Assembly (NCBI GenBank): GCA_027491295.1
Contig: JAIXWK010000003.1
Span: 496,001-560,000 of the forward strand
Direction: 5' to 3'
From: Microbacteriaceae bacterium
Lineage (GTDB): Bacteria; Actinomycetota; Actinomycetes; Actinomycetales; Microbacteriaceae
Length of the DNA stretch: 64,000 bases
Shown here piece after piece: positions 1 through 64,000 of this stretch. Numbering within the stretch: position 1 is the first letter of the stretch; the number at the start of each line of letters is the position of its first letter. The notes beneath the pieces are model-generated. The model was not told the origin of the DNA and did not search any database. It was given only the letters and a program-made list of their open reading frames with translations. A program made the position numbers and the translations under genes.

Positions 1-185
1 AGCTCCAAAAGAGCGTTCTTGTGGCGAAGAGCCAAAGCAATCTCGTGGGCTGGCAGTGAAACGTGGCGGGTTGCGTGTCCGTGACCGTAGATTACGGCTG
101 GAGTCTGGTGGGTTGCGCGAAGCTTGCGTGCTGCACCCTTGCCGAAGTTCTCGCGAAGAGTTGCAACAATCTTGATCTCTGACAT
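1..185 (-). CDS. rplY: 50S ribosomal protein L25 (Ctc-type), N-terminal part
   Basis: The gene is cut by the left window edge; 61 N-terminal residues are visible, starting MSEIKIVATLRENFGKGAAR. That opening, followed by a segment rich in Arg/His around AVIYGHGH, is characteristic of L25/Ctc, which binds 5S rRNA in the large ribosomal subunit. The ATG at 185 is preceded by a GAGGAAAAG ribosome binding site. In actinobacteria rplY usually follows glmU-prs directly and precedes pth; here a permease gene separates it from prs. The C-terminal TL5/CTC domain, if present, lies outside the window. Identification rests on the N-terminus only. Confidence 0.88.
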   Translation of the reverse strand, partial: MSEIKIVATLRENFGKGAARKLRATHQTPAVIYGHGHATRHVSLPAHEIALALRHKNALLE

Positions 186-234
186 CTTTTCCTCATAGGT
201 AATTGCAGCGAGGAAAAGGCACCCCGTCGATTAC

Positions 235-249
235 GGATACTTTGTATCC
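235..249. repeat. short perfect hairpin between permease and rplY
   Basis: GGATAC-TTT-GTATCC forms a 6-bp stem with a 3-base loop in the short gap between the permease stop and the rplY start. It lacks a T-run, so it is either a weak terminator, an operator for the rplY promoter, or chance. Confidence 0.3.
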
Positions 250-272
250 CTCGCCGCTGTTCGACCCAAAGC

Positions 273-1487
273 TTAGCGGCTTGTGCCTAGCTTTGCCAAG
301 GCCAGTCGCAGGACAAAAAGCGCAGCCATGCCAATTGACCCGACCAAAATGGCCGAGACCGGCACTGAGAATGCCAGTGCCAAGCAAGCTATTAGCCCTA
401 GAACGTTTAGCCACTTTGGCCTATTGGCATCAGCCCTAGGCTGCCTATAAGCGGCCCAGTTGGCGATTGCGTAGTAAATCAAGACACAGAATGAGGACAG
501 GCTCACAACAAATTCGACGCTGTTTGTCAGAACCAGCAGCATTCCAATCAGGGCAATTATTGACTCAGCCAGCCATGGCACACCGTATGAGTTTCGTCGC
601 ACCAGCGATTTAGGTAATTCGCCATCCTCGGCCATGGTGCTGGCAGTTCTGCCCAGTCCTGCAAGGAGAGCCAATAGCGAGCCCAAAGATGCGGAAGCTG
701 CAAAAATCCAGACCACATTGCCGTCAATCCCGGGTAGGACCAGCGTCGTCAGCTCTGCAATAGCGGTTAGGTCTCCGGACAATCCCCGGCCCAGCTGCAT
801 TGGAAGCACAATGGCAAGCGCAAGATAGATCAAGACCACGATGCCAAGCGAGATTCGGATCGCCTTTGGAATGGCAACGGCAGAATTTGCCACTTCGCTT
901 CCCAGTGTTGCAACTCTCGCGTAACCCGCGAAAGCAAAGAAGATCAGTGCGGCAGCACTAAGCAATCCAAGGGGTTCAGGAGTCAATGGCTCAACCGCTG
1001 CGGCAGGGGTGAGGCTTGCTGCCAAAATGACCACAGCCAAAAAACCGATAGTTATCAGAGCAAGTATTTTGGAACCAAGTGCGGTTCGAGTGATGCCAAA
1101 TATGTTCAATGTGGTCATGGTCACCAGCGCAGCAATAGCTGTAATTACCTCCGAGCCAGGTGTTAAAAATGTGGCAAAGGTTAGAGCAATCGCTGCCGTA
1201 GAGCCCAGTTTTCCAACCAGGAATGCCGCCCCGGCAATAAAGCCCACCGGGTTGGAAATGTAGTGCCTGGCGTAAGCATACGCACCACCTGATCGGGTGA
1301 CGGTTCTCGCAAGCTGGGAGATCGACATCGCGTTGAGGTAAGCAATTGCGGCCGCAATCAATACAGCTATTGGAAGTAAAGATCCCGCGTAACTAGTCGC
1401 AGGGCCAAAAACCACAAAAACCCCGGCGCCGAGCATTGAGGCTAAGCCAACGTAAGTCGCTTGAGTTGTGGAAAGTTGCGACTTCAC
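273..1487 (-). CDS. APC-family amino acid permease
   Basis: This 404-residue protein is hydrophobic almost throughout, with roughly eleven or twelve membrane segments, and begins with the glycine-rich first helix typical of APC-superfamily permeases (GLASMLGAGVFVVFGPA, residues about 14-30). It most likely moves amino acids or related organic cations across the cytoplasmic membrane; the substrate cannot be read from the sequence. The start is GTG at 1487, only 9 bases after the prs stop, so it is probably co-transcribed with glmU-prs. There is no recognisable soluble extension. Its place between prs and rplY interrupts a gene order that is otherwise common in actinobacteria. Confidence 0.85.
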   Translation of the reverse strand: MKSQLSTTQATYVGLASMLGAGVFVVFGPATSYAGSLLPIAVLIAAAIAYLNAMSISQLARTVTRSGGAYAYARHYISNPVGFIAGAAFLVGKLGSTAAIALTFATFLTPGSEVITAIAALVTMTTLNIFGITRTALGSKILALITIGFLAVVILAASLTPAAAVEPLTPEPLGLLSAAALIFFAFAGYARVATLGSEVANSAVAIPKAIRISLGIVVLIYLALAIVLPMQLGRGLSGDLTAIAELTTLVLPGIDGNVVWIFAASASLGSLLALLAGLGRTASTMAEDGELPKSLVRRNSYGVPWLAESIIALIGMLLVLTNSVEFVVSLSSFCVLIYYAIANWAAYRQPRADANRPKWLNVLGLIACLALAFSVPVSAILVGSIGMAALFVLRLALAKLGTSR

Positions 1488-1496
1488 TTTTTAGGG

Positions 1497-2471
1497 CTAC
1501 GCGTGGCCTGGGAAGAGCGAGTTGACGGAGTCGTCATAGAACACCGCAGCAATTGCCTTAGAGATAAGCGGTGCAATTGAAAGCACAGTCAACGTTGCGA
1601 ATTCCTTGTCCGGGGTAATTGGCAGGGTGTTGGTGACAACCACTGAGTCAATAACCGGATCACTTAGTCGCTCAACCGCTGGGTGAGAGAAAACGCCGTG
1701 GGTGGCAGCAACGATTACTCGCTTTGCACCATTTGCCTTGAGAGCCTTGGCGGCGGCCAAGATGGTGCCACCGGTGTCGATCATGTCGTCAACCAATAGG
1801 CAGTCTCGACCGGCAACAGCACCAACAATTTCGTTTACCTGAACCTGGTTAGGGCGGTCTGGATCGCGACGCTTGTGAACAATCGCAAGCGGGCTGCCCA
1901 GGCGGTCTGCCCAAATATCTGCCACGCGAACGCGTCCAGAGTCGGGAGACACCACGGTCAAGTTCTCGGTGCCAAAGGTTTCCGCAATGTGGTCTGCAAG
2001 AAGCGGCAGAGCCCAAAGGTGGTCAACCGGTCCATCAAAGAAACCCTGGATCTGAGGTGAGTGAAGATCCACCGACATGATGCGAGTAGCTCCTGCTGCC
2101 TTGAACATATCGGTCACTAGACGCGCGGAAATTGGCTCACGTCCCTTGTGCTTCTTATCCTGGCGGGCGTAAGGGAAAAACGGGGCAACCACGGTGATGC
2201 GCTTAGCGCTCGCGCGCTTCATGGCATCCACCATCAAAAGCTGCTCCATGAGCCAGTGATTGATTGGTGCTGGGTGAGACTGAATGATGAAGGCATCAAC
2301 GCCACGAACACTTCGTTCGTAGCGGACAAAGGTTTCACCGTTAGCAAAGTCATAAGCGGTTACTGGAACTAGCTCGGTCTGCAGCAGCTCTGCAACTTCT
2401 TGGGCAAGCGCTTGATGAGCCCTGCCGGATGCGATGACTAGTTGTTTACTTGCTGACTTTTCAACTGGCAT
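1497..2471 (-). CDS. prs: ribose-phosphate pyrophosphokinase
   Basis: This 324-residue enzyme makes PRPP from ribose 5-phosphate and ATP, feeding nucleotide, histidine, tryptophan and NAD synthesis. Visible family marks are the flexible catalytic loop around YARQDKKHKGR (residues 101-111), VVSPDSGRVRVAD (173-185) and the PRPP-binding loop DDMIDTGGT (228-236). Length is normal for class I PRPP synthases. The ATG at 2471 has an AGGAG site upstream and overlaps the end of glmU by 11 bases, which indicates translational coupling. The glmU-prs pairing is conserved in actinobacteria. Confidence 0.97.
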   Translation of the reverse strand: MPVEKSASKQLVIASGRAHQALAQEVAELLQTELVPVTAYDFANGETFVRYERSVRGVDAFIIQSHPAPINHWLMEQLLMVDAMKRASAKRITVVAPFFPYARQDKKHKGREPISARLVTDMFKAAGATRIMSVDLHSPQIQGFFDGPVDHLWALPLLADHIAETFGTENLTVVSPDSGRVRVADIWADRLGSPLAIVHKRRDPDRPNQVQVNEIVGAVAGRDCLLVDDMIDTGGTILAAAKALKANGAKRVIVAATHGVFSHPAVERLSDPVIDSVVVTNTLPITPDKEFATLTVLSIAPLISKAIAAVFYDDSVNSLFPGHA

Positions 2472-3882
2472 CGCTGCTCCTTTTTGCTGCCTCTGCTGAT
2501 TTCGAGCCGGGACGCTTGTCCAAAACCCAGCCAGCGAGATTTTTTTGCGGTGTTGTGTTCAATGCTAATGCTCCCGGCTCGACATCCCGGCGGATTGTCG
2601 AACCAGCCGCGGTGTAAGCGCCATCGCCGATAACAATTGGAGCAACAAACACGTTGCCGCTACCGGTTTTGGCGTGTGCACCGATGACTGTGCGGTGTTT
2701 ATTTAGACCGTCGTAGTTAGCAAAAATGGTTCCGGCACCAATGTTTGTGCCCTCACCAATCTCGGCATCGCCAACGTAGGAAAGATGTGGGACTTTGGCT
2801 CCAGCACCGATCTTGGCGTTTTTGGTTTCGACAAAAGTACCGATCTTGCCGTCTTCACCGAGGTGAGTTCCAGGCCGAAGGTAGGCGAAAGGCCCGACAC
2901 TGGCTCCGCTGTCAATCTGTGAAGAAGAGCCCTGAGTGCGACTGATGGTCACGTTTGAACCAACCTGGGTATCGGTCAGTGTGGTGTCTGGACCAATTAC
3001 CGAACCCTCGCCAATCGAAGTGAAGCCATGCAATCTGGTGCTTGGCAACAAGTTGACGTCTTTGGCCAACTGGACGGTGACGTCGATCCAGGTGGTCGCA
3101 GGCTCTTGGATAGTCACACCGGCGTGCTGCCAAGCGCGAACGATCCTGGCGTTTAGTTCACTTGCAACCTCGCCCAGCTGAGCGCGGTCGTTGATACCGG
3201 CCACCAACCAGTTGTCTGAAATTGGGTGAGCCGAAACCTTCTGTCCCTGCTCCAACATCAAAGCCGCAACGTCGGTGAGGTACTTCTCTTTCTGAGAGTT
3301 TTCCAAGGTCACCTTGGAAAGAGCAGTCTTGAGGTGGGCTGCATCAAAGATATAGACGCCGGCATTTACCTCATTGATTTCAAGCTGTTCTGCGGTTGCA
3401 TCTTTTTGCTCGACGATTCCAACAAAGTTCTCGCGTGATCTAACAATTCGTCCGTAGCCATTGGCATTGGCCATCACAGCGGAAATGAGAGTTCCGGAGT
3501 TCTCGCTTCCGCGGTGAATCTCAACTAGTTGCTCGATGCTTGCGACATCGAGTAGCGGCACATCCCCCGATAGCACGGCAACATCGCCATCGAAGTCACT
3601 AGGTAGCTGACCTAGAGCTGCCTCAACGGCACGGCCGGTGCCAGGAACTTCGTCCTGAAGGGCAACCACAGTGTTCGGGTAAAAGGCTTTTACGTAGTTT
3701 TCGATTCGTTCGCGCTCGTGCCTGAGCACCGCAACCACGTGGTTAGCTCCAAGCGAATGAGCGGTTGAGAGCACGTGTCCGATTAGTGGGAGACCTGCTA
3801 TTTCGTGCAGCACTTTTGGAGTCGCGCTTTTCATGCGCGTGCCTTCTCCGGCTGATAGCACTACGACTGCGAGCTGACGCAT
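2461..3882 (-). CDS. glmU: bifunctional GlmU, UDP-GlcNAc synthesis
   Basis: GlmU acetylates glucosamine 1-phosphate and uridylylates the product to UDP-GlcNAc, the precursor of peptidoglycan and cell-wall polymers. The N-terminal pyrophosphorylase half carries the nucleotide-binding loop LSAGEGTRMKS (residues 9-19). The C-terminal half, from about residue 250, is a left-handed beta-helix built of hexapeptides, with acetyltransferase residues in the HLSYVGD region. Length (473 residues) is normal. The ATG at 3882 has a GGAGG site directly upstream. tRNA-Gln lies just upstream on the same strand, an arrangement often seen in actinobacteria. Confidence 0.97.
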   Translation of the reverse strand: MRQLAVVVLSAGEGTRMKSATPKVLHEIAGLPLIGHVLSTAHSLGANHVVAVLRHERERIENYVKAFYPNTVVALQDEVPGTGRAVEAALGQLPSDFDGDVAVLSGDVPLLDVASIEQLVEIHRGSENSGTLISAVMANANGYGRIVRSRENFVGIVEQKDATAEQLEINEVNAGVYIFDAAHLKTALSKVTLENSQKEKYLTDVAALMLEQGQKVSAHPISDNWLVAGINDRAQLGEVASELNARIVRAWQHAGVTIQEPATTWIDVTVQLAKDVNLLPSTRLHGFTSIGEGSVIGPDTTLTDTQVGSNVTISRTQGSSSQIDSGASVGPFAYLRPGTHLGEDGKIGTFVETKNAKIGAGAKVPHLSYVGDAEIGEGTNIGAGTIFANYDGLNKHRTVIGAHAKTGSGNVFVAPIVIGDGAYTAAGSTIRRDVEPGALALNTTPQKNLAGWVLDKRPGSKSAEAAKRSSDAS

Positions 3883-3903
3883 GGTCCTCCAAATCAGTTG
3901 CTG

Positions 3904-3975
3904 CTCCGCCCCTAGGATTCGAACCTAGACCGGACGCCTCCAAAGAGCGCCGTGCTGCCGTTACACCAGAGCGGA
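3904..3975 (-). tRNA. tRNA-Gln (anticodon TTG)
   Basis: Read on the minus strand the segment folds into a cloverleaf: acceptor TCCGCTC pairs with GGGCGGA, the anticodon loop is CTTTGGA (anticodon TTG), and the T loop contains GGTTCGAATCC. The discriminator is G and the CCA end is not encoded. It lies about 20 bases upstream of the glmU start on the same strand. Confidence 0.93.
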
Positions 3976-4017
3976 ACGAGGTTTGCACCTCGGCGATAAG
4001 TCTGCCAGATAGATTGC

Positions 4018-5799
4018 CTAGAGCTGAAGTTTCTCCAAAGTCTCTAGCCACAAAGTTTCGTTTTCCCCGAGCTGCCTGGTCAGTTCACGCTGGCGCTCAG
4101 CCAATTTCAACAACAGCTCATAATCAGACTGATCGGCAGTTGCGAGTTGAAGCGCAATTGCTTCCAGTTCTTGATTGCCCTTCGCCATTGCGCGCTCTAG
4201 TCGGGCGGATTCCTTCTCAAGATTGCGCTTTTCAGCGCCTGACAAAGCTGACTGAGGCTTGGCTGCGACAACGGTGGTCTGAGCTTCTGGTTGGGCCTTT
4301 CTAAGCTGCAAGAATTGCTCGACACCCTTTGGTAGGTGACGAAGTTTGCCATCACCCAAAAGCGCAAACTGCTGATCGGTAACTCGCTCGAGCAGGTAGC
4401 GGTCGTGGCTAACCACGATCAGCGTGCCGGGCCAGGTGTCAAGTAGGTCTTCCATGGCTGCCAGCATGTCGGTATCTAGGTCATTGGTCGGCTCATCCAA
4501 AATCAAAACGTTTGGCTCGGTGAACAGCAATCTCAATAGCTGAAAACGCCGTCTTTGCCCACCGGATAGTTCAGATATCGGGGTCTGCAACTGGACGGAA
4601 TCAAAACCAAGTTGCTCAACCAGCTGACCGGTGCCGACTTCTTTCTTACCAACTGTGAAGGTCGTTTTTTCTCGTTTGATCATCGCGAAAATGCGGTCAT
4701 CACCAAACTCATCCAGCTCTCGAACATCCTGGCTCAGGGTGGCAAACTTCACGGTCTTGCCAATCTTGATGCGTCCAGAATTTGGCGTGAGTTCGCCGGT
4801 CATCAACTGCAGCAAGGTGGTCTTGCCGGCACCATTCGCACCTAGTAATCCGATACGGTCACCAGGACCTAGGCGCCAGGTGACATCTTTTAGGATCGGC
4901 TTACCATCTTCGGTTTGGTAGCTGACATCCTCAAAATCCACCACATCTTTACCTAAGCGCTGGGTAGCCAACTTACTGAGCTCAAGTTGATCTCTAGGTG
5001 GTGGCTCGTTGGCAATCAAATTCAAAGCGGCGTCGATGCGGAACTTTGGCTTTGCAGTTCTAGCTGGCGCTCCCCTGCCTAACCAAGCAAGTTCCTTGCG
5101 AAGTAGGTTCTGTCTTCTTGCTTCACTCGATGCAGCTTGGCGATTTCGCTCGGCTCGCTGTAAAACGTAAGCGGCGTAACCGCCATCAAATGGCTCGATC
5201 TTTCCGCCGTAAACCTCCCAGGTGAGGTTACAAACCGCATCCAGGAACCAGCGGTCGTGGGTTACCACCAATAGGCCACCGGCGGTTTTGGACCAGCGAT
5301 TCCCAAGGTGCTCGGCAAGCCATGCCACACCCTCAACGTCGAGGTGGTTGGTTGGCTCATCGAGCATCACGATGTCATAGTCACCAGCCAGTAGCGCGGC
5401 TAGTGCCACCCTTCGGCGTTGGCCGCCTGAGAGGGTCCCGACCTGCTGACTCCAGTCCAAATCTCCAAGCAGGCCCTGCAGCACGTCTCTAATCTTGGGG
5501 TCGGTGGCCCACTCGTGTTCTGGGCCCTCTCCGACCACGGCCTGTCCAATGCTGAGGGAGTTGTCGATCCTGTCCACCTGGGTCAAATAGCCGACCCGCA
5601 GTGACCCGCGATAGGTGACTCGACCGGAGTCTGGCTCCAGCTGCTTGGAGAGAATCTTCAATAGTGTCGACTTACCGTCACCGTTGCGACCAACAATTCC
5701 GATTCGGTCGCCCTCGTTCACGCCAACCGTGATGCCATCAAAAACCTGCTTGGTTGGAAATTCCAAATCAATTTGCTCTGCGCCCAAAAGATGCGCCAT
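4018..5799 (-). CDS. ABC-F family ATPase (ribosome-associated type)
   Basis: This protein has two fused ABC ATPase domains and no membrane segment, the layout of ABC-F translation or ribosome-protection factors. Domain 1 carries Walker A GRNGDGKST (residues 37-45), signature LSGGQRRRVALA and Walker B IVMLDEPTNHLD; domain 2 carries GANGAGKTT, LSGGQRRRF and VLILDEPTNDLD. The C-terminal ~80 residues are charged and probably coiled-coil, as in the Uup subgroup. I chose ATG 5799 rather than an upstream start because it overlaps the ispE stop as TAATG and begins the family-typical sequence. It is the last gene of the rsmI-to-ispE operon. Substrate ribosome state is unknown. Confidence 0.93.
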   Translation of the reverse strand: MAHLLGAEQIDLEFPTKQVFDGITVGVNEGDRIGIVGRNGDGKSTLLKILSKQLEPDSGRVTYRGSLRVGYLTQVDRIDNSLSIGQAVVGEGPEHEWATDPKIRDVLQGLLGDLDWSQQVGTLSGGQRRRVALAALLAGDYDIVMLDEPTNHLDVEGVAWLAEHLGNRWSKTAGGLLVVTHDRWFLDAVCNLTWEVYGGKIEPFDGGYAAYVLQRAERNRQAASSEARRQNLLRKELAWLGRGAPARTAKPKFRIDAALNLIANEPPPRDQLELSKLATQRLGKDVVDFEDVSYQTEDGKPILKDVTWRLGPGDRIGLLGANGAGKTTLLQLMTGELTPNSGRIKIGKTVKFATLSQDVRELDEFGDDRIFAMIKREKTTFTVGKKEVGTGQLVEQLGFDSVQLQTPISELSGGQRRRFQLLRLLFTEPNVLILDEPTNDLDTDMLAAMEDLLDTWPGTLIVVSHDRYLLERVTDQQFALLGDGKLRHLPKGVEQFLQLRKAQPEAQTTVVAAKPQSALSGAEKRNLEKESARLERAMAKGNQELEAIALQLATADQSDYELLLKLAERQRELTRQLGENETLWLETLEKLQL

Positions 5800-6653
5800 T
5801 AGATAAGCCTGCTGCCTTGATCGCTGGGGTGAGCGATTACCGCTTGGAAACCGGCGGTGCGGATATTCTCGGCACACACCAAAGCAGCTTTTTCATCAGC
5901 CGCCAAATACCAAAGTGTTGGTCCAGATCCCGACAGCAATCCAGCACCACAACCAAAGTCCTTTAGGGCAAGATTCGAAAGTTCAGGCAAAAGGCTAAAA
6001 GCAGCCTCGGTTAGCGAGTTCTTACCCAGCCAGCCAGTTTCGGTTTCAAAGTTTGGAACCTTCAAATCTTCGCCAAGTTCAAGGCGATCAAATTCTTGGA
6101 AGACGGATTTTGTGGAGAGTGATTTGTCGTTGATGAGCAAAACAATTGGTTGCGCAATCACGGCTGCGTGCGGGGTGAGCTCAATTCCGGTATCGCTACC
6201 AAGCGCTGTTCCACCCAAAATTGCAAATGGCACATCGGCACCAATGGTGCCGCCAACCTTCATCAACTCTGGCTGGTCAAGACCTAAGCACCACGCTTCA
6301 TTTAGCGCTACCAGCGCTGCAGCCGCATCGGCAGAACCGCCAGCCATGCCACCTGCCACCGGCACCTGCTTTTGAATCTCAAATCGCATCGGCTGCGGAT
6401 TCTCAATGCCCGCAAATTTTGCTAGGGCTTTTGCTGCCTTGACCACGAGGTTGGATTCATCGAGTGGGATTTCCCCAAGGTTAGGAAGATCTGAAACAAC
6501 TCGAACCTCCCAGGAATCGCTTGGTTCAACACCAACGCGTTCCTGAAGATCAAGAGCTTGGTACAGGCTGACGACCGGGTGATAGCCATCTGGTTGCAGG
6601 TCTCCAACCTGGAAATACAGGTTGATTTTGCCCTGCGCTGCTGCCCAAATCAC
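5799..6653 (-). CDS. ispE: 4-diphosphocytidyl-2-C-methyl-D-erythritol kinase
   Basis: IspE phosphorylates CDP-methylerythritol in the non-mevalonate (MEP) isoprenoid pathway. It is a GHMP kinase of 284 residues with the ATP loop GGMAGGSADA at residues 101-110 and the N-terminal substrate segment GKINLYFQVG. The start is GTG at 6653, overlapping the rsmA stop by four bases (GTGA). The partner enzymes IspD and IspF are encoded as one fused gene near 44 kb. The rsmA-ispE pairing is conserved widely in actinobacteria. Confidence 0.95.
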   Translation of the reverse strand: MIWAAAQGKINLYFQVGDLQPDGYHPVVSLYQALDLQERVGVEPSDSWEVRVVSDLPNLGEIPLDESNLVVKAAKALAKFAGIENPQPMRFEIQKQVPVAGGMAGGSADAAAALVALNEAWCLGLDQPELMKVGGTIGADVPFAILGGTALGSDTGIELTPHAAVIAQPIVLLINDKSLSTKSVFQEFDRLELGEDLKVPNFETETGWLGKNSLTEAAFSLLPELSNLALKDFGCGAGLLSGSGPTLWYLAADEKAALVCAENIRTAGFQAVIAHPSDQGSRLI

Positions 6654-7468
6654 TTTGCGCTCGCAATCGCAATGAACTGCTCAATGTTTAGCTGCTCGCC
6701 TCTGGCCTGTGGGTCGACGCCTGCGCGGATCAGGATTTCCTCTGCTTCTGAGGCAGAGCCGGCCCAACCGGCAAGTGCCTGGCGAAGGGTTTTGCGACGC
6801 TGTAAGAACGCCTGATCGATGGCTGTGAAGGTTGGCTTCTGAAGGGCTGGATCGCGTTCAATGGTTCTTTGGAAATACACCAGAGCACTGTCGACTCCCG
6901 GCACCGGCCAAAAGATGTTTCTACCGATATTGCCCGCCAAACGAGCAGGTCCATACCAAGCCATTTTCAAAGATGGAACGCCATACTCCTTGCTATTTGG
7001 AGCAGCTGCCAATCGATGCGCGACCTCAGCCTGCACCATCACCAATCCCTTTTGAATAGATGGGAACTGGCTCATGAAGTGAAGTAGTACCGGAACCGAT
7101 ATGTTGTATGGCAAATTGGCAACCAACGCGGTTGGGGCACCAGGCAGTTCTTTTACCTTGAGAGCATCTGCAACTACTAGTTCGAGCTCTCTACCTGGTG
7201 CGTGCTTTGCGATCGTGCTAGGAAGCTCTTCCGCCAAGCGCTGGTCGATCTCGACTGCGATTACCTTTGGAACGATTTCTAGAATTCCAAGAGTCAGGGA
7301 ACCTAACCCCGGGCCGATTTCAACCACCAGGTCATCACTACTTAGTTCCGCTGCCGAAACAATCCTGCGAATGGTGTTTGGGTCGATGACAAAATTCTGA
7401 CCTAGCTTTTTAGTTGGTCGAATATCTAATTTCTCCGCCAGTTGACGGATTTCACCTGCACCCAGCAT
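6650..7468 (-). CDS. rsmA: 16S rRNA (adenine1518/1519-N6) dimethyltransferase
   Basis: RsmA (KsgA) dimethylates two adenines in the 3'-terminal hairpin of 16S rRNA during 30S maturation. The 272-residue protein has the opening KLGQNFVID, the SAM-binding motif VVEIGPGLGSLT (residues 48-59) and the catalytic NLPYN motif (about 118-122). The ATG at 7468 overlaps the tatD stop as TAATG. In many actinobacteria rpfB sits between tatD and rsmA; here the two are fused by overlap, so rpfB is absent from this locus. Confidence 0.96.
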   Translation of the reverse strand: MLGAGEIRQLAEKLDIRPTKKLGQNFVIDPNTIRRIVSAAELSSDDLVVEIGPGLGSLTLGILEIVPKVIAVEIDQRLAEELPSTIAKHAPGRELELVVADALKVKELPGAPTALVANLPYNISVPVLLHFMSQFPSIQKGLVMVQAEVAHRLAAAPNSKEYGVPSLKMAWYGPARLAGNIGRNIFWPVPGVDSALVYFQRTIERDPALQKPTFTAIDQAFLQRRKTLRQALAGWAGSASEAEEILIRAGVDPQARGEQLNIEQFIAIASAK

Positions 7469-8364
7469 TAGCTAAGTCCTTCAGACCAAAGCCCATAGAC
7501 CCGCTCGGTATTGGCATTGATTTGCATTGCGGTTTTTGCCTCATCCCAGCCCAACAGTGCGGCTATGAATCTCAGCGTGTGCGGCACAAGATACGGCGCA
7601 TTTGGTCTTCCGCGCATAGGCTCCGGGGTCAAAAATGGTGCGTCGGTTTCAATTAGTAAGAGCTCAGGGGACACCGCCAGAAGTGAATCTCTGAGGTGCT
7701 GATTCTTCTTGAAGGTGATGTTGCCGGCAAAAGACAAATACCAACCGTTTTGCTGGCAAATTTCAGCAAGTTCAACATCACCCGAATAGCAGTGGAACAC
7801 GGTCCGCTGTGGTGCTCCAACTCGCTTGAGGGTTTCTACTACCTCAGCGTGAGCTTCGCGGTCGTGAATCATCAGCGCAAGATCGTTCTCTTTGGCTATC
7901 GCAATGTGCTGCTCAAATGAGTAGGCCTGCGCCTCAAGCTCTGCATCACCCTGGGTTCTAAAAAAATCTAGGCCGGTCTCGCCGATGGCGCGAACCCTCG
8001 GCAACTTTGCGAGCTCTGCGATGCCGGCAATAGCGTCGTCTAGTTCTTTGCGGGTCTTATAAAGCGGTGCTTCATTTGGGTGAAGCGCAACCGCTGCCAG
8101 AAGCATTGGCTCTGACTTCGCCACCTCGGCAGACCAGATAGAACTCTCAAGGGTTACGCCAACCTGAACCGCTCCGAGCATATTCACCTGCCGCATTCTC
8201 TCTAGGTGCTCGGCGACCGACATTGGGTGCTCACCGTCGGCAATTTCCAGGTGCGTGTGGTTGTCGTAGGTGCCAACCTCAAGTGGTTCTGGTAAATCGG
8301 GGTAGTAAACCGGGCGGTTATCTAAACCGTCATAAGAGTTTCTGGTGCGAATCGGTTCGCTCAT
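7468..8364 (-). CDS. tatD: TatD-family metal-dependent DNase
   Basis: The protein is a TIM-barrel metal hydrolase of the TatD/YcfH family, thought to act as a 3'-5' exonuclease in DNA quality control. Metal-binding signatures are DNHTHLE (residues 34-40), GETGLDFFR and the C-terminal TDAPFLTP. At 298 residues it is slightly longer than E. coli TatD because of an N-terminal extension of about 30 residues that includes a proline/aspartate-rich stretch. The ATG at 8364 overlaps the metG stop by four bases. The metG-tatD order matches the M. tuberculosis metS-tatD locus. Confidence 0.92.
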   Translation of the reverse strand: MSEPIRTRNSYDGLDNRPVYYPDLPEPLEVGTYDNHTHLEIADGEHPMSVAEHLERMRQVNMLGAVQVGVTLESSIWSAEVAKSEPMLLAAVALHPNEAPLYKTRKELDDAIAGIAELAKLPRVRAIGETGLDFFRTQGDAELEAQAYSFEQHIAIAKENDLALMIHDREAHAEVVETLKRVGAPQRTVFHCYSGDVELAEICQQNGWYLSFAGNITFKKNQHLRDSLLAVSPELLLIETDAPFLTPEPMRGRPNAPYLVPHTLRFIAALLGWDEAKTAMQINANTERVYGLWSEGLS

Positions 8365-9929
8365 TGTTCCTCTACGCGAGGGAACAAAACCTCCAGCTCA
8401 CCTAGCTTTGTGCCGGCTGGAAGCAATCCCCAGGCCGCCTGCTGGATCCGCTGCCCTGAGAGCTCACCAAGGCCGGTGCCGATTGAAGCCCAAAGCTTCT
8501 GAGCTGCCTTAGGAACAATTGGGTTCAGCAATACTGCAAGCAGGCGAAGTCCCTCGGCGGTTGTGTAAAGCACGGTTGCCAAACGATCGCGATCTGCTTC
8601 ATCTTTCGCCAAAACCCAGGGGGCTTGCACGGTGATGTAGTTGTTGAGCTCATCAACCAAAGTCCAAACCTTGGCAATCGCCTCGTGAATTGCAACCTTG
8701 TCGATTGCTGCATTTGCACCATCCACTGCCTCCTGGGCAACCTTTTGGATAGCGAGGTCTGCTTCTTGGTAGTCGCTTGGAGCAGGGACCACTCCATCAA
8801 AGTACTTATTGATCATCGCGATAACTCGTGAGGCAAGGTTTCCAAAACCATTTGCGAGCTCGGAGTTGTATCGAGCACTTAGGTCCTCCCAGCTAAAGGA
8901 ACCGTCAGAACCAAATCCAATTGCCTTCATGAAGTAGTAGCGGAATGCGTCCGAGCCAAAGATGTCAGTGATCTGAGTTGGCGCAATACCGGTGAGCTTG
9001 GACTTAGACATCTTCTCGCCGCCGACCAATAGCCAACCGTGGCCAAATACCTGCTTGGCTGGCGAAAGACCCGCAGCCATCAGCATTGCTGGCCAGATAA
9101 CAGCGTGGAAGCGAAGGATGTCTTTTCCAACCACCTGGACATCTGCTGGCCAGAGCGAGTTGAGCTTGTCTTCGTCAGACCCGTATCCAATTGCCGTGAT
9201 GTAGTTCAGCAGCGCATCAAACCAAACGTAGGTGATGTGCTGATCGTCCCAAGGAATGTCAATTCCCCAGTCAAATCTTTCCTTGGACCTTGAAATTGAG
9301 AGGTCGCTCAGGCCAGAGCGCACGAACGACACGACCTCGTTCTTGGCGCTTTCTGGCTGGATGAAGGTTGGGTTTGCTTCGTAGTAAGCCAGCAGGCGAT
9401 CTTGGAATTCGCTGAGCTTGAAAAAGTAGTTGGTTTCGTTCAGCTGCTCAACCGGCTTGGAATGAATGGCGCAGACTTTTTGGTCAGAGAAGTCGCCAGT
9501 GCCATCAATCAAATCTGATTCGTTTTTGTACTCTTCGCAGCCCACACAGTAATTGCCCTGGAATGAGCCCTGGTAGATAAAACCGGTGTCGTAAAGCTTT
9601 TGCAAAAACAGCTGCACAGCCTTCTCGTGGCGAGGCTCGGTAGTTCTAATGAAGTCTTGGTTGTCGATGTCGATGGTTTCCAAAAGTGGCAACCAAGACT
9701 CGGTCACCAACTTGTCAGTCCAGCTCTTCGGGTCGGTGTTGTTTCCAAGTGCGGTGCGCAAAACTTTCTCACCGTGCTCATCGGTTCCGGTGAGTAGGAA
9801 CGAGTTCTCACCCCTGGAGCGGTGCCATCTGGTCAGCACATCCGAGGCCACCTCGGTATAGGCGTGGCCAATGTGAGGGGCATCGTTCACGTAGAAGATG
9901 GGGGTGGTTACATAAAAGGACTTGGACAC
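8361..9929 (-). CDS. metG: methionyl-tRNA synthetase
   Basis: MetG charges tRNA-Met and initiator tRNA. The class I signature HIGH is at residues 19-22 (DAPHIGHAY) and KMSKS is in GEKMSKSKL near residue 300. A zinc-knuckle insert with CVGC and a later CAIH pair is present in the connective domain. I chose the GTG at 9929 (SKSFYVTTPIFY follows) because the longer upstream frame overlaps rsmI and lacks homologous character. At 522 residues it matches the short actinobacterial form without the C-terminal dimerisation domain. It follows rsmI after 10 bases. Confidence 0.95.
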   Translation of the reverse strand: MSKSFYVTTPIFYVNDAPHIGHAYTEVASDVLTRWHRSRGENSFLLTGTDEHGEKVLRTALGNNTDPKSWTDKLVTESWLPLLETIDIDNQDFIRTTEPRHEKAVQLFLQKLYDTGFIYQGSFQGNYCVGCEEYKNESDLIDGTGDFSDQKVCAIHSKPVEQLNETNYFFKLSEFQDRLLAYYEANPTFIQPESAKNEVVSFVRSGLSDLSISRSKERFDWGIDIPWDDQHITYVWFDALLNYITAIGYGSDEDKLNSLWPADVQVVGKDILRFHAVIWPAMLMAAGLSPAKQVFGHGWLLVGGEKMSKSKLTGIAPTQITDIFGSDAFRYYFMKAIGFGSDGSFSWEDLSARYNSELANGFGNLASRVIAMINKYFDGVVPAPSDYQEADLAIQKVAQEAVDGANAAIDKVAIHEAIAKVWTLVDELNNYITVQAPWVLAKDEADRDRLATVLYTTAEGLRLLAVLLNPIVPKAAQKLWASIGTGLGELSGQRIQQAAWGLLPAGTKLGELEVLFPRVEEQ

Positions 9930-9939
9930 CCTTGATATC

Positions 9940-10758
9940 TTAGGGTTTGTGCAAAAGCGCTTCAGCGTAAATTGCGCTCTTTGACGCACCGCTGGCTTCT
10001 GCAAGGTCCGCGCAAGCCTGCTTTAGGCCCATTCCAGAGGCTGCTAGTGCCAAGGCTTTTTGTCCAAGATCTGCAATGTCGAAGGTTTTTGGCGCAGCGC
10101 CAGCGATGATCAGAACCATTTCACCCTTTGGGGAACTAGTGGCCCAGACAATTAGATCGGCGAGCGTTCCTCGCTCGGTGTGCTCAAACTTTTTTGTGAG
10201 CTCGCGTGAAACTGTTCCGAGACGCTCTTCCCCAAACACGGATGCCGCATCCACCAGTGACTCGTGAATTCGATGCGGAGCTTCAAAAAACACCATGGTG
10301 CGGGCTTCATCTTTGAGGCTGGTAAACACCCGCACTCGCTCGCCCTGTTTCCTAGGGAGAAAGCCTTCGAAGCTAAATCGGTCGGTCGGTAATCCGGAGA
10401 CAGCGAGCGCCGAGATAACTGCAGACGGTCCAGGGATTGCGATGATCTCGATTCCCGCTTGCGCGCAGTCACGCACCAATTGGTAGCCCGGGTCAGAGAT
10501 GGTTGGCATTCCGGCATCTGAGACCACCAATAGATCGTGATCACGGGCAATCTCAACCAAAAGCGCGGTGCGCTCAAGGTCACTGTGCTCGTGAAGGCTG
10601 TAGAGCCTAGCGTGAAGACGAATTCCCAGTCCTGAGGCCAGCTGCTTGAGGGTTCTGGTGTCCTCCGCGGCAATGTGCTCACTTGATGTGAGCACATCCC
10701 TAAGACGCTGAGAGGCGTCAGAGAGATTACCAATGGGAGTCGCAGCAAGAATCAACAC
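9940..10758 (-). CDS. rsmI: 16S rRNA (cytidine1402-2'-O)-methyltransferase
   Basis: RsmI methylates the ribose of C1402 in the decoding centre of 16S rRNA. The protein has the family opening LAATPIGNLSDAS, the AEDTRTL motif and the GxP loop VSDAGMPTISDPG. I chose the GTG at 10758 over the TTG at 10767, because a TAGTTT -10 element lies exactly seven bases upstream and would give a leaderless transcript; the three extra residues of the longer form add nothing recognisable. It heads the operon that runs down to the ABC-F gene and is divergent from the PMT gene with only 23 bases between them. Confidence 0.92.
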   Translation of the reverse strand: MLILAATPIGNLSDASQRLRDVLTSSEHIAAEDTRTLKQLASGLGIRLHARLYSLHEHSDLERTALLVEIARDHDLLVVSDAGMPTISDPGYQLVRDCAQAGIEIIAIPGPSAVISALAVSGLPTDRFSFEGFLPRKQGERVRVFTSLKDEARTMVFFEAPHRIHESLVDAASVFGEERLGTVSRELTKKFEHTERGTLADLIVWATSSPKGEMVLIIAGAAPKTFDIADLGQKALALAASGMGLKQACADLAEASGASKSAIYAEALLHKP

Positions 10759-10765
10759 GCTAAGC

Positions 10766-10775
10766 AAACTAGCAT
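10766..10775. promoter_or_regulatory. back-to-back -10 elements of rsmI and the PMT gene
   Basis: On the plus strand TAGCAT (10770-10775) lies six bases before the PMT GTG start. On the minus strand TAGTTT (10771-10766) lies seven bases before the rsmI GTG start. The two hexamers share two base pairs. Both fit TAnnnT and predict leaderless transcripts in opposite directions from one short DNA segment. This is read from the sequence; transcription starts are inferred. Confidence 0.5.
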
Positions 10776-10781
10776 CTAAGG

Positions 10782-12248
10782 GTGATTTACGGGCTGCTTA
10801 CATTGACCAAACGCGCAGCTGCCAGCCGTTTTTTTACTCCTATCAGCACCCTGCTGATCACCGCGCTGGGAGCACTGCTTAGATTTGGCAATCTTGCGAA
10901 CCCGCAGCTATTGGTATTCGACGAGACCTACTACGTAAAAGATGCCTTTACCCTCGGGTTATTCGGCCATGAGAAGCAGTGGCCGGATGGTGCGAATACC
11001 GCCTTTGAAGCTGGGGACGTATCCGGCTTTATGCAAGATGGTGCCTATGTTGTCCACCCACCGGTTGGTAAGTGGATCATCTGGCTCGGTATGCAGCTAT
11101 TTGGAGCGGACTCGAGCTTTGGCTGGCGATTCTCAGTCGCACTGCTTGGCACCTTGGCAATTCCCCTGATTATTGCCGCAGCCAGACTATTAATCGGCAA
11201 TCGAGTCTTTGCAGCTCTCGCAGGATTGTTCTTGGCCATCGAGGGTCAATCGATTGTGATGTCCAGGACCTCGATCCTCGATGGAATCCTCGCGTTTTTT
11301 GTTCTGCTGGCTTTTTACTTCCTGCTTCGAGATCGGGCCGCGATCTCTCGAACTTTGAACAAAGCCGCGGTGTTGAAGCGGGACTTTGTGCTCTCTCTGC
11401 GACCTTGGCTTTGGGCAATGGCTCTGACCCTGGGGGTTGCTTCCTCGGTGAAGTGGTCTGGACTTTACTTTTTGGCAGCATTTGGTCTCTACAGCTTTAT
11501 TGCCGACTGGATTTCGAGGCATCGCCTGGGGCTAAAGGTAATGCCGGCAGTATTACAAGCCGCACTCAATGCTTTGTCGATGCTGGCTATCGCGCTTTGC
11601 ACCTATGTTGCCGGCTGGTCCGGCTGGATTTTGAGTCAGGGCGGTTGGGGCCGCGAAGCAAATGAGAACTGGCTTATCGCGCTGTGGAAATATCACACCA
11701 ATGCCTACAGTTTCCACACCGGCCTAAGTGCCGAGCATCCCTATGCCGCCAATGCATTGCAGTGGCTATTGAATATTCGACCGACCGCGTTCTATTTCGA
11801 TAGCTTCACCGGGGAAAACTGCGGCCTGCTAGAAAGCTGCAGCATCGCCATCACGCCATTGCCACACCCGTTGATTTGGCTCGGTTCCGTTTTGGCGATG
11901 ATTTGGGTTGGTGTGCGGTTTTTCAAAAAGGCGGATATTGCTTCGGGGGCAATCTTCATCGCTTTCCTAGCCGGCTGGGCACCTTGGCTGATCTACCTGA
12001 GTCGAACCACCTTCCAGTTCTATGCAGTGGTCTTCACGCCGTTTTTGCTATTGGCTTTGAGCTATGCCCTGCAAAGTTTCTGGCGCAAAGGTGTGGTGCT
12101 TCGCAGGGCTGCGGAACGCGAGTGGGCAATAACACTCTTCGTAGTGGTAACTTTGGTCCTGGCAGCATTCTTCGCATCCCTTTGGATGGGATTGCCGGTC
12201 CCCCACTGGTACTGGCGAATACAAATGTGGCTGCCCTCTTGGATTTAG
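10782..12248 (+). CDS. protein O-mannosyltransferase (PMT/GT39 family)
   Basis: This 488-residue membrane glycosyltransferase is of the dolichyl- or polyprenyl-phosphate-mannose protein mannosyltransferase family, like M. tuberculosis Rv1002c, which O-mannosylates exported proteins as they leave through Sec. It has about nine to eleven membrane segments, the essential acidic pair in the first outside loop (FDETYY, DE at 47-48) and the family phrases DGAYVVHPPVGKW and SSVKWSGLY. The GTG at 10782 is supported by a TAGCAT element six bases upstream. Its position divergent to rsmI is conserved with M. tuberculosis. Targets are not encoded nearby in an obvious way. Confidence 0.92.
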   Translation: MIYGLLTLTKRAAASRFFTPISTLLITALGALLRFGNLANPQLLVFDETYYVKDAFTLGLFGHEKQWPDGANTAFEAGDVSGFMQDGAYVVHPPVGKWIIWLGMQLFGADSSFGWRFSVALLGTLAIPLIIAAARLLIGNRVFAALAGLFLAIEGQSIVMSRTSILDGILAFFVLLAFYFLLRDRAAISRTLNKAAVLKRDFVLSLRPWLWAMALTLGVASSVKWSGLYFLAAFGLYSFIADWISRHRLGLKVMPAVLQAALNALSMLAIALCTYVAGWSGWILSQGGWGREANENWLIALWKYHTNAYSFHTGLSAEHPYAANALQWLLNIRPTAFYFDSFTGENCGLLESCSIAITPLPHPLIWLGSVLAMIWVGVRFFKKADIASGAIFIAFLAGWAPWLIYLSRTTFQFYAVVFTPFLLLALSYALQSFWRKGVVLRRAAEREWAITLFVVVTLVLAAFFASLWMGLPVPHWYWRIQMWLPSWI

Positions 12249-12256
12249 GGGATTAA

Positions 12257-13411
12257 GTGGCTCTGGGCATTTATGCGCTAAAAGCGGCTCCAGAGGCAAT
12301 TGCGGTTTTGATCTCGCAGCTATTTGCGCGTTTCCCATTCGGCATGCTCAGCATCGCATTTGTCATCCATATTCAGGCGGTTACCGGCTCCTACGCAATT
12401 GCTGGAATTGCTCTGGGTGCTGAAACCATTGGCGCCAGCATTTCGGGCCCACTGTTGGCACGGCTGATGGCGGATTTTGGGATGCGAAGAGTCATCATCA
12501 TCAGCACATCGATCTCGGTCGCTGCGCTTGTTAGCTTGGCATTTGTGCCTCCGGAAGCAATTTGGTTAGTGGCGCTTTCGTTTCTAGTTGGCTTTTCATC
12601 GCCGCCTATTCAGCCTGCGGCAAGATCGATTTACCCGCAGATCACCCCGAAGAAGCTAATGCCGGCACTGTATTCACTTGATGCCACCTCCCAGGAGATC
12701 ATTTGGGTGCTTGGACCTTTGGTGGCAACCTTGGTGGCGGCTAGCTTTGGCAACGTACCGATGTTGTTTACCGTCGCATTGATTCAAGTTTTCGGCACCA
12801 TCTGGTTCCTATTGAATAAGTCCGTTGGCTCGATCAAGATTCCGAAGAATTTGAATGCCCTGGGCAAGGCACTGCGCAACCCGAGGGTTGCCGCCGTGAC
12901 AGTGCTGGGGCTATTGTTTGTTGGCTCCTTTGCCGGAGTCGAGGTTGGGTCTGTAGCACTATTTGGTAAGACTCTGGCTGGCTTAATGTTTGCTGTTTTC
13001 TCACTTGGTTCGATCGTTGGCGGTTTGCTAATTGCTCCAAGATTTAAAGGTCCGAACGCACTAGCTGTGTTCATAGTAATTTCCCTGGTTGGTTATTCAG
13101 CCATTTTGATAGCCCCAGAGAATCCAGTCTGGGCAGCAATTAGCCTGTTTATCGCCGGGCTCGGGGTGGCACCTGTGCTTGGAACGCTCTCACTAATGAT
13201 TGCCACCGGCACCTCTGGGAGCGAGACCGTTGAGGCCTACGGTTGGACAACAGCCGGTCAGCTGGTTGGATTCTCCGCCGGAAGTGCGTTAGCAGGCATT
13301 GCGATTGACATAGTCAACCCAATAGCCGCGCTTCTGGTTTCAGTGGTCTTCATCGTTTTCACGCTGATTGCATCACTTTTGATTACTAGAACAGCAAAGC
13401 GTTCGAGCTAA
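12257..13411 (+). CDS. MFS transporter, unknown substrate
   Basis: This 384-residue protein has twelve predicted hydrophobic segments in two halves and short loops, the pattern of a major-facilitator carrier. The segment GPLLARLMADFGMRRV matches the loop 2-3 motif region of the family. It starts with GTG eight bases after the PMT stop, so the two are probably co-transcribed. The tail meets the convergent terC gene with both stop codons inside CTAA (13408-13411). Substrate and direction of transport cannot be inferred. Confidence 0.83.
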   Translation: MALGIYALKAAPEAIAVLISQLFARFPFGMLSIAFVIHIQAVTGSYAIAGIALGAETIGASISGPLLARLMADFGMRRVIIISTSISVAALVSLAFVPPEAIWLVALSFLVGFSSPPIQPAARSIYPQITPKKLMPALYSLDATSQEIIWVLGPLVATLVAASFGNVPMLFTVALIQVFGTIWFLLNKSVGSIKIPKNLNALGKALRNPRVAAVTVLGLLFVGSFAGVEVGSVALFGKTLAGLMFAVFSLGSIVGGLLIAPRFKGPNALAVFIVISLVGYSAILIAPENPVWAAISLFIAGLGVAPVLGTLSLMIATGTSGSETVEAYGWTTAGQLVGFSAGSALAGIAIDIVNPIAALLVSVVFIVFTLIASLLITRTAKRSS

Positions 13412-14406
13412 GCCTTCTTCTTGGAATTCTTGCCGGTGACGGCAAGCGACCAGATAGTTGTGATCACCAAGGTGATGATGATTACCGCTAGTGATAGCTC
13501 GGTGGAAATCTCCGGAATGATCTCAACGTGCTTACCGCCATTGATAAATGGCAGCTCGTTCTTGTGAAGCGCATGCACAACCAGCTTCACACCAATCCAA
13601 GCCAAGATGATGCTCAGGCCAACTGAAAGGTACTTCAATCGCTCCATGAGGCCACCGAGCAAGAAGTAGAGCTGGCGAAGACCCAAAAGTGCAAAGGCGT
13701 TTGCCACAAACACGATGTATGGCTCATTGGTAAGTCCGTAAACGGCCGGGATTGAATCGAGCGCGAACAGGATGTCGGTAAATCCAATTGAGATCATGAC
13801 CAACAAGAGCGGGGTGTATACCCACTTGCCGTTTTGCTTGATGCGGTACTTGTCGTCGTGGTACTCGGTGGTGGTTGGAATGAATCTGGAAACGAACTTG
13901 GTCATTCCACCAGGTTCACTGTTGTCTTTTTCGCCCTTGTGGAAGGTCTCGAGAACCAGCTTGATGGCGGTAAAGATCAAGAATGCTCCAAAGACGTAGA
14001 ACGCCCAGCTGAAGCGCTCAATAAAGGCGGCACCAAGAATGATGAAGATGAAGCGCAGGATCAGCGCAATCGCGATACCGATCAGCAGCACCTGGCTGCG
14101 CAGCCGCTTTGGCACCGCGAACTGAGTGAAGATGATCAAAAATACGAAGATGTTGTCCACCGACAAGCTGTACTCGGTTACCCAGCCGGCAATGTATTCA
14201 GCCGCGTACCGCGGGCCCCAAACTCCACCGACCACGAAGGTAAATAGCAGTGCCAGCGAGATGTAAACGCTGACCTGAATTGCAGACTCGCGGAAGGTTG
14301 GCTCGTGAGGGCGGCGAAGCTGGACAACAAAGTCCGTTACCAAAATAACGCTTAGAACGGCGATCGTAACTGCCCAGACCCAGAGCTCTACCTGCATTAT
14401 TTCCAT
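13408..14406 (-). CDS. TerC-family integral membrane protein
   Basis: The protein has about nine membrane segments with the paired acidic motifs of TerC proteins (SVDNIFVF in one half, FALDSIPAVYG in the other). Relatives have been linked to tellurite resistance and, more recently, to manganese export and metal loading of exported proteins. Hydrophilic loop KFVSRFIPTTTEYHDDKY is typical of the actinobacterial subgroup. I chose ATG 14406 (MEIMQVEL); ATG 14397 is nearly as good. The longer frame upstream is unlike protein. A perfect 18-bp palindrome lies immediately upstream. Confidence 0.9.
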   Translation of the reverse strand: MEIMQVELWVWAVTIAVLSVILVTDFVVQLRRPHEPTFRESAIQVSVYISLALLFTFVVGGVWGPRYAAEYIAGWVTEYSLSVDNIFVFLIIFTQFAVPKRLRSQVLLIGIAIALILRFIFIILGAAFIERFSWAFYVFGAFLIFTAIKLVLETFHKGEKDNSEPGGMTKFVSRFIPTTTEYHDDKYRIKQNGKWVYTPLLLVMISIGFTDILFALDSIPAVYGLTNEPYIVFVANAFALLGLRQLYFLLGGLMERLKYLSVGLSIILAWIGVKLVVHALHKNELPFINGGKHVEIIPEISTELSLAVIIITLVITTIWSLAVTGKNSKKKA

Positions 14407-14410
14407 TCCA

Positions 14411-14428
14411 ATTCCGCTAGAGCGGAAT
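14411..14428. promoter_or_regulatory. 18-bp perfect palindrome upstream of terC
   Basis: ATTCCGCT-AG-AGCGGAAT is a perfect inverted repeat whose right edge as read on the minus strand is only four bases from the terC start and overlaps its ribosome-binding region. It could be an operator or an mRNA hairpin that hides the start. A yybP-ykoY manganese riboswitch, common before terC genes, does not fit in the available 73 bases. Confidence 0.4.
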
Positions 14429-14479
14429 AATCGTCCGACACCAATTGTAAGTATTAATACAAGATTGCGAGGGAGCTCA

Positions 14480-15364
14480 GTGAAAGTCCTTATTTCCGGA
14501 GCATCCGGCCTAATTGGCACCGAATTAAACCTGCAACTAAAAGCCCAAGGCCACCAAGTTGTGAGACTGGTGCGCCGTCCAGCCCGCTCTGCCGAAGAGC
14601 TTTCCTGGAGCCCGGGACTTGCCCCGCTTGAACCAGCTGCTCTGTCAGATGTCGATGCGGTTATCAACCTGGCCGGCGCGACCACAGGGAAAATCCCCTG
14701 GACCAAAAAGTATGAAAAAGAATTGATTGCCTCCCGGCTCGACTCCACCAAGACGCTGGTCGATGCGATTAACGCCTGCCCTAATCCACCACAGGTTTTG
14801 ATCTCTGGCTCAGCATCTGGAATCTACGGCGACCAGGGGGATGCATGGCTGGACGAGTCATCACCAAAGGGTGAAGGATTTCTAGCCGATCTTGCCTACC
14901 AATGGGAAGAGTCAGCCAAGCTGGCCAGGACCCGTGTTGTGCTAGTTAGAACAACCATGGTGATGAGCAAGAAACTCGGTGCGCTGGGAAAGCTCTTGCC
15001 ACTGATCAAACTCGGCATTGGCGGAGCACTTGGCTCAGGTAAGCAGTGGTGGGCATGGATCTCACTTGAAGACGAGGCCCGAGCAATCATTCACCTGATA
15101 GAAAACGAAACCGCATCAGGTGCATACAACTTGACTGCTCCTGAACCTGCAACTTGCGAGCAGATCATCAAGGAGCTGGGTCGTCGACTTCACAGACCTA
15201 CGCTCCTCAAGGTTCCAGCATTTGCAATGAGACTGTTGATCGGCAAAGCAGCCGATGAGCTTTTACTTTGCTCACAGAAAATGAAATCCCACCGACTCGA
15301 GAAGACGGGGTTTGTTTTCAAGCACCCGACCCTCACCGAATCGGTGGGATACGTTCTGAACTAA
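14480..15364 (+). CDS. NAD(P)-dependent epimerase/SDR, TIGR01777 (YfcH) type
   Basis: This 294-residue protein has a Rossmann dinucleotide-binding start (ISGASGLIGTEL), the central SGSASGIYG strand and a C-terminal DUF1731-like tail (HPTLTESVGYVL), which define the TIGR01777/YfcH group of extended short-chain dehydrogenases. The reaction is not known for this group. I chose GTG 14480 because GAGGGAG precedes it by five bases; the TTG fifteen bases upstream would include that site in the coding region. Divergent from terC; its TAA stop abuts the stop of the next gene on the other strand without a gap. Confidence 0.88.
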   Translation: MKVLISGASGLIGTELNLQLKAQGHQVVRLVRRPARSAEELSWSPGLAPLEPAALSDVDAVINLAGATTGKIPWTKKYEKELIASRLDSTKTLVDAINACPNPPQVLISGSASGIYGDQGDAWLDESSPKGEGFLADLAYQWEESAKLARTRVVLVRTTMVMSKKLGALGKLLPLIKLGIGGALGSGKQWWAWISLEDEARAIIHLIENETASGAYNLTAPEPATCEQIIKELGRRLHRPTLLKVPAFAMRLLIGKAADELLLCSQKMKSHRLEKTGFVFKHPTLTESVGYVLN

Positions 15365-15955
15365 TTACTTAGCTGCAGGCTTTCTGGCCGCTGGCTTCTT
15401 CGCTACAGGCTTCTTTGCAACTGGCTTCTTTGCAACTGGCTTCTTCGCTACAGGCTTCTTTGCAACTGGCTTCTTTGCTGCAGTGGTCGCCTTAGCAGCC
15501 GCTGGCTTGGCAGCAGGCTTAGCAGCTGGCTTCTTTGCTACAGGCTTCTTTGCAACTGGCTTCTTCGCTGCAGTGGTCGCCTTGGCAGCAGGCTTAGCTG
15601 CTGGCTTCTTTGCTACAGGCTTCTTTGCTGCGGTGGTCTTTGTAGCCGCAGGCTTTTTGGCAGCCGTTGCTGGCTTCTTGGCAGCAGGCTTCTTAGCCGC
15701 TGGCTTCTTGGCTGCTGGCTTCTTGGCTGCGGTGGTGGTCTTCTTCTTTGCAGCTGAAGCTCCCTTTGCAACAGCGTTAGCTGCCTTCTCTACCTCGGCT
15801 AGGGCCTCAGCAGCAAACTTGGTGCCAGCCTTACGTGCATCTTCAGCAGCCTTGGTCGCGGCCTTGCCTGCCTCGTCAGCAAGAATGCCAGCTTCCTTTA
15901 CGGTTACCGCAGAAGTCTTTTGAAAAAATCTCTTTACGTCGTCTAAAAGTCCCAT
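15365..15955 (-). CDS. Lys/Ala/Pro-rich histone H1-like protein
   Basis: The 196-residue product has two parts. Residues 1-75 form an alanine-rich amphipathic helix region (MGLLDDVKRFFQKTSAVTVK, then many Ala/Glu/Lys heptads). Residues about 76-196 consist of tandem AAKKP/VAKKP pentapeptides, strongly basic and without acidic residues. Such tails bind DNA in H1-like proteins and in the HupS/HupB tails of actinobacteria, but here there is no HU domain, so it is a stand-alone tail with a helical head. It may compact the nucleoid or bind RNA or polyphosphate; that is inference. Its upstream ribosome binding site is weak. Confidence 0.8.
   Translation of the reverse strand: MGLLDDVKRFFQKTSAVTVKEAGILADEAGKAATKAAEDARKAGTKFAAEALAEVEKAANAVAKGASAAKKKTTTAAKKPAAKKPAAKKPAAKKPATAAKKPAATKTTAAKKPVAKKPAAKPAAKATTAAKKPVAKKPVAKKPAAKPAAKPAAAKATTAAKKPVAKKPVAKKPVAKKPVAKKPVAKKPAARKPAAK
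15371..15740 (-). repeat. tandem 15-bp coding repeats of the AKKP tail
   Basis: The coding strand repeats units such as GTTGCAAAGAAGCCA encoding VAKKP and AAKKP, some in near-identical runs of five or more. Such DNA is prone to slippage, so copy number should vary between strains. Confidence 0.85.
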
Positions 15956-16018
15956 TGTTTTGCGCGCTCCATTTGTCTTTGTATTGGGGGTTAACTGTGT
16001 TTTAGCTTAACGCCAGAA

Positions 16019-16612
16019 TTAGATTGCGCGGCGTCTTGCGAGTATCGCGTCTAATTCTTTACTTTGCAAAATATTTGCAGGTCTTTGAATCTCGACTACA
16101 TCGGCCAGGTTGTTAACTAGCTCTCCAACCTTTGGCTGGTTCAGCGGAGCAGGAATTGGGTTTGGTGCCCAATCGCGATTCTCAAGAAGCGGTCGCTTTG
16201 TGGAGGCTTTCTTTCTCAGCTCTTGGCGAGTGCGGTGAAGTTTAGACGCGAGCGATGACGCCTGGACCGACGCCGCCCTTGAGACCAAGATGCTCAAAAT
16301 CGCAAGAATCCCAACCGCTATAGAAAGCACCCACCAGCCGGCGTTTGTTGTTGCTGCCAAGGCCGCGGAGATGCTGCCGATAAGGAAAATCGCAAACAGC
16401 ACCGAGAAAAATCGTTGAGTGTTGACTAGGCGATTTAGCTTCTCATCCGAAGTCATCGGCAACTTTGCCTGGGCAACTTTGACGTCGCGCTTTACGATGC
16501 TGGAGTTGGCTCTGAGTTCAGATCGCTTGGAAAATCCTGGGACGAAAATCGCCAACCAGACAATGGCCGCAACCACCAAAGTGATTCCACCCAAGCCCAC
16601 CGAATTTTCCAT
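16019..16612 (-). CDS. membrane protein of unknown function
   Basis: This 197-residue protein has an N-terminal hydrophobic helix (residues about 7-26), a basic cytoplasmic stretch, and a hydrophobic hairpin near residues 70-110 (FSVLFAIFLIGSISAAL and VLSIAVGILAILSILV), followed by a basic, soluble C-terminal tail ending AILARRRAI. I do not recognise a family with certainty; similarly placed membrane proteins occur next to the GNAT and cyclo-ligase genes in Microbacteriaceae. It lies 35 bases downstream of the GNAT gene on the same strand and is likely co-transcribed with it. Confidence 0.72.
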   Translation of the reverse strand: MENSVGLGGITLVVAAIVWLAIFVPGFSKRSELRANSSIVKRDVKVAQAKLPMTSDEKLNRLVNTQRFFSVLFAIFLIGSISAALAATTNAGWWVLSIAVGILAILSILVSRAASVQASSLASKLHRTRQELRKKASTKRPLLENRDWAPNPIPAPLNQPKVGELVNNLADVVEIQRPANILQSKELDAILARRRAI

Positions 16613-16647
16613 AGCTTCAAGATATGCCTAGGGGTTCCCAAACGGCG

Positions 16648-17235
16648 TTATTCAGAGCGCGTGTTCGCCAGTCGGTTCAACATCGAGCCGGTTTTTTCCT
16701 CCGCTGTGATGGCAAAAATCTTGTGGTCTCGCCATGCACCATCGATATGAATGAAGCGTTCCTTTAGACCTTCTTGCCTGAGACCCAATTTTTCAACAAC
16801 TCGGAGGCTTGGCAAATTCTCCGGCCGAATGTCAATTTCAACTCGATGGAGCCCTACGTCATCCATCAAAAAATCAATCGCTAATGCGACAGCGGTCGGC
16901 ATGATGTTTTGCCCCGCGGTGGATTTTGCGATCCAGTAACCGATTGTTGCCGAGGACACTGACCCGTGTTGAACATTGGCCACATTGAGTTGACCCACCA
17001 CCAAGCCATCTTTCAAAATCACAAACCCATACCCGGTTCCGCGCCTGGCCTGCGCTCTCAGACTGGAAATCATCCAGCGGGCATTCACCACGGTTCTAAG
17101 TCCCGGTGTGGTTGCCTCCCAGGGCTCTAGCCAATCTCGGTCTTGAGTAAGCAGCTGCTGCAAGCGCCAATAATCTCTTCGTCCGACTGGACGAAGCGAG
17201 ATTGCTCCATGGGCGATTGGGCGAAATGGGTTCAC
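16648..17235 (-). CDS. GNAT acetyltransferase, RimJ/RimL type
   Basis: The 195-residue protein belongs to the RimJ/RimL/SpeG-like GNAT group, which acetylates N-terminal amino groups or small amines with acetyl-CoA. Marks are the opening ISLRPVGRRDYW, the acetyl-CoA strand region IGYWIAKSTAGQNIMPTA and the closing RVVEKLGLRQEG followed by a short HIDGAWRDHKIFA segment. The GTG at 17235 lies seven bases downstream of a TAATCT element and is probably leaderless. It is divergent from the cyclo-ligase gene with 18 bases between starts. Actual substrate (ribosomal protein or other) is unknown. Confidence 0.88.
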   Translation of the reverse strand: MNPFRPIAHGAISLRPVGRRDYWRLQQLLTQDRDWLEPWEATTPGLRTVVNARWMISSLRAQARRGTGYGFVILKDGLVVGQLNVANVQHGSVSSATIGYWIAKSTAGQNIMPTAVALAIDFLMDDVGLHRVEIDIRPENLPSLRVVEKLGLRQEGLKERFIHIDGAWRDHKIFAITAEEKTGSMLNRLANTRSE

Positions 17236-17242
17236 GCTGGCA

Positions 17243-17248
17243 AGATTA
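17243..17248 (-). promoter_or_regulatory. leaderless -10 element of the GNAT gene
   Basis: TAATCT on the minus strand, seven bases before the GTG start. It leaves no room for a ribosome binding site, so a leaderless mRNA is inferred. Confidence 0.5.
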
Positions 17249-17253
17249 CCTCT

Positions 17254-17796
17254 ATGGAATCCCTCGAAAGCAAATCTGAGATCAGACAGCGCTGCCTTGC
17301 GGCTAGGCCTCAGTCTTCGGAAGGACTTGCAGCCAATCTGGTGCGACTCACCCTTGAGCTCAATGCAAGCGTGATAGCCAGCTATCAGCCACTTGCCAAT
17401 GAGCCCGATGTCGAAGAGTTCAACAGCTGGGTGATTGCGATGGGCAAGACTTTGCTTTTGCCAAGAATCTCAGGTGATGAATTGGTATTTGCTTCTGGGG
17501 ATTTGGAACCGGGCAGCCATGGCATTTTGGAGCCGCAGGGCGAGGCTAGCGATATTTCCGAGTGCGAACTAATTCTTGTCCCAGCTTTGGCTGTGGATGG
17601 CGTCGGTAACAGACTTGGCAAAGGTAAGGGCTTCTACGACCGAGCGCTCTTGTCAGTTACGGGCATCCCGCGCTACGCGGTGGTGTTTGACTCAGAGGTG
17701 CTGGCGGCAATCCCAGCAGAAGCTCACGATGTTTGGGTGACCGGTGCTGTTACGCCAACAGCAATCCATCACTTTCGCGCATCGGCAATCAGTTAA
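17254..17796 (+). CDS. 5-formyltetrahydrofolate cyclo-ligase
   Basis: The enzyme (180 residues) converts 5-formyl-THF with ATP to 5,10-methenyl-THF, returning the stored folate to the one-carbon pool. The family's ATP and substrate motif is visible as LGKGKGFYDR, preceded by the ELILVPALAVD strand. I chose ATG 17254 because the upstream frame runs through the divergent GNAT start and has no family match. FmdB follows after 18 bases, as in related actinobacteria. Confidence 0.9.
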   Translation: MESLESKSEIRQRCLAARPQSSEGLAANLVRLTLELNASVIASYQPLANEPDVEEFNSWVIAMGKTLLLPRISGDELVFASGDLEPGSHGILEPQGEASDISECELILVPALAVDGVGNRLGKGKGFYDRALLSVTGIPRYAVVFDSEVLAAIPAEAHDVWVTGAVTPTAIHHFRASAIS

Positions 17797-17814
17797 AATC
17801 TTCTCGGAGGAAAC

Positions 17815-18012
17815 ATGCCAACTTATTCATACGTCTGCAAAGAGTGTGAACATGCATTTGAGATTCAACAGTCTTTCTCAGATGCTGCTTTGACCAGCTG
17901 CACAAAGTGCAAGGGTGAACTGCGCAAGCAATTTGGCAATCTTGGAGTCAGCTTCAAAGGATCCGGTTTCTATCGAACTGACTCACAGCCTTCTAGCTCT
18001 GCCAGCGACTAA
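17815..18012 (+). CDS. FmdB-family zinc ribbon protein
   Basis: This 65-residue protein has two CxxC pairs (YVCKECEHAF and LTSCTKCKGEL) that form the putative zinc ribbon of the FmdB family, followed by a short Ser-rich tail. Function is unknown; the family was named from a regulator of formamidase/amidase genes. The start has a good GGAGG site. Its TAA stop overlaps the stop of the helicase-like gene on the opposite strand within CTAA (18009-18012). Confidence 0.92.
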   Translation: MPTYSYVCKECEHAFEIQQSFSDAALTSCTKCKGELRKQFGNLGVSFKGSGFYRTDSQPSSSASD

Positions 18013-21000
18013 CCCCAATGCGGTGGGCGCTCGTCATTTAGACGATTGTCGTTATTGTCATCCGGGTCTCCCCAGGCACGACCGGTGTCCTCAAAAGCCT
18101 TGTCCTCAAATAGTGGTTGCGCTTTACGCTCAAGATCAAGGCCCAATTGCTTGGCAATTCGATTAGCTACCTCTTGCGGCTGGGCGAAGATTTCAAGGGC
18201 GTGGACGCGGATGTAGGTCCAGCCCATCGCACGCAAAAGTCCTGGCCTGAGCCAAAGCTTCTCGTCCCAGTTCTCGCCTCTAAGCGCCCAGTCGGCATCG
18301 ATCACAGCCGCTTTGTTCCCGAGCGACACCGCGAGCCCAATTCGATCGCCAAAGTTCAGTGCGACGTTGCAACCAATCTTTTCCAACCTTCTGGCAAGGT
18401 CTGCCAAAAGTGGGTCTGGTTCGCCACTTCGAATATCGCTTAGGAAACTTGGAGCGATTAGGTCTTTTAGCCAGCTTTGATTATCCGGAAGTTTTCCGGC
18501 AGCAAAGTCCTCGAAGTTGTAGCAAGAGACCACGGTCAGTCGTTTTCTTGCAGACACGATCGTGTTGACCATCCAGTGGGAGGCGAATTCCGAATTGAAA
18601 TCGCCAAGTGTTCCCGAAATTCGACCCTCTGGAGTTTTACCAAAACCAACCGAGAAGATAACTCGATCTGCGAGTCGGTGGGTGAACTGGCTCATTGTGG
18701 CGACCTGGAAACGCTCGCGACCGTGGGCGTCAAAGAACTCTGCGAGATTTGCCTGATCCTTCAGCGCTAAAGCCACCGACTGTTCAATGCGGTCGGCGTG
18801 TGCTGCGGACGCGGTAACAACGCAGAGCGACTGCTCAGGCGTCCACCTGGCGTGGTTTAGCACCAGTTCTGCGACCTTAGCTACCTCAGCGTCCATCGAC
18901 TCGGTGGCACCTTCAATAGTCGAGGTTGCAACTGCCCCCTCAAGAATTTGAACATGTTCGAAGTTGTGAGAACCAAACAGCTGCCCGGCTGCCGGTTCCA
19001 AAATCAAACGCTCGCTATAGAAGTTTTGGTTTAGGTAGCTGCCCAAAACTTGACCCTCGGTGCGATAGCTGTGGGTGATGGAGATTGACCCGAAGCGCTT
19101 CGAAATTGCGTCATAGCTTGACTCACGCTTTGGAGCAACATGGCCCTGATTTGGCCTTGCCACTGTGTCAAAGTCCTCAACCAGTGCAAGGGTCGGATCA
19201 CCAAAAACAATCACCTGATTTGCTCGAGCTATTGCTGGAAGTGCCTCCGCCATGGCGGTGGAAGCGGCGTCCAGAATAATCACCACATCAAATATCTCGT
19301 CCTTAGCCAACTCGTGCATGCGATAGGGAGATAGCAGTACCGCGCTAGCCAGCGCATTCCACAGCGGTCCAGCTTCTTGATATCCGGATTTGAGGTTGAG
19401 CTCTCTGGCTCTAAGTAGATTGCGAAGTTTGTCGGCTTGGGCTGGGTGCTTGGTAATTGCGATGGTCCAGCGCTTACCCAAACGATCTTTAACCTCGGCG
19501 TTTCCGTGGTCAATCAGTTGCGTTGCACAGCGTTCGAATTCGGTTTCCAGCTTTGCAATCTCAGTTGCTGAGTACTGCAGGATGGCCGGGTTACGATTCA
19601 CGATCGCCTCAAGTGCAGACTGCCACCAGGCCAATTCAAATTCGCTCTCAACCTGCTCAAGACTTGGATGCAGTTTGCACAGCTCCACAACTAAAGATCC
19701 GAGCCCTAGCTGTTCAAGCTGAGCCACCTTTGGTTCACGCTCCAGCAGTCGATCGAGAATCTCGGTCTTGGAGGCAAGTTCATTGACCTTAGCCTCAAGG
19801 TCATCAAGGCTCAATCGAGTCAACAGTTCGATGTCTGGATTTGGGTCAAGGTGGCGCTGCAACAGATCCAGCACCGAGGTGATTCGCTCGTACTTTTCCT
19901 GAACATCGCTAAGCCCTAGCGGAACCGTCGGCGGGGCCTGGGTTTGGTTGAGCTCCAGCCAACCAATTCGCTGCTGCTCCGCAAGCTGGAGCGAAAGATA
20001 TAGGTTGCTTATCGATGCACCCGGGCGAATGAATTCTTTAGCGAGTTTTTTGAATCTGCGACGCTGTGAACCTGAGAGCTGGCCGCGCTCAGTTCTAGGT
20101 GCGGTTGCTTCAATCATCTGGGCAAGCGATCGGTCATAGATTGAAGGTAGGAACTTATCCAGGGTCTCACGTATACCAAGGAGTAACCGCAGCTGTCTTG
20201 CCCACTGCTCGACGCTTTCGCACTGAACCAGCTTTTGATCGCCCAGGTACCGATTGATCTGGTAGCGAAGGGTCCGGAATTCCTCGCCGGAGATTGACCT
20301 AACCGCACTAAGTGCAGCATCTATCTCAAGCTGGTTTTCAAAGCGAGCAGCGAACCAAGGTGAGTCTTGCGGTCCGTAATTAAACACTTCGAGTTCGAAG
20401 GCATTTCGAAGAGCTGGGAGCGCGGTCTCGGAAAGTCCAGGCAAAAGATCTGTGCGAATTCTTGCGTTGTTTACAGCTGGCACCGGCTTGCCGGCCAGCG
20501 CTGCCAGCTCTCGCATTGCGTCGATCAAACTGACATTAAGCTCTTGGTCTGGATGACCCACCAGCTCGAAATACTTTGCTATTTGAGCTTCTGCTTGCTT
20601 CTTGGCAGACAAAGCGTCAGCGAGGGCAACGGGTTGGGCTTTCTCATTCCGAGAAATTGCACTCACCGCATCGGTCCAACTGTGAGATTCACGGATGGCA
20701 AGACCAGCAAGGCCTGCGGCACCAAGACGTTCTGCCATTTCATCCAAGGTCTGCTGCCTGGGTCCAATAATCAGTGCTCGCTTTGAGGCGTAGGCAAGAT
20801 TTGCAACTAGGTTCACCGCGGTCTGCAGATAGCCACAACCCGGCAGTGTTTCAACCGCAAAGGAATTGCCCGCTAGGGCCCTGGTCAAGACCTCTCGCTG
20901 TGAGTTGTCGGCGTTTGCGACCAAAACCACTTCGTGAGTCGAAGTCAGTAGTGGAACTTCTTCCTCGCCAGTTAGCAAGTTTGAAATTGACTCGTCGAGC

Positions 21001-21620
21001 GAGTACTCCTGCAACTGGGTCATTAGAAGATCCGGCACAAAGTTTCCCAGCACCAAAAGCTTTTCAATTTCAACTCTTTGGCCCGACAGAATTTCAGAAA
21101 CCAAAGACAAAACCGAAAGCGGAATTAGATCGCCCTGTCCAACCGAGACTGCCAAGAGGTCATTCGGGCTGAAACTCTTTCTGACCGAACTGATTAGTTT
21201 TGAAACCGCCGGGTTCAACTGCGGTCTTGGGTCGATTCGAATTTCGTAGTCTTCACCCTTGGAAATTAGGTGGGTTGGCCAAAGCAAAATCGGGAGCTTT
21301 TGACCGCTGTCGAGATCCTGTACCAAACCACCGGCAATGAAAATTGATGCGATGCCAAAGTTGTCTTGGATTCTTGCCGCTTTGAGTTTTATGCGACGCA
21401 CCGTGCTGTGAGCTCGAGCCTGGGCGACTCCATCACGAACCAGGTTGCTGAGCGTTGTGCTTCTGGAGGTAACTAGCTGAGCAAGACCCCCTGGGTGGGA
21501 TCTAGCAAGGTCCACCTGACCGAAGCTGGAAAGCTCAAACGAAACTAAGGGGTTGGTTCCACCAATTCCCGAAAGTTCATCGCGCCAAGCGCGGATGATA
21601 GCGTGCGCTTCCACGCGCAA
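18009..21620 (-). CDS. SF1-helicase-like protein with degenerate ATPase motifs
   Basis: This is the longest gene here (1203 residues). Its architecture is that of large DNA2/UPF1-like superfamily 1 helicases with a C-terminal nuclease-like domain: P-loop region at 250-300, long helical insert about 400-720, second helicase motifs at 775-870, and a Vsr/DUF559-like end (AVIDADW at 1105-1111, GWTYIRVHALEIF at 1133-1145). The key residues are changed: Walker A reads LPGCGYLQT (259-267), without the GKT lysine, and the motif II region reads FDVVIILDAAS (777-787), with DA in place of DE. Motif-like HSYRTEG (850-856) is retained. ATP hydrolysis is therefore doubtful and the protein may be a structural DNA or RNA binder. 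I recall related large actinobacterial proteins in which the P-loop is also odd, which would argue for family-wide change, not decay. The frame is intact throughout. Confidence 0.75.
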   Translation of the reverse strand: MRVEAHAIIRAWRDELSGIGGTNPLVSFELSSFGQVDLARSHPGGLAQLVTSRSTTLSNLVRDGVAQARAHSTVRRIKLKAARIQDNFGIASIFIAGGLVQDLDSGQKLPILLWPTHLISKGEDYEIRIDPRPQLNPAVSKLISSVRKSFSPNDLLAVSVGQGDLIPLSVLSLVSEILSGQRVEIEKLLVLGNFVPDLLMTQLQEYSLDESISNLLTGEEEVPLLTSTHEVVLVANADNSQREVLTRALAGNSFAVETLPGCGYLQTAVNLVANLAYASKRALIIGPRQQTLDEMAERLGAAGLAGLAIRESHSWTDAVSAISRNEKAQPVALADALSAKKQAEAQIAKYFELVGHPDQELNVSLIDAMRELAALAGKPVPAVNNARIRTDLLPGLSETALPALRNAFELEVFNYGPQDSPWFAARFENQLEIDAALSAVRSISGEEFRTLRYQINRYLGDQKLVQCESVEQWARQLRLLLGIRETLDKFLPSIYDRSLAQMIEATAPRTERGQLSGSQRRRFKKLAKEFIRPGASISNLYLSLQLAEQQRIGWLELNQTQAPPTVPLGLSDVQEKYERITSVLDLLQRHLDPNPDIELLTRLSLDDLEAKVNELASKTEILDRLLEREPKVAQLEQLGLGSLVVELCKLHPSLEQVESEFELAWWQSALEAIVNRNPAILQYSATEIAKLETEFERCATQLIDHGNAEVKDRLGKRWTIAITKHPAQADKLRNLLRARELNLKSGYQEAGPLWNALASAVLLSPYRMHELAKDEIFDVVIILDAASTAMAEALPAIARANQVIVFGDPTLALVEDFDTVARPNQGHVAPKRESSYDAISKRFGSISITHSYRTEGQVLGSYLNQNFYSERLILEPAAGQLFGSHNFEHVQILEGAVATSTIEGATESMDAEVAKVAELVLNHARWTPEQSLCVVTASAAHADRIEQSVALALKDQANLAEFFDAHGRERFQVATMSQFTHRLADRVIFSVGFGKTPEGRISGTLGDFNSEFASHWMVNTIVSARKRLTVVSCYNFEDFAAGKLPDNQSWLKDLIAPSFLSDIRSGEPDPLLADLARRLEKIGCNVALNFGDRIGLAVSLGNKAAVIDADWALRGENWDEKLWLRPGLLRAMGWTYIRVHALEIFAQPQEVANRIAKQLGLDLERKAQPLFEDKAFEDTGRAWGDPDDNNDNRLNDERPPHWG

Positions 21621-21730
21621 ATCCTAAGAGCGAAACTCTGTAATCCTCGGTTGGCTCTCGGGCCGCCAGCTAAACAGTTATCAAGCCAAAATCCAACTGG
21701 CAATTGCGAGTAACCTAGTAGTAGCTTTTT

Positions 21731-21803
21731 GGCTTCGTAGCTCAGTGGATAGAGCAACGGTTTCCTAAACCGTGTGTCGTAGGTTCGATTCCTATCGAGG
21801 CCA
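21731..21803 (+). tRNA. tRNA-Arg (anticodon CCT)
   Basis: Acceptor GGCTTCG pairs with CGAGGCC, the D arm is AGCTCAGTGGATAGAGC, the anticodon loop TTCCTAA gives CCT, and the T loop is GGTTCGATTCC. The discriminator is A; CCA is not encoded. The convergent HNH gene ends one base downstream. Confidence 0.95.
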
Positions 21804-21804
21804 C

Positions 21805-22311
21805 TTATGCAGCTTGGCGCTGCATCCCCAAAAACGGCTCCCACTGCGGGTCTTCTTTTTCAACTCCACGAACCGTCCAAATCAAACCGCTAGGCATCTT
21901 GGGTGTGACCTTGAGTTCCCAGCCCATCTCTGCCGGAGTCTTATCGCTCTTGTTGTTATTGCAGCGTAGGCAGCAGGCAACTAGGTTTTCCCAGCTGTCG
22001 GCTCCTCCACGAGATTTAGGAAGAATGTGATCAATCGTGTTAGCAGTCTTACCGCAGTAGCCGCAGCGGTGACTGTCCCTTCTCAGGACTCCTCGCCTTG
22101 AAACCGGGATCTTCCGTGAGCCTGGAATTCTTACGTAGCGCTGCAGCAGGATCACGGTTGGTAACTCGAACTCGCGATCTGCGCTGTGGACCTTACCCTT
22201 CTCAGCACCGGCAAGAATGGTGGCCTTTTGGTTCAGCACCAAGATCAAAGCTCGCTTGAATGACACCACGGCTAGCGGTTCGTAACCCGCGTTTAGGACT
22301 AATGTGCGCAA
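21805..22311 (-). CDS. HNH endonuclease domain protein
   Basis: The 168-residue protein has a conserved N-terminal part (LVLNAGYEPLAVVSFKRA) and an HNH/McrA-like zinc nuclease fold: CGYC at 83-86, the catalytic DH at 94-95 within DHILPKSRGG, the Asn of WENL at 109, and CLRCNNNK at 114-121. This small HNH protein is common in actinobacterial chromosomes and is probably a housekeeping DNA repair nuclease and not part of a mobile intron; that role is inference. The ATG at 22311 lies about 65 bases downstream of an intrinsic terminator, so its own leader may be attenuated. Confidence 0.9.
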   Translation of the reverse strand: MRTLVLNAGYEPLAVVSFKRALILVLNQKATILAGAEKGKVHSADREFELPTVILLQRYVRIPGSRKIPVSRRGVLRRDSHRCGYCGKTANTIDHILPKSRGGADSWENLVACCLRCNNNKSDKTPAEMGWELKVTPKMPSGLIWTVRGVEKEDPQWEPFLGMQRQAA

Positions 22312-22376
22312 CTGACTGCTCCTTTATCGAAACCACCCGCACGGCCTGCGGGATTTCGGTGTGACTGCCGGGCAAT

Positions 22377-22403
22377 AAAAAACGCGCCGCAAAATGCGAC
22401 GCG
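22377..22403 (-). terminator. intrinsic terminator upstream of the HNH gene
   Basis: On the minus strand CGCGTCGCA-TTT-TGCGGCGCG forms a 9-bp GC-rich stem followed by a run of six T. It ends whatever is transcribed from the 22.5-kb region, either a small RNA or the leader of the HNH gene. Confidence 0.8.
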
Positions 22404-22530
22404 CGAAATTTCCCGGCTAGATATACAGGGATGCTGGTGCAAATGGATCCAATTGCCGTGCTTGGAGAGCAAACCATTGGGCATCTTGCACCTCCTCCCC
22501 AATAATCGAGCCAACACTTGATGGAAGATT
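22404..22530 (-). ncRNA. candidate structured RNA or attenuator leader
   Basis: Between the nlpC terminator and the terminator at 22377-22403 lies a 57-base imperfect hairpin (22436-22492): GGTGCAAGATG pairs with CATTTGCACC, CCAAT with ATTGG, and TGCT with AGCA around the loop. A very strong purine tract (GGGGAGGAGGT) precedes it and places an ATG inside the stem. Short reading from that ATG gives MPNGLLSKHGNWIHLHQHP, unusually His-rich, but the frame runs through the terminator. It could be a small RNA, a ribosome-binding-site switch or a leader-peptide attenuator for the HNH gene. It lacks the conserved core of SRP RNA, tmRNA and RNase P RNA. Confidence 0.4.
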
Positions 22531-22543
22531 ACGACGGACAAGT

Positions 22544-22565
22544 AAAAAACTGCGCAGAAACGCAG
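22544..22565 (-). terminator. terminator of the NlpC/P60 gene
   Basis: On the minus strand CTGCG-TTTCTG-CGCAG is followed by six T, 28 bases after the nlpC stop codon. The stem is short (5 bp), but tail and position fit an intrinsic terminator. Confidence 0.6.
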
Positions 22566-22592
22566 AAACAAAAAATGAAGTTTTGGTATCGA

Positions 22593-23336
22593 TTAACTGT
22601 TGATGTCAACCAGGCGGATGATGTGGAATCGAGGAGTGAAGATTGGGGCTAGCTTCACGCGGTCACCAGGCTGTGGTGCGTGGTAGAAGTTACCGTTACC
22701 CGCGTAGATTCCATTGTGGCTGTAGTCGTTGAAAACCACGATGTCACCCGGAACTGCATCCTCAATATCGATCTTTACACCCAGCTTGGACTGCTGGTAA
22801 ACACTGTGAGGCAGTGGGACGCCAAACTGCGAGTAAACAAACAGCACGTAGCCAGAGCAGTCAAAGCCAGCTGGGGTCTCGCCGCCGTAAACGTATGGAA
22901 CACCGACCAATTCGGCGGATGTCTTCATCAAAAGTGCGGAGCTGAAGTTGCTGAATCGTGGCTTGGCCCAGTAATCCTCAGCGAGCATTCCTGTGTAGGT
23001 GCGACTTCTGGAGGTCTTGACTTCAAATTCTGATGCTTCGGCAGGCTTGTAGTCTCCGCGCGAGAATTCGACAGCACGAACAGTTGCAACTGATAGGCCT
23101 TGGGATTCCGTTGTGAATTGCACCAAAGCGTTGTCGCGGGTTAGCCCACTAAGCGCGGTGGTCTCCGGGTCAAAACCGTAGGAAGGGAGAACGGAAGTAG
23201 CAAGCAGGCCAATTGTCGCGATCATCGTCACGGGCGTGCGAACACTGCCAGTGCGACGAACGCGCTTGGGCTGGGCCTGCTGCTTACGCATCTCTTTACG
23301 AGATACCAGCTGAACCTCTGCGGTTGGATGGGTCAA
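22593..23336 (-). CDS. NlpC/P60 (C40) peptidoglycan hydrolase
   Basis: This 247-residue exported or membrane-anchored protein has a basic N-terminus and one hydrophobic helix (residues about 36-53), a linker, and a C-terminal NlpC/P60 domain. The catalytic set is visible: Cys160 in GFDCSGYV, His208 in SHNGIY and His219. These enzymes cut the D-Glu to meso-diaminopimelate type stem-peptide bond in RipA-like cell-separation factors. The start is TTG at 23336, chosen because GGAGG lies seven bases upstream; the next in-frame ATG (residue 16) has no such site. No c-di-AMP ydaO riboswitch fits in the short leader. Confidence 0.9.
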   Translation of the reverse strand: MTHPTAEVQLVSRKEMRKQQAQPKRVRRTGSVRTPVTMIATIGLLATSVLPSYGFDPETTALSGLTRDNALVQFTTESQGLSVATVRAVEFSRGDYKPAEASEFEVKTSRSRTYTGMLAEDYWAKPRFSNFSSALLMKTSAELVGVPYVYGGETPAGFDCSGYVLFVYSQFGVPLPHSVYQQSKLGVKIDIEDAVPGDIVVFNDYSHNGIYAGNGNFYHAPQPGDRVKLAPIFTPRFHIIRLVDINS

Positions 23337-23395
23337 AAGGAATCCTCCGAAAACTTCATTGGAACTTCCGCGTCAAGAGTATAACCGAGGATTTG

Positions 23396-24064
23396 CTAGC
23401 CAACGAAAAGATGTGACGCAATCAATTCATCTAGCAGCAATCCCTCAGTTTTGGACGTTGCGCTGAGTAGCCAGCCAGTTTTTTCGACCGTGACAACCAC
23501 TTTTGCACCCGGCACAAGGCCAAGCTCTGCAAGCTGAAGCAAGAACTCTTGATCGACCTGAACCGGTTCACCAATGCGAATTAGTTCATACTCTCCAGAG
23601 CCAACTGAAGAGATCGGCTTACAGGACCTGGGATTAGCTGCGGTAAGCCCTAAAAGCTCCAGACCCGGCACCGGCATACCGAAAGGTGAGTGAGTTACAT
23701 CGCTAAGCAAAAGCGCAATCTTGCGCTCAACAGCCTCACTCATCACGTGCTCCCAGCGGCAGGCCTCATCGTGCACCAGGTGCCAATCCAAACCAATTAC
23801 TTCCAGAAGCAATCGCTCGGCTAGTCGGTGTTTGCGCATCACCTCAACTGCAGTGAGGCGACCAGCTTCAGTGAATTCCAATTGCCGGTCGTCTCCGACT
23901 CGCAATAAACCATCGCGCTCCATGCGAGCTACGGTTTGAGAAACAGTTGGGCCAGAGTGATCAAGACGTTCTGCGATTCGAGCGCGCATTGGGATAATGC
24001 CGTCTTCTTCAAGCTCCAAGATGGCCTTGAGATACATCTCTGTGGTGTCAATTAGATCCGTCAT
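23396..24064 (-). CDS. DtxR/MntR-family metal-dependent repressor
   Basis: This 222-residue protein has an N-terminal winged helix (MYLKAILELEEDGI, then ERLDHSGPTVSQTVARMERDGL), a dimerisation/metal-binding domain with the His/Cys/Glu set EACRWEHVMSEAVE, and a C-terminal SH3-like FeoA domain. It is of the IdeR/DtxR/SirR type and senses Fe(II) or Mn(II) to repress metal uptake or activate storage. ATG 24064 has GGGGG upstream. A 19-bp inverted repeat in the 54-base divergent gap before serC overlaps its likely -10, suggesting autoregulation. Which metal it senses cannot be decided here. Confidence 0.92.
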   Translation of the reverse strand: MTDLIDTTEMYLKAILELEEDGIIPMRARIAERLDHSGPTVSQTVARMERDGLLRVGDDRQLEFTEAGRLTAVEVMRKHRLAERLLLEVIGLDWHLVHDEACRWEHVMSEAVERKIALLLSDVTHSPFGMPVPGLELLGLTAANPRSCKPISSVGSGEYELIRIGEPVQVDQEFLLQLAELGLVPGAKVVVTVEKTGWLLSATSKTEGLLLDELIASHLFVG

Positions 24065-24079
24065 GATGCCCCCTTTGGC

Positions 24080-24098
24080 TTAGCAAGACTAATGCTAA
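24080..24098. promoter_or_regulatory. candidate DtxR-type operator between dtxR-like gene and serC
   Basis: TTAGC-N9-GCTAA is a 19-bp interrupted palindrome, the size and outer half-site pattern of IdeR/DtxR boxes (TTAGG...CCTAA), but its centre does not match. It overlaps TAGTCT, the probable -10 of the regulator on the minus strand. Confidence 0.4.
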
Positions 24099-24106
24099 AT
24101 CAAAGC

Positions 24107-24112
24107 TAAACT
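24107..24112 (+). promoter_or_regulatory. leaderless -10 element of serC
   Basis: TAAACT is followed by exactly six bases and the serC ATG, so transcription should start at or near the start codon. Confidence 0.5.
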
Positions 24113-24118
24113 TGGCCC

Positions 24119-25234
24119 ATGGCCGAGATCAAAATTCCTACTGAACTGCTCCCTCAAGACGGACGATTCGGCTGTGGACCATCTCGCACCAGAGCTAGCC
24201 AATTCAGCAACTTTATGACCGAGGGCGCAGCCCTAATGGGCACTAGCCACCGGCAAGCCCCCGTAAAGAACCTCGTCGGTGAGATTCGCGCGGGCCTGAG
24301 CGATCTGTTTCGGGCTCCCGAGGGCTACGAGGTAGTGCTCGGTAACGGCGGATCAACAGCATTTTGGGATGCGGCTGCCTTCAGCATCGTGGAGAGTAAA
24401 GCCCAAGCACTGGTTCACGGTGAGTTTGGATCTAAGTTCGCGAGCGCACTTACTAACCCTTGGCTAAAGACCCCAACTGTGATCAACAGCGAGCCAGGCA
24501 CCCGAGCGGCACTGATGGCCGAAGCCGGCATTGATTCCTACGTTTACCCACACAACGAAACTTCAACCGGTGTTGTCACCCCGGTGACCAGAGTTCTGGG
24601 TGCTGACCAGGGTTCGCTAATGCTCACCGATGCAACCAGCGCAGCCGGTGGCATTGACTTTGAACTTTCCGAGACCGATGTCTACTACTTCGCTCCGCAA
24701 AAGAACTTCGCCTCTGACGGCGGGCTTTGGCTTGCGATGGTATCTCCGGCGGCTATCGAGCGGATTGAAAAGATTGCTGCCGGCGATCGCTACATTCCAG
24801 AATTTCTAAGCGTGAAAACCGCATTGGATAACTCGCGCTTGAACCAGACCTTGAACACCCCCGCTATTGCGACGCTGTATCTATTGAATGACCAGATCAA
24901 GTGGATCAACCAAAACGGTGGCTTGAAGTGGGCGGATGCCAGAACCAAGCAGAGCTCAAAGCTTTTGTATGACTGGGCAGAAAAAACATCCGTTGCAGCC
25001 GCCTATGTCGCAAACCCAGATCACCGCTCGCAAGTTGTGGTAACCATCGACTTTGACGAGAAGATCGATGCCAGTTTGATCACCAAGACTTTGCGCGCCA
25101 ATGGCGTTGTCGATGTCGAGCCGTATCGCAAGCTCGGAAGAAATCAGATTCGTGTTGCGACGTTCGTCGCTACCGAACCGAGCGATGTGCAGGCGCTTAT
25201 TGGTTGTTTGGATTATGTATTGGAGCAAATCTAA
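24119..25234 (+). CDS. serC: phosphoserine aminotransferase
   Basis: SerC transfers the amino group of glutamate to 3-phosphohydroxypyruvate in serine synthesis and also serves vitamin B6 synthesis. The 371-residue protein is of the actinobacterial SerC type (opening LLPQDGRFGCGPSRTR), with PLP lysine Lys195 in FAPQKNFASDGG. ATG 24119 follows a TAAACT element by six bases. The DUF2530 gene overlaps its stop as TAATG. The neighbourhood (serC, DUF2530, DUF3027, cold-shock gene) matches the M. tuberculosis order. Confidence 0.95.
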   Translation: MAEIKIPTELLPQDGRFGCGPSRTRASQFSNFMTEGAALMGTSHRQAPVKNLVGEIRAGLSDLFRAPEGYEVVLGNGGSTAFWDAAAFSIVESKAQALVHGEFGSKFASALTNPWLKTPTVINSEPGTRAALMAEAGIDSYVYPHNETSTGVVTPVTRVLGADQGSLMLTDATSAAGGIDFELSETDVYYFAPQKNFASDGGLWLAMVSPAAIERIEKIAAGDRYIPEFLSVKTALDNSRLNQTLNTPAIATLYLLNDQIKWINQNGGLKWADARTKQSSKLLYDWAEKTSVAAAYVANPDHRSQVVVTIDFDEKIDASLITKTLRANGVVDVEPYRKLGRNQIRVATFVATEPSDVQALIGCLDYVLEQI

Positions 25235-25464
25235 TGGCGAAGCTGTTTGTAAAGTTTTCGGATCGACATCCAGAACCTCAGCCAGCCGAGGTGAATACCC
25301 GGTTAGCTATCTTGGTCGGAACCGGACTGTGGGTCCTGGTCCTGATTCTCTTCATTGCGTTTTACCCTGCGCTGACGAACGCGGGTCTTGACTGGTGGCT
25401 TCACACCGCCGTCGTTGGAATCTTGCTTGGAATCCTGGCCTGGTTCATGGTTCGTAAATCCTGA
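25234..25464 (+). CDS. DUF2530 small membrane protein
   Basis: This 76-residue protein has a hydrophilic N-terminus (MAKLFVKFSDRHPEPQPAEV) and two hydrophobic helices (LVLILFIAFYPAL and TAVVGILLGILAWFMV), the DUF2530 pattern known only from actinobacteria. Function is unknown. I chose ATG 25234 because it overlaps the serC stop as TAATG. The last 162 bases are also used in antisense by the DUF3027 gene. Confidence 0.85.
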   Translation: MAKLFVKFSDRHPEPQPAEVNTRLAILVGTGLWVLVLILFIAFYPALTNAGLDWWLHTAVVGILLGILAWFMVRKS

Positions 25465-25824
25465 GTGCATACCCTCAATTAGTGCATCTGCTTCAGCATC
25501 GCTGTTTGCCTTACCCTCAGCGCGCAACTGACGTCTAAATTCCGCCAAGCGCTCCGCCCATGGCACCCACTGCGGGGCAAGCTGAGAATTCTCAGAGGCC
25601 AAGAGGTTGATCTCAGAAACCGTTAGTGGATTGCGCTTGTCTGGTTGCGTCAGGGTTACTACCCAGTGCCAGTGCTGATACTCCTTGAGCGTGCAGGCAA
25701 AGTGAACTTCAACTACGTTCTTTTCGATTTCCGACTCGGAAACAAATTCGCCAATCAGTCCAAGCTCAGTGGTTTCGCGCAGAGCTTGAAGGGCTAACTC
25801 GGTTGGATTAACCTTCGAGCTCAT
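25303..25824 (-). CDS. DUF3027-family protein
   Basis: The 173-residue product has an N-terminal conserved domain (residues about 1-115; EVHFACTLKEYQHWHWVVTL and APQWVPWAERL are the best marks of DUF3027) and a charged, low-complexity tail rich in Gln/Asp/Lys/Arg. The tail lies entirely antisense to DUF2530, which explains its unusual composition. ATG 25824 has AAGG six bases upstream and overlaps the cold-shock gene by 17 bases, so it should be translated from the same mRNA. Function is unknown; conserved synteny with a CspA-type gene suggests a role in RNA or growth control. Confidence 0.85.
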   Translation of the reverse strand: MSSKVNPTELALQALRETTELGLIGEFVSESEIEKNVVEVHFACTLKEYQHWHWVVTLTQPDKRNPLTVSEINLLASENSQLAPQWVPWAERLAEFRRQLRAEGKANSDAEADALIEGMHSGFTNHEPGQDSKQDSNDGGVKPPVKTRVRQRRVKRNEENQDQDPQSGSDQDS

Positions 25825-26188
25825 CAGCAACCTTGCGCAACAGCTGCGCTACCTTGCTCGACTGAGTGTTCTCCGGGTATTTTCCGCGCTTTAGGTTTCC
25901 GCCGATTTGATCCAAAAGACGAATTAGGTCCTCGGTGATTATTGCTAGGTCTTCGGCAGGCTTGCGGTTCATTGGAGTGATGGTTGGAACTTCAATCACC
26001 CTCACCGAAAGTGCCTGAGCGCCCTTGCGGCCATCGGCAATGCCGTATTCGACTCGTGAGCCAGGCTTAATGGTTGATGTGCCGGCGGGTAGCGCCGAGA
26101 TGTGCAGAAACACTTCGGTGCCATCATCGCCTGCGATGAAGCCGAAGCCCTTGTCGTCATCAAAGAATTTAACTTTGCCGGTTGGCAT
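25808..26188 (-). CDS. cold-shock domain protein with C-terminal extension
   Basis: Residues 1-66 form an OB-fold cold-shock domain with RNP1 (KGFGFI) and RNP2 (VFLHIS), which binds single-stranded RNA or DNA. Residues 67-126 add a helical extension (LAIITEDLIRLLDQIGG, then KVAQLLRKVADELEG) absent from short CspA. M. tuberculosis CspB (Rv0871) has a similar length. The protein probably chaperones mRNA, and the helical part may recruit a partner. The gene precedes and overlaps DUF3027. Start ATG 26188 has AGGA upstream. Confidence 0.92.
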   Translation of the reverse strand: MPTGKVKFFDDDKGFGFIAGDDGTEVFLHISALPAGTSTIKPGSRVEYGIADGRKGAQALSVRVIEVPTITPMNRKPAEDLAIITEDLIRLLDQIGGNLKRGKYPENTQSSKVAQLLRKVADELEG

Positions 26189-26232
26189 ACGTCCTACTTT
26201 CCACTAACCGGCGATAAGTGTATCTGAAAGGT

Positions 26233-26238
26233 TAGAGT
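26233..26238 (+). promoter_or_regulatory. leaderless -10 element of the small membrane protein gene
   Basis: TAGAGT followed by six bases and the ATG at 26245; no ribosome binding site fits between them. Confidence 0.5.
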
Positions 26239-26244
26239 TATCTG

Positions 26245-26484
26245 ATGGCTGATTCTCCAAAGCGTTCTCAAATTGAAGTCACCCTCGCCTACATGGCGAT
26301 CGGGGTGATTGCGCTTTCGATTGTTTCGATGGCCGCAACCCTGATTTTGACCGCTTTGGGCGTAGATCAACTTCCAGCTCTAATGGCGCAACTGCCACTA
26401 ATTGGTTTTCCGGTTGGCTTTTTGCTGATTATCGGCATGCTGATCACCTCAATCGCCCGCAGGGGCAAAAACAATCGGAGCTAA
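26245..26484 (+). CDS. small membrane protein, unknown
   Basis: The 79-residue protein has two hydrophobic helices (residues about 14-38 and 50-72) with short polar ends (KRSQIE at the start, RRGKNNRS at the end). I do not recognise a family; actinobacteria often have a two-helix multidrug-efflux-unrelated protein before the XPB partner gene. Its TAA abuts the TTG start of the following gene, so the two are probably translated from the same RNA. Confidence 0.7.
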   Translation: MADSPKRSQIEVTLAYMAIGVIALSIVSMAATLILTALGVDQLPALMAQLPLIGFPVGFLLIIGMLITSIARRGKNNRS

Positions 26485-28095
26485 TTGTCTGAATTACTGC
26501 TGATAGCAAGTGCGCTTCGCGAGATGGGCGAAGGCGAACTCAAGGCAGTCCTTCGACCACTTGGAAACTCCGCTGCCTCGCTGGGCGACCTGTTTGATGT
26601 CGCCCGAGCCATGGTTGGACGCCGGGAGCTAGAGCGTCGCATTCGTCTTCTAGATAGCGAGTCGTTGGCCGCCTTGAAATCAGGCGGAACTAACTCCAAG
26701 CTTCAGGAAACTTATCTAGCTTCGAACACTGCCGGATTTGCATCCGCTGTTGAGTTAGTTAAAGAACTTCAGCCAATCAAGCTAAAGCCGGTAAAGCACG
26801 AGCTACTAAGCAGTGAACTTGCCAACTATGAGACTCAACTTGCCATCACCGAGATTCTCTTTGCCTGCGAAAGGCATTGGCTGGAGGCTGTAAAGGCCGG
26901 TCTGCGCGCGGCCGAGGCCAAAGATTTGGCACAGGTTCTAAAGATGGACCTCGCCCAGCTGCAGCTGCGCTTTCAGCTGGCAAGGCGAGCAGGGTTGGTT
27001 GATGTAATCGACAATCGCTACGTCTGCACCATCAAGGGGCTGCAGTGGCTGGACGCCGACCCAGCCCAGCGCTGGTTCAGCCTAGCCAGCGAGGTCTGGG
27101 ATCTGCCCGAAGTGGTTATCACATCAGGGTCACTAGCGGGCATGATCAGTCAGCAGTACCCGCTGTTTGACCAAAACGATCTTGAGCTTTTGCGCTTCGG
27201 ACACATCCTGGGGTTGCTGTCCGATTTTGAACCTACGGCTTTATTCAAATCAGCGAGCGCCGATTTGGCTAACGCTGGTCAATTGGTTTGGGATCAGTTT
27301 CCAAAGCCAGTTTCGCGCATCATCATTCAGGGAGATCTGAGCATCATCTCTCCGGGACCACTTGCTCCATCGGTTCACAAGCAAATTGACCTGCTTGCAC
27401 AATCTGAGGATCTAGGCCTAGCCTGCCGTTTCCGCTTGTCCCTGAATTCGATTCTGCACGCCATGGAGATGGGCATAACCGCAAAAGAGATAGAAACTGT
27501 CTTACTCACGCTCTCAGGTTCCGAGCTACCGCAGCCGGTTACTTATCTTTTAGCCCAAGCCAAGAAGAAGTTTGGCGAGCTGACGGTTCGCGCCGGAGAT
27601 GGCCTGTCGGTGGTGGAATCTAGCGACCCTATTTTGCTCACTCAGATCTTGAATGAGAATGGGCTGGCGGCTTTGATGCTCAAGGGTGAGGATGACCACC
27701 TAGTTTCCAGATTGAACCCGAGCCTTATCTACTTCAACCTGCGGGACGCCGGGTATCCGGTAATTCAGCTTGGCGAAGACGGCAAGGTGGTAGCTCCAAG
27801 GCTCGCCCAGGTATTCATCCAGGAGCAGACTGTTGATCTTTTTGGCCTGCAGGCTAAGTCACTACTCAGTGCAGAGGCCCAGGCACCTAGCCCTGATGAC
27901 CACCTAAGACAGTTGCAGTTCGCACTCAAGAACAAACTCCGGGTTGGTGTCCGAGTGGATATGCCGGAGGGCATTGTCGAGATTGAAATGACTCCACTTG
28001 GTATTGCCGGTGGCCGATTCCGCGGCAGAGATGTGGAAAAGGAAGCGGAGCGCACCTTGCCACTTTCAAGGATTCAGGCTGTCTGGCTCAGTTAG
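26485..28095 (+). CDS. XPB-associated protein (helicase-associated domain)
   Basis: This 536-residue protein always precedes XPB in many actinobacteria (M. tuberculosis Rv0862c beside Rv0861c). It is soluble, with leucine-rich winged-helix-like segments in the N-terminal half (LLIASALREMGEGELKAVL; AQVLKMDLAQLQLRFQLARRAG is a helix-turn-helix-like stretch) and a helicase-associated domain towards the C-terminus (IIQGDLSIISPGPLAPSVH and LQFALKNKLRVGV). It probably works with the XPB helicase in DNA repair, but its activity is unknown. The TTG start directly follows the TAA of the previous gene. The M. tuberculosis relative is longer. Confidence 0.85.
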   Translation: MSELLLIASALREMGEGELKAVLRPLGNSAASLGDLFDVARAMVGRRELERRIRLLDSESLAALKSGGTNSKLQETYLASNTAGFASAVELVKELQPIKLKPVKHELLSSELANYETQLAITEILFACERHWLEAVKAGLRAAEAKDLAQVLKMDLAQLQLRFQLARRAGLVDVIDNRYVCTIKGLQWLDADPAQRWFSLASEVWDLPEVVITSGSLAGMISQQYPLFDQNDLELLRFGHILGLLSDFEPTALFKSASADLANAGQLVWDQFPKPVSRIIIQGDLSIISPGPLAPSVHKQIDLLAQSEDLGLACRFRLSLNSILHAMEMGITAKEIETVLLTLSGSELPQPVTYLLAQAKKKFGELTVRAGDGLSVVESSDPILLTQILNENGLAALMLKGEDDHLVSRLNPSLIYFNLRDAGYPVIQLGEDGKVVAPRLAQVFIQEQTVDLFGLQAKSLLSAEAQAPSPDDHLRQLQFALKNKLRVGVRVDMPEGIVEIEMTPLGIAGGRFRGRDVEKEAERTLPLSRIQAVWLS

Positions 28096-28104
28096 GCTTT
28101 AAGG

Positions 28105-29733
28105 ATGTCTCTTGGGCCGCTGATTGTGCAATCCGACCGCACCGTCCTGCTCGAAACAGATCATCCTCAAGCTAAAGACGCTCGTCACGAACTCGCAATC
28201 TTTGCGGAGCTGGAGAGAGCCCCTGAACACATCCACACCTATCGCATCACTCGACTGGGTCTTTGGAACGCCAGGGCCGCAGGTCACGATGCCGAGTTCA
28301 TCATTGACTCCCTGAAGAGCTGGAGCAAGTATCCGGTTCCCGAAGGTGTCGAGCGAGAGATTCGCTCCACGATCGATCGCTATGGCAAGTTGGTTATTGA
28401 CCGCGATGAAACAGGTCTTCGCCTGACCGGCTCGACCCCTTCGATCTTGATTGAGGTTGCCAGCAATCGAAAGATATCTGAGTTACTGGATGAGCGACTA
28501 GAAAACGCCTACCGGGTCAAAGACTGGGCTCGCGGTCAGCTAAAGCAGGAGCTACTAAAACTAGGTTGGCCCGCCGAGGACAATGCCGGCTTTACGCCGG
28601 GAACGCCGTTTGAAATTTCGCTTGACCAAAGCCTGTGGCGCTTGCGCGACTACCAAAAAGAAGCCGTGGCAAAGTTTGAACTTGGTGGTTCTGGCGTTGT
28701 CGTGCTGCCCTGTGGTGCGGGTAAGACTTTGGTTGGTGCCGCAGCCATGGCAGAGATCAAAACCAACACTTTGATTTTGGTGACCAACACGGTTTCTGCA
28801 AGACAGTGGCGCGATGAGCTATTGAGCAGAACTTCCCTTAGGGAAGAAGACATCGCTGAGTACTCGGGGTCAACCAAAGACATCGGTCCGGTGACGATTG
28901 CCACCTACCAAATTCTGACCACCAAACGAAAAGGTGAGTTTGCTCACCTGGAACTGCTAAACGCTCGCGACTGGGGTTTGATCATTTACGACGAGGTGCA
29001 CCTATTGCCCGCACCTATTTTCAAAATGACCGCAGACCTGCAGGCAAGAAGACGACTTGGACTAACCGCAACTTTGGTGCGCGAGGATGGTCGAGAGTCA
29101 GATGTCTTTTCCCTCATTGGACCAAAGCGCTTTGATGCCCCTTGGAAGGACATCGAAGCCCAGGGTTACATCGCTCCAGCAAGCTGCTACGAGGTAAGAG
29201 TCAGCCTGCCGGATGAGGTCCGCATGGACTACGCGATTGCCGATCAGGATGCCAGGTTCCGAATCGCCGCAACCGCCGATGCAAAAATGCCCATCATCAA
29301 AGCGCTACTTCGCAAACACAAAGGCGAACCGACATTGATCATTGGGCAGTACCTCGACCAAATCGAAGAGGTATCGCAGGGCTTGGGGCTTCCTAAACTC
29401 ACCGGAGAGACTCCGGTCGATGAGCGCGAGCAGCTATTTGCGAAATTCCGCCGTGGCGAGCTCACTGCGTTGGTGGTTTCCAAGGTCGCTAACTTCTCTA
29501 TCGACCTGCCAGAAGCGTCGGTTGCAATTCAGATCTCTGGAGCCTTTGGCTCCCGCCAGGAGGAGGCACAGCGCCTCGGACGCCTACTCAGGCCCAAAGC
29601 CGATGGCCGCTCAGCATCTTTCTACACCCTGGTCGCCAGAGACACAGTCGAGCAAGACTTCGCCCAGAATCGTCAACGCTTTTTGGCGGAGCAGGGTTAC
29701 TCCTATGAAATTTTGGACGCAGACGAGATTTAG
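28105..29733 (+). CDS. XPB/Rad25-type DNA repair helicase
   Basis: The 542-residue protein is a bacterial homologue of eukaryotic TFIIH subunit XPB. It has an N-terminal damage-recognition-like region, Walker A PCGAGKT (202-208), the DEVH box (YDEVHLLP), SAT-like TATLVRED and the motif VI segment QRLGRLLRPK. It is an SF2 3'-5' helicase, probably unwinding DNA in repair. Starts ATG 28105, nine bases after its partner gene. Like other bacterial XPBs it lacks the long eukaryotic extensions. Confidence 0.93.
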   Translation: MSLGPLIVQSDRTVLLETDHPQAKDARHELAIFAELERAPEHIHTYRITRLGLWNARAAGHDAEFIIDSLKSWSKYPVPEGVEREIRSTIDRYGKLVIDRDETGLRLTGSTPSILIEVASNRKISELLDERLENAYRVKDWARGQLKQELLKLGWPAEDNAGFTPGTPFEISLDQSLWRLRDYQKEAVAKFELGGSGVVVLPCGAGKTLVGAAAMAEIKTNTLILVTNTVSARQWRDELLSRTSLREEDIAEYSGSTKDIGPVTIATYQILTTKRKGEFAHLELLNARDWGLIIYDEVHLLPAPIFKMTADLQARRRLGLTATLVREDGRESDVFSLIGPKRFDAPWKDIEAQGYIAPASCYEVRVSLPDEVRMDYAIADQDARFRIAATADAKMPIIKALLRKHKGEPTLIIGQYLDQIEEVSQGLGLPKLTGETPVDEREQLFAKFRRGELTALVVSKVANFSIDLPEASVAIQISGAFGSRQEEAQRLGRLLRPKADGRSASFYTLVARDTVEQDFAQNRQRFLAEQGYSYEILDADEI

Positions 29734-29785
29734 ACATCCAGATAATTCTCAGGAATCTTCCAGCTAACTAGTTCATGCTTGCGTG

Positions 29786-30478
29786 ATGGATAGCTTAAAA
29801 GTACTTGTAGTTGACGATGAACCAAACATTCGCGACTTGCTTTCAGCAAGCCTGCGATTCGCTGGGCACCAGGTGCTCACATCCCCAAACGGTACCGACG
29901 CGATTGCCAAAATCATCGACACCCAGCCAGATATCGTGCTGCTAGATGTGATGCTCCCAGACATTTCTGGATTTGGTGTCACCAAGAAGATTCGCTCGAT
30001 GGGCATCGAGACCCCAATCCTGTTCCTCACCGCTCGCGATGAGACCGAGGATAAGGTCACCGGGCTCACCGTTGGTGGCGATGACTATGTCACCAAGCCC
30101 TTTAGCCTCGATGAGATTGTGGCTCGCATCAGCGCAATCATGCGCAGAACCGGCAAGGACTCCGATGGTCACTCTCTGATCCGGGTTGGCGAGCTAGAGA
30201 TGAACGAGGATGCTCACGAGGTGACGGTAAAGGGTGAGGTTGTAGAGCTATCCCCCACCGAGTACCAGCTACTTCGATACCTTGCCAGCAATCCAAACCG
30301 CGTGCTAACCAAGGCTCAGATCTTGGACCACGTTTGGGAATATGACTTCAATGGCGAAATGGGCATTGTTGAGTCTTACGTGTCTTATCTTCGAAAAAAA
30401 CTCGACCCACTAAGCACAGAACCGCTGATCATTACCAAGCGCGGAGTCGGATACATGCTCAAGGGTCCAAAGGGTTAG
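29786..30478 (+). CDS. OmpR-family response regulator
   Basis: The 230-residue regulator has a receiver domain with the acidic pocket (VDDEPN), phospho-acceptor Asp in LLDVMLPD (near residue 52) and Lys in VTKPFS, and a C-terminal winged helix (ELSPTEYQLLRYLASN, then VESYVSYLRKKL). It resembles the MprA/PrrA/TrcR group. The histidine kinase starts four bases after its stop, so they form a two-component pair. ATG 29786 is chosen; GTG 29783 is one codon upstream and equally possible. Stimulus and targets are unknown. Confidence 0.94.
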   Translation: MDSLKVLVVDDEPNIRDLLSASLRFAGHQVLTSPNGTDAIAKIIDTQPDIVLLDVMLPDISGFGVTKKIRSMGIETPILFLTARDETEDKVTGLTVGGDDYVTKPFSLDEIVARISAIMRRTGKDSDGHSLIRVGELEMNEDAHEVTVKGEVVELSPTEYQLLRYLASNPNRVLTKAQILDHVWEYDFNGEMGIVESYVSYLRKKLDPLSTEPLIITKRGVGYMLKGPKG

Positions 30479-30482
30479 TTAG

Positions 30483-31931
30483 TTGAAGAACAAGTTTCAG
30501 TCGGGCTGGGAGCGAGTATCCCTCAGAGCCAAACTGACCGCACTGTCAGTTGGTTTGATTGGGCTACTCCTCACCGTCTCTAGCGCTGGAACTGTTGCAC
30601 TACTTAGCACCTACCTGCAGCGCAACACCGACACCTTATTGATTGCCACCGCCGCCACCTTGGCATCTGAGAATCCGGTGATGCTTGATCGCCGAGTAGC
30701 CAATGGTGATTTGACTCTGCCATCACTTCCCAGCGACTACTACATCGCGATTTTGAATGCGCAGGGCAGGCAGTTTCTTGGGTTGGTTTCATCGGCCGGT
30801 AGTCAACGCATCACACCTAACTTTTCAAGCTTCACCCTTGAGGTTGTGAGGGCAACCGAAGGTGTTCCCTTCGAGGTTGAGGTTTACAACCTGAGAGGTC
30901 CAAACACCACCTGGCGCATAGTTGCGCTTCCGCTAAATCGTGCCGATGGATCGGTTGTGGTGGCGCTACCAACCAATACCAACCGACAGATCATTAGTGA
31001 ATACGGCAGCATTGGCGGCCGCTTTGGAATCTTCCTTATTGTGCTCTCCGGGCTGAGTATCTGGCTAACCATTACATCCGCCCTTCGACCACTTCGTGAG
31101 GTCGAGAGAACGGCACAGTCGGTCAAGGCAGGGCAGTTTTCTTCTCGCCTAGTTGAACGTCATGACAAAACTGAAATCGGAAGGCTAAACCGAGCTTTGA
31201 ACAGCATGTTGGATTCGATCGAGTCTGCGGTTCGAGGCAAAGACAAGACTCTGGAGCAGATGCGACGCTTTGTTTCAGATGCCAGCCATGAGCTGAGAAC
31301 TCCGCTTGTGACAGTCAGAGGTTATGCCGAGCTCTACCGCATGGGAGCAATTAAGAAGCCTAAGGATGTTGCCGAGGCAATGGACCGCATCGAATCCGAA
31401 GCGATCCGAATGTCCGGTTTGGTGGAGTCACTCCTAACCCTGACTCGCATGGACGAACTAGGCCAGCTCACCACTCAAAAAGTAAACCTGGAATCAATTG
31501 CAAACCCGGTGATCAAAGATGCATCCGTTGCCAATCCAGATGTGAAGTTTGAACTTGAAGATCAAACCAAGAACCTGGAGGTCGAGCTGGATGCTGACCG
31601 CATCAAGCAGGTCTTGACCAACCTGCTTGCCAATGCCTCACGCTTTGCCCCTAAGGGGTCGACCGTCACCGTGCTGGTCGCCAGGGTTGATAAGAACATC
31701 AAGGTTTCGGTTATTGACCGCGGTGAAGGCATCCCTGAGCCGCTTCAGGAAAAGGTATTTGATCGCTTCTATAGAGCGGACAATTCCAGAAACCGAGAGA
31801 CCGGCGGCTCAGGCCTGGGTCTTGCGATTGCTCGCGCAATCGTCAATTCGCACGGTGGAAAAATTTGGGCTGAGACCACCGTAGGTGGCGGAGCAACCTT
31901 CAGCTTCGAGATTCCAATTTCTCAAAGCTAA
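30483..31931 (+). CDS. membrane sensor histidine kinase
   Basis: This 482-residue kinase has an N-terminal helix (LTALSVGLIGLLLTVSSAG), an extracellular sensor region of about 130 residues, a second helix near residue 180, a HAMP linker, the phosphorylation motif FVSDASHELRTPL, and an ATPase domain with LLANASRFAP (N box), DRGEGIPE (G1) and GSGLGLAIA (G2). It pairs with the upstream regulator; the sensor region is not recognisable. It resembles M. tuberculosis MprB/TrcS-type kinases. The TTG start lies four bases from the regulator stop. Confidence 0.93.
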   Translation: MKNKFQSGWERVSLRAKLTALSVGLIGLLLTVSSAGTVALLSTYLQRNTDTLLIATAATLASENPVMLDRRVANGDLTLPSLPSDYYIAILNAQGRQFLGLVSSAGSQRITPNFSSFTLEVVRATEGVPFEVEVYNLRGPNTTWRIVALPLNRADGSVVVALPTNTNRQIISEYGSIGGRFGIFLIVLSGLSIWLTITSALRPLREVERTAQSVKAGQFSSRLVERHDKTEIGRLNRALNSMLDSIESAVRGKDKTLEQMRRFVSDASHELRTPLVTVRGYAELYRMGAIKKPKDVAEAMDRIESEAIRMSGLVESLLTLTRMDELGQLTTQKVNLESIANPVIKDASVANPDVKFELEDQTKNLEVELDADRIKQVLTNLLANASRFAPKGSTVTVLVARVDKNIKVSVIDRGEGIPEPLQEKVFDRFYRADNSRNRETGGSGLGLAIARAIVNSHGGKIWAETTVGGGATFSFEIPISQS

Positions 31932-31942
31932 GAACTTAAAGT

Positions 31943-31976
31943 AAAAAGCCGGGGTGATTACCACCCCGGCTTTTTT
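31943..31976. terminator. bidirectional terminator between kinase and groEL
   Basis: GCCGGGGTG-ATTAC-CACCCCGGC is flanked by A-run and T-run, so it works in both directions between the two convergent genes. It is the strongest intrinsic terminator in the window. Confidence 0.92.
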
Positions 31977-31988
31977 GTACTTACTTCT

Positions 31989-33644
<1,656 letters not shown>

Positions 33645-33671
33645 TTAGCACTCGGCATAGTTGAGTGCTAA
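33645..33671 (-). promoter_or_regulatory. CIRCE element (HrcA operator) of groEL
   Basis: TTAGCACTC-N9-GAGTGCTAA is a perfect 9-9-9 CIRCE. A further TTAGCACTC half-site (33679-33687) lies seven bases beyond it, creating a second, reversed repeat. On the minus strand TTGCAC followed 17 bases later by TAAAAA could be the promoter overlapping the extra half-site. HrcA is known to bind CIRCE; its gene is not in the window. Confidence 0.93.
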
Positions 33672-33702
33672 TACATTTTTAGCACTCTCAGGGCCAGAGT
33701 GC

Positions 33703-33737
33703 AAGTGAAAGGCCGATGTGCTTTCGCACATCGGCCT
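33703..33737 (-). terminator. hairpin terminator downstream of cspA
   Basis: AGGCCGATGTG-CTTTCG-CACATCGGCCT forms an 11-bp stem about 20 bases after the cspA stop. The T-run on the minus strand is weak (TTT), so termination may be partial. Confidence 0.6.
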
Positions 33738-33757
33738 GACTTGAGATCTTTGTTCTA

Positions 33758-33958
33758 TTAGAGGACGTTGACGTTCTCGGCCTGAGGGCCCTTGTCACCG
33801 GTCTTTACGTCGAACTCGACTCGCTGGTTTTCTTTCAATTCGCGGTAACCATCGGTCTGGATAGCGGAGAAGTGTACGAATACGTCTGGACCGCCGTCCT
33901 GAGTGATGAAACCAAAACCCTTTTCAGAGTTGAACCACTTTACGGTTCCTTGTGCCAT
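33758..33958 (-). CDS. cspA: CspA-type cold shock protein
   Basis: This 66-residue single-domain OB-fold protein has RNP1 (KGFGFITQD) and RNP2 (VFVHFS) and the usual closing [11 protein letters not shown]. It binds single-stranded nucleic acid and melts mRNA structure. The gene has its own terminator hairpin and an A/T-rich upstream region of about 180 bases without another gene, which probably holds a promoter and a long 5' leader, as in other cold-shock genes. Confidence 0.96.
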
Positions 33959-34136
33959 GTTGATGCTCCTGATGCAATTCCGGCATTCGAGTACTTCACG
34001 AATGCATCGGGCTTCAACCTAGGTCCCACTCCGACTCCACAACTTTACGCACTTATGGGGGAAAATGATAGGGATTGCAAAACCTATTTTTTGTGTTACT
34101 AAAGGGTTATAAAGCCAAAAAGCGAAAGTTGAATCG
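33959..34136. other. A/T-rich gap between cspA and msrB
   Basis: 178 bases without a gene. It must hold the divergent cspA and msrB promoters. The right part is A/T-rich (TTTTTTGTGTTACTAAAG near 34087). No hairpin, tRNA or known riboswitch was seen. Confidence 0.5.
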
Positions 34137-34535
34137 ATGTACGAGGTCTATAAAACCGACGAGCAGTGGAAATCCGAGCTCAGCGAGTTCGAATATCATG
34201 TGCTCCGCATGGCCGGAACCGAACGTGCCTACACCGGTGAACTGCTAGATGAGAAGCGTGCCGGCAGCTACCACTGCCGCGGTTGCGATGCGTTTTTGTT
34301 TGAGGCCGACACCAAGTTTGACTCGCACTGCGGCTGGCCAAGTTTCTACAAGCCGCAGGACAATGAAGCCATTGAGTACATCGAAGATCGCGCCCACGGC
34401 ATGGTTAGAACCGAGGTTCGCTGCTCGAAGTGCGGCGGTCACCTGGGTCACGTTTTCGAAGATGCCCCTCAGACTCCAACCGGAGATCGCTACTGCATCA
34501 ACTCCGTGAGCATCACCTTCAAGCCTGCTAAGTAG
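34137..34535 (+). CDS. msrB: peptide-methionine (R)-S-oxide reductase
   Basis: MsrB reduces methionine-R-sulfoxide in oxidised proteins. The 132-residue protein has two CxxC zinc pairs (YHCRGCDAF and VRCSKCGGHLGH), the FDSHCGWPSF segment, and the catalytic Cys in RYCINSVS near the end. The TAG stop is also the first half of the -10 of the next gene. There is no fused MsrA domain. Confidence 0.95.
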   Translation: MYEVYKTDEQWKSELSEFEYHVLRMAGTERAYTGELLDEKRAGSYHCRGCDAFLFEADTKFDSHCGWPSFYKPQDNEAIEYIEDRAHGMVRTEVRCSKCGGHLGHVFEDAPQTPTGDRYCINSVSITFKPAK

Positions 34536-34538
34536 AGT
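34533..34538 (+). promoter_or_regulatory. leaderless -10 element overlapping the msrB stop
   Basis: TAGAGT, whose first three bases are the msrB stop codon, lies six bases before the GTG of the DUF554 gene. It predicts a leaderless transcript in addition to read-through from msrB. Confidence 0.4.
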
Positions 34539-34544
34539 TGTGCC

Positions 34545-35276
34545 GTGGGCACACTCATAAACGTTCTAGCGATCCTTGCGGGATCTGCAATTGGTGTGCT
34601 GTTGGGAAATCGACTTCCCGAGAAGATGAGCCGCACCCTCACCGACGCAATGGGACTCATCGTTCTAGTTATCGGTGCACTCAATCTTGCGGACCTAAGT
34701 GACGAAGCGTTTGCCAATGCCACCGGCGTCTTCCCGACCATCCTGGTGGTGCTCGCGGCACTGCTTTTAGGCGGGGTAACCGGTTCACTTCTCAAGATAG
34801 AGGAGCGGTTGGAGCAATTTGGGGTTTGGCTTCAGGCCAAGACCAAGGGCAAAGGTGACAAAGACCAATTTATTCAGGGCTTTGTCAACGCGGCTCTGCT
34901 ATTCACAATTGGCCCGATGGCAGTGCTCGGCGCACTCCAGGACGGTCTGGGCGACGGCTTTGAAATCCTGGCCCTCAAGTCAACCCTCGACGGCTTTACC
35001 TCTGTGGCCTTCGCGGCAACCATGGGCTGGGGAGTTGCATTCTCTGCCATTCCGGTTGGGCTCTGGCAAGGGCTGCTAACAATTCTTTCCGCAACACTTG
35101 GCAATGTCCTGTCGCAGGCCGCTGTTGCTTCGATCACCGCAACCGGTGGCATTTTGCTTTTGGGAACAGGATTGCGAGTGTTGCAAATACGAATGGTTTC
35201 GGTGGCGGATCTACTACCGGCTTTGGTTTTTGCTCCGGTTATTACTTTGGTCCTGGCTACTACCCTCGGCCAGTAA
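34545..35276 (+). CDS. DUF554-family membrane protein
   Basis: The 243-residue protein has seven or eight hydrophobic helices and the DUF554 marks GTLINVLAILAGSAIGVLLG at the start, FVNAALLFTIGPMAVLGA and LPALVFAPVI near the end. The family is a putative membrane transporter; substrate is unknown. GTG 34545 is the start. The C-terminus overlaps the convergent lyase gene by 17 bases. Confidence 0.88.
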   Translation: MGTLINVLAILAGSAIGVLLGNRLPEKMSRTLTDAMGLIVLVIGALNLADLSDEAFANATGVFPTILVVLAALLLGGVTGSLLKIEERLEQFGVWLQAKTKGKGDKDQFIQGFVNAALLFTIGPMAVLGALQDGLGDGFEILALKSTLDGFTSVAFAATMGWGVAFSAIPVGLWQGLLTILSATLGNVLSQAAVASITATGGILLLGTGLRVLQIRMVSVADLLPALVFAPVITLVLATTLGQ

Positions 35277-36657
35277 TTCGATCAACATCTCCCAAGATGG
35301 CATCAAACTCTGCTTCGGTCATCAATCCCAACTGGCTTGCTGACTGCTTGACCGAGAGATTGTTCTCTTGAGCGTGCTTGGCGATCAGCGAAGCTGCTTC
35401 GTAGCCCAGGGTTGGAGCTAGTGCGGTAACCAAACCAATTGAATTCTCGACTGTGAATCTGAGGAACTCGACATTTGCGGTGATGCCATCGATGCAGAAG
35501 TCAGCCAGGATGTGGCAGGCCTTACGAAGGTAGGTCAGGTTCATCAAAAGCGAACGGGCCATGATTGGCTCGAAGGCGTTCAGCTGCAGCTGCCCAGCCT
35601 CAGAGGCTAGGGTCACGGTGAGGTCATTACCAATAACCTGGAATGCAATCTGGTTCACAGCTTCTGGGATAACCGGGTTGACCTTGCCAGGCATGATCGA
35701 GGATCCGGCTTGCCTTGCAGGAAGGTTGATCTCGCCAAAGCCAGCGCGAGGACCGGAAGATAGCAGCCTTAGGTCATTCGAGATCTTTGAGAGCTTGGTT
35801 GCCAGACGCTTTAGGACGCTGGAGATCGAGATGAAAACACCGGTGTCGCTGGTTGCCTCAATTAGGTTTTCAGCCAACCTAAACGGGTGCTCACAGAGCT
35901 CGCTCAAGATATCAACCACCAACTCGGCATAGCCGTCTGGGGTGTTTAGGCGAGTTCCAATTGCAGTGCCACCAAGGTTTAGTTCACTCAGTAGCGGAAT
36001 GATCTCCCTGAGTCGACTGTGGTCTTCGCCAAGAGTTAAAGACCAGGCGGTGAACTCCTGACCCAATGTCATTGGCACGGCATCCTGCAGCTGGGTTCGG
36101 CCCATCTTGATCACATCTTTGAACTCCAACGCCTTGGCGTTGATTGACTCCCTTAGATACTCGACCCGCTTGAGTAAGGCCAGGCTCTCGATAATGAGAG
36201 CAACCTTGATAGCGGTTGGGTAAACGTCATTGGTGGACTGCGAGGCATTCACGTGATTGAGCGGGTGAATCTTGTCGTAGTCGCCCTTGCGGAAACCTGC
36301 AATCTCCAAAGCTCGGTTAGCAACAACCTCATTGGCATTCATGTTTGTGGAGGTTCCCGCGCCACCTTGAATAGCGTCTACCGCAAACTCGGCATCCCAA
36401 AGCCCATCCCGCACCTCAATCGAAGCCTTGATGATTGGGTCCGCAATTTCTTGCGAGATAACACCGAGCTGAAGGTTTGCCTTTGCTGAGGCCTCTTTGA
36501 TAAAACCAAGCCCTCGCACCAGTGAGCGGTAGTGCCCAATCGAGACTCCGGTAATTGGAAAGTTTTCTATGGCCCTAAGGGTGTGGATGCCCCAATAGGC
36601 AGTGGAGGGGATTTCGCGCTCCCCTAGAAGATCGTGCTCTAACCTCGTTGTAGTCAC
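35260..36657 (-). CDS. aspA: aspartate ammonia-lyase / fumarase-type lyase
   Basis: This 465-residue enzyme is of the class II fumarase/aspartase superfamily. The opening TRLEHDLLGEREIPSTAYWG, the segment GGAGTSTNMNANEV and the catalytic loop GSSIMPGKVNPV are all present. The opening DLLGEREIP is that of aspartase (releasing ammonia and fumarate from aspartate); class II fumarases start differently. I lean to AspA, but FumC cannot be excluded without alignment. GTG 36657 is the start. Its stop lies inside the convergent DUF554 gene. Confidence 0.85.
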   Translation of the reverse strand: MTTTRLEHDLLGEREIPSTAYWGIHTLRAIENFPITGVSIGHYRSLVRGLGFIKEASAKANLQLGVISQEIADPIIKASIEVRDGLWDAEFAVDAIQGGAGTSTNMNANEVVANRALEIAGFRKGDYDKIHPLNHVNASQSTNDVYPTAIKVALIIESLALLKRVEYLRESINAKALEFKDVIKMGRTQLQDAVPMTLGQEFTAWSLTLGEDHSRLREIIPLLSELNLGGTAIGTRLNTPDGYAELVVDILSELCEHPFRLAENLIEATSDTGVFISISSVLKRLATKLSKISNDLRLLSSGPRAGFGEINLPARQAGSSIMPGKVNPVIPEAVNQIAFQVIGNDLTVTLASEAGQLQLNAFEPIMARSLLMNLTYLRKACHILADFCIDGITANVEFLRFTVENSIGLVTALAPTLGYEAASLIAKHAQENNLSVKQSASQLGLMTEAEFDAILGDVDRITGRG

Positions 36658-36779
36658 ACTCTAAGTATCTCGCAGTGCAGCACAGCCCAACCGACATTTG
36701 CCAAAGATTAGGTTTCAGGTGGTCAAAAGTTCAATTAGCCCATCGCAACTAGTGAATGCTTCTAAACCAACCTCTATAG

Positions 36780-36852
36780 AGCCGACCACGGGACTCGAAC
36801 CCGTAACCCCCGCATTACAAGTACGGTGCGCTACCAATTGCGCCAGGTCGGC
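36780..36852 (-). tRNA. tRNA-Thr (anticodon TGT)
   Basis: Read on the minus strand, acceptor GCCGACC pairs with GGTCGGC, the anticodon loop is CTTGTAA (TGT), and the T arm contains GGGTTCGAGTCCC. CCA is not encoded. A small hairpin (36870-36885, TGGACT-GGGG-AGTCCA) lies just upstream. Confidence 0.94.
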
Positions 36853-37057
36853 AACCGCCTAAATACTAATGGACTGGGGAGTCCATCGGGGAGCGCTGAT
36901 TGCTGTATCTCAAGTTGTTGTTTGGTTGGACAGTGAAATGCGTGACTGATTTTCGAACTTCTCGAATTTCAGCCATTTTGAAATTTACCGATTACTGGAG
37001 AGGCAACAGTTGTCTCGCCACTGCTCTCCACTAACCTCAATTAGTAGGGAAGGAACA
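36853..37057. other. gap with palindrome before the lipoprotein gene
   Basis: About 200 bases without a gene, holding the upstream side of tRNA-Thr and the leader of the lipoprotein gene. Two overlapping inverted repeats lie close to that gene: the near-palindrome GAGGCAAC-A-GTTGTCTC (37000-37016), and TGGAGAG (36996-37002) with CTCTCCA (37024-37030). Both cannot form at once. This is either an operator or a two-state leader; nothing else was seen. Confidence 0.4.
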
Positions 37058-37477
37058 ATGAAGAGAATCTCATTAGTTGCAGTGATCTTGCTTTTGGCTG
37101 GGTGCTCTGCGAGCGAAACCGCAATCACAACGCTAAGTCAGGCAAGCAAAGCATTAGAAACAGCAGGTTTTGCTTGCCCAAACCCCTCGCAGGGAACGGT
37201 GGATAACATCGCCTGGATAGAGTGCGAGACGGAAGGTATTGACGGGTCTATTAGCCTTGGCTTTTCGCCAACCAAAGAGCTTTTCCAAAGTTCCATGGCA
37301 GAGCCGTGTGCAAGCTCTGGAGAGGAATCTTCGGTAGTGGAGAAGCTTCTGGTAGGAGATACCTGGATTTTGGTTCTTTCTGGTGAACAGGCTGTATTCC
37401 AGAATCTGGACGAGGCAAAGAGTGCGCTCGGAGGAAATGTCTTCACACTTTCGGAGTACTGCGCGACAATCAGCTAG
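37058..37477 (+). CDS. putative lipoprotein, unknown
   Basis: The 139-residue product begins MKRISLVAVILLLAGCSAS, a lipoprotein signal with a lipobox LAGC, so the mature protein should be anchored outside by a diacylglyceryl Cys. The rest is soluble, with four further Cys (in FACPNP, WIECE, EPCAS and EYCAT) that may form two disulfides. I do not recognise a family. ATG 37058 has AGGGAAGGAAC upstream. It faces the DsbA-like gene with a shared hairpin between them, and a Cys-rich exported protein beside an oxidoreductase is suggestive, but no link is shown. Confidence 0.72.
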   Translation: MKRISLVAVILLLAGCSASETAITTLSQASKALETAGFACPNPSQGTVDNIAWIECETEGIDGSISLGFSPTKELFQSSMAEPCASSGEESSVVEKLLVGDTWILVLSGEQAVFQNLDEAKSALGGNVFTLSEYCATIS

Positions 37478-37485
37478 TGATTAGC

Positions 37486-37512
37486 GGCAACCACCCGAAC
37501 CAAGTGGTTGCC
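37486..37512. terminator. hairpin between convergent lipoprotein and dsbA-like genes
   Basis: GGCAACCAC-N9-GTGGTTGCC is a perfect 9-bp stem in the 47-base convergent gap. No T-run follows on either strand, so it is a weak or Rho-assisted terminator for both genes. Confidence 0.5.
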
Positions 37513-37524
37513 GGCCAGAACTCT

Positions 37525-38376
37525 TTACTCGGCGCTCGCGGTCTGCACGAACTGAGCAAAGAACTCAGCTGAAACCAGCTCGTCTCCGGTTGCCCAGCTG
37601 AACTTGTTTCCGTTTACCAAAACCGTTGGAGTGCCAGTTACCGTAACTCCCTGCTGAGGGGTGTTTAGCACGTTCTGGGTGTGCTGCTCGATGTAGTCGG
37701 CGAAGCTCTTGTTTTGGATGCAGCCCTTGACCTCGTTGGTGCCAGCGCCTGACTGTTCTGCGACTTTGAAGAGCTCGTTGTCATCGAGGCCTTCCTGGCC
37801 TTCGGCAGGCTGGTTGATCATGAGGTTTGAGTGCATATCGAAGTAGCTGTCTGGCTCAAAGTTTGCAACACAGAATGCTGCGTTTGCGGCTCTAGACGAG
37901 TACTCGTTTAGTGATGCACGGTCTAGGAAAGAAATTGGGCGAATCTCTAGAGTCGCAGCACCGGTGTCAACCCAGGAGCGAATCTGTGCGGAGTTTGGAA
38001 GATCAAATGCCTGGCAGATTGGGCACTGGTAGTCAACGTAGACGACGATTTCCGGGGCCTTGGTCTCACTTGCCTCTGGGGTTGGGGTCTTATCTGCGGT
38101 GAAAGCCTGAAGACCAACGCCGATCTTTAGGCCACCAAACTCACTGAGGTTCTTTGGCGCATCGTCCACAATTGGCGCAGCCACTCGGTTCGCGGCCTCA
38201 ATGGCGATAACGGCTGCAACGCCGCCAACGATTCCCAGGGCGACAAGCACAACCGATACTTGAATAACAAGCTTGGAGCGCTTGGCCTTTTTCTGGTTCT
38301 GCTCGCGAAGTGCCTTTGCCTTCTGGCGGGCTGCTTCGCGCTGCTCTGAGCGAGTTTGCTTGTGGTTCGAAGTCAT
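37525..38376 (-). CDS. membrane-anchored DsbA/thioredoxin-like oxidoreductase
   Basis: The 283-residue protein has a cytoplasmic basic N-terminus, one transmembrane helix (residues about 36-58), a linker and a DsbA-like thioredoxin fold outside. The active site is CPIC (118-121) in VYVDYQCPIC, and the cis-Pro loop is TGTPTVLVNG. It resembles the DsbA-type anchored proteins of actinobacteria, which oxidise or isomerise cysteines in exported proteins; VKOR, which would re-oxidise it, is not in the window. ATG 38376 has GGTAGGAACC upstream. Confidence 0.9.
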   Translation of the reverse strand: MTSNHKQTRSEQREAARQKAKALREQNQKKAKRSKLVIQVSVVLVALGIVGGVAAVIAIEAANRVAAPIVDDAPKNLSEFGGLKIGVGLQAFTADKTPTPEASETKAPEIVVYVDYQCPICQAFDLPNSAQIRSWVDTGAATLEIRPISFLDRASLNEYSSRAANAAFCVANFEPDSYFDMHSNLMINQPAEGQEGLDDNELFKVAEQSGAGTNEVKGCIQNKSFADYIEQHTQNVLNTPQQGVTVTGTPTVLVNGNKFSWATGDELVSAEFFAQFVQTASAE

Positions 38377-38522
38377 TGGTTCCTACCTTGGTTCGGTATC
38401 AGCTTGGTTACGAAGCCTAATAAGTGTAACTGAGGTGCGATACTTGTTGGGTTGCCTCAATTCGAAGCAGCATCCATTCACAAAGGATCGTCCGGCACGT
38501 ACCGCCGGTGGAGGAGAAAATC

Positions 38523-39596
38523 ATGGCATCAGTGTCATTTCGCAATGCAACCCGCATTTACCCAGGCGGAACCAAGCCAGCAGTAGACAAGTTGAACCTA
38601 GAGGTTAGAGACGGCGAGTTTCTAGTTCTAGTAGGTCCTTCTGGCTGTGGAAAATCAACCTCGCTGCGCATGCTTGCCGGCCTAGAAGAGGTAAACGAAG
38701 GTGGTATCTACATTGGTGACCGTGAGGTAACCGACGTGCCACCAAAGGACCGCGACATCGCAATGGTGTTCCAGAACTACGCTCTCTACCCACACATGAC
38801 CGTGGCAGAGAACATGGGATTCGCTCTAAAGATTGCTGGCGTGAACAAAGAAGAGCGTGCAGCGCGCGTTCTAGAGGCCGCCAAGCTACTAGACCTAGAG
38901 CCATACCTAAACCGCAAGCCAAAGGCACTTTCCGGTGGTCAGCGTCAGCGTGTAGCAATGGGTCGCGCGATCGTTCGCCAGCCTCAGGTGTTCCTAATGG
39001 ATGAGCCACTATCTAACTTGGACGCAAAGCTTCGTGTTCAGACCCGTACCCAGATTGCATCGCTTCAGCGTCGCTTGGGTGTAACCACTGTTTACGTGAC
39101 CCACGACCAGGTTGAGGCCATGACCATGGGTGACCGCGTAGCTGTTCTAAAGGACGGACTACTGCAGCAGGTTGACACTCCTCGTAACCTTTACGACCGC
39201 CCATCGAACGTCTTTGTAGCGGGATTCATCGGCTCCCCAGCCATGAACCTAATCCAGCTACCAATCATCGACGGCGGCGTTCAGTACGGTGACTCGGTGC
39301 TTCCAATTGACCGTGACATCCTCGCCAAGGCATCGGGTAACCGCGTAACCGTTGGTATCCGCCCAGAGAAGCTATCTCCTTCGGCTCACGGCCTAGAGGC
39401 AGATGTGGACGTCGTTGAAGAGCTAGGTTCGGACGGCTACCTATATGGTCGCGTTCACCTAGACGGCCAGGAGCACAACGTAGTTGTTCGCGTTGACCCA
39501 ATCGACCACCCACGCGCTGGAGACCGTATCCACCTGCAGGCAGATGCCTCAGCTGTTCACGTCTTTGACGCAGAGAGCGGCGAGCGCCTTAACTAA
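38523..39596 (+). CDS. sugar ABC transporter ATP-binding protein (UgpC/MsmK type)
   Basis: The 357-residue ATPase has Walker A GPSGCGKST (38-46), the signature LSGGQRQRVAMGRA, Walker B VFLMDEPLSNLD and a C-terminal TOBE-like regulatory domain. It belongs to the MalK/UgpC/MsmK group that powers sugar or glycerol-phosphate importers. No permease or binding-protein gene is next to it, so it may be a shared ATPase for several importers, as shown for MsiK of Streptomyces and MsmX of Bacillus. Many codons use CTA and GTA, as does groEL, suggesting strong expression. ATG 38523 has a strong GGAGGAG site; the upstream ATG does not. Confidence 0.92.
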   Translation: MASVSFRNATRIYPGGTKPAVDKLNLEVRDGEFLVLVGPSGCGKSTSLRMLAGLEEVNEGGIYIGDREVTDVPPKDRDIAMVFQNYALYPHMTVAENMGFALKIAGVNKEERAARVLEAAKLLDLEPYLNRKPKALSGGQRQRVAMGRAIVRQPQVFLMDEPLSNLDAKLRVQTRTQIASLQRRLGVTTVYVTHDQVEAMTMGDRVAVLKDGLLQQVDTPRNLYDRPSNVFVAGFIGSPAMNLIQLPIIDGGVQYGDSVLPIDRDILAKASGNRVTVGIRPEKLSPSAHGLEADVDVVEELGSDGYLYGRVHLDGQEHNVVVRVDPIDHPRAGDRIHLQADASAVHVFDAESGERLN

Positions 39597-39602
39597 GGCC
39601 CA

Positions 39603-40916
39603 ATGCCAAATCAACTAAACATCACGGCTGCCACGGCAGAACCAGCACTGCTGGATCTGCCGTGGCATTTGCCGTTAGAGGACTGGCCCAAAGAGAACAT
39701 CGTGGCCTTGCCGAAGGGCCTATCTCGTCACACCGTTCGATTTGCCCACCTTGGCGATCATGTAATCGCCATTAAAGAGACGCTGTTCGAACTTGCAAAG
39801 CGTGAATATGACATGCTCCGCAAATTGGAGAAGTTAGACATTCCATGCGTTGAGCCTTTTGCCATTATCAATAACCGCACCGATGAAAATGGCGAAGAAC
39901 TGCCTGCGGTGTTGATTACCCGTCACCTCAAATTCTCACTCCCCTATCGTGCGATGTGGTCGCAGGGACTTAGGGAGCAAACCGCTAAGCGCTTAGTCGA
40001 TGCTCTCGCACTGCTATTGGTTCGTTTGCACCTGGTTGGCTTTTTCTGGGGCGATGTTTCGCTTTCCAACACCTTGTTCAGGCGTGACGCTGGAAAATTC
40101 GCCGCCTATCTTGTGGACGCCGAAACCGGACAGCTCTATGACTCGAGACTCTCTAATGGCCAGCGTGAGAATGATCTAGAGATTGCGCGAGTGAATATTG
40201 CGGGCGAGCTCATGGATCTGATTGCCTCCGGCAAAGCAGGTCCTGAGATCGATGCCAACCAGATCAGTCAACGCATCGTGGATAAGTATCACGAGCTATG
40301 GAAAGAACTAACCGCTACCGAGGTATTTGACGCCACCGAACGCTGGAGAATCTCTCGCCGCGTTCAGCGTTTAAACGAGCTTGGTTTCGATATCGAAGAG
40401 CTCAGCATGAGCCAAGAGCAAGGTGGCACCGCGGTGCGGATTCAACCAAAGGTTGTTGACGCCGGTCACCACGCCAGAAGACTGCTATTGCTAACCGGTT
40501 TGGATGTTGAAGAGAACCAGGCTCGAAGACTGCTGAACGATATCGATGAGTATCGTCTCGCACACAAGCGCCCTGGAGCCGATGAGGAAGTGCTTGCTCA
40601 CGAATGGCTCAGCGAAGTTTATGAGCCGGTGATTGGTGCAATTCCAAGCGAATACACCGGCAAGTTAGAACCGGCCGAGGTCTTCCACGAAGTGCTCGAG
40701 CACCGCTGGTATATGTCCGAAAATGCTGGAGGTGACATATCGCTTTTGGATGCGGTGCGCAGCTACGTTTCCGAGGTGCTCTCAAAGCGCCGCGATGAAG
40801 AATCCCTTATTGGTTCCCCCACCACCGAGAACATCACGCTGGCCGAGGCCATCCCCTCCGGACTCATCGTCGTTGCAGACGATGATGAAGAGGGTGACTG
40901 GAGAGATCGGGTCTAA
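39603..40916 (+). CDS. DUF4032 kinase-like protein
   Basis: This 437-residue protein has an N-terminal protein-kinase-like fold with the lysine loop HVIAIKETLFELAKREY, a catalytic-loop-like FFWGDVSLSNTLF and a metal-loop-like VDAETG, followed by the DUF4032 C-terminal region (HEWLSEVYEPVI, then FHEVLEHRWYMSE). The actinobacterial family has no assigned reaction; Lys, Asp-Asn and Asp equivalents are present, so it may be an active small-molecule kinase. It starts seven bases after the MsmK-like gene and may share its mRNA. Its stop shares CTAA with rlmB. Confidence 0.88.
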   Translation: MPNQLNITAATAEPALLDLPWHLPLEDWPKENIVALPKGLSRHTVRFAHLGDHVIAIKETLFELAKREYDMLRKLEKLDIPCVEPFAIINNRTDENGEELPAVLITRHLKFSLPYRAMWSQGLREQTAKRLVDALALLLVRLHLVGFFWGDVSLSNTLFRRDAGKFAAYLVDAETGQLYDSRLSNGQRENDLEIARVNIAGELMDLIASGKAGPEIDANQISQRIVDKYHELWKELTATEVFDATERWRISRRVQRLNELGFDIEELSMSQEQGGTAVRIQPKVVDAGHHARRLLLLTGLDVEENQARRLLNDIDEYRLAHKRPGADEEVLAHEWLSEVYEPVIGAIPSEYTGKLEPAEVFHEVLEHRWYMSENAGGDISLLDAVRSYVSEVLSKRRDEESLIGSPTTENITLAEAIPSGLIVVADDDEEGDWRDRV

Positions 40917-41899
40917 GAGCGCATGCTCGAGATCTGGTAGAGCGCAACCGATGCCGCAATACCTGCGTTTAGTGACTCTGTCGCTGCGGTAATAGGAATC
41001 GAAACCACCTGGTCGCAGTTCTCCTGAACCAAACGCGATAGTCCCATGCCCTCAGAGCCAACCACTACCAAAAGCGGCTTGTCTGCCAAGGTGAATTCCG
41101 GAAGCATCACATCGCCATCACCGTCAAGACCAATCACGAAGACTCCACGCGCTTTGTATTCCTTGATCGTCTGGTTCAGATTCGATGCGAGTGCAACCGG
41201 CATGCGAGCGGCAGCTCCGGCGCTGGTCTTCCAAGCGGCCGCGGTGACTCCAACGCTTCGACGCTGCGGCAGGACCACACCGTGACCACCAAAGGCGGCG
41301 ATAGAGCGAATAATCGCACCTAGGTTTCTCGGGTCGGTAACACCATCGAGTGCGACTAGCAGTGGAAGGTGACCAGTTGATAGGGCGCGGTCCAACAATT
41401 CCATTGGGTGCTTGTAGTCGTAGGGCGGAACCTGAAGAGCAATTCCCTGGTGAACGCTGTCGCCACCGGTCATGCGGTCGATCTCAGCTCGGGTCACCTC
41501 AGAGAATGGAATGCCGCGGCCGGTTGCGATTGCGATCGATTCTTTGACGCGGTCATCCATTTCGATGCGCTGCGCAATAAACAAAGCGGTTGCCGGGATC
41601 TTTGCCTTCAGGGCTTCAACAACTGAGTTGCGACCGGATAGCACCTCGCCTGAGATGGCGCGGGCACCCATGCCAGAGCGACCAGCAACGAATTCACCCT
41701 TGCGGCTGGTTCTCGCCTCGGTCTTTGGCTTTATGCCGGCAGCGGCTGCCTTTTTGGCCTTGTAGGCCTTGTGGTAGGGACGGTCTTCCGCCTTTGGGGT
41801 TGGGCCGCGACCCTCAAGTGCCTGGCGGCCGTGGCCACCGGTACCCTTGACAGCACCCTTTTTACCCTTGGCCGCTCCGGGCCTTCCAATTTTTGCCAT
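40913..41899 (-). CDS. rlmB: 23S rRNA (guanosine2251-2'-O)-methyltransferase
   Basis: The 328-residue protein is a SpoU/TrmH-class knot methyltransferase. Residues 1-80 form a basic Lys/Gly/Ala-rich tail (KGKKGAVKG); the substrate domain follows (LSGRNSVVEAL); the SPOUT motifs are DGVTDPRNLGAIIRS, VGSEGMGLSRL and SLNAGIAASVALY. It modifies G2251 in the P loop of 23S rRNA. ATG 41899 overlaps the cysS stop as TAATG. Position after cysS is conserved in actinobacteria. Confidence 0.93.
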   Translation of the reverse strand: MAKIGRPGAAKGKKGAVKGTGGHGRQALEGRGPTPKAEDRPYHKAYKAKKAAAAGIKPKTEARTSRKGEFVAGRSGMGARAISGEVLSGRNSVVEALKAKIPATALFIAQRIEMDDRVKESIAIATGRGIPFSEVTRAEIDRMTGGDSVHQGIALQVPPYDYKHPMELLDRALSTGHLPLLVALDGVTDPRNLGAIIRSIAAFGGHGVVLPQRRSVGVTAAAWKTSAGAAARMPVALASNLNQTIKEYKARGVFVIGLDGDGDVMLPEFTLADKPLLVVVGSEGMGLSRLVQENCDQVVSIPITAATESLNAGIAASVALYQISSMRS

Positions 41900-43296
41900 T
41901 AGCTCAGACTCCAGTGTGTTTGGTTTTGTGAATCCGATAGCTCAATGGAACTTGCGGAAAGTTGTTCTCTGATTCGATCTGCGGTTGCGTAGTCTTTGGC
42001 ATCGCGGGCTCGTTCGCGCTCGGCAATCAGCGCCTGGACCAGTGAGTCCAGAGCCTGGTGCTCGCGAGAAACTTGCGACTGCCACTGGCTTGGTGCCAAC
42101 CCCAAAATCTCAAGCATCAAATTGACCTGGTCGCGCTTTTCGGCAGCTTCTCGAAGTCTTTGCTCATCCAGATCAGAGTTACCGGAGCGAACCAGTTCGT
42201 GAACCACCGCAAGAGCAGCCGGCACGTTAAAGTCATCGTTCATCTCGGCGGCAAATTCGACCGGGAGAGAAATGTCAGTACCCGTGTCACTAAAGCGAGT
42301 TGGTGCTAGCTCTCGCCCTGCGCGCTCCAGGAAGCCCAAAATTCTACCCAGGGCAGCATCTGCTTCTTCCAAAACCGAAGGCTGGTAATCCAAGACCGAT
42401 CGGTAGTGGGCAGAACTTAGGTAGTAGCGAACCGTCTGCGCACTAGCAAGGGCAAATAAATCACTTGAGGAAACCGAGTTACCAAGTGACTTACTCATCT
42501 TTTGACCATTTACTGTGACCAGTCCGTTGTGCACCCAGTAGTTTGCAAAGCCGTGTCCGGCTGCTGATGACTGCGCAAGCTCGTTTTCATGGTGCGGAAA
42601 ACGAAGATCCAATCCGCCGCCGTGGATATCAAAGTTGTCGCCGAGGTAGTGACTTGCCATCGCTGAGCACTCAATGTGCCAGCCGGGACGTCCCGGGCCG
42701 AAAGCGGAATCCCATGCGGCAGTGTCCGGCTCAGAAGACTTCGCGGCTTTCCAAAGTGCGAAGTCCTGCGCGCGCTTTTTATCCGAGGTGGCTTCTTGTG
42801 ACTCCATGTCTTCTGGCGACTGATTGGTTAGCTCGCCGTATGAAGGCCAGCTGGCAGTGTCGAAGTAAACATTGCTTGAGCCATCCAGGGCTCGATAGGC
42901 GTGACCGCGTTCGATCAAAGTTTCAATTAGCTTCAGCATCTGTGGGATGTGACCGGTGGCACGAGGCTCATAAGAAGGTGCGTCGATACCCAATTTTCTA
43001 AAGTCGGCTGCAAAGAGTAATTCGTTGGCGTATGCCAGCGACCACCAGTTTTGGTTTTGCTCAACTGCTTTTTCCAGCACCTTGTCATCGATGTCGGTGA
43101 CATTTCGAACCAGTGTGACCTCAAGGCCGAGGTGGGTAAGCCACCTTGTCATCACATCGTAGGCAAGTGCTGATCGCAGGTGTCCGATGTGAGCCGAAGA
43201 CTGCACGGTTGGACCGCAAACGTAGATTCCAACCCGACCGGCGGTTATGGGGGCAAAGTCCCGCAACGCCTGAGTTCTGGTGTCAAAAATCTTCAT
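41899..43296 (-). CDS. cysS: cysteinyl-tRNA synthetase
   Basis: CysS charges tRNA-Cys. The 465-residue enzyme has HIGH ([10 protein letters not shown]), KMSKS ([11 protein letters not shown]) and the zinc ligands typical of the class (ICGPTV near the start, EC SAM region [12 protein letters not shown]). I chose ATG 43296; a TTG lies two codons upstream. A C-terminal extension beyond the DALR domain is short. It follows ispDF after nine bases. The order carD-ispDF-cysS-rlmB matches M. tuberculosis. Confidence 0.95.
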
Positions 43297-43305
43297 GTCC
43301 AAAGC

Positions 43306-44427
43306 CTAACCAAGCACCTTCAACAACGCCGTTGCAACCGCAGCAACTCCCCTAGAATCCGCAAGGAACCCAAGGCCATCCGTGGTGGTTGCACCAACCG
43401 AAACCCTTGCTCCGACAATCGCACTCAAGCGCGCTTCGAGTTCGCCTCGCCTAGGTCCAATCTTTGGTTTGTCGGCAATCACCTGCACCGCAACGTTCTC
43501 AACCGAGAACCCCTTGGCGGCAATCAACTTGAGCGTCTCTGAGATAAAAACCTCTCCGCTCGCACCGGCAAATTCCGGGCGGTCAACGCCAAAGTTAGAG
43601 CCGATATCCCCAAGACCTGCCGCAGATAAGAGCGCATCCACAATTGCATGAGCAATCGAGTCGCCATCCGAGTGGCCCTCTAGCTTAGGAAGCTCTGGCC
43701 ATTCTAGGCAGCCGAGCACCAGCTGGCCCGACTCCGAGAACTTATGCGCATCGGTGCCAATGCCGGTGGCGCGTTGACCAAAGTCCTGCCGAGCACGATC
43801 CAGGTCTGAATTGGTAGTGAGCTTGAAAGCATTTACCTCACCGGGGACCGATCTAACTGAAAAGCCCATGGCCTGCATCAAAGCGGCATCATCGGTGAAA
43901 TCTGAAGGAGCTTCGCTCAGCGCTCTTTGCAATTCCTTGGTTCTAAAACCCTGCGGGGTTTGAGATAGGCGCAGTGTGTTGCGATCCTCGGTTCCCAAGA
44001 CATCGTTACCCGACACTCGCTTCACAGTGTCGGAGACCGGAATCACCGGAACCACGACGTCGGAATTTGCAAGCTCGGCGGCAACCGCTTCAAAGAGTGC
44101 AGGAGATGCGAAGGCGCGCGCGGCATCGTGAATCAGAACTAATTCCGCTGTGACCAGCGCAAGTCCATTTGCAACCGAGCCCTGCCTTGAAGTTCCACCG
44201 ACGGCAATGGCAAATTCCCCATGGTAAACAGCCCGGATCTGGGATTGAAATTCTTCGACGTGGTCCTCGTGCACAACCACGACCAACTGGGTGGGGTTGA
44301 ATTTTTGAATTGCCTCCAGCGCGTGGGCAAGTAGTGATTTGCCAGCAACTGAGACCAGTGCCTTTGGAATGCCAGCACCGAGTCGCTCGCCGTTGCCGGC
44401 GGCAACTAGAACCACCGCAACGTTCAT
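43306..44427 (-). CDS. ispDF: fused IspD-IspF (MEP pathway)
   Basis: This single 373-residue chain carries both functions. The N-terminal IspD part (about 1-210) has the nucleotidyltransferase loop AAGNGERLGAGIPKAL and joins CTP to methylerythritol phosphate. The C-terminal IspF part (about 215-373) starts with GIGTDAHKFSESG and has the metal loop EGHSDGDSIAHAIVDALL and the GLGDIG segment; it cyclises CDP-ME 2-phosphate to MEcPP. In M. tuberculosis these are two adjacent genes; IspDF fusions are known in other bacteria. ATG 44427 begins three bases after the carD stop. IspE, which joins the two steps, is at 6 kb. Confidence 0.95.
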   Translation of the reverse strand: MNVAVVLVAAGNGERLGAGIPKALVSVAGKSLLAHALEAIQKFNPTQLVVVVHEDHVEEFQSQIRAVYHGEFAIAVGGTSRQGSVANGLALVTAELVLIHDAARAFASPALFEAVAAELANSDVVVPVIPVSDTVKRVSGNDVLGTEDRNTLRLSQTPQGFRTKELQRALSEAPSDFTDDAALMQAMGFSVRSVPGEVNAFKLTTNSDLDRARQDFGQRATGIGTDAHKFSESGQLVLGCLEWPELPKLEGHSDGDSIAHAIVDALLSAAGLGDIGSNFGVDRPEFAGASGEVFISETLKLIAAKGFSVENVAVQVIADKPKIGPRRGELEARLSAIVGARVSVGATTTDGLGFLADSRGVAAVATALLKVLG

Positions 44428-44430
44428 GAT

Positions 44431-44964
44431 TTAGCTAGCCAATACCTTGTCTAGCTCAGCCGAAGCCTTGACCTCGTCAACCTTGCGAGCAAGTGCTAGT
44501 TCAGAAATCAAAATCTGTCGCGCCTTTGCCAACATGCGCTTTTCACCGGCTGAAAGGCCGCGATCCTGGTCGCGACGCCATAGGTCACGAACCACCTCGG
44601 AAACCTTTACAACATCGCCGGAGGCGAGCTTCTCAAGGTTTGCCTTGTAGCGACGGGACCAGTTGGTTGGTTCCTCTACGAATTCTGCACGGAGCACGTC
44701 GAAGACCTGTTGGACACCTTTTTTGTCGATGACATCGCGCACGCCGACTTCGGTGACGCTGTCCTCTGGAACTTGAATGATTAGTTCCTGGCTTGGGCGA
44801 TCTGGAGCTGCCTCTGAGCCTGACTCAAGCTTCGAGCCCTGAACAACTACGCGAAGAGTTAGATACTTCTTGGTTTCGCCGCGAATTGTCTTCTCTGAAA
44901 CTTCGATAATTTCAGCAGCACCGTGGTGAGGGTAGACAACGGTTTCGCCAACTTCAAATTTCAT
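44431..44964 (-). CDS. carD: CarD-family RNA polymerase-binding regulator
   Basis: CarD binds the RNA polymerase beta subunit and upstream DNA and stabilises open complexes, mostly at rRNA and housekeeping promoters. The 177-residue protein has the N-terminal RNAP-interaction domain ([15 protein letters not shown]) and the helical C-terminal DNA-binding domain ([33 protein letters not shown]). I chose ATG 44964 over a longer start because [12 protein letters not shown] is the family start. A TGgTAAACT extended -10 lies at 44991-44996. The gene starts the ispDF-cysS-rlmB operon. Confidence 0.96.
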
Positions 44965-44990
44965 GCGCTTCTTTCGGCTCCAAAAGCTTG

Positions 44991-44996
44991 AGTTTA
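44991..44996 (-). promoter_or_regulatory. extended -10 promoter of carD
   Basis: TGgTAAACT on the minus strand matches the extended -10 form, about 27 bases before the carD ATG. No TTGACA-like -35 was found at the right distance. Confidence 0.5.
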
Positions 44997-45056
44997 CCAC
45001 AGATTGGGGCTAATTCCTAGGCTAGACTTGGGGTAATACGCCCTTTGGAGAGCTTC

Positions 45057-45530
45057 GTGAACTTAAAGAAAATCACTTCTTTGGCCCTTTTGGCCCTAGC
45101 CACCTTGTCGTTGGCAGGTTGCTCTCTTTCGGGCAATGTCGAATCTCTCAAGCCATATGCTCCAAGCGACGGCGTTCAGGTTGATGCACAGTCCCTAAAG
45201 GCTCGCAATGTTTTGCTAATTCAGGGCGAGAGCGGCAGAGCGGTTTTGATTGGCTCTTTCGTGAACTCTTCTCAGGAGGACCTAATGGCAACTGTCCAGA
45301 CCAAGGACTCCGTCGGCCAGGACATTCGCGTTGAATTTGTGGTCAAGGCTGGAACCAAGTTTGACCTTGGTTACAACGGCACCGAGCCAGTTACCTTCAA
45401 GCTTGATGGCACCCCGGGCCAGGTTCACGAGGTTGCAGTATCGGGCGGCGGAGACCCTTATGTTCTAAACGTTCCAGTTATGGATGGATCACTCTTGGAA
45501 TACCGCGAGTACGCGGAATCGCTGAACTAA
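45057..45530 (+). CDS. lipoprotein, unknown function
   Basis: The 157-residue product begins MNLKKITSLALLALATLSLA and GCS, a clear lipobox, followed by a soluble domain of mainly beta strands (QVDAQSLKARNVLLIQGESG; VLIGSFVNSSQEDLMATV). Exported proteins with this start are often found between carD and regX3 in Microbacteriaceae. Function is unknown; a copper-chaperone-like or DUF461-like beta sandwich is possible but unproven. I chose GTG 45057 because GGAG lies six bases upstream; the TTG at 45045 would include that site. The stop shares CTAA with regX3. Confidence 0.75.
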   Translation: MNLKKITSLALLALATLSLAGCSLSGNVESLKPYAPSDGVQVDAQSLKARNVLLIQGESGRAVLIGSFVNSSQEDLMATVQTKDSVGQDIRVEFVVKAGTKFDLGYNGTEPVTFKLDGTPGQVHEVAVSGGGDPYVLNVPVMDGSLLEYREYAESLN

Positions 45531-46207
45531 ATCTCGAACTTGTAACCCAAGCCACGAACCGTCATTAGGTGACGTGGTCGAGCTGGATCCTCTTCAATCT
45601 TTGAGCGAATTCGCTTTACATGGACATCCAAGGTCTTGGTGTCACCAAAGTAGTTTGAACCCCACACCCGGTCGATGATTTGACCGCGGGTTAGCACTCG
45701 GTTTACGTTCTCCATCAAAAGCTCAAGCAATTCAAATTCCTTCAGCGGCATTTGAATCTTGTCGCCGTTTACGGTGACAACGTGACGTTCGATATCCATA
45801 ACCACTGGCCCTGCCTTCAAAAGACCGTGCTCTGCGGCCTGAGGCTCTGCTCCGCGGCGCAAGACCGCCTTCATGCGAGCTAGTAGCTCTCTGGTGGAGT
45901 AAGGCTTGGTGACATAGTCGTCGGCACCGATTTCTAGCCCAACCACCTTGTCAATCTCGGTGTCCTTGGCAGTCACCATGATGACCGGAACCGAGCTCTC
46001 GGCCCTGATGGCTCGGCAGACTTCATTGCCCGAAAGACCAGGAAGCATTAGGTCCAAAAGCACAATGTCGGCACCGTGGGTGCGGAAGTTATCCAAAGCA
46101 GATAGTCCATCTTCGGCTTCGATAACGTCGTAGCCTTCGCGCTGCAACAGGAAAACCAGTGGCTCCCTTAGGTTGATTTCGTCTTCAACTACAAGTACTC
46201 GTGTCAT
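45527..46207 (-). CDS. regX3: response regulator RegX3-like
   Basis: The 226-residue OmpR-type regulator has a receiver domain (VVEDEINLREPL, phosphorylatable Asp in LLDLMLPGLSG, VTKPYS) and a winged helix (PLKEFELLELLMENVNRV, TLDVHVKRIRSKIEEDP). With SenX3 upstream (four-base overlap), gpmA and phoU nearby, it matches the actinobacterial phosphate-starvation regulator RegX3, which activates pst, phoA-type and other phosphate genes. Target sites were not identified here. ATG 46207. Confidence 0.93.
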   Translation of the reverse strand: MTRVLVVEDEINLREPLVFLLQREGYDVIEAEDGLSALDNFRTHGADIVLLDLMLPGLSGNEVCRAIRAESSVPVIMVTAKDTEIDKVVGLEIGADDYVTKPYSTRELLARMKAVLRRGAEPQAAEHGLLKAGPVVMDIERHVVTVNGDKIQMPLKEFELLELLMENVNRVLTRGQIIDRVWGSNYFGDTKTLDVHVKRIRSKIEEDPARPRHLMTVRGLGYKFEI

Positions 46208-47268
46208 GGCATCTCCTGGGTGTCAATTGGCAGTCGAAGGGTGAAAGTTGATCCAACGCCGGGTTGGGAAAATAGCCTGACCTCGCCACCGTGATTAGCG
46301 GAAACGTGCTTGACGATGGAGAGCCCAAGTCCGGTGCCACCGGTCTCGCGAGAACGCGATGGGTCCACGCGATAGAAGCGCTCAAAGATTCGCTTCTGGT
46401 CGCTCTCGGAAATACCTAAGCCTGAATCGGTAACCGCGATTTCGGCGACACCGTCAACGACCTTGAGTCCGATTCCAACTTGGCTGGCCGGGTTTGAGTA
46501 AACAATTGCGTTCTCAATCAGGTTTCTCACCGCAGTGACCAGCATTTCGTAGTCACCCATGACTACCGTTCCGGACTCGGCAGATGAGACAACTCGAATA
46601 TTGCGCTGTTCTGCGATCAAGAGGTTTCTGTCCACGGCATCTGTGATGACAGCTGCTAAATCAACCTCGGTTGAATTCTCGCCAACTCTGGCACCCTGCA
46701 CCTTGGATAGCTGAATAAGTTCCTGAACCAAATTCGCAAGGCGCTGGCTCTCTTTTTGCAAAGACTCGGCAAACTTTTTCACCATCTCGGAGTCGTCAGT
46801 AGCACCCTGAATTGCCTCTGCCAACAATCCAATTGCACCAATTGGGGTCTTTAGCTCGTGGGAAACGTTTGCCACAAAGTCGCGTCTGGTGTCCTCTAGC
46901 TGCTTGGACTCGGTGCGGTCATCGACCAAAAGCATTACGTATTCGCCACCGAACTGCGCGGCTCTTGCCTCAACCCAAACCTTCTCGCGACGAAGGCCGG
47001 TTTCTAACAGCAGTTCCTGCTGGACAGCGCCCGAGGTCTTTTTTGCCTTCTCAACCAGCTTGACCAAGGTCGAGTGAATAAGACGTCGGTTTTGAACCAG
47101 TCCTAATTGAATTGCACCTGGAGATGCTCTGAGAACCGAGTTGTTTAGATCCAGCACCACTCCCGCGGTTGCCATAACGTCCACAACCTGAGCGGCGATA
47201 CTCTGGAACGCGTCGAAGTCTCTGTTCTCTTCTTCTTTTTGAGCGCGACGAGATGCTAGGAACCCCAC
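46204..47268 (-). CDS. senX3: SenX3-like histidine kinase without membrane segments
   Basis: The 354-residue kinase has a PAS-like domain (about 20-118), the His-box FVANVSHELKTPIG with His137, N-box NLIENAIVYS, DSGLGISE and GTGLGLSIV. The partner of RegX3 in phosphate control normally has two N-terminal membrane helices (SenX3 of M. tuberculosis has them). Here residues 1-20 are MGFLASRRAQKEEENRDFDA, polar, and no hydrophobic stretch follows, so the protein should be soluble. GTG 47268 is preceded by AGGTGA and the upstream frame is closed. Signal could come directly from PhoU, or a start was missed; a different reading frame upstream does not help. Confidence 0.88.
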   Translation of the reverse strand: MGFLASRRAQKEEENRDFDAFQSIAAQVVDVMATAGVVLDLNNSVLRASPGAIQLGLVQNRRLIHSTLVKLVEKAKKTSGAVQQELLLETGLRREKVWVEARAAQFGGEYVMLLVDDRTESKQLEDTRRDFVANVSHELKTPIGAIGLLAEAIQGATDDSEMVKKFAESLQKESQRLANLVQELIQLSKVQGARVGENSTEVDLAAVITDAVDRNLLIAEQRNIRVVSSAESGTVVMGDYEMLVTAVRNLIENAIVYSNPASQVGIGLKVVDGVAEIAVTDSGLGISESDQKRIFERFYRVDPSRSRETGGTGLGLSIVKHVSANHGGEVRLFSQPGVGSTFTLRLPIDTQEMP

Positions 47269-47446
47269 GGGTCACCTGCTTTCTAAATCGCTGGATGTTT
47301 ACTAGGTTAACAGTTTCTTCCAAACGTAAGACTATGAGAACTTAATGCTTTGGCTCGGTAAGTTTGCTTTTGGTTGGTTAGGAATTAACCTTGAATTAGC
47401 TCCGAGTTGAAAGGCTCCCACCCTACACAGATTTCGAGGTATCAAG
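47269..47446. other. divergent promoter region senX3 / phoU
   Basis: 178 bases without a gene. It must hold both promoters. TTAACC-like and GTTAAC-like words near 47303 and 47392 could be parts of a RegX3/PhoP box, but I cannot establish a paired repeat. A GAGGT site precedes phoU. Confidence 0.4.
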
Positions 47447-48091
47447 ATGCACGGTATTTTTCAAAATGAATTGGCAGATGTCCAGTCTCGACTAATCGGA
47501 CTTGCGGAAAACGCGCAGTCGATCATGGACAAAGCTTCACGAGCGTTCTTGAACTCTGATGTGACCCTGGCAGATGAGGCTCTCGCCCTAGCCGGAACCA
47601 ACGAGACCAAGGCCCTTGACCTTGACGAGCTCGTAATCAAGGTTTTGTCGACCCAGAGCCCAGTTGCTCGCGACCTAAGAATTCTTGTTTCGGCACTTCG
47701 CATGTCGGCATCTTTGGAGCGCATGGGTTCGCTTTCCTCGCACATTGCCGCGATTGCCCGCTACCGCTATCCAGGTAGCGCAATCCCAACCTCGCTTCGC
47801 CAGACCTTTGAGGACATGGCACGTATTGATCTTGAGCTTGTCGGAAAAGCAATCACGCTGTTGCAGAACACCGATTTGGACTTGGTTCGCGAGATCCAGG
47901 CTCGTGATGAGGCGGTTGACCGCCTACACCGCAAGGTATTTGATGTGGTTCTCAACCCAGAGTGGAAAGAGAACGCGATGTACACAGTTGATGTGACACT
48001 GGCTTCTCGCTACTTCGAGAGATTCGCAGACCACGTCGTGGACATTTCCTCAAAGGTCAGCTTCTTGCAGACCGGCGAGTGGCACGACTAA
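47447..48091 (+). CDS. phoU: phosphate-signalling protein PhoU
   Basis: The 214-residue protein is two three-helix bundles with the family metal-binding motifs DLDELVIKVLSTQSPVARDLR in the first repeat and DEAVDRLHRKVF in the second (EXXXD pairs). PhoU lies between phosphate uptake and the SenX3-RegX3 pair and represses phosphate starvation genes. No pstSCAB genes are in the window. ATG 47447; the stop is followed after six bases by the end of convergent gpmA. Confidence 0.94.
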   Translation: MHGIFQNELADVQSRLIGLAENAQSIMDKASRAFLNSDVTLADEALALAGTNETKALDLDELVIKVLSTQSPVARDLRILVSALRMSASLERMGSLSSHIAAIARYRYPGSAIPTSLRQTFEDMARIDLELVGKAITLLQNTDLDLVREIQARDEAVDRLHRKVFDVVLNPEWKENAMYTVDVTLASRYFERFADHVVDISSKVSFLQTGEWHD

Positions 48092-48097
48092 GTTTTT

Positions 48098-48844
48098 TTA
48101 CTTCTTACCCTGGTTAGCTACCGCTGCAGCTCCGGCTGCCGCTGCCTCAGGGTCTAGGTATTCTCCGCCACGAACAAGCGGCTTTAGGTTTTCATCCAGC
48201 TTGTACAAAAGCGGAATACCGGTTGGAATATTTAGCTCTGCAATGTCCTCGTCGCTCACGCCATCAAGGTGCTTCACCAGTGCGCGCAGTGAGTTGCCGT
48301 GGGCGGTAACCAAGACTGTCTTTCCAGCTTTGAGGGAGACCGAAATATCCGACTCCCAGTAAGGGGTCATTCGAATTAGCACGTCCTTTAGACACTCGGT
48401 GCGAGGAATGCCGCCGCCCAGATCTGCGTATCTCGCATCGCCAACTTGAGAGAACTCATTGTCATCAGCGATTGGTGGAGGTGGAACGTCAAAGCTTCTG
48501 CGCCAAGTCTGGAACAGGTCAGCTCCATACTTTTCCAAGGTCTCTGCCTTATCTAAGCCCTGCAGCGCGCCATAGTGACGCTCGTTTAGCCGCCAGTTGC
48601 GCAGGGTTGGAATCCAGTTACGGTCAATTTGGTCAAGGGCGATGTGTGCGGTGTTGATCGCACGCTTGAGCAGTGAGGTGTAAAGCTCATCTGGGGCGAG
48701 TCCCGACTCACCCAATAGCTCACCGGCACGTTTTGCCTCGTTACGACCCTGGTCGCTTAGGTCAACATCCACCCATCCGGTGAAAAGGTTTTTCTGGTTC
48801 CAAACGCTGTTGCCGTGGCGAAGCAAGATTAGGTTGTGAGTCAT
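48098..48844 (-). CDS. gpmA: 2,3-bisphosphoglycerate-dependent phosphoglycerate mutase
   Basis: GpmA interconverts 3- and 2-phosphoglycerate in glycolysis. The 248-residue enzyme has the phospho-His motif [10 protein letters not shown] (His at about residue 9), [14 protein letters not shown] and the AHGNSLRAL end motif. I chose ATG 48844 because [12 protein letters not shown] is the family start; the upstream frame overlaps the FUSC gene. Its neighbours senX3-regX3-phoU are the same as in M. tuberculosis gpm1. Confidence 0.96.
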
Positions 48845-48854
48845 ACCCTCAAGT

Positions 48855-49916
48855 TTAGTCAACCTTCGGTAGTAGCTTTCGAGCCTGCTCGGCTTCAACA
48901 CCTGCTGCAATTGCCAAATCGACAACCATCGGCCTGATTTGCATAAACACAACCTGGTCGCTCAGGCCTGCATCGCCAATTGTCTTTGGGTCAAGCGCTC
49001 GAATTAGCTTCGATAGATACTTCTGCGACTTCGCGCGCAGCGAGAAGTCGTCCAGGCTCTGCTCCAAAAGGTCAACCCCAATCAGAGTTTTTGCAATGAC
49101 AGCAGCAAGTTCCGGTCTGGGTTTTTGATCCTCAAGCAAATAGTCAATTCGCCTTGTGATTACCCTGAGGTTTCTGGTTGCCAGATCAAGTCCGGCAAAA
49201 AGCACTCTCTGGTCGGCAATCTCTTTTTGAGCCCAGCGGTAAAAAGGAGAGACTCTGGCAATCGCTGCTGCCGACTCGAGCGAGCTTCGCCAGTTGTCAA
49301 TCAGTGGCTGGGTTTGACGAATGTTTTCAAGCGCAATATCGGCGGTTAGCTTGTCTGTTGTCAGCAAGACCTCGCGCAGTTTGGCCAACGTCTCTTTGAC
49401 AGTTGCAAACAGCAATCTAGAGTCCGCTCTAGCCAAGCGAATTGGGTTTCTTGGCACCAAGGCCGTAAAGGCAAGTGCAACTAAGCCGCCAATAAGGCCA
49501 TCAATTACCCTTGCAAAATCTCCACCGGTTGGGGCTTCCATTAGCTGAACCAATACCGCCTGAATTGCAACCGTGAGTGCAAATGCTGGGTTGGGGGATA
49601 TCAATCTTGCCAATAGCAGGGCTAGCAGGATCACCAAGGTGAGCTGCAGTGCCCCGGAGCCGAATAACGCCAAGCTTGATTCGCTAAGAACCACTCCCAT
49701 GACCATCGCGAGCGCCGTGGTGGCAACTCGACCGGGTCTGGTGTCACGAGCAAATCCAAGTGATGAGATGGCAACCGTCACGGCCAAAAGTGGAACGGGG
49801 TGGCCAAGGCCAAATCTGGCAATCAGGTATGCCACCGAAGAGGCCAGCACCAACTGCATGATTTGCCAAAGCGAGTCTCTGACGCGCGAAAGGGCTTTGG
49901 AGATAAACCCGGTCAC
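48855..49916 (-). CDS. FUSC/aromatic acid exporter-like membrane protein
   Basis: The 353-residue protein has six helices in the first half ([17 protein letters not shown] onwards; [34 protein letters not shown]) and a soluble helical second half. This matches the FUSC group (half-size fusaric acid resistance/aromatic acid exporter-like), often DUF-labelled in actinobacteria. Substrate is unknown. GTG 49916 overlaps the ygfZ stop (GTGA). It ends 10 bases before the gpmA start, so the genes are co-oriented. Confidence 0.85.
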
Positions 49917-50875
49917 TTCTTACCGCTGAGCTTGAAGGCGCTCGGGCGAGGCAGGTTGGCTGCCTTGCCGGCATCGGCCGGCACCAGCACCCGCTGCGAC
50001 GCTGTCATATTGCAAACCTCAAGATCCAGATAGGGAGTGTTTCGATTTACCAACCCAAGGGCTAAAGAGCCGGATTCGTAGTGCAGTCCGCCAGCTAAGA
50101 CTTTGCCAACTAACTTGCCCTGGTAGAAAATCTCCTCACCTGGGTTTGCGAGCGTGTCTCCAACCTCCAGGTTCAACACCACCAAACGACGTGGCGGGTG
50201 ACCAAGGTTGTGAACCTTTGCGACGGTCTCCTGACCTCGGTAGCAACCTTTACTCAGGTGCACAGCAGGTGCCAACCAGTCAAACTCGTGCGGTAGCGAT
50301 CGCTCATCGACATCGGTAATCTCTGGCCTACCGGCAGCGATGCGAAGCGCTTCAAAAGCAAAGAGCCCGGCCTCTTCAAATTCAGGCACCACCTTGGGGG
50401 CTAGCAAATACTCCCGATACGAGAAGCTCTCCACCTCAAGCGAGTAGCGAACCGAACCCTTTGGTTCGCTATCGAATCCATCTACCCAAACTAGCTCGCT
50501 CAATCCAAGATCTGCAAAGCAGCCCCAAACCACCAGATCGCTCTCAGAAACAAGGACCTTGGAGCGAAATCGCATTTGGTTCAGCCACTGAACCAGTTTC
50601 TGTGCCTTTTCCACATTCACGATCAAATACAGCCCAGCATCAAAAGCTACGACCTTGATCTGGTGCTCGATGTGACCAATTGGGCTTAGCAACAAAGTCT
50701 CGGTTGATTCGCCAGGTTTTAGATTCTTGATGTTTTGCGAGGTTAGAGAGTGCAGCCAGCTCAGTGCATCCTCGCCGGTTAGAGATAGCACCTGCTGGTC
50801 AACGCGCTTGATAACCGCCTTGCCCGCAAGTAATAGGCGCTGCTCGTTTAGCGGATTCCCAAAGTGTTTAGTCAT
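49913..50875 (-). CDS. ygfZ: YgfZ/GcvT-like folate-binding protein
   Basis: The 320-residue protein has the folate-binding GcvT fold and the signature KGCYRGQE (near residue 210) with a conserved Cys, diagnostic for YgfZ. It helps to build or repair 4Fe-4S clusters in enzymes such as MiaB. ATG 50875 overlaps the end of the nitrobindin-like gene by eight bases. In M. tuberculosis Rv0811c it lies near glnR, as here. Confidence 0.92.
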   Translation of the reverse strand: MTKHFGNPLNEQRLLLAGKAVIKRVDQQVLSLTGEDALSWLHSLTSQNIKNLKPGESTETLLLSPIGHIEHQIKVVAFDAGLYLIVNVEKAQKLVQWLNQMRFRSKVLVSESDLVVWGCFADLGLSELVWVDGFDSEPKGSVRYSLEVESFSYREYLLAPKVVPEFEEAGLFAFEALRIAAGRPEITDVDERSLPHEFDWLAPAVHLSKGCYRGQETVAKVHNLGHPPRRLVVLNLEVGDTLANPGEEIFYQGKLVGKVLAGGLHYESGSLALGLVNRNTPYLDLEVCNMTASQRVLVPADAGKAANLPRPSAFKLSGKK

Positions 50876-51458
50876 GGCGCTCTAGTCGCGCAGAAGCGTG
50901 GGACTTTAGCGGCTGGCCGTGGGCAGCCATATCCCAAGCCCAAAGTAGTGCCCCTTCAACCAGCCCAAACATTCGCTGCCCTGCGGCATAGTCCTTGGCA
51001 TTTGGCGATCGCAAAACCGCATCGGTTGCAATATCGACGCGAGCGCCTTTGATGTGACCGAAGTAAAGCTCCGCCACCTGAGATGGCTGAATGATTAGGG
51101 CTTCGATGTCGAATCCGCCATTGGAGTTACGCCACAGTTCTAGGTCCTCGCGGACCGTAAGTAGTGGGGTGCCATTGCCTGGCAGAAGGCCAGGTCCGGA
51201 ATCTGAGGCTGAAGCAGGCCTTGATAGAGACCAAAAGCCACGTTCGTGAGAAATTGGGTTTCCGGCAAGGTCCGTAACGTCAGAGCGAAACTCCAAACGT
51301 GAACCAATCGGGATAAAACTTAGGGTTTGGCTGAATTCAATTTCTTTTGCGGGTTCATCGCCAATTGGGTAACTAATTACGCCAGTGCCGCGCCAGCTAC
51401 CCAGCAGGAAAGTGAACGGGGTTAGCTCAATCGGAAGGTCATCGGGGATGACGAACAA
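50868..51458 (-). CDS. nitrobindin-like beta-barrel (FABP-type) protein
   Basis: The 196-residue protein is a single beta-barrel of the nitrobindin/THAP4 group (DUF1794); marks are LLGSWRGTGV near the N-terminus and the late GQRMFGLVEGALLW segment. Relatives bind haem and nitric oxide or isomerise peroxynitrite (M. tuberculosis Rv2717c). The haem-ligand His is not identified with certainty here. I chose TTG 51458, one base after the stop of the 36-residue membrane peptide; a longer TTG start 51512 lies inside that peptide. Confidence 0.85.
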   Translation of the reverse strand: MFVIPDDLPIELTPFTFLLGSWRGTGVISYPIGDEPAKEIEFSQTLSFIPIGSRLEFRSDVTDLAGNPISHERGFWSLSRPASASDSGPGLLPGNGTPLLTVREDLELWRNSNGGFDIEALIIQPSQVAELYFGHIKGARVDIATDAVLRSPNAKDYAAGQRMFGLVEGALLWAWDMAAHGQPLKSHASARLERHD

Positions 51459-51459
51459 A

Positions 51460-51570
51460 TTAGCGCTGCCCCTTGAATAGCTTGAAAAGTACAAGAGCTG
51501 AGACTCCGGCAATCGCCAAGGATGCCAGCACCAACAGTCCGGTAAAGAAAATTTCTATGGCCAAAAGCAT
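51460..51570 (-). CDS. 36-residue single-helix membrane peptide
   Basis: A short frame, ATG at 51570 to TAA at 51460, encodes MLLAIEIFFTGLLVLASLAI followed by AGVSALVLFKLFKGQR: one hydrophobic helix and a basic cytoplasmic end. TAGACT lies six bases before the ATG, giving a leaderless start. Its TAA is followed by one base and the TTG of the nitrobindin-like gene, so translation is coupled. It is too short for most gene callers. Function is unknown; it may anchor or regulate the barrel protein. Confidence 0.72.
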   Translation of the reverse strand: MLLAIEIFFTGLLVLASLAIAGVSALVLFKLFKGQR

Positions 51571-51576
51571 GAGATA

Positions 51577-51582
51577 AGTCTA
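51577..51582 (-). promoter_or_regulatory. leaderless -10 element of the 36-residue peptide
   Basis: TAGACT on the minus strand, six bases before the ATG. It shares bases with the TAG stop of the upstream gene, as at 34533. Confidence 0.45.
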
Positions 51583-51834
51583 ACTCAGCAAAGACAGAAG
51601 CGTCATGGTTCCCAAAATCACAATCGTGCCGGCAGATACGTATACCTGCTGCCTAACCGTGTCTTTGGCCCTTGAGGAAATTAGGTGTTCGATGCTCACC
51701 AGCGCAATCGCTGCGGCAGCAATCGACGAGAAGATTAGAAATCGAAAATCCAGCTCTGGGATCGTCATCGCATATAGCGAAGCTGCCAATACTCCGATCC
51801 AGATCAGGATTATCTGCAGCCACTGCTTAGTCAC
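51580..51834 (-). CDS. small membrane protein, unknown
   Basis: The 84-residue protein has three hydrophobic helices (LQIILIWIGVLAASLYAM, FLIFSSIAAAAIALVSI, VSAGTIVILGTMTLLSLL). I do not recognise a family. GTG 51834 is the start. It is divergent from glnR by 65 bases and precedes the 36-residue peptide by 9 bases, so these two, the barrel protein, YgfZ and FUSC likely form one transcription unit. Confidence 0.65.
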   Translation of the reverse strand: MTKQWLQIILIWIGVLAASLYAMTIPELDFRFLIFSSIAAAAIALVSIEHLISSRAKDTVRQQVYVSAGTIVILGTMTLLSLLS

Positions 51835-51899
51835 ACAAGAACTCTAGCTGTGTGGGGTGCGAATCCTCGGTATCATTTTGCAAAGCGAAGGGTGGGCCG

Positions 51900-52562
51900 A
51901 TGGCTGTTGTTTTGGCAATCAGCCCCGCGCGCGAAAACCCACTTCCACAGCTGGAAATCCTCGGTCACCAGGTAGTGCAAATCGGTTTTGATGCATCGCA
52001 ATTGGTTTCTGCGCCTAGACACGACATCACCCTTTTGGATTGCCGGACAGATTTAGCAAATGCCAAGGCCATGGCGCGCATCCTGCTGGCAGCTAACTGG
52101 TCTAAGCCCATTGTGCTTGTGGTTACTGAGGCCTCGCTGGCTGCCGTGAATGCCGACTGGGGGCTAACGGACTTTATCTTTGATTCGGCATCCTTGGGTG
52201 AGGTCGATGTTCGAATCCGCCTGGCAGCTACCCTGAGCATCAAGAGCATTGAGCAGTCCGAGATTGACTCGGGCCTAAACATCGACGATTCCAGCTACAC
52301 CGCAAAGATCTCGGGTCGCACCCTGGACCTAACATTCAAAGAGTTTGAGCTGTTGCGTTACCTAAACGAAAACCCAAACCGAGTGTTCACCAGAGAGCAG
52401 CTGCTCAGCGAAGTCTGGGGTTATGACTACTTTGGTGGCACAAGGACTGTTGATGTCCACGTCAGAAGACTCAGGGCGAAACTCGGGGAATCGGAATCGC
52501 TAATTGGAACTGTTAGAAACGTCGGTTACCGTCTCGATCCAAAGGGTAACGCGAGCGAATAA
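51900..52562 (+). CDS. glnR: GlnR-type orphan regulator of nitrogen metabolism
   Basis: The 220-residue regulator has an atypical receiver domain and an OmpR-type winged helix (LTFKEFELLRYLNENPNRV, TVDVHVRRLRAKL). The phrase VVTEASLAAVNADWGLTDFIFDSAS matches GlnR of Streptomyces and mycobacteria, which controls glnA, amtB and nas genes without a kinase. The receiver retains LLDCR but lacks the usual acidic pocket. I chose ATG 51900 with AGGGTGGG upstream. The position before ppk links nitrogen and polyphosphate control in this genome. Confidence 0.92.
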   Translation: MAVVLAISPARENPLPQLEILGHQVVQIGFDASQLVSAPRHDITLLDCRTDLANAKAMARILLAANWSKPIVLVVTEASLAAVNADWGLTDFIFDSASLGEVDVRIRLAATLSIKSIEQSEIDSGLNIDDSSYTAKISGRTLDLTFKEFELLRYLNENPNRVFTREQLLSEVWGYDYFGGTRTVDVHVRRLRAKLGESESLIGTVRNVGYRLDPKGNASE

Positions 52563-52601
52563 TTAACCTTCCGCTAACCCAGAACTGCCAAGATAGAGAA
52601 C

Positions 52602-54713
52602 ATGTCAGAAGAGACCACATCGATTTTTCTCCCAGAGTCCCAACCGGATTTGCCTGCGGACAGATTTTTAGATCGCGAATTGAGCTGGCTGGACTTCAAC
52701 CGCAGAGTCCTGGAGCTAGCCGAAGACGAGTCGGTTCCACTTCTTGAGCGCGTTAACTTTCTAAGCATTTTTGCATCAAACCTTGATGAATTTTTTATGG
52801 TTCGAGTCGCATCGCTCAAGCGAAGAATCGCCACTGGAATTGCCGTGAACTCCGCGTCCGGACTGGATCCTCGCGATGTGTTGAGTCAAATTTCTGCCAA
52901 GACCAAGGACCTTCAGGCTCGTCACGCAGCTCTTTTTAGAGACAAGTTAGGTCCTGAGCTTGCCCTCAACGGAGTTCAAATTGAGCACTGGTCAGCGCTT
53001 GACCAGCAAGAGCGGGCCGGACTCGAGCAGTATTTCCAGGAGCAGGTCTTTCCTGTGCTAACCCCTTTGGCGGTTGACCCTGCTCACCCGTTCCCCTACA
53101 TCTCGGGTCTGTCGCTAAACCTTGCGGTTGTGCTGCGAAACCCCACTAACCGCATGGAGCACTTTGCACGCGTGAAGGTTCCGCCACTACTGCCTCGCTT
53201 TGTTCCGGTGCCAGGCTCAACGAGTCGTTTCGTAACGCTCGAAGATGTCATGGGTGCATTCCTGTCGGAGCTTTTCCCGGGCATGGAAGTACTTCAGCAC
53301 CACAACTTCCGCGTGACAAGAAACGAAGACCTTGAGGTCGACGAAGATGAGGGCGAAAACCTTTTAATCCAGCTCGAGAAAGAGTTGTTGCGCCGACGCT
53401 TTGGCCCTCCGGTCAGACTCGAAGTTGCAGAGGACATCGACCAGCAGGTGCTGAACCTGTTGCAGCGCGAGCTGGATGTTGAGGCAAGCGATGTCTACCA
53501 CCTCGCTGAACCATTGGATCTAAAGAGCCTGAGCGCTATCGCCTTCATGAAAAGGCCAGAGCTTCATTTTGAACCACACCAAATCACCACCAACCGGTAT
53601 TTGGAATCCGATCCAGACGAACCGACAGACATCTTTGCGGCCATTCGCGAGCGCGAAATCTTAGTTCACCACCCGTATGAGACTTTCGCCACCAGCGTCC
53701 AGGCATTTTTGGAGCAGGCTGCTGCAGACCCGCAGGTATTAGCAATCAAGCAGACCCTTTACCGCACCAGCGGTGACTCACCAATTGTTGACGCCCTGAT
53801 TGATGCGGCAGAAGCTGGCAAACAGGTCTTGGCTCTGGTCGAAATCAAGGCCAGATTCGATGAGCAGAACAACATCGCTTGGGCTCGCAAGCTCGAAGCG
53901 GCAGGCGTTCACGTGGTTTACGGAATTGTGGGACTAAAAACTCACTGCAAGCTCTCTTTGGTTATTCGCCAGGAGGGATCCACTCTTGGTCGCTACTGCC
54001 ACATCGGAACCGGAAACTACAACCCGAAGACCGCTCGTTTTTATGAGGACCTAGGGTTGCTAACCAGTCGACAGTCGGTTGGTGAAGACCTCACCAAGCT
54101 GTTCAACCAGCTATCTGGTCACACCCAAGCCCCGCAATACAGCAGTCTTTTGGTTTCACCAAACGGAGTGCGTCAGGGACTAACTGAGCGTATTCGACGC
54201 GAGATTGCTCACCAGCAAGCTGGCAAGGCGGGCCGCATTCGCCTAAAGATGAACTCTTTGGTTGATGAGCAGATTATCGACGAGCTTTACCGAGCATCCA
54301 AGGCTGGTGTCACGGTTGAGGTCTTAGTTCGTGGAATGTGTGCACTGCGTCCGGGAGTGCCGGGGCTATCCGATCACATCAAGGTTCATTCGGTGCTTGG
54401 TCGCTACCTTGAGCACAGTCGTATTTTTGCCTTCGACAATGCAGGCGACCCAGACATCTTTATCGGTAGCGCAGACATGATGCACCGCAATCTAGATCGT
54501 CGAGTTGAGGCATTGGTCAAGATCACTCAGTCTGATCAGATTCGCCAGCTTTACGAAATCCTTGATCTCGGAATGAGTGAGACGGTCGCGGTCTGGGAGC
54601 TAAAAGCCAACGGTGCCTGGTCACGTGAGACTCACAATGTCCTGGGTGAGAAACTGCTGGATATGCAAGATGTTCTGATGCATCGCACGCTGGAGAGAAA
54701 GCGCAGTCGTTAG
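52602..54713 (+). CDS. ppk1: polyphosphate kinase 1
   Basis: PPK1 makes polyphosphate from ATP and is reversible. The 703-residue protein has the N-terminal helical domain with [16 protein letters not shown], the head domain, and two phospholipase-D-like domains with the catalytic His in [30 protein letters not shown], and [16 protein letters not shown]. Length is normal. The MutT1 gene overlaps its TAG stop as TAGTG. Regulator and polyphosphate genes next to one another match the M. tuberculosis Rv2984-Rv2985 pair. Confidence 0.96.
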
Positions 54714-55648
54714 TGACAATTTATGCCGCGGGTGTGGTTTGCTGGCGTGAAAACGACGGAAAACTAGAAGTGGCTCTTGTTCACCGTGAGGTTTATAAGG
54801 ATTGGGGTTTCCCAAAGGGCAAGCTAGACCCGGGTGAGCAGCTCCCTCAGACCGCGGTTCGCGAGGTTTACGAGGAGTCCGGTTTCAAGGTTCGTCTTGG
54901 TCGAAAACTTGGGGTAATCAAGTACCAAGTAGGCGAAGGCCTTGATAAAGAGGTTCACTACTGGGCGTCCCAGGTCACTGCTAAAGCCATCGCCAAGCAA
55001 AAGTTCGTGCCCAACAAAGAAATTGCCAAGGTTGAGTGGGTCGAAGCAAAAGAGGCACTAGCGCTTTTGAGCTACGACCACGATCAGAATCTTTTGCAGC
55101 AGGTAATCCAGCTTCACAAGGCCAAAGAGCTCGAGACTAGAGCTCTAATTGTCCTTAGGCACGCCCAGGCAACCATTCGTTCCGAATGGAAGGCCGAAGA
55201 GGCCAAGCGACCGCTCTTGCCGGCGGGAAAGCAGCAGGCGACCGACCTGATTCCGCTTCTTGCAGCTTTTGGTCCAAAGCGTTTGATCACAAGCCCGTGG
55301 TTGCGCTGCCGCGACACCATCGCCCCTTACGCCCAAGCTAGAAAACAGAAACTCATTGAGCGTCACCAGCTCACTGAGCTTGGAAACAAAAAACGCCCAG
55401 TTAGAACTCAAGATGTTGTGAACGACCTTTTGGGAACCAGTAAATCCGGCCTTATCTGTTCGCATCGCCCAGCCCTTCCAAGCATCCTGGAGCCTTTTGC
55501 GGCAATGGCACCTAAGGATCTGCGCAAGGAGATTGAGGCTGGTTCAACGCTCAATCCAGCAGAATTCTTGGTGCTTCGAATCACACTTTCGGCAAAGCCG
55601 AAGGTGGTCGGTGTCGAGCGCTGCTCGCTCACCTATATAGCCAGCTAA
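54713..55648 (+). CDS. mutT1: MutT1-type Nudix-histidine phosphatase fusion
   Basis: The 311-residue protein joins a Nudix domain (residues 1-135) with a histidine phosphatase-type domain (145-311). The Nudix box spans residues 36-58 (GKLDPGEQLPQ, AVREVYEESGF); the phosphatase has the LRHAQA motif (148-153) with the phospho-His and HRPALP near residue 254. M. tuberculosis MutT1 has this layout and hydrolyses 8-oxo-dGTP and diadenosine polyphosphates. GTG 54713 overlaps the ppk stop. The LRHA in place of RHG is normal for the group. Confidence 0.93.
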   Translation: MTIYAAGVVCWRENDGKLEVALVHREVYKDWGFPKGKLDPGEQLPQTAVREVYEESGFKVRLGRKLGVIKYQVGEGLDKEVHYWASQVTAKAIAKQKFVPNKEIAKVEWVEAKEALALLSYDHDQNLLQQVIQLHKAKELETRALIVLRHAQATIRSEWKAEEAKRPLLPAGKQQATDLIPLLAAFGPKRLITSPWLRCRDTIAPYAQARKQKLIERHQLTELGNKKRPVRTQDVVNDLLGTSKSGLICSHRPALPSILEPFAAMAPKDLRKEIEAGSTLNPAEFLVLRITLSAKPKVVGVERCSLTYIAS

Positions 55649-55657
55649 TAACTTAGT

Positions 55658-55663
55658 TAGACT
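55658..55663 (+). promoter_or_regulatory. leaderless -10 element of the DMT carrier gene
   Basis: TAGACT is followed by eight bases and the ATG at 55672; no ribosome binding site fits. Confidence 0.4.
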
Positions 55664-55671
55664 TTGGCACC

Positions 55672-56556
55672 ATGACCCGAATTCGCCTGGCAGTGATTGC
55701 CCTATTGGGGGTTTCCTTCACCTGGGGCGCATCCTTTGTGCTGATGAAGGATGCCATTGAGAAGCAGCCATACATGGACTTCTTGGCGCTCCGGTTTAGC
55801 TTGGCTGCGGTTGCGATGTTTGTGCTACGGCCAAAGACCTCTAGCCGCTTCGAGCCTGGGGACATCAAGTTCGGGTTGGCTATCGGAGTGGTTTTGGCCT
55901 TTGGTTACATCACTCAAACCATTGGTTTGGAGCTCACCACAGCTGCCACCAGTGGTTTTCTAACGGGCCTTTATGTGATATTCACACCGATATTGGCGTG
56001 GCTGATTTACCGCAGGAAGATCTCCAAGAAGCTAGCGCTCGGTGCGCTCGTTTCGGCAATTGGTCTGGCGGTTTTCTCTGGAGCTGCAGCATCACTTGAA
56101 TTCCAAATTGGTCAGCTCTGGTTGGTTGCCTGCGCAATTTTGTATGGTCTTCACATTCTGTTTTTGGGTAAGTATGGCCACGGCCGTAATGCCTATCGCT
56201 TCGCAATGGTGCAAATCGCAGCGGTTGCGATTATCTGCTGGGGCTTTGCGCTAACCGATGGTTACCAACCGCCACCATCCTCAGATGTTTGGGTGGCAAT
56301 TATCTTTACCGCGGTTCTTTCTACGGCAGCTGCATTTTGGATCCAAACCTGGGCGCAGACTCTGATGGATGCATCTCGCGCTGCGCTGATTATGACCAGC
56401 GAGGTTGTTTTTACCGCCGTAATCGCGATTGCCGCTGGTCAAGAGCCGGTCACTGTTGCGGTAACGGTTGGTGGGGCCTTGATGCTAGGCGCCATGCTGA
56501 TAGTCGAATGGCCTTCCAAGAAGGACAATTTCGAGCTAGCGCCCCACATCCATTGA
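55672..56556 (+). CDS. EamA/DMT-superfamily transporter
   Basis: The 294-residue protein has ten hydrophobic helices in two EamA repeats (repeat 1: LGVSFTWGASFVLMKDAI, TAATSGFLTGLYVIFTP; repeat 2: ILYGLHILFLGKYGHGRN, TSEVVFTAVIAI). Such carriers export amino acids or other metabolites. Substrate is unknown. The phrase WGASFVLMKDAI is typical of the YdcZ/RhaT-like RarD group. ATG 55672 is leaderless. Confidence 0.88.
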   Translation: MTRIRLAVIALLGVSFTWGASFVLMKDAIEKQPYMDFLALRFSLAAVAMFVLRPKTSSRFEPGDIKFGLAIGVVLAFGYITQTIGLELTTAATSGFLTGLYVIFTPILAWLIYRRKISKKLALGALVSAIGLAVFSGAAASLEFQIGQLWLVACAILYGLHILFLGKYGHGRNAYRFAMVQIAAVAIICWGFALTDGYQPPPSSDVWVAIIFTAVLSTAAAFWIQTWAQTLMDASRAALIMTSEVVFTAVIAIAAGQEPVTVAVTVGGALMLGAMLIVEWPSKKDNFELAPHIH

Positions 56557-56588
56557 CAAGACTTTCAACTTCTAACTGGTCCTAAAAG

Positions 56589-56594
56589 TAAGCT
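56589..56594 (+). promoter_or_regulatory. leaderless -10 element of the FecE-like gene
   Basis: TAAGCT followed by six bases and the ATG at 56601. Confidence 0.5.
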
Positions 56595-56600
56595 TTAGCC

Positions 56601-57395
56601 ATGTTTGATCCAAAGAATAAGCTGGCCGCTCAGGCGCTTAGTGCCGGCTATGCCGCGGATCAGGTGATCGAGAATCTTGATCTGAATTTGCCAAGTGGAA
56701 CAATCACCGCCGTAATTGGAGCAAATGGTGCGGGTAAGAGCTCGCTTCTGAAAGCACTTGCTCGCAAGATAAAGACCTCGAATGGAGCGGTGCTACTTGA
56801 TGGGGTATCAATCAACGAGCTCAGCCGCCAGGAACTTGATCTAAAGATTGGCCTATTGGGTGCCATGCCGGCGGCTCGGTCTAACGAAACAGTTTTTGAG
56901 CTTGTGGCTAGAAGTGCCATGAGCTCACAAGAGATCTCGAGAGTATCGCCACGGTTGAACCAAGAGATCCAGGTGATTCTGGAGCGCACTGGACTTACTC
57001 AGCTTTCCAAAAAGAAGCTCGGCGAGCTTTCCAGTGGTTCCCGCCAGGTGGCTTTGATCGCAGCTGCGCTGGTAAAAACCCCAGAGGTGCTGCTGCTGGA
57101 TGAGCCGACCAACTCGCTGGATTACTCACACCAGCTGCAGGTGATCAACTTGCTGTCCTCGCTCAAACGAGAGCGCGGCATGACAATCGTTGCTGTGGTT
57201 CACGACCTAAACCTCGCTGCTCGTTTTGCCGACAAAGTGGTAATTCTCAAGGACGGCAAAATTGTCGACCAGGGAACCGCAAAAGAAGTCATTACCCCCA
57301 ATAACCTGGCCGCCGCCTTCCACATTCTCGCGAGGGTTATTGAAGACCCGGTTGGCAAGACTCCGCTGGTAGTTCCAATTCGCCAACTCGACTAA
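56601..57395 (+). CDS. orphan FecE-like ABC ATPase
   Basis: The 264-residue ATPase has Walker A GANGAGKSS (40-48), the signature LSSGSRQVALI (unusual: SSGS instead of SGGQ), Walker B VLLLDEPTNSLD and the H-loop VVHDLNLAARFAD. It resembles the ATPases of iron-siderophore, haem and cobalamin importers (FecE/HmuV/BtuD). No permease or binding-protein gene lies nearby; it may serve a distant importer or be a leftover. ATG 56601 is leaderless. Confidence 0.88.
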   Translation: MFDPKNKLAAQALSAGYAADQVIENLDLNLPSGTITAVIGANGAGKSSLLKALARKIKTSNGAVLLDGVSINELSRQELDLKIGLLGAMPAARSNETVFELVARSAMSSQEISRVSPRLNQEIQVILERTGLTQLSKKKLGELSSGSRQVALIAAALVKTPEVLLLDEPTNSLDYSHQLQVINLLSSLKRERGMTIVAVVHDLNLAARFADKVVILKDGKIVDQGTAKEVITPNNLAAAFHILARVIEDPVGKTPLVVPIRQLD

Positions 57396-57549
57396 GCAAT
57401 AAAACGGTTTGGTAGTGGCATACTGATGCTGTAGTTCACCTCGGTGAAGGCGCGGTTACAACGTGACGCCATTTCGGCTTTGCGCCTACTGGTGAATGAG
57501 GGCAAGGACTGGGCCCGTTACAAATCGGTCAACGTCTGGTTGTGAATCA
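57396..57549 (+). other. 154-base leader with competing hairpins
   Basis: The gap before the saccharopine-dehydrogenase-like gene holds TTCAC-CTCG-GTGAA (57435-57448), a GGCGC/GCGCC stem (57449-57453 with 57482-57486) and a second GGTGAA (57491-57496). TTCACC can pair with either GGTGAA, enclosing or excluding the middle stem. Such a two-state fold is riboswitch-like, but I recognise no class, and no terminator follows. Confidence 0.4.
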
Positions 57550-58827
57550 ATGCGTATCTTGCTCGTTGGAGCAGGCGGTGTTGGCGATGCCATCGTCAAA
57601 ATTGCTGCTAATCGTAATTTCTTTGAAAAAATCGTGGTTACCGACTACGACCTAAGCCGTGCCGAGAAGTCGGTGGCTTGGGTTGGTGCAAACCGCGATG
57701 CTTCTGTCGCCGCAAAGTTTGTGGCCGACAAGGTGGATGCCTCTGACCCTGCAAATGTCGCAGAGCTTGCTCGCAAACACCAAATCACTCACGTCATGAA
57801 TGCCGTTGAGCCAAAGTTCGTCCAGAGCATCTTCGAAGGTGCACTGGAGGCTGGGGCGAACTACATGGACATGGCGATGAGCCTTAGCCACACTCACCCA
57901 ACTGATCCATTCAATACCCCGGCTGAGAAGCTGGGCGATTGGCAGTATGACCGCACAAAGCAGTATTCAGATAAGGGCCTTTTGGCACTTATCGGAACCG
58001 GTGCAGAGCCTGGAATCTCAAACATCTTCGCTCGCTATGCGCAGGACCACCTGTTCCAAGAGGTCGATGAGATCAAGATCATGGACGGTGGCAACCTGGT
58101 TGTGAAAAATGATGCCGGCGAGGAAATCTTCGCGCCTTCGTTCTCGATTTGGACCGTTATCGAAGAGTGCCTAAACCCACCGCTTTTGTGGGAGAAGGAC
58201 AAGGGCTGGTTCACCACCCCACCATTTAGCGAACCTGAGGTATTTGAGTTCCCAGGTGGCATCGGTGCGGTTGAGTGCGTAAACGTTGAGCACGAAGAAG
58301 TAAACATGCTGCCTCGCACCCTCAATGCCAAGCGCGTTGCTTTCAAGTACGGTCTAGGAGCTGAGTTCATCAACGTGCTGCAGACCCTTCACGCACTTGG
58401 CCTGGAATCGGTAAACCCTGTCTCGGTTCGCAGCAAGGACGGCCGCGTCAGCGTCGCTCCTAGAGACGTGGTTGCCGCAGTACTGCCAGACCCTGCCTCA
58501 CTTGCTGATCGCATGACCGGCAAGACCTGTGCCGGAACCTTGGTCACCGGAACTGGAACCGATGGTAAGCCACGCGCCACCTACCTCTACCACGTCTGTG
58601 ACACCGAGTGGACGAATGCAAACTACGGCTCTCAAGCTGTGGTTTGGCAGACCGCTTTGGTCCCAGTTATTTCACTAGAACTTTTGGCAACTGGCGTTTG
58701 GTCAGGAACTGGAGTCAAGGGTCCAGAGGAGTTTGACGCTAAGCCGTTCTTGGACCTGCTAGCTGGCGAATACGGCCAGCCCTGGGGTCTAGATGACCGC
58801 GATCCAACTAACCCTGGCAAGCTCTAA
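57550..58827 (+). CDS. saccharopine dehydrogenase-like enzyme
   Basis: The 425-residue protein starts with a Rossmann fold (ILLVGAGGVGDAIVKIA) and is followed by the Lys9-like domain of saccharopine or carboxynorspermidine dehydrogenases (MDMAMSLSHTHP, LIGTGAEPGISN). These enzymes join or split an amino acid and an aldehyde or keto acid with NAD(P)H. Since no lysine or polyamine genes are near, the substrate is not settled. I chose ATG 57550, as MRILLVGAGG is a normal start. A hairpin (58844-58874) ends the transcript. Confidence 0.88.
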   Translation: MRILLVGAGGVGDAIVKIAANRNFFEKIVVTDYDLSRAEKSVAWVGANRDASVAAKFVADKVDASDPANVAELARKHQITHVMNAVEPKFVQSIFEGALEAGANYMDMAMSLSHTHPTDPFNTPAEKLGDWQYDRTKQYSDKGLLALIGTGAEPGISNIFARYAQDHLFQEVDEIKIMDGGNLVVKNDAGEEIFAPSFSIWTVIEECLNPPLLWEKDKGWFTTPPFSEPEVFEFPGGIGAVECVNVEHEEVNMLPRTLNAKRVAFKYGLGAEFINVLQTLHALGLESVNPVSVRSKDGRVSVAPRDVVAAVLPDPASLADRMTGKTCAGTLVTGTGTDGKPRATYLYHVCDTEWTNANYGSQAVVWQTALVPVISLELLATGVWSGTGVKGPEEFDAKPFLDLLAGEYGQPWGLDDRDPTNPGKL

Positions 58828-58843
58828 CAACGAGTTGTTCTAG

Positions 58844-58874
58844 CAGCCGTCGACCATCTCTTGGTCGGCGGCTG
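58844..58874 (+). terminator. hairpin terminator before tRNA-Lys
   Basis: CAGCCGTCGACC-ATCTCTT-GGTCGGCGGCTG, a 12-bp stem including one G-T pair, 16 bases after the stop. The T tract is absent (TTACAC), so efficiency is uncertain. Confidence 0.6.
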
Positions 58875-58893
58875 TTACACTTCTAACTCGTTA

Positions 58894-58969
58894 GGGCCTC
58901 TAGCTCAGTCGGTAGAGCAACGGACTTTTAATCCGTGGGTCGTCGGTTCGAGCCCGACGGGGCCTACCA
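58894..58969 (+). tRNA. tRNA-Lys (anticodon TTT)
   Basis: Acceptor GGGCCTC pairs with GGGGCCT (a G-T pair at position 1-72), the anticodon loop CTTTTAA gives TTT, and the T arm has CGGTTCGAGCCCG. The CCA end is encoded (58967-58969), unlike the other three tRNAs in the window. It lies next to an integrase remnant. Confidence 0.95.
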
Positions 58970-58976
58970 AGTTGAA

Positions 58977-59016
58977 ACCCCCGCCATCATTGGGATAGCG
59001 GGGGTCTCTTCGTTTT
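58977..59016 (+). terminator. terminator of tRNA-Lys
   Basis: ACCCCCGC, a 13-base loop, then GCGGGGGT followed by CTCTTCGTTTTT. It is an 8-bp stem with a near T-run and ends the tRNA transcript. Confidence 0.75.
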
Positions 59017-59027
59017 TGTTGAGGCTT

Positions 59028-59270
59028 CTATGCAAGCTTTGCAATTTGTAAATCCCCGCCAGAGCCCCGTCCAGACTCATAAGTGCGACCCAAAAGCTCC
59101 ATCGAAGTCTCAACATCTTCCTTGTAAAAGTGCCCGTAAGTGTTGAGAGTTTGGATAACTGTCGAGTGACCTAAGACGCGAGAAACAGTTGTCACAGGTG
59201 TCCCAGCACTAATCATCAAAGATGCGCAGGTGTGTCTGAGGCTGTGAATGGTGATGTCAGTCCAACCCAA
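59028..59270 (-). pseudogene. tyrosine recombinase (phage/ICE integrase), 5'-truncated
   Basis: Only the C-terminal catalytic half is left: HSLRHTCASL (His and second Arg), VSRVLGHST, and the nucleophile-region TLNTYGHFYKED with Tyr. The N-terminal DNA-binding domain and first catalytic Arg are missing; a TAG stops the frame just upstream of the fragment. This is the mark of a broken integrase. Adjacent to tRNA-Lys, it suggests that an element integrated there and was later deleted. Confidence 0.85.
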
Positions 59271-59336
59271 CTATTCGAATTACAAAAAGCCGCCAAACTC
59301 GCAAAGAAGGCCGCCCGCCGCAAGCAGAAACCCTAG
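59271..59336 (+). pseudogene. unassigned coding tail, cut at the integrase break
   Basis: From the break point a plus-strand frame reads LFELQKAAKLAKKAARRKQKP and then TAG, a basic helical protein end with no start. It is probably the 3' end of a gene whose main part was deleted together with the integrase 5' end. It is too short to name. Confidence 0.3.
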
Positions 59337-59350
59337 TTTGTTCTAACAAA
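59337..59350. promoter_or_regulatory. iol operator copy 1 (distal)
   Basis: TTTGTT-CT-AACAAA, a perfect 14-bp palindrome except for its centre. It lies 143 bases upstream of iolC. A near-identical copy sits 103 bases downstream. Confidence 0.55.
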
Positions 59351-59413
59351 GGCCTTCGGGGGCACGCAATCGAGCTACGCCAAATGTGTCCAAAGCGAGC
59401 CTCCAAACTAGGT

Positions 59414-59442
59414 TTGCACTGACTTTGCTGGAATGTTAGTAT
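59414..59442 (+). promoter_or_regulatory. candidate iol operon promoter
   Basis: TTGCAC (59414-59419) and TAGTAT (59437-59442) are 17 bases apart, a good sigma-70-like pair, and operator copy 2 begins within the -10. Transcription would start near 59449. Confidence 0.5.
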
Positions 59443-59453
59443 GTTAGAACAAA
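59440..59453. promoter_or_regulatory. iol operator copy 2 (promoter-proximal)
   Basis: TATGTTAGAACAAA matches the reverse complement of operator copy 1 at 13 of 14 positions. It overlaps the -10 and start of the iol promoter, as expected for a repressor such as IolR (GntR or LacI type). Confidence 0.55.
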
Positions 59454-59479
59454 GCCTGCAAACGGGAGTCTAAAGGTTC

Positions 59480-60430
59480 ATGTTGAAGCCATTTGATGTC
59501 ATCACAATCGGTCGCGTCGGCGTCGACGTGTATCCGCTGCAGACGGGCGTTGGTTTAGAAGAAGTGACCTCATTCGGCAAGTTTCTTGGAGGCAGTGCCA
59601 CCAACGTTGCGGTCGCAGCGGCCAAGTATGGGCTCGAAAGCGCAGTAATCACCCGCACCGGCAATGATCCGTTTGGCAAGTTCATTCACAACGAATTGGT
59701 GCGCCTCGGAGTTTCAGACGTTTTTGTCTCTGGAGTCGCAAACCTGAACACCCCGGTGGTTTTCTGCGAGATTTTTCCACCGGACAATTTTCCGCTCTAT
59801 TTCTACCGCGACCCAATTGCGCCTGACCTCATCATCAATGCAGACGAACTCGATCTCGATGCAATTCGCGACGCGAAACTTTTGTGGTTGACAGTCACTG
59901 GCTTAAGCAAAGAACCAAGCCGCACCGCACACCACGTAGCACTCGATGCCAGGGCAAAGAAAAAACACACGGTGCTCGATCTTGACTATCGCGCCATGTT
60001 CTGGAACTCAGCTGAAGAGGCTAGCCAAGAAGTTTCTAAAGCTCTCGATAAGGTCACTATTGCCATCGGAAACAAAGAAGAGTGCGAAGTGGCCGTTGGC
60101 GAAACCGATCCGATGCGAGCAGCAGATGCTTTGTTAGAGCGCGGGGTCGAAATCGCAGTCGTTAAGCAGGGTCCTAAGGGTGTTCTTGCAAAGACTCGCG
60201 AGGAAACGATTGAAGTGCCACCTCATTTTGTCGACGTGGTTAACGGTCTCGGCGCTGGAGACAGCTTTGGTGGCGCATTCTGTTTCGGCATGCTTCAGGG
60301 GTGGCCGATGCAGAGAATTTTGCAGTTCGCAAACGTAGCCGGGGCAATTGTGGCAGGTCGACTCGAATGCTCAACCGCAATGCCTAATCAAGCCGAAGTT
60401 GAAGAAGTGCTGAGGGGACTAAACAAATGA
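59480..60430 (+). CDS. iolC: 5-dehydro-2-deoxygluconokinase
   Basis: The 316-residue PfkB-type sugar kinase has FGKFLGGSATNVAVAAAKYG near the N-terminus and the anion-hole GLGAGDSFGGAF near residue 255. IolC phosphorylates 5-dehydro-2-deoxygluconate, the fourth intermediate of myo-inositol breakdown. It is the first gene of the iol operon here. ATG 59480 has AAAGG upstream; the next gene overlaps its stop by four bases. Confidence 0.93.
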   Translation: MLKPFDVITIGRVGVDVYPLQTGVGLEEVTSFGKFLGGSATNVAVAAAKYGLESAVITRTGNDPFGKFIHNELVRLGVSDVFVSGVANLNTPVVFCEIFPPDNFPLYFYRDPIAPDLIINADELDLDAIRDAKLLWLTVTGLSKEPSRTAHHVALDARAKKKHTVLDLDYRAMFWNSAEEASQEVSKALDKVTIAIGNKEECEVAVGETDPMRAADALLERGVEIAVVKQGPKGVLAKTREETIEVPPHFVDVVNGLGAGDSFGGAFCFGMLQGWPMQRILQFANVAGAIVAGRLECSTAMPNQAEVEEVLRGLNK

Positions 60431-61314
60431 CATTAGATTTCTCGTTGCAGCAACAGATCCGCGAGACCAGGGCACGCCACCCAGAGCGTCTCGCTGAGGT
60501 TTATGCCCAGCGCAAGCGACGCGATGTGATTAGCGGCGACGGCAGGCTCTTCATAATTGCTGCTGATCACCCTGCCCGTGGCGCGCTAGGGGTTCGTAAC
60601 GATCCAATGGCAATGGCCAACCGTTACACCCTGCTTCACCGCCTGCAGATTGCTCTTAGCCGCCCAGGGGTAGACGGCGTTCTTGGCACCCCAGACATAA
60701 TCGACGACCTTGCTCTGATGGGCTGCCTCGACAACAAGTTGGTTGTTGGTTCGATGAATCGCGGCGGTCTTCGAGGTGCAAGTTTCGAGATGGATGACCG
60801 AGTAACCGGATACGACATTTCTGCAATTGTTCGCGATGGGCTCGACTTTGCCAAGATGCTAAACCGAATCAACTTTGAAGATGCGGGCACGGCAAACATG
60901 TTGACCGAAAGTTACCGTGCCGTAAGCGATGCTGCTGCGGCTCGCGTGCCAATTATGCTCGAGCCATTTATTTCACAATGGTCAGATGGCAAGATCAAGA
61001 GCGACCTTTCGCCAGAAGCCGTAATCAATTCGATTTCGATTGCCCAGGGCCTGGGTAACTCATCTGCATATACTTGGCTCAAGTTGCCGGTTGTTGATCG
61101 AATGGATGAAGTTATGGCCACAACATCTTTGCCAACCCTCTTGCTCGGTGGTGACCCGGTTGAAGACCAAGAAAAAACTTATGAGTCTTGGGATTACGCT
61201 CTGAACCTCGATGGCGTTCGTGGTTTGGTTGTTGGTCGCACACTGTTATATCCGCAAGACGGGAATGTCGAAGCTGCCATCGACACCGCAGTTCGTTTAG
61301 TTCACAGAAGTTAG
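60427..61314 (+). CDS. Cgl0159-type aldolase-like protein
   Basis: The 295-residue TIM barrel (IIAADHPARGALGV near the start, GGDPVEDQ and GLVVGRTLLYP near the end) matches the Cgl0159/Cg0201-like gene in the C. glutamicum inositol cluster, next to iolC. Its position fits 2-deoxy-5-keto-gluconate-6-phosphate aldolase, the step after IolC, replacing IolJ; that function is inferred from context. ATG 60427 overlaps iolC. Confidence 0.88.
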   Translation: MTLDFSLQQQIRETRARHPERLAEVYAQRKRRDVISGDGRLFIIAADHPARGALGVRNDPMAMANRYTLLHRLQIALSRPGVDGVLGTPDIIDDLALMGCLDNKLVVGSMNRGGLRGASFEMDDRVTGYDISAIVRDGLDFAKMLNRINFEDAGTANMLTESYRAVSDAAAARVPIMLEPFISQWSDGKIKSDLSPEAVINSISIAQGLGNSSAYTWLKLPVVDRMDEVMATTSLPTLLLGGDPVEDQEKTYESWDYALNLDGVRGLVVGRTLLYPQDGNVEAAIDTAVRLVHRS

Positions 61315-61327
61315 AAGAGAGAGCAAT

Positions 61328-62821
61328 ATGTCACTGCCTGTTGTTGGCCATTGGATTGATGGCAAGGAATTTGTAAGCAAGTCGGGTCGCACCGCCGAAG
61401 TGTTTGACCCTGCGCTCGGTGAAGTCACAAAGCATGTTGCCCTGGCTAATCAAGACGAGATAAAACTCGCAATCGAGTCAGCTCTCAAGGCTTTTCCTGA
61501 GTGGCGAGACATGTCTCAGGCACGCAAGCAGGGTGTTCTGTTCAAGTTTCGTGAGCTGCTAAACGAACGCAAGCCTGAACTAGCCGAGATCATCACCAGC
61601 GAGCACGGCAAGGTTTTGTCAGATGCCCTAGGCGAGATTTCACGAGGTCAAGAGGTTGTCGAGTTCGCCTGTGGCATGCCGCACCTGCTCAAGGGCTTCT
61701 ATACCGAAAATGCATCAACTGGCGTCGATGTCTACTCAACCCGCCAGGCACTCGGTGTCGTTGGCGTAATCAGCCCGTTCAACTTTCCGGCGATGGTTCC
61801 AATGTGGTTCTTTCCGATTGCAATCGCAACCGGAAACACCGTTGTGCTAAAGCCCTCTGAGAAAGACCCTAGCGCTGCAATCTGGATGGCAAAGCTCTGG
61901 AAAGAAGCTGGACTGCCTGACGGCGTCTTCAACGTTCTAAACGGTGACAAAGAATCTGTCGATGGTCTGCTAACCCACCCTGAGGTCGCAGCAATCTCGT
62001 TCGTTGGCTCGACTCCGATTGCCAAGTATGTCTATGAGACCGGCTCACAGCACGGCAAGCGAGTGCAGGCACTCGGTGGCGCCAAGAACCACATGCTAGT
62101 TTTGCCAGACGCCGATCTCGAATTGGTAGCAGACTCTGCAATCAATGCGGGCTTCGGTTCAGCTGGCGAGCGTTGCATGGCAATCTCGGTAGTTGTCGCA
62201 GTTGAACCCGTTGCAGACAATTTGATTCCAAAGATTATTGAGCGCATGAGCAAGCTCCGCACTGGTGACGGACGTCGCGGTTGTGACATGGGTCCGCTGG
62301 TGACCAAGGTTCACCGCGACAAAGTCGCTTCTTACATTGACATCGCGGCCACTGATGGAGCAACCGTCGTTGTTGACGGCCGCAATCAAAAATTCGATGG
62401 CGCAGACAACGGTTTTTGGCTTGGCCCAACTCTGATTGACAAAGTGCCAACAACGTCGAAGGTATACACCGAAGAGATTTTTGGCCCGGTGCTATCGATT
62501 GTGCGCGTGAAGACTTATGACGAAGGTGTGAAGCTAATCAATTCCGGCGCGTTCGGAAACGGTACAGCCATCTTCACAAACGATGGTGGAGCGGCTCGTC
62601 GTTTTCAGAACGAGATTGAGGTAGGCATGATCGGCATCAACGTACCAATTCCTGTTCCGGTTGCCTATTACTCATTCGGTGGCTGGAAGAACTCGCTTTT
62701 CGGTGACACCAAGGCTCACGGTGTCGAGGGCGTCCACTTCTTCACCCGCGGCAAGGCGATCACCTCGCGCTGGCTCGACCCAAGCCACGGCGGCATCAAC
62801 CTGGGCTTCCCACAGAACTAA
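61328..62821 (+). CDS. iolA: methylmalonate-semialdehyde dehydrogenase (CoA acylating)
   Basis: This 497-residue aldehyde dehydrogenase (also MmsA) turns malonate semialdehyde, the product of the inositol aldolase, into acetyl-CoA, CO2 and NADH. Marks are the catalytic Cys283 in GSAGERCMAIS, the FVGSTPIAKYVYE loop and the end TRGKAITSRWLDPSHGG. It lies within the iol operon, which favours IolA over MmsA of valine catabolism. ATG 61328. Confidence 0.94.
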   Translation: MSLPVVGHWIDGKEFVSKSGRTAEVFDPALGEVTKHVALANQDEIKLAIESALKAFPEWRDMSQARKQGVLFKFRELLNERKPELAEIITSEHGKVLSDALGEISRGQEVVEFACGMPHLLKGFYTENASTGVDVYSTRQALGVVGVISPFNFPAMVPMWFFPIAIATGNTVVLKPSEKDPSAAIWMAKLWKEAGLPDGVFNVLNGDKESVDGLLTHPEVAAISFVGSTPIAKYVYETGSQHGKRVQALGGAKNHMLVLPDADLELVADSAINAGFGSAGERCMAISVVVAVEPVADNLIPKIIERMSKLRTGDGRRGCDMGPLVTKVHRDKVASYIDIAATDGATVVVDGRNQKFDGADNGFWLGPTLIDKVPTTSKVYTEEIFGPVLSIVRVKTYDEGVKLINSGAFGNGTAIFTNDGGAARRFQNEIEVGMIGINVPIPVPVAYYSFGGWKNSLFGDTKAHGVEGVHFFTRGKAITSRWLDPSHGGINLGFPQN

Positions 62822-62840
62822 TAGCCGCTAGCCTCTAGTC

Positions 62841-63737
62841 ATGAAGTGGGTATTTAGGGCGGGCGAACTAGCCAAGAGCGGCTGGGACGTCGTCGTCGAC
62901 GAGTCGATTGCCGGTTGGAAGCACACCGGCCTGCGCATAGGCTCACTCACAGCCGGCTCACCGCTGACCATAGGTGCAGATGGCAAAGAGCGCGTGATTT
63001 TCGCGCTCGAATCGACTGGGCTCACCGTCGCATATCGCTTGGCTGGCCAGGTCGAATCACAAGAAGTTCAGCTTGCAGGCCGAAGCTCAGTCTTCGAATC
63101 GACGACAGACCACCTCTATCTGCCAATCGAAACCGATATTTCGATTTCGGGCGATGGGCGAGTGGCGCTCGGTGAGGCACTGGCAACCGAATTCAAAGCG
63201 GTCTCGGTGATCAAGGCGGCAGAGGTTGAAGTATTTGTTCGCGGAGCGGGTCGAGAGAGTCGACAGGTCAACAATTTTGGTGTTCCTGATGCACTTGTCG
63301 CAAGTCGTTTGATTGTCTGCGAAGTGATCGTGCCTAGCGGCAACTGGTCTGGAATTCCTCCGCACAAGCACGACACATACATTGAAGGTGTCGAAAGCAA
63401 CCTCGAAGAAATCTATTACTTTGAAGCACAAGCGGCCCGCGGTTCAACTGCTTTGACCGCAGACCCATCCGGGTTATTGAACGTCTATGCGAGTGATGAG
63501 CGACCAATCCAAGTTACGACCTTGGTTCGCTCAGGTGATGTTGGCTTGGTGCCATATGGATGGCATGGACCGGTGGCAGCCACGCCTGGCAGCGACCTCT
63601 ACTTTTTCAATGTGATGGCTGGGCCAGACCCGGACCGATCATGGAACGTCACCGACGACCCAAACTACGCTTGGATACGCGAGAGCTGGCATCACCAAGA
63701 TGCAGACCCGCGACTACCTTTCAATGAGAGAAAGTAA
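62841..63737 (+). CDS. iolB: 5-deoxy-glucuronate isomerase
   Basis: The 298-residue bicupin isomerises 5-deoxy-glucuronate to 5-dehydro-2-deoxygluconate, feeding IolC. Marks are the metal-binding cupin PPHKHDTY near residue 173 and the late VPYGWHGPVAATPGSDLYFF. A TAGCCT hexamer six bases before ATG 62841 could give an additional leaderless start. Confidence 0.94.
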   Translation: MKWVFRAGELAKSGWDVVVDESIAGWKHTGLRIGSLTAGSPLTIGADGKERVIFALESTGLTVAYRLAGQVESQEVQLAGRSSVFESTTDHLYLPIETDISISGDGRVALGEALATEFKAVSVIKAAEVEVFVRGAGRESRQVNNFGVPDALVASRLIVCEVIVPSGNWSGIPPHKHDTYIEGVESNLEEIYYFEAQAARGSTALTADPSGLLNVYASDERPIQVTTLVRSGDVGLVPYGWHGPVAATPGSDLYFFNVMAGPDPDRSWNVTDDPNYAWIRESWHHQDADPRLPFNERK

Positions 63738-63739
63738 TC

Positions 63740-64000
63740 ATGGCAACTCGCAGAATGACAGTCAGTCAAGCAATCGTTGAATTCTTGGCACATCAATACA
63801 CCGTTGACGGTGATGTTCGCGTTCGCACAATCGAAGGTATGTTCGGCATCTTCGGCCACGGAAACGTTGCCGGCCTAGGTCAAGCACTTAAGCAGCTCAG
63901 CATTTCTGACCCTAACTTGATGCCTTATCACCAGGGGCGCAACGAGCAGGGGATGGCTAATCAGGCAATCGCCTATTCGCGAATGACTCGCAGGCTTTCC
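63740..64000 (+). CDS. iolD: 3D-(3,5/4)-trihydroxycyclohexane-1,2-dione hydrolase, N-terminal part
   Basis: 87 residues are visible before the right edge. The thiamine-diphosphate opening ATRRMTVSQAIVEFLAHQYT and GMFGIFGHGNVAGLGQAL are characteristic of IolD. It opens the ring of the diketone from the inositol dehydrogenase/dehydratase steps. ATG 63740 lies two bases after the iolB stop. Confidence 0.93.
   Translation, partial: MATRRMTVSQAIVEFLAHQYTVDGDVRVRTIEGMFGIFGHGNVAGLGQALKQLSISDPNLMPYHQGRNEQGMANQAIAYSRMTRRLS

Follow-up and report, generated by a model that had tools for sequence, protein, structure and literature searches.

A UPF1-like helicase-nuclease homologue with degenerate catalytic motifs and a fused PPHW peptide in Microbacteriaceae

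In the 64,000-nucleotide stretch of Microbacteriaceae DNA analyzed here (the window), an open reading frame of 1203 amino acids with a TTG start (positions 18009..21620, minus strand) appears, judged from sequence, to encode a pseudo-helicase/pseudo-nuclease that has lost its catalytic residues, in a family where this loss recurred, and that is retained under purifying selection beside conserved neighbors and ends in a fused PPHW peptide. We consider it somewhat probable that the protein serves as a non-catalytic, ATP-independent platform bound to nucleic acid and carrying the PPHW tail, that its role is a housekeeping one, and that it descends from a helicase-nuclease ancestor.

The frame has the layout of an SF1 (UPF1-like) helicase followed by an MTES_1575-type nuclease. 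Its N-terminal domain (residues 1–225, 20946..21620; all features of the gene lie on the minus strand) occupies the DUF4011 site of some relatives: PF13195 matches this region in the intact L108 (29.3 bits), in the degenerate L103 of family f36 (31.8 bits; gathering cut-off 22.2) and in 3 of 10 A1 members, while the profile search gave no match in the window protein or in its own genome. According to the secondary structure of the modeled protein, motifs Ia and II are separated by a long helical insertion (residues ~334–757, 19350..20621). The model contains two RecA-like lobes in SF1 order, as expected of a UPF1-like fold, and Foldseek matched it to IGHMBP2, Dna2 and UPF1, with TM-scores to the query of 0.07–0.21 and a model of middling quality; at E 0.1 no sequence relative with a known structure was found. 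A promoter scan returned 0 sigma-70-like sites against 2.4 expected.

The Walker lysine and Ser/Thr hold phosphate and Mg. In the window protein Walker A reads LPGCGYLQT (residues 259–267, 20820..20846) as against PPGTGKSQT, with Tyr264-Leu265 replacing GK[ST] and the tyrosine standing in place of the lysine, and the DE of Walker B is replaced by Leu783-Asp784 within a motif II that reads ILDAAS (residues 782–787, 19260..19277; FDEAS in intact relatives). The glutamine of motif III (GDPTLAL, residues 807–813, 19182..19202; GDERQLP in the intact L055) is Leu811, the first arginine of motif VI (VSARK, residues 1022–1026, 18543..18557; TRARA in L055) is Ser1023, and motif V is also lost. In the nuclease-like domain (residues 1085–1165, 18126..18368), which PF18741 (MTES_1575 REase) matched at E 0.03 with 14.8 bits, below its 38.2-bit cut-off, the catalytic Asp is Gly1095. 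Catalytic residues are hence missing at motifs I, II, III and VI and in the nuclease, and the protein presumably hydrolyzes no ATP and cuts no nucleic acid. These findings bear out an earlier note on this DNA, which had described a 1203-residue helicase-like protein in SF1 order with degenerate Walker A and B and an atypical PD-(D/E)xK-like end.

The loss extends across the order. At E ≤ 1e-30 the gene has a match in 134 of 149 genomes from the order, and 58 of 59 genomes searched, its own included, had a match to the ORF; small genomes with a match include G368 (0.8 Mb) and G031 (1.4 Mb). None of the 37 readable family copies has the Walker lysine, and it is missing from 115 of the 124 copies fetched at order level, a tally that covers fetched loci rather than every genome with a match and leaves out seven outgroup rows and L040–L044, which have no family code; the duplicate loci L031–L039, L045, L080 and L101–L113 were left out of the motif comparison and later counts. 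No copy read as lost carries GKT at the aligned site among the aligned loci. Actinobacterial relatives with an unusual P-loop, which the earlier note had mentioned, are thus real and widespread. K and DE are both intact in 9 of the 124 readable order copies, spread over families f5 and f18 (L054, L055, L056, L093, L094, L095, L150, L151 and L159); these have GK[ST] and DE, L094 lacks the motif III Gln, and in L108, the same gene as L055, AAA_11, AAA_12 and MTES_1575 all score over their cut-offs. The earlier note had taken homologues with GKT and DE, combined with recent stops in this copy, as what would speak against its reading; such homologues exist, but the window copy has no stops and its loss is shared. 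A sequencing error or a recent pseudogene was rejected because assemblies from other projects agree and dN/dS is low.

Phylogenetic trees were rooted on the intact long paralogues after near-identical and partial rows had been dropped; all were quick searches in which long branches meet. They place the intact f5/f18 relatives in the same family as the window gene. With the motif columns removed, a single clade of all "lost" rows, a group named after a tree had been viewed and with membership set by motif state, was rejected (AU p 0.0055 with 48 rows and 0.00145 with 35 rows), which means that the motor was lost on at least two occasions. The fewest changes were three in the 48-row tree and four in the 35-row tree. 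Only the trees point to a third loss, within family f18, because one loss among the remaining rows was not rejected (AU p 0.077) when f36 and L085 were set aside. The rooted trees and dN/dS together show what defines a pseudohelicase: descent from an intact helicase, lost Walker A/B and a gene that is kept. Despite the lost Walker residues, the nuclease Asp and Glu/Asp are kept in 6/11 copies of f6, 3/8 of f7 and 6/8 of f16. The order of loss is legible from these living relatives, with the ATPase residues apparently lost early in the order and the nuclease Asp later in the window lineage.

The earlier note had suggested a repressor of an active helicase, to which a dominant partner may be added; ideas of this kind are commonly applied to pseudoenzymes. 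The own genome was searched with an intact relative, AAA_12 and DUF4011 as queries, and no active paralogue was found; the intact-relative query returned, besides this gene, one 51-residue match (E 0.009). With no homologous active helicase found in the genome, the repressor idea therefore has no obvious target and we regard it as extremely improbable, though a non-homologous target may exist.

Selection on the gene is strong: dN/dS is ~0.04–0.06 in the window lineage (the window–L006 pair is saturated), and the value for the long intact paralogues L074–L076 is 0.519. Together with the lost motifs, the low values of the window lineage support the selected, non-catalytic protein that the earlier note had envisaged. 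Among 28 family sequences the altered P-loop lies at the 99.7th conservation percentile, motif II at the 65th, motif VI at the 45th and the nuclease at the 37th, and the corresponding values among nine intact sequences are 99, 97, 95 and 55. The altered P-loop thus ranks among the best-conserved stretches of the family, with motifs II and VI relaxed; the relaxation of motif VI is visible only at family depth, because its stretch lies at the 93.6th percentile when the genus alone is compared. The P-loop itself decays in other subclades of the order (e.g. L067, L068).

Around the nucleotide pocket the window protein keeps Gln241 of the Q motif (20898..20900), Asp784, Asp808, Arg853 of the motif IV Tyr-Arg pair (residues 852–853, 19062..19067, both kept) and Arg1025, the second arginine of motif VI. 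All 16 window-group sequences counted have the Gln of the Q motif, the Asp of motif III, the Arg of motif IV and the second Arg of motif VI, and the altered P-loop preserves PG.G..QT. These residues would also suit nucleotide binding, and together with the conservation of the loop they fit a switch whose pocket takes up a nucleotide, ATP or another, and shifts conformation but does not turn it over. We think such a switch unlikely, as the lysine site is Tyr in 16/16 window-group sequences, the Ser/Thr site is Leu or Ile in 15/16, and the contacts of motifs II and III are gone. An unorthodox ATPase working with substitute residues, to which the strong selection on the altered loop and the conservative swaps of the far clade f36 (R at the lysine site and mostly ED for DE) might point, is highly improbable: several separate motifs are lost jointly, the lysine-site residue differs by clade (Y, G, A, R, Q, V, H, T and others), and Deinococcus radiodurans PriA, which has R for the Walker K, is reported to have no measurable ATPase (PMC4504706).

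The neighborhood of the gene is conserved. A zinc-ribbon gene of 65 aa, which we take to be FmdB-type (17815..18012, plus strand; PF09723, E 1.7e-14), is convergent with the pseudo-helicase gene and the stops of the two overlap; an FmdB-like cluster is present in 22 of 32 loci compared. Genes for 5-formyltetrahydrofolate cyclo-ligase (5-FCL; 17143..17796, plus strand; PF01812) and a GNAT acetyltransferase (16648..17235, minus strand; PF13302) have matches in 12 and 11, respectively, of 17 loci compared. The intact f5/f18 loci L108–L110 have no 5-FCL within 18 kb, yet carry the FmdB and MscL clusters. This setting bears on a further explanation, a former anti-phage helicase-nuclease that is decaying or defends without catalysis, which draws on the best named profiles, ProA (NF058533, 8.3e-43), Hhe (NF042953, 1.1e-28) and the PADLOC candidate PDC-S37 (2.1e-56). 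We judge it very unlikely: the NCBIfam scores are far under their cut-offs (146.2 of 1500 bits for ProA, 99.3 of 2000 for Hhe), dN/dS speaks against decay, and a near-universal gene with shared neighbors is unlike an island gene. A mobile defense gene is likewise unsupported, given also that the 277 plasmid records and one phage record that match all have less than 60% identity and none covers 80%. Core status is compatible with defense, since a core DUF4011 gene is reported to flank a defense hotspot in Pseudomonas aeruginosa (PMC10250203).

A microprotein that is widespread in actinobacteria and ends in PPHW makes up, as a fused copy, the last ~35 residues of the protein (residues 1169–1203, 18012..18116, NDNRLNDERPPHWG). 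In many relatives this microprotein is encoded just downstream of the gene; the peptide is fused or adjacent in many copies, the intact f5/f18 relatives included. A profile built from 36 rows, some out of genomes later searched, and run with a ceiling on the candidates scored in each genome, matched at least 201 of 296 class genomes at E ≤ 0.01, nearly always as a single copy, with ~3 chance matches expected at this threshold over the 296 genomes. A pattern scan beside the gene found no PPHW peptide in 44/88 same-order, 3/17 same-family and 10/11 same-class rows; 37 of the 44 same-order rows have <300 bases downstream and seven have more (L136, L156, L165, L166, L168, L180 and L195). The pattern was also absent from 517 bases at L051 (G035, a 0.9 Mb genome), from the 18 kb of L107 and from 584, 1005 and 331 bases at the intact L086, L089 and L091, and L027 (G028) has its peptide on the opposite strand. 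None of four peptides tried matched a Pfam family, and the open-licence literature contained, among the matches listed, nothing on the PPHW peptide or on the degenerate motifs of the family. Three points go beyond the earlier note: the motif loss spans the order and recurs, the altered P-loop is conserved in its own right, and a microprotein is fused at the C-terminus.

Motor and cutting sites are lost and the gene is kept under strong selection, so the protein works probably by binding and not by ATP use. We propose as ancestor a fusion of an SF1 (UPF1-like) helicase and an MTES_1575-type nuclease, which would have lost its ATPase residues early in the order and later, in the window lineage, the nuclease Asp, the protein being retained as a non-catalytic one. 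The fold suggests that it may bind DNA or RNA, and the RecA-like lobes, altered P-loop, Q-motif, motif IV and motif VI residues would hold a fixed binding shape. The C-terminal PPHW peptide could then dock a partner protein on the nucleic-acid-bound platform, a guess, because the model shows a disordered tail. A broader proposal is tentative, and we hold it to be plausible rather than probable: PPHW would be the exposed docking motif of the actinobacterial microprotein and the pseudo-helicase its dedicated platform. In one order, and in a minimum of one further family, a motor taken up beside the microprotein would have been stripped repeatedly of ATPase and then of nuclease, and sometimes fused to it, and the two would form an undescribed core complex in an FmdB–MscL–5-FCL neighborhood.

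It is uncommon for a motor protein without its motor to be near-universal across an order. Intact relatives survive in the same tree in which the loss recurs and serve as natural controls, so that what helicases do without ATP hydrolysis becomes testable here. The PPHW tail ties the pseudo-helicase to a widespread microprotein, and the automatic labels "helicase" or "ATPase" would be misleading for most copies in the order.

Catalytic motifs define the working UPF1-like helicases IGHMBP2, Dna2, UPF1, Sen1/Senataxin and Aquarius, and the window protein lacks the catalytic residues of these members. MTES_1575 of Microbacterium testaceum, the namesake of the nuclease domain family found in the window protein, is reported to be a fusion of ~2000 aa that joins transglutaminase, SF1 helicase, HEPN and Vsr nuclease domains (PMC3710099); its length resembles the long intact paralogues L073–L079 and not the window gene. 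The anti-phage DUF4011 helicase-nucleases ProA and Hhe and PDC-S37 give the protein its best profile matches, over the helicase core, and the intact relatives match them far more strongly; unlike ProA and Hhe (model lengths 1903 and 1797), the window protein has 1203 aa, has lost its catalytic residues, lies at a core locus and carries the PPHW tail. PriA belongs to another helicase superfamily. In D. radiodurans it is reported to have lost Walker A/B and to keep DNA binding, and the proposed platform role may be comparable to it in principle (PMC4504706). The two proteins are alike in that Walker A/B are gone with fold and gene kept, and differ in that the window protein is SF1 and UPF1-like, has lost its nuclease site too, carries a fused microprotein and comes from a family with at least two losses.

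The pseudo-helicase ORF (18009–21620, minus strand) has a TTG start and encodes 1203 aa with 0 internal stops, so the frame that the earlier note described as open over 3.6 kb is open throughout. The P-loop LPGCGYLQT (residues 259–267) and the sequence ILDAAS at motif II (residues 782–787) were likewise confirmed. A Pfam search of the protein revealed no helicase domain, a sub-threshold match to the MTES_1575 nuclease (E 0.03) and a weak match to transglutaminase (E 0.14). The NCBIfam profiles of the anti-phage helicase-nucleases ProA (8.3e-43) and Hhe (1.1e-28) match it far under their cut-offs, the PADLOC candidate PDC-S37 matches at 2.1e-56, and sequence comparison with chains of known structure gave no close relative. 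Motif sites were compared position by position with those of L055, an intact relative that retains the Walker A GK[ST] and the motif II DE. In the window protein the Walker lysine is replaced by Tyr and the Walker Ser/Thr by Leu, the motif II D-E by L-D, the motif III Gln by Leu, the first Arg of motif VI by Ser and the catalytic nuclease Asp by Gly, the last at the nuclease end that had been called atypical. Motif V, VQGDERD, is likewise absent as judged by eye, and Gln241, Thr267, Asp808, Arg853 and Arg1025 are kept.

Alignment of homologues at the P-loop and DE, the check suggested in the earlier note, revealed that the loss is common to the family, although among 124 copies fetched from the order whose P-loop could be read, the window's own included, 9 keep the lysine and DE. 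Relatives with an odd P-loop, which that note placed in actinobacteria, make up nearly all order copies scored. The order's intact copies are confined to families f5 (2/2) and f18 (7/9); none of the 37 copies from the window's family (1 own, 19 genus, 17 other) has K and DE, and 57 of 60 additional loci, fetched to test the rarity of intact motifs, are in the lost state. Outside the order 3 of 11 copies are intact (f34, f41), and family f36 has an Arg at the lysine site with E-D or D-D for D-E in 7/7 copies.

Trees were built without the motif columns and rooted with long, intact paralogues. They place intact copies at the base as well as within the order, and the Kocuria locus L044 with f6. 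A single clade of all lost rows was rejected (AU p 0.0055 for 48 rows, 0.00145 for 35 rows), and the fewest changes are 3 and 4, respectively. One loss was not rejected when f36 and locus L085 were left out (AU p 0.077). The tests thus support at least two losses of the motor, and the trees hint at a further one within f18. We do not consider simultaneous regain of several motifs a serious alternative to repeated loss. The nuclease Asp and Glu/Asp are kept despite Walker loss in f6 (6/11 copies), f7 (3/8) and f16 (6/8), and both in 0 of 35 readable f1 copies. Probably the ATPase was lost before the nuclease, whose loss would have come later, in the window's lineage.

dN/dS was calculated with our own NG86 script. 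Two relatives at ~99% identity gave 0.040 and 0.044, one at 93% gave 0.061 and one at 85% gave 0.046, the last with saturated dS. The ratio was 0.265 and 0.286 for two pairs of intact copies and 0.03–0.34 for other degenerate pairs. Among 28 family sequences the altered P-loop lies at conservation percentile 99.7, while motif II (65), motif VI (45; still 93.6 within the genus alone) and the nuclease site (36.5) fall; the values in nine intact sequences are 99.0, 96.9, 94.6 and 55.2. The altered loop thus stays conserved in the window's family for a reason other than lysine chemistry. The main rival to a protein working without ATP is a nucleotide-binding, non-hydrolysing switch. The P-loop decays in other clades (percentile 76 in f36, 75 in the L058–L070 clade).

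Residues 1169–1203 (18012–18116, minus strand; end NDNRLNDERPPHWG) are a fused PPHW peptide, which also occurs as a separate microprotein that is common across actinobacteria, with or without the helicase, and whose C-terminus approximates the motif [ND]DxRLxxxxPPHW. The fusion is present in 17 of the 20 copies from the genus (of the remaining three, two run off the contig and one is split) and in some f6, f10, f14, f16 and f18 copies. Among the same-family copies scanned, 13 of 17 are followed directly by a small separate ORF that ends in the peptide; examples of separate ORFs are L102:8198–8356, L103:11133–11273 and L114:5038–5220. None of four peptides tried matched Pfam. A profile made from 36 DNA-referenced copies matched 201 of 296 class genomes (E ≤ 0.01), nearly always singly and far more than the 70 of 296 with any helicase match, the weaker of which include long paralogues and tail-only matches. 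That draw held 30 genomes from the window's own family or order, its own among them, and all matched. In 29/29 of these with a place given, the peptide is either in frame with the helicase gene or follows it on the same strand by no more than 1.4 kb; in 20/20 from f36 it follows on the same strand by no more than 5 kb. We read these gaps off ourselves, and they have exceptions in other samples. In several helicase-less loci the PPHW gene is near 5-FCL (5-formyltetrahydrofolate cyclo-ligase) or what we take, from the sequence, to be an FmdB-type zinc ribbon, MscL or a SAF-like protein. One helicase-less genome has an Rv2466c-like mycothiol-dependent reductase (L102:7560–8171; PF22234 E 1.7e-91) followed by the PPHW gene.

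The helicase family matched 58 of 59 genomes searched at E ≤ 0.001 (own included), the sole exception being only 77% complete, and a wider draw at E ≤ 1e-30 gave matches in 134 of 149 genomes from the order and, counted by genus, in 57 of 60, with the order as defined by the taxonomy used and families given as codes only. Genus members L034–L036 and L038 are Aquiluna sp., as their shared loci indicate. The genus copy L022 (G003:C2:543018–546605) is in pieces, with a TAG within one match, and is either an assembly error or a broken copy. L051/L107, from a 0.9 Mb genome (G035), has one TGA inside the match, the P-loop TPGAQVTQA and motif II VLGAGE; a pattern search found no PPHW peptide within 18 kb.

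A 65-aa FmdB-type zinc-ribbon gene (17815–18012; PF09723) is convergent with the pseudo-helicase, and their stop codons overlap on opposite strands. Beyond the zinc-ribbon gene lie 5-FCL (PF01812), matched in 12 of 17 loci compared, and a GNAT gene (11/17). As to the 65-aa product, It may be the same kind of zinc ribbon as Mycobacterium tuberculosis Ruc (Rv0991c), an oxidation-activated zinc-ribbon chaperone (PMC7448276). A Lys/Ala/Pro-rich repeat protein (15365–15955) has 196 aa in the window and 171 aa in the near-identical L032. On the other side, tRNA-Arg (cct) (21731–21804, plus strand) lies between the pseudo-helicase start and an adjoining HNH endonuclease gene (21805–22311, minus strand); an HNH gene is also nearby in L032, L034, L035 and L112.

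Our comparisons of sequences show that catalytic residues were lost more than once from a gene under selection, with the loop kept and the peptide fused. These sequence data support the earlier proposal of a non-catalytic role for a gene under selection. The protein would neither turn over ATP nor cut, its helicase lobes may bind nucleic acid without ATP, and the PPHW peptide may be a docking site. Our literature searches found nothing on recurrent motif loss in this helicase family or its PPHW link; pseudohelicases as a kind are already known. The closest precedent is Deinococcus radiodurans PriA, which has an Arg at the Walker lysine site and no measurable ATPase, and which retains DNA binding and binds DnaB (PMC4504706).
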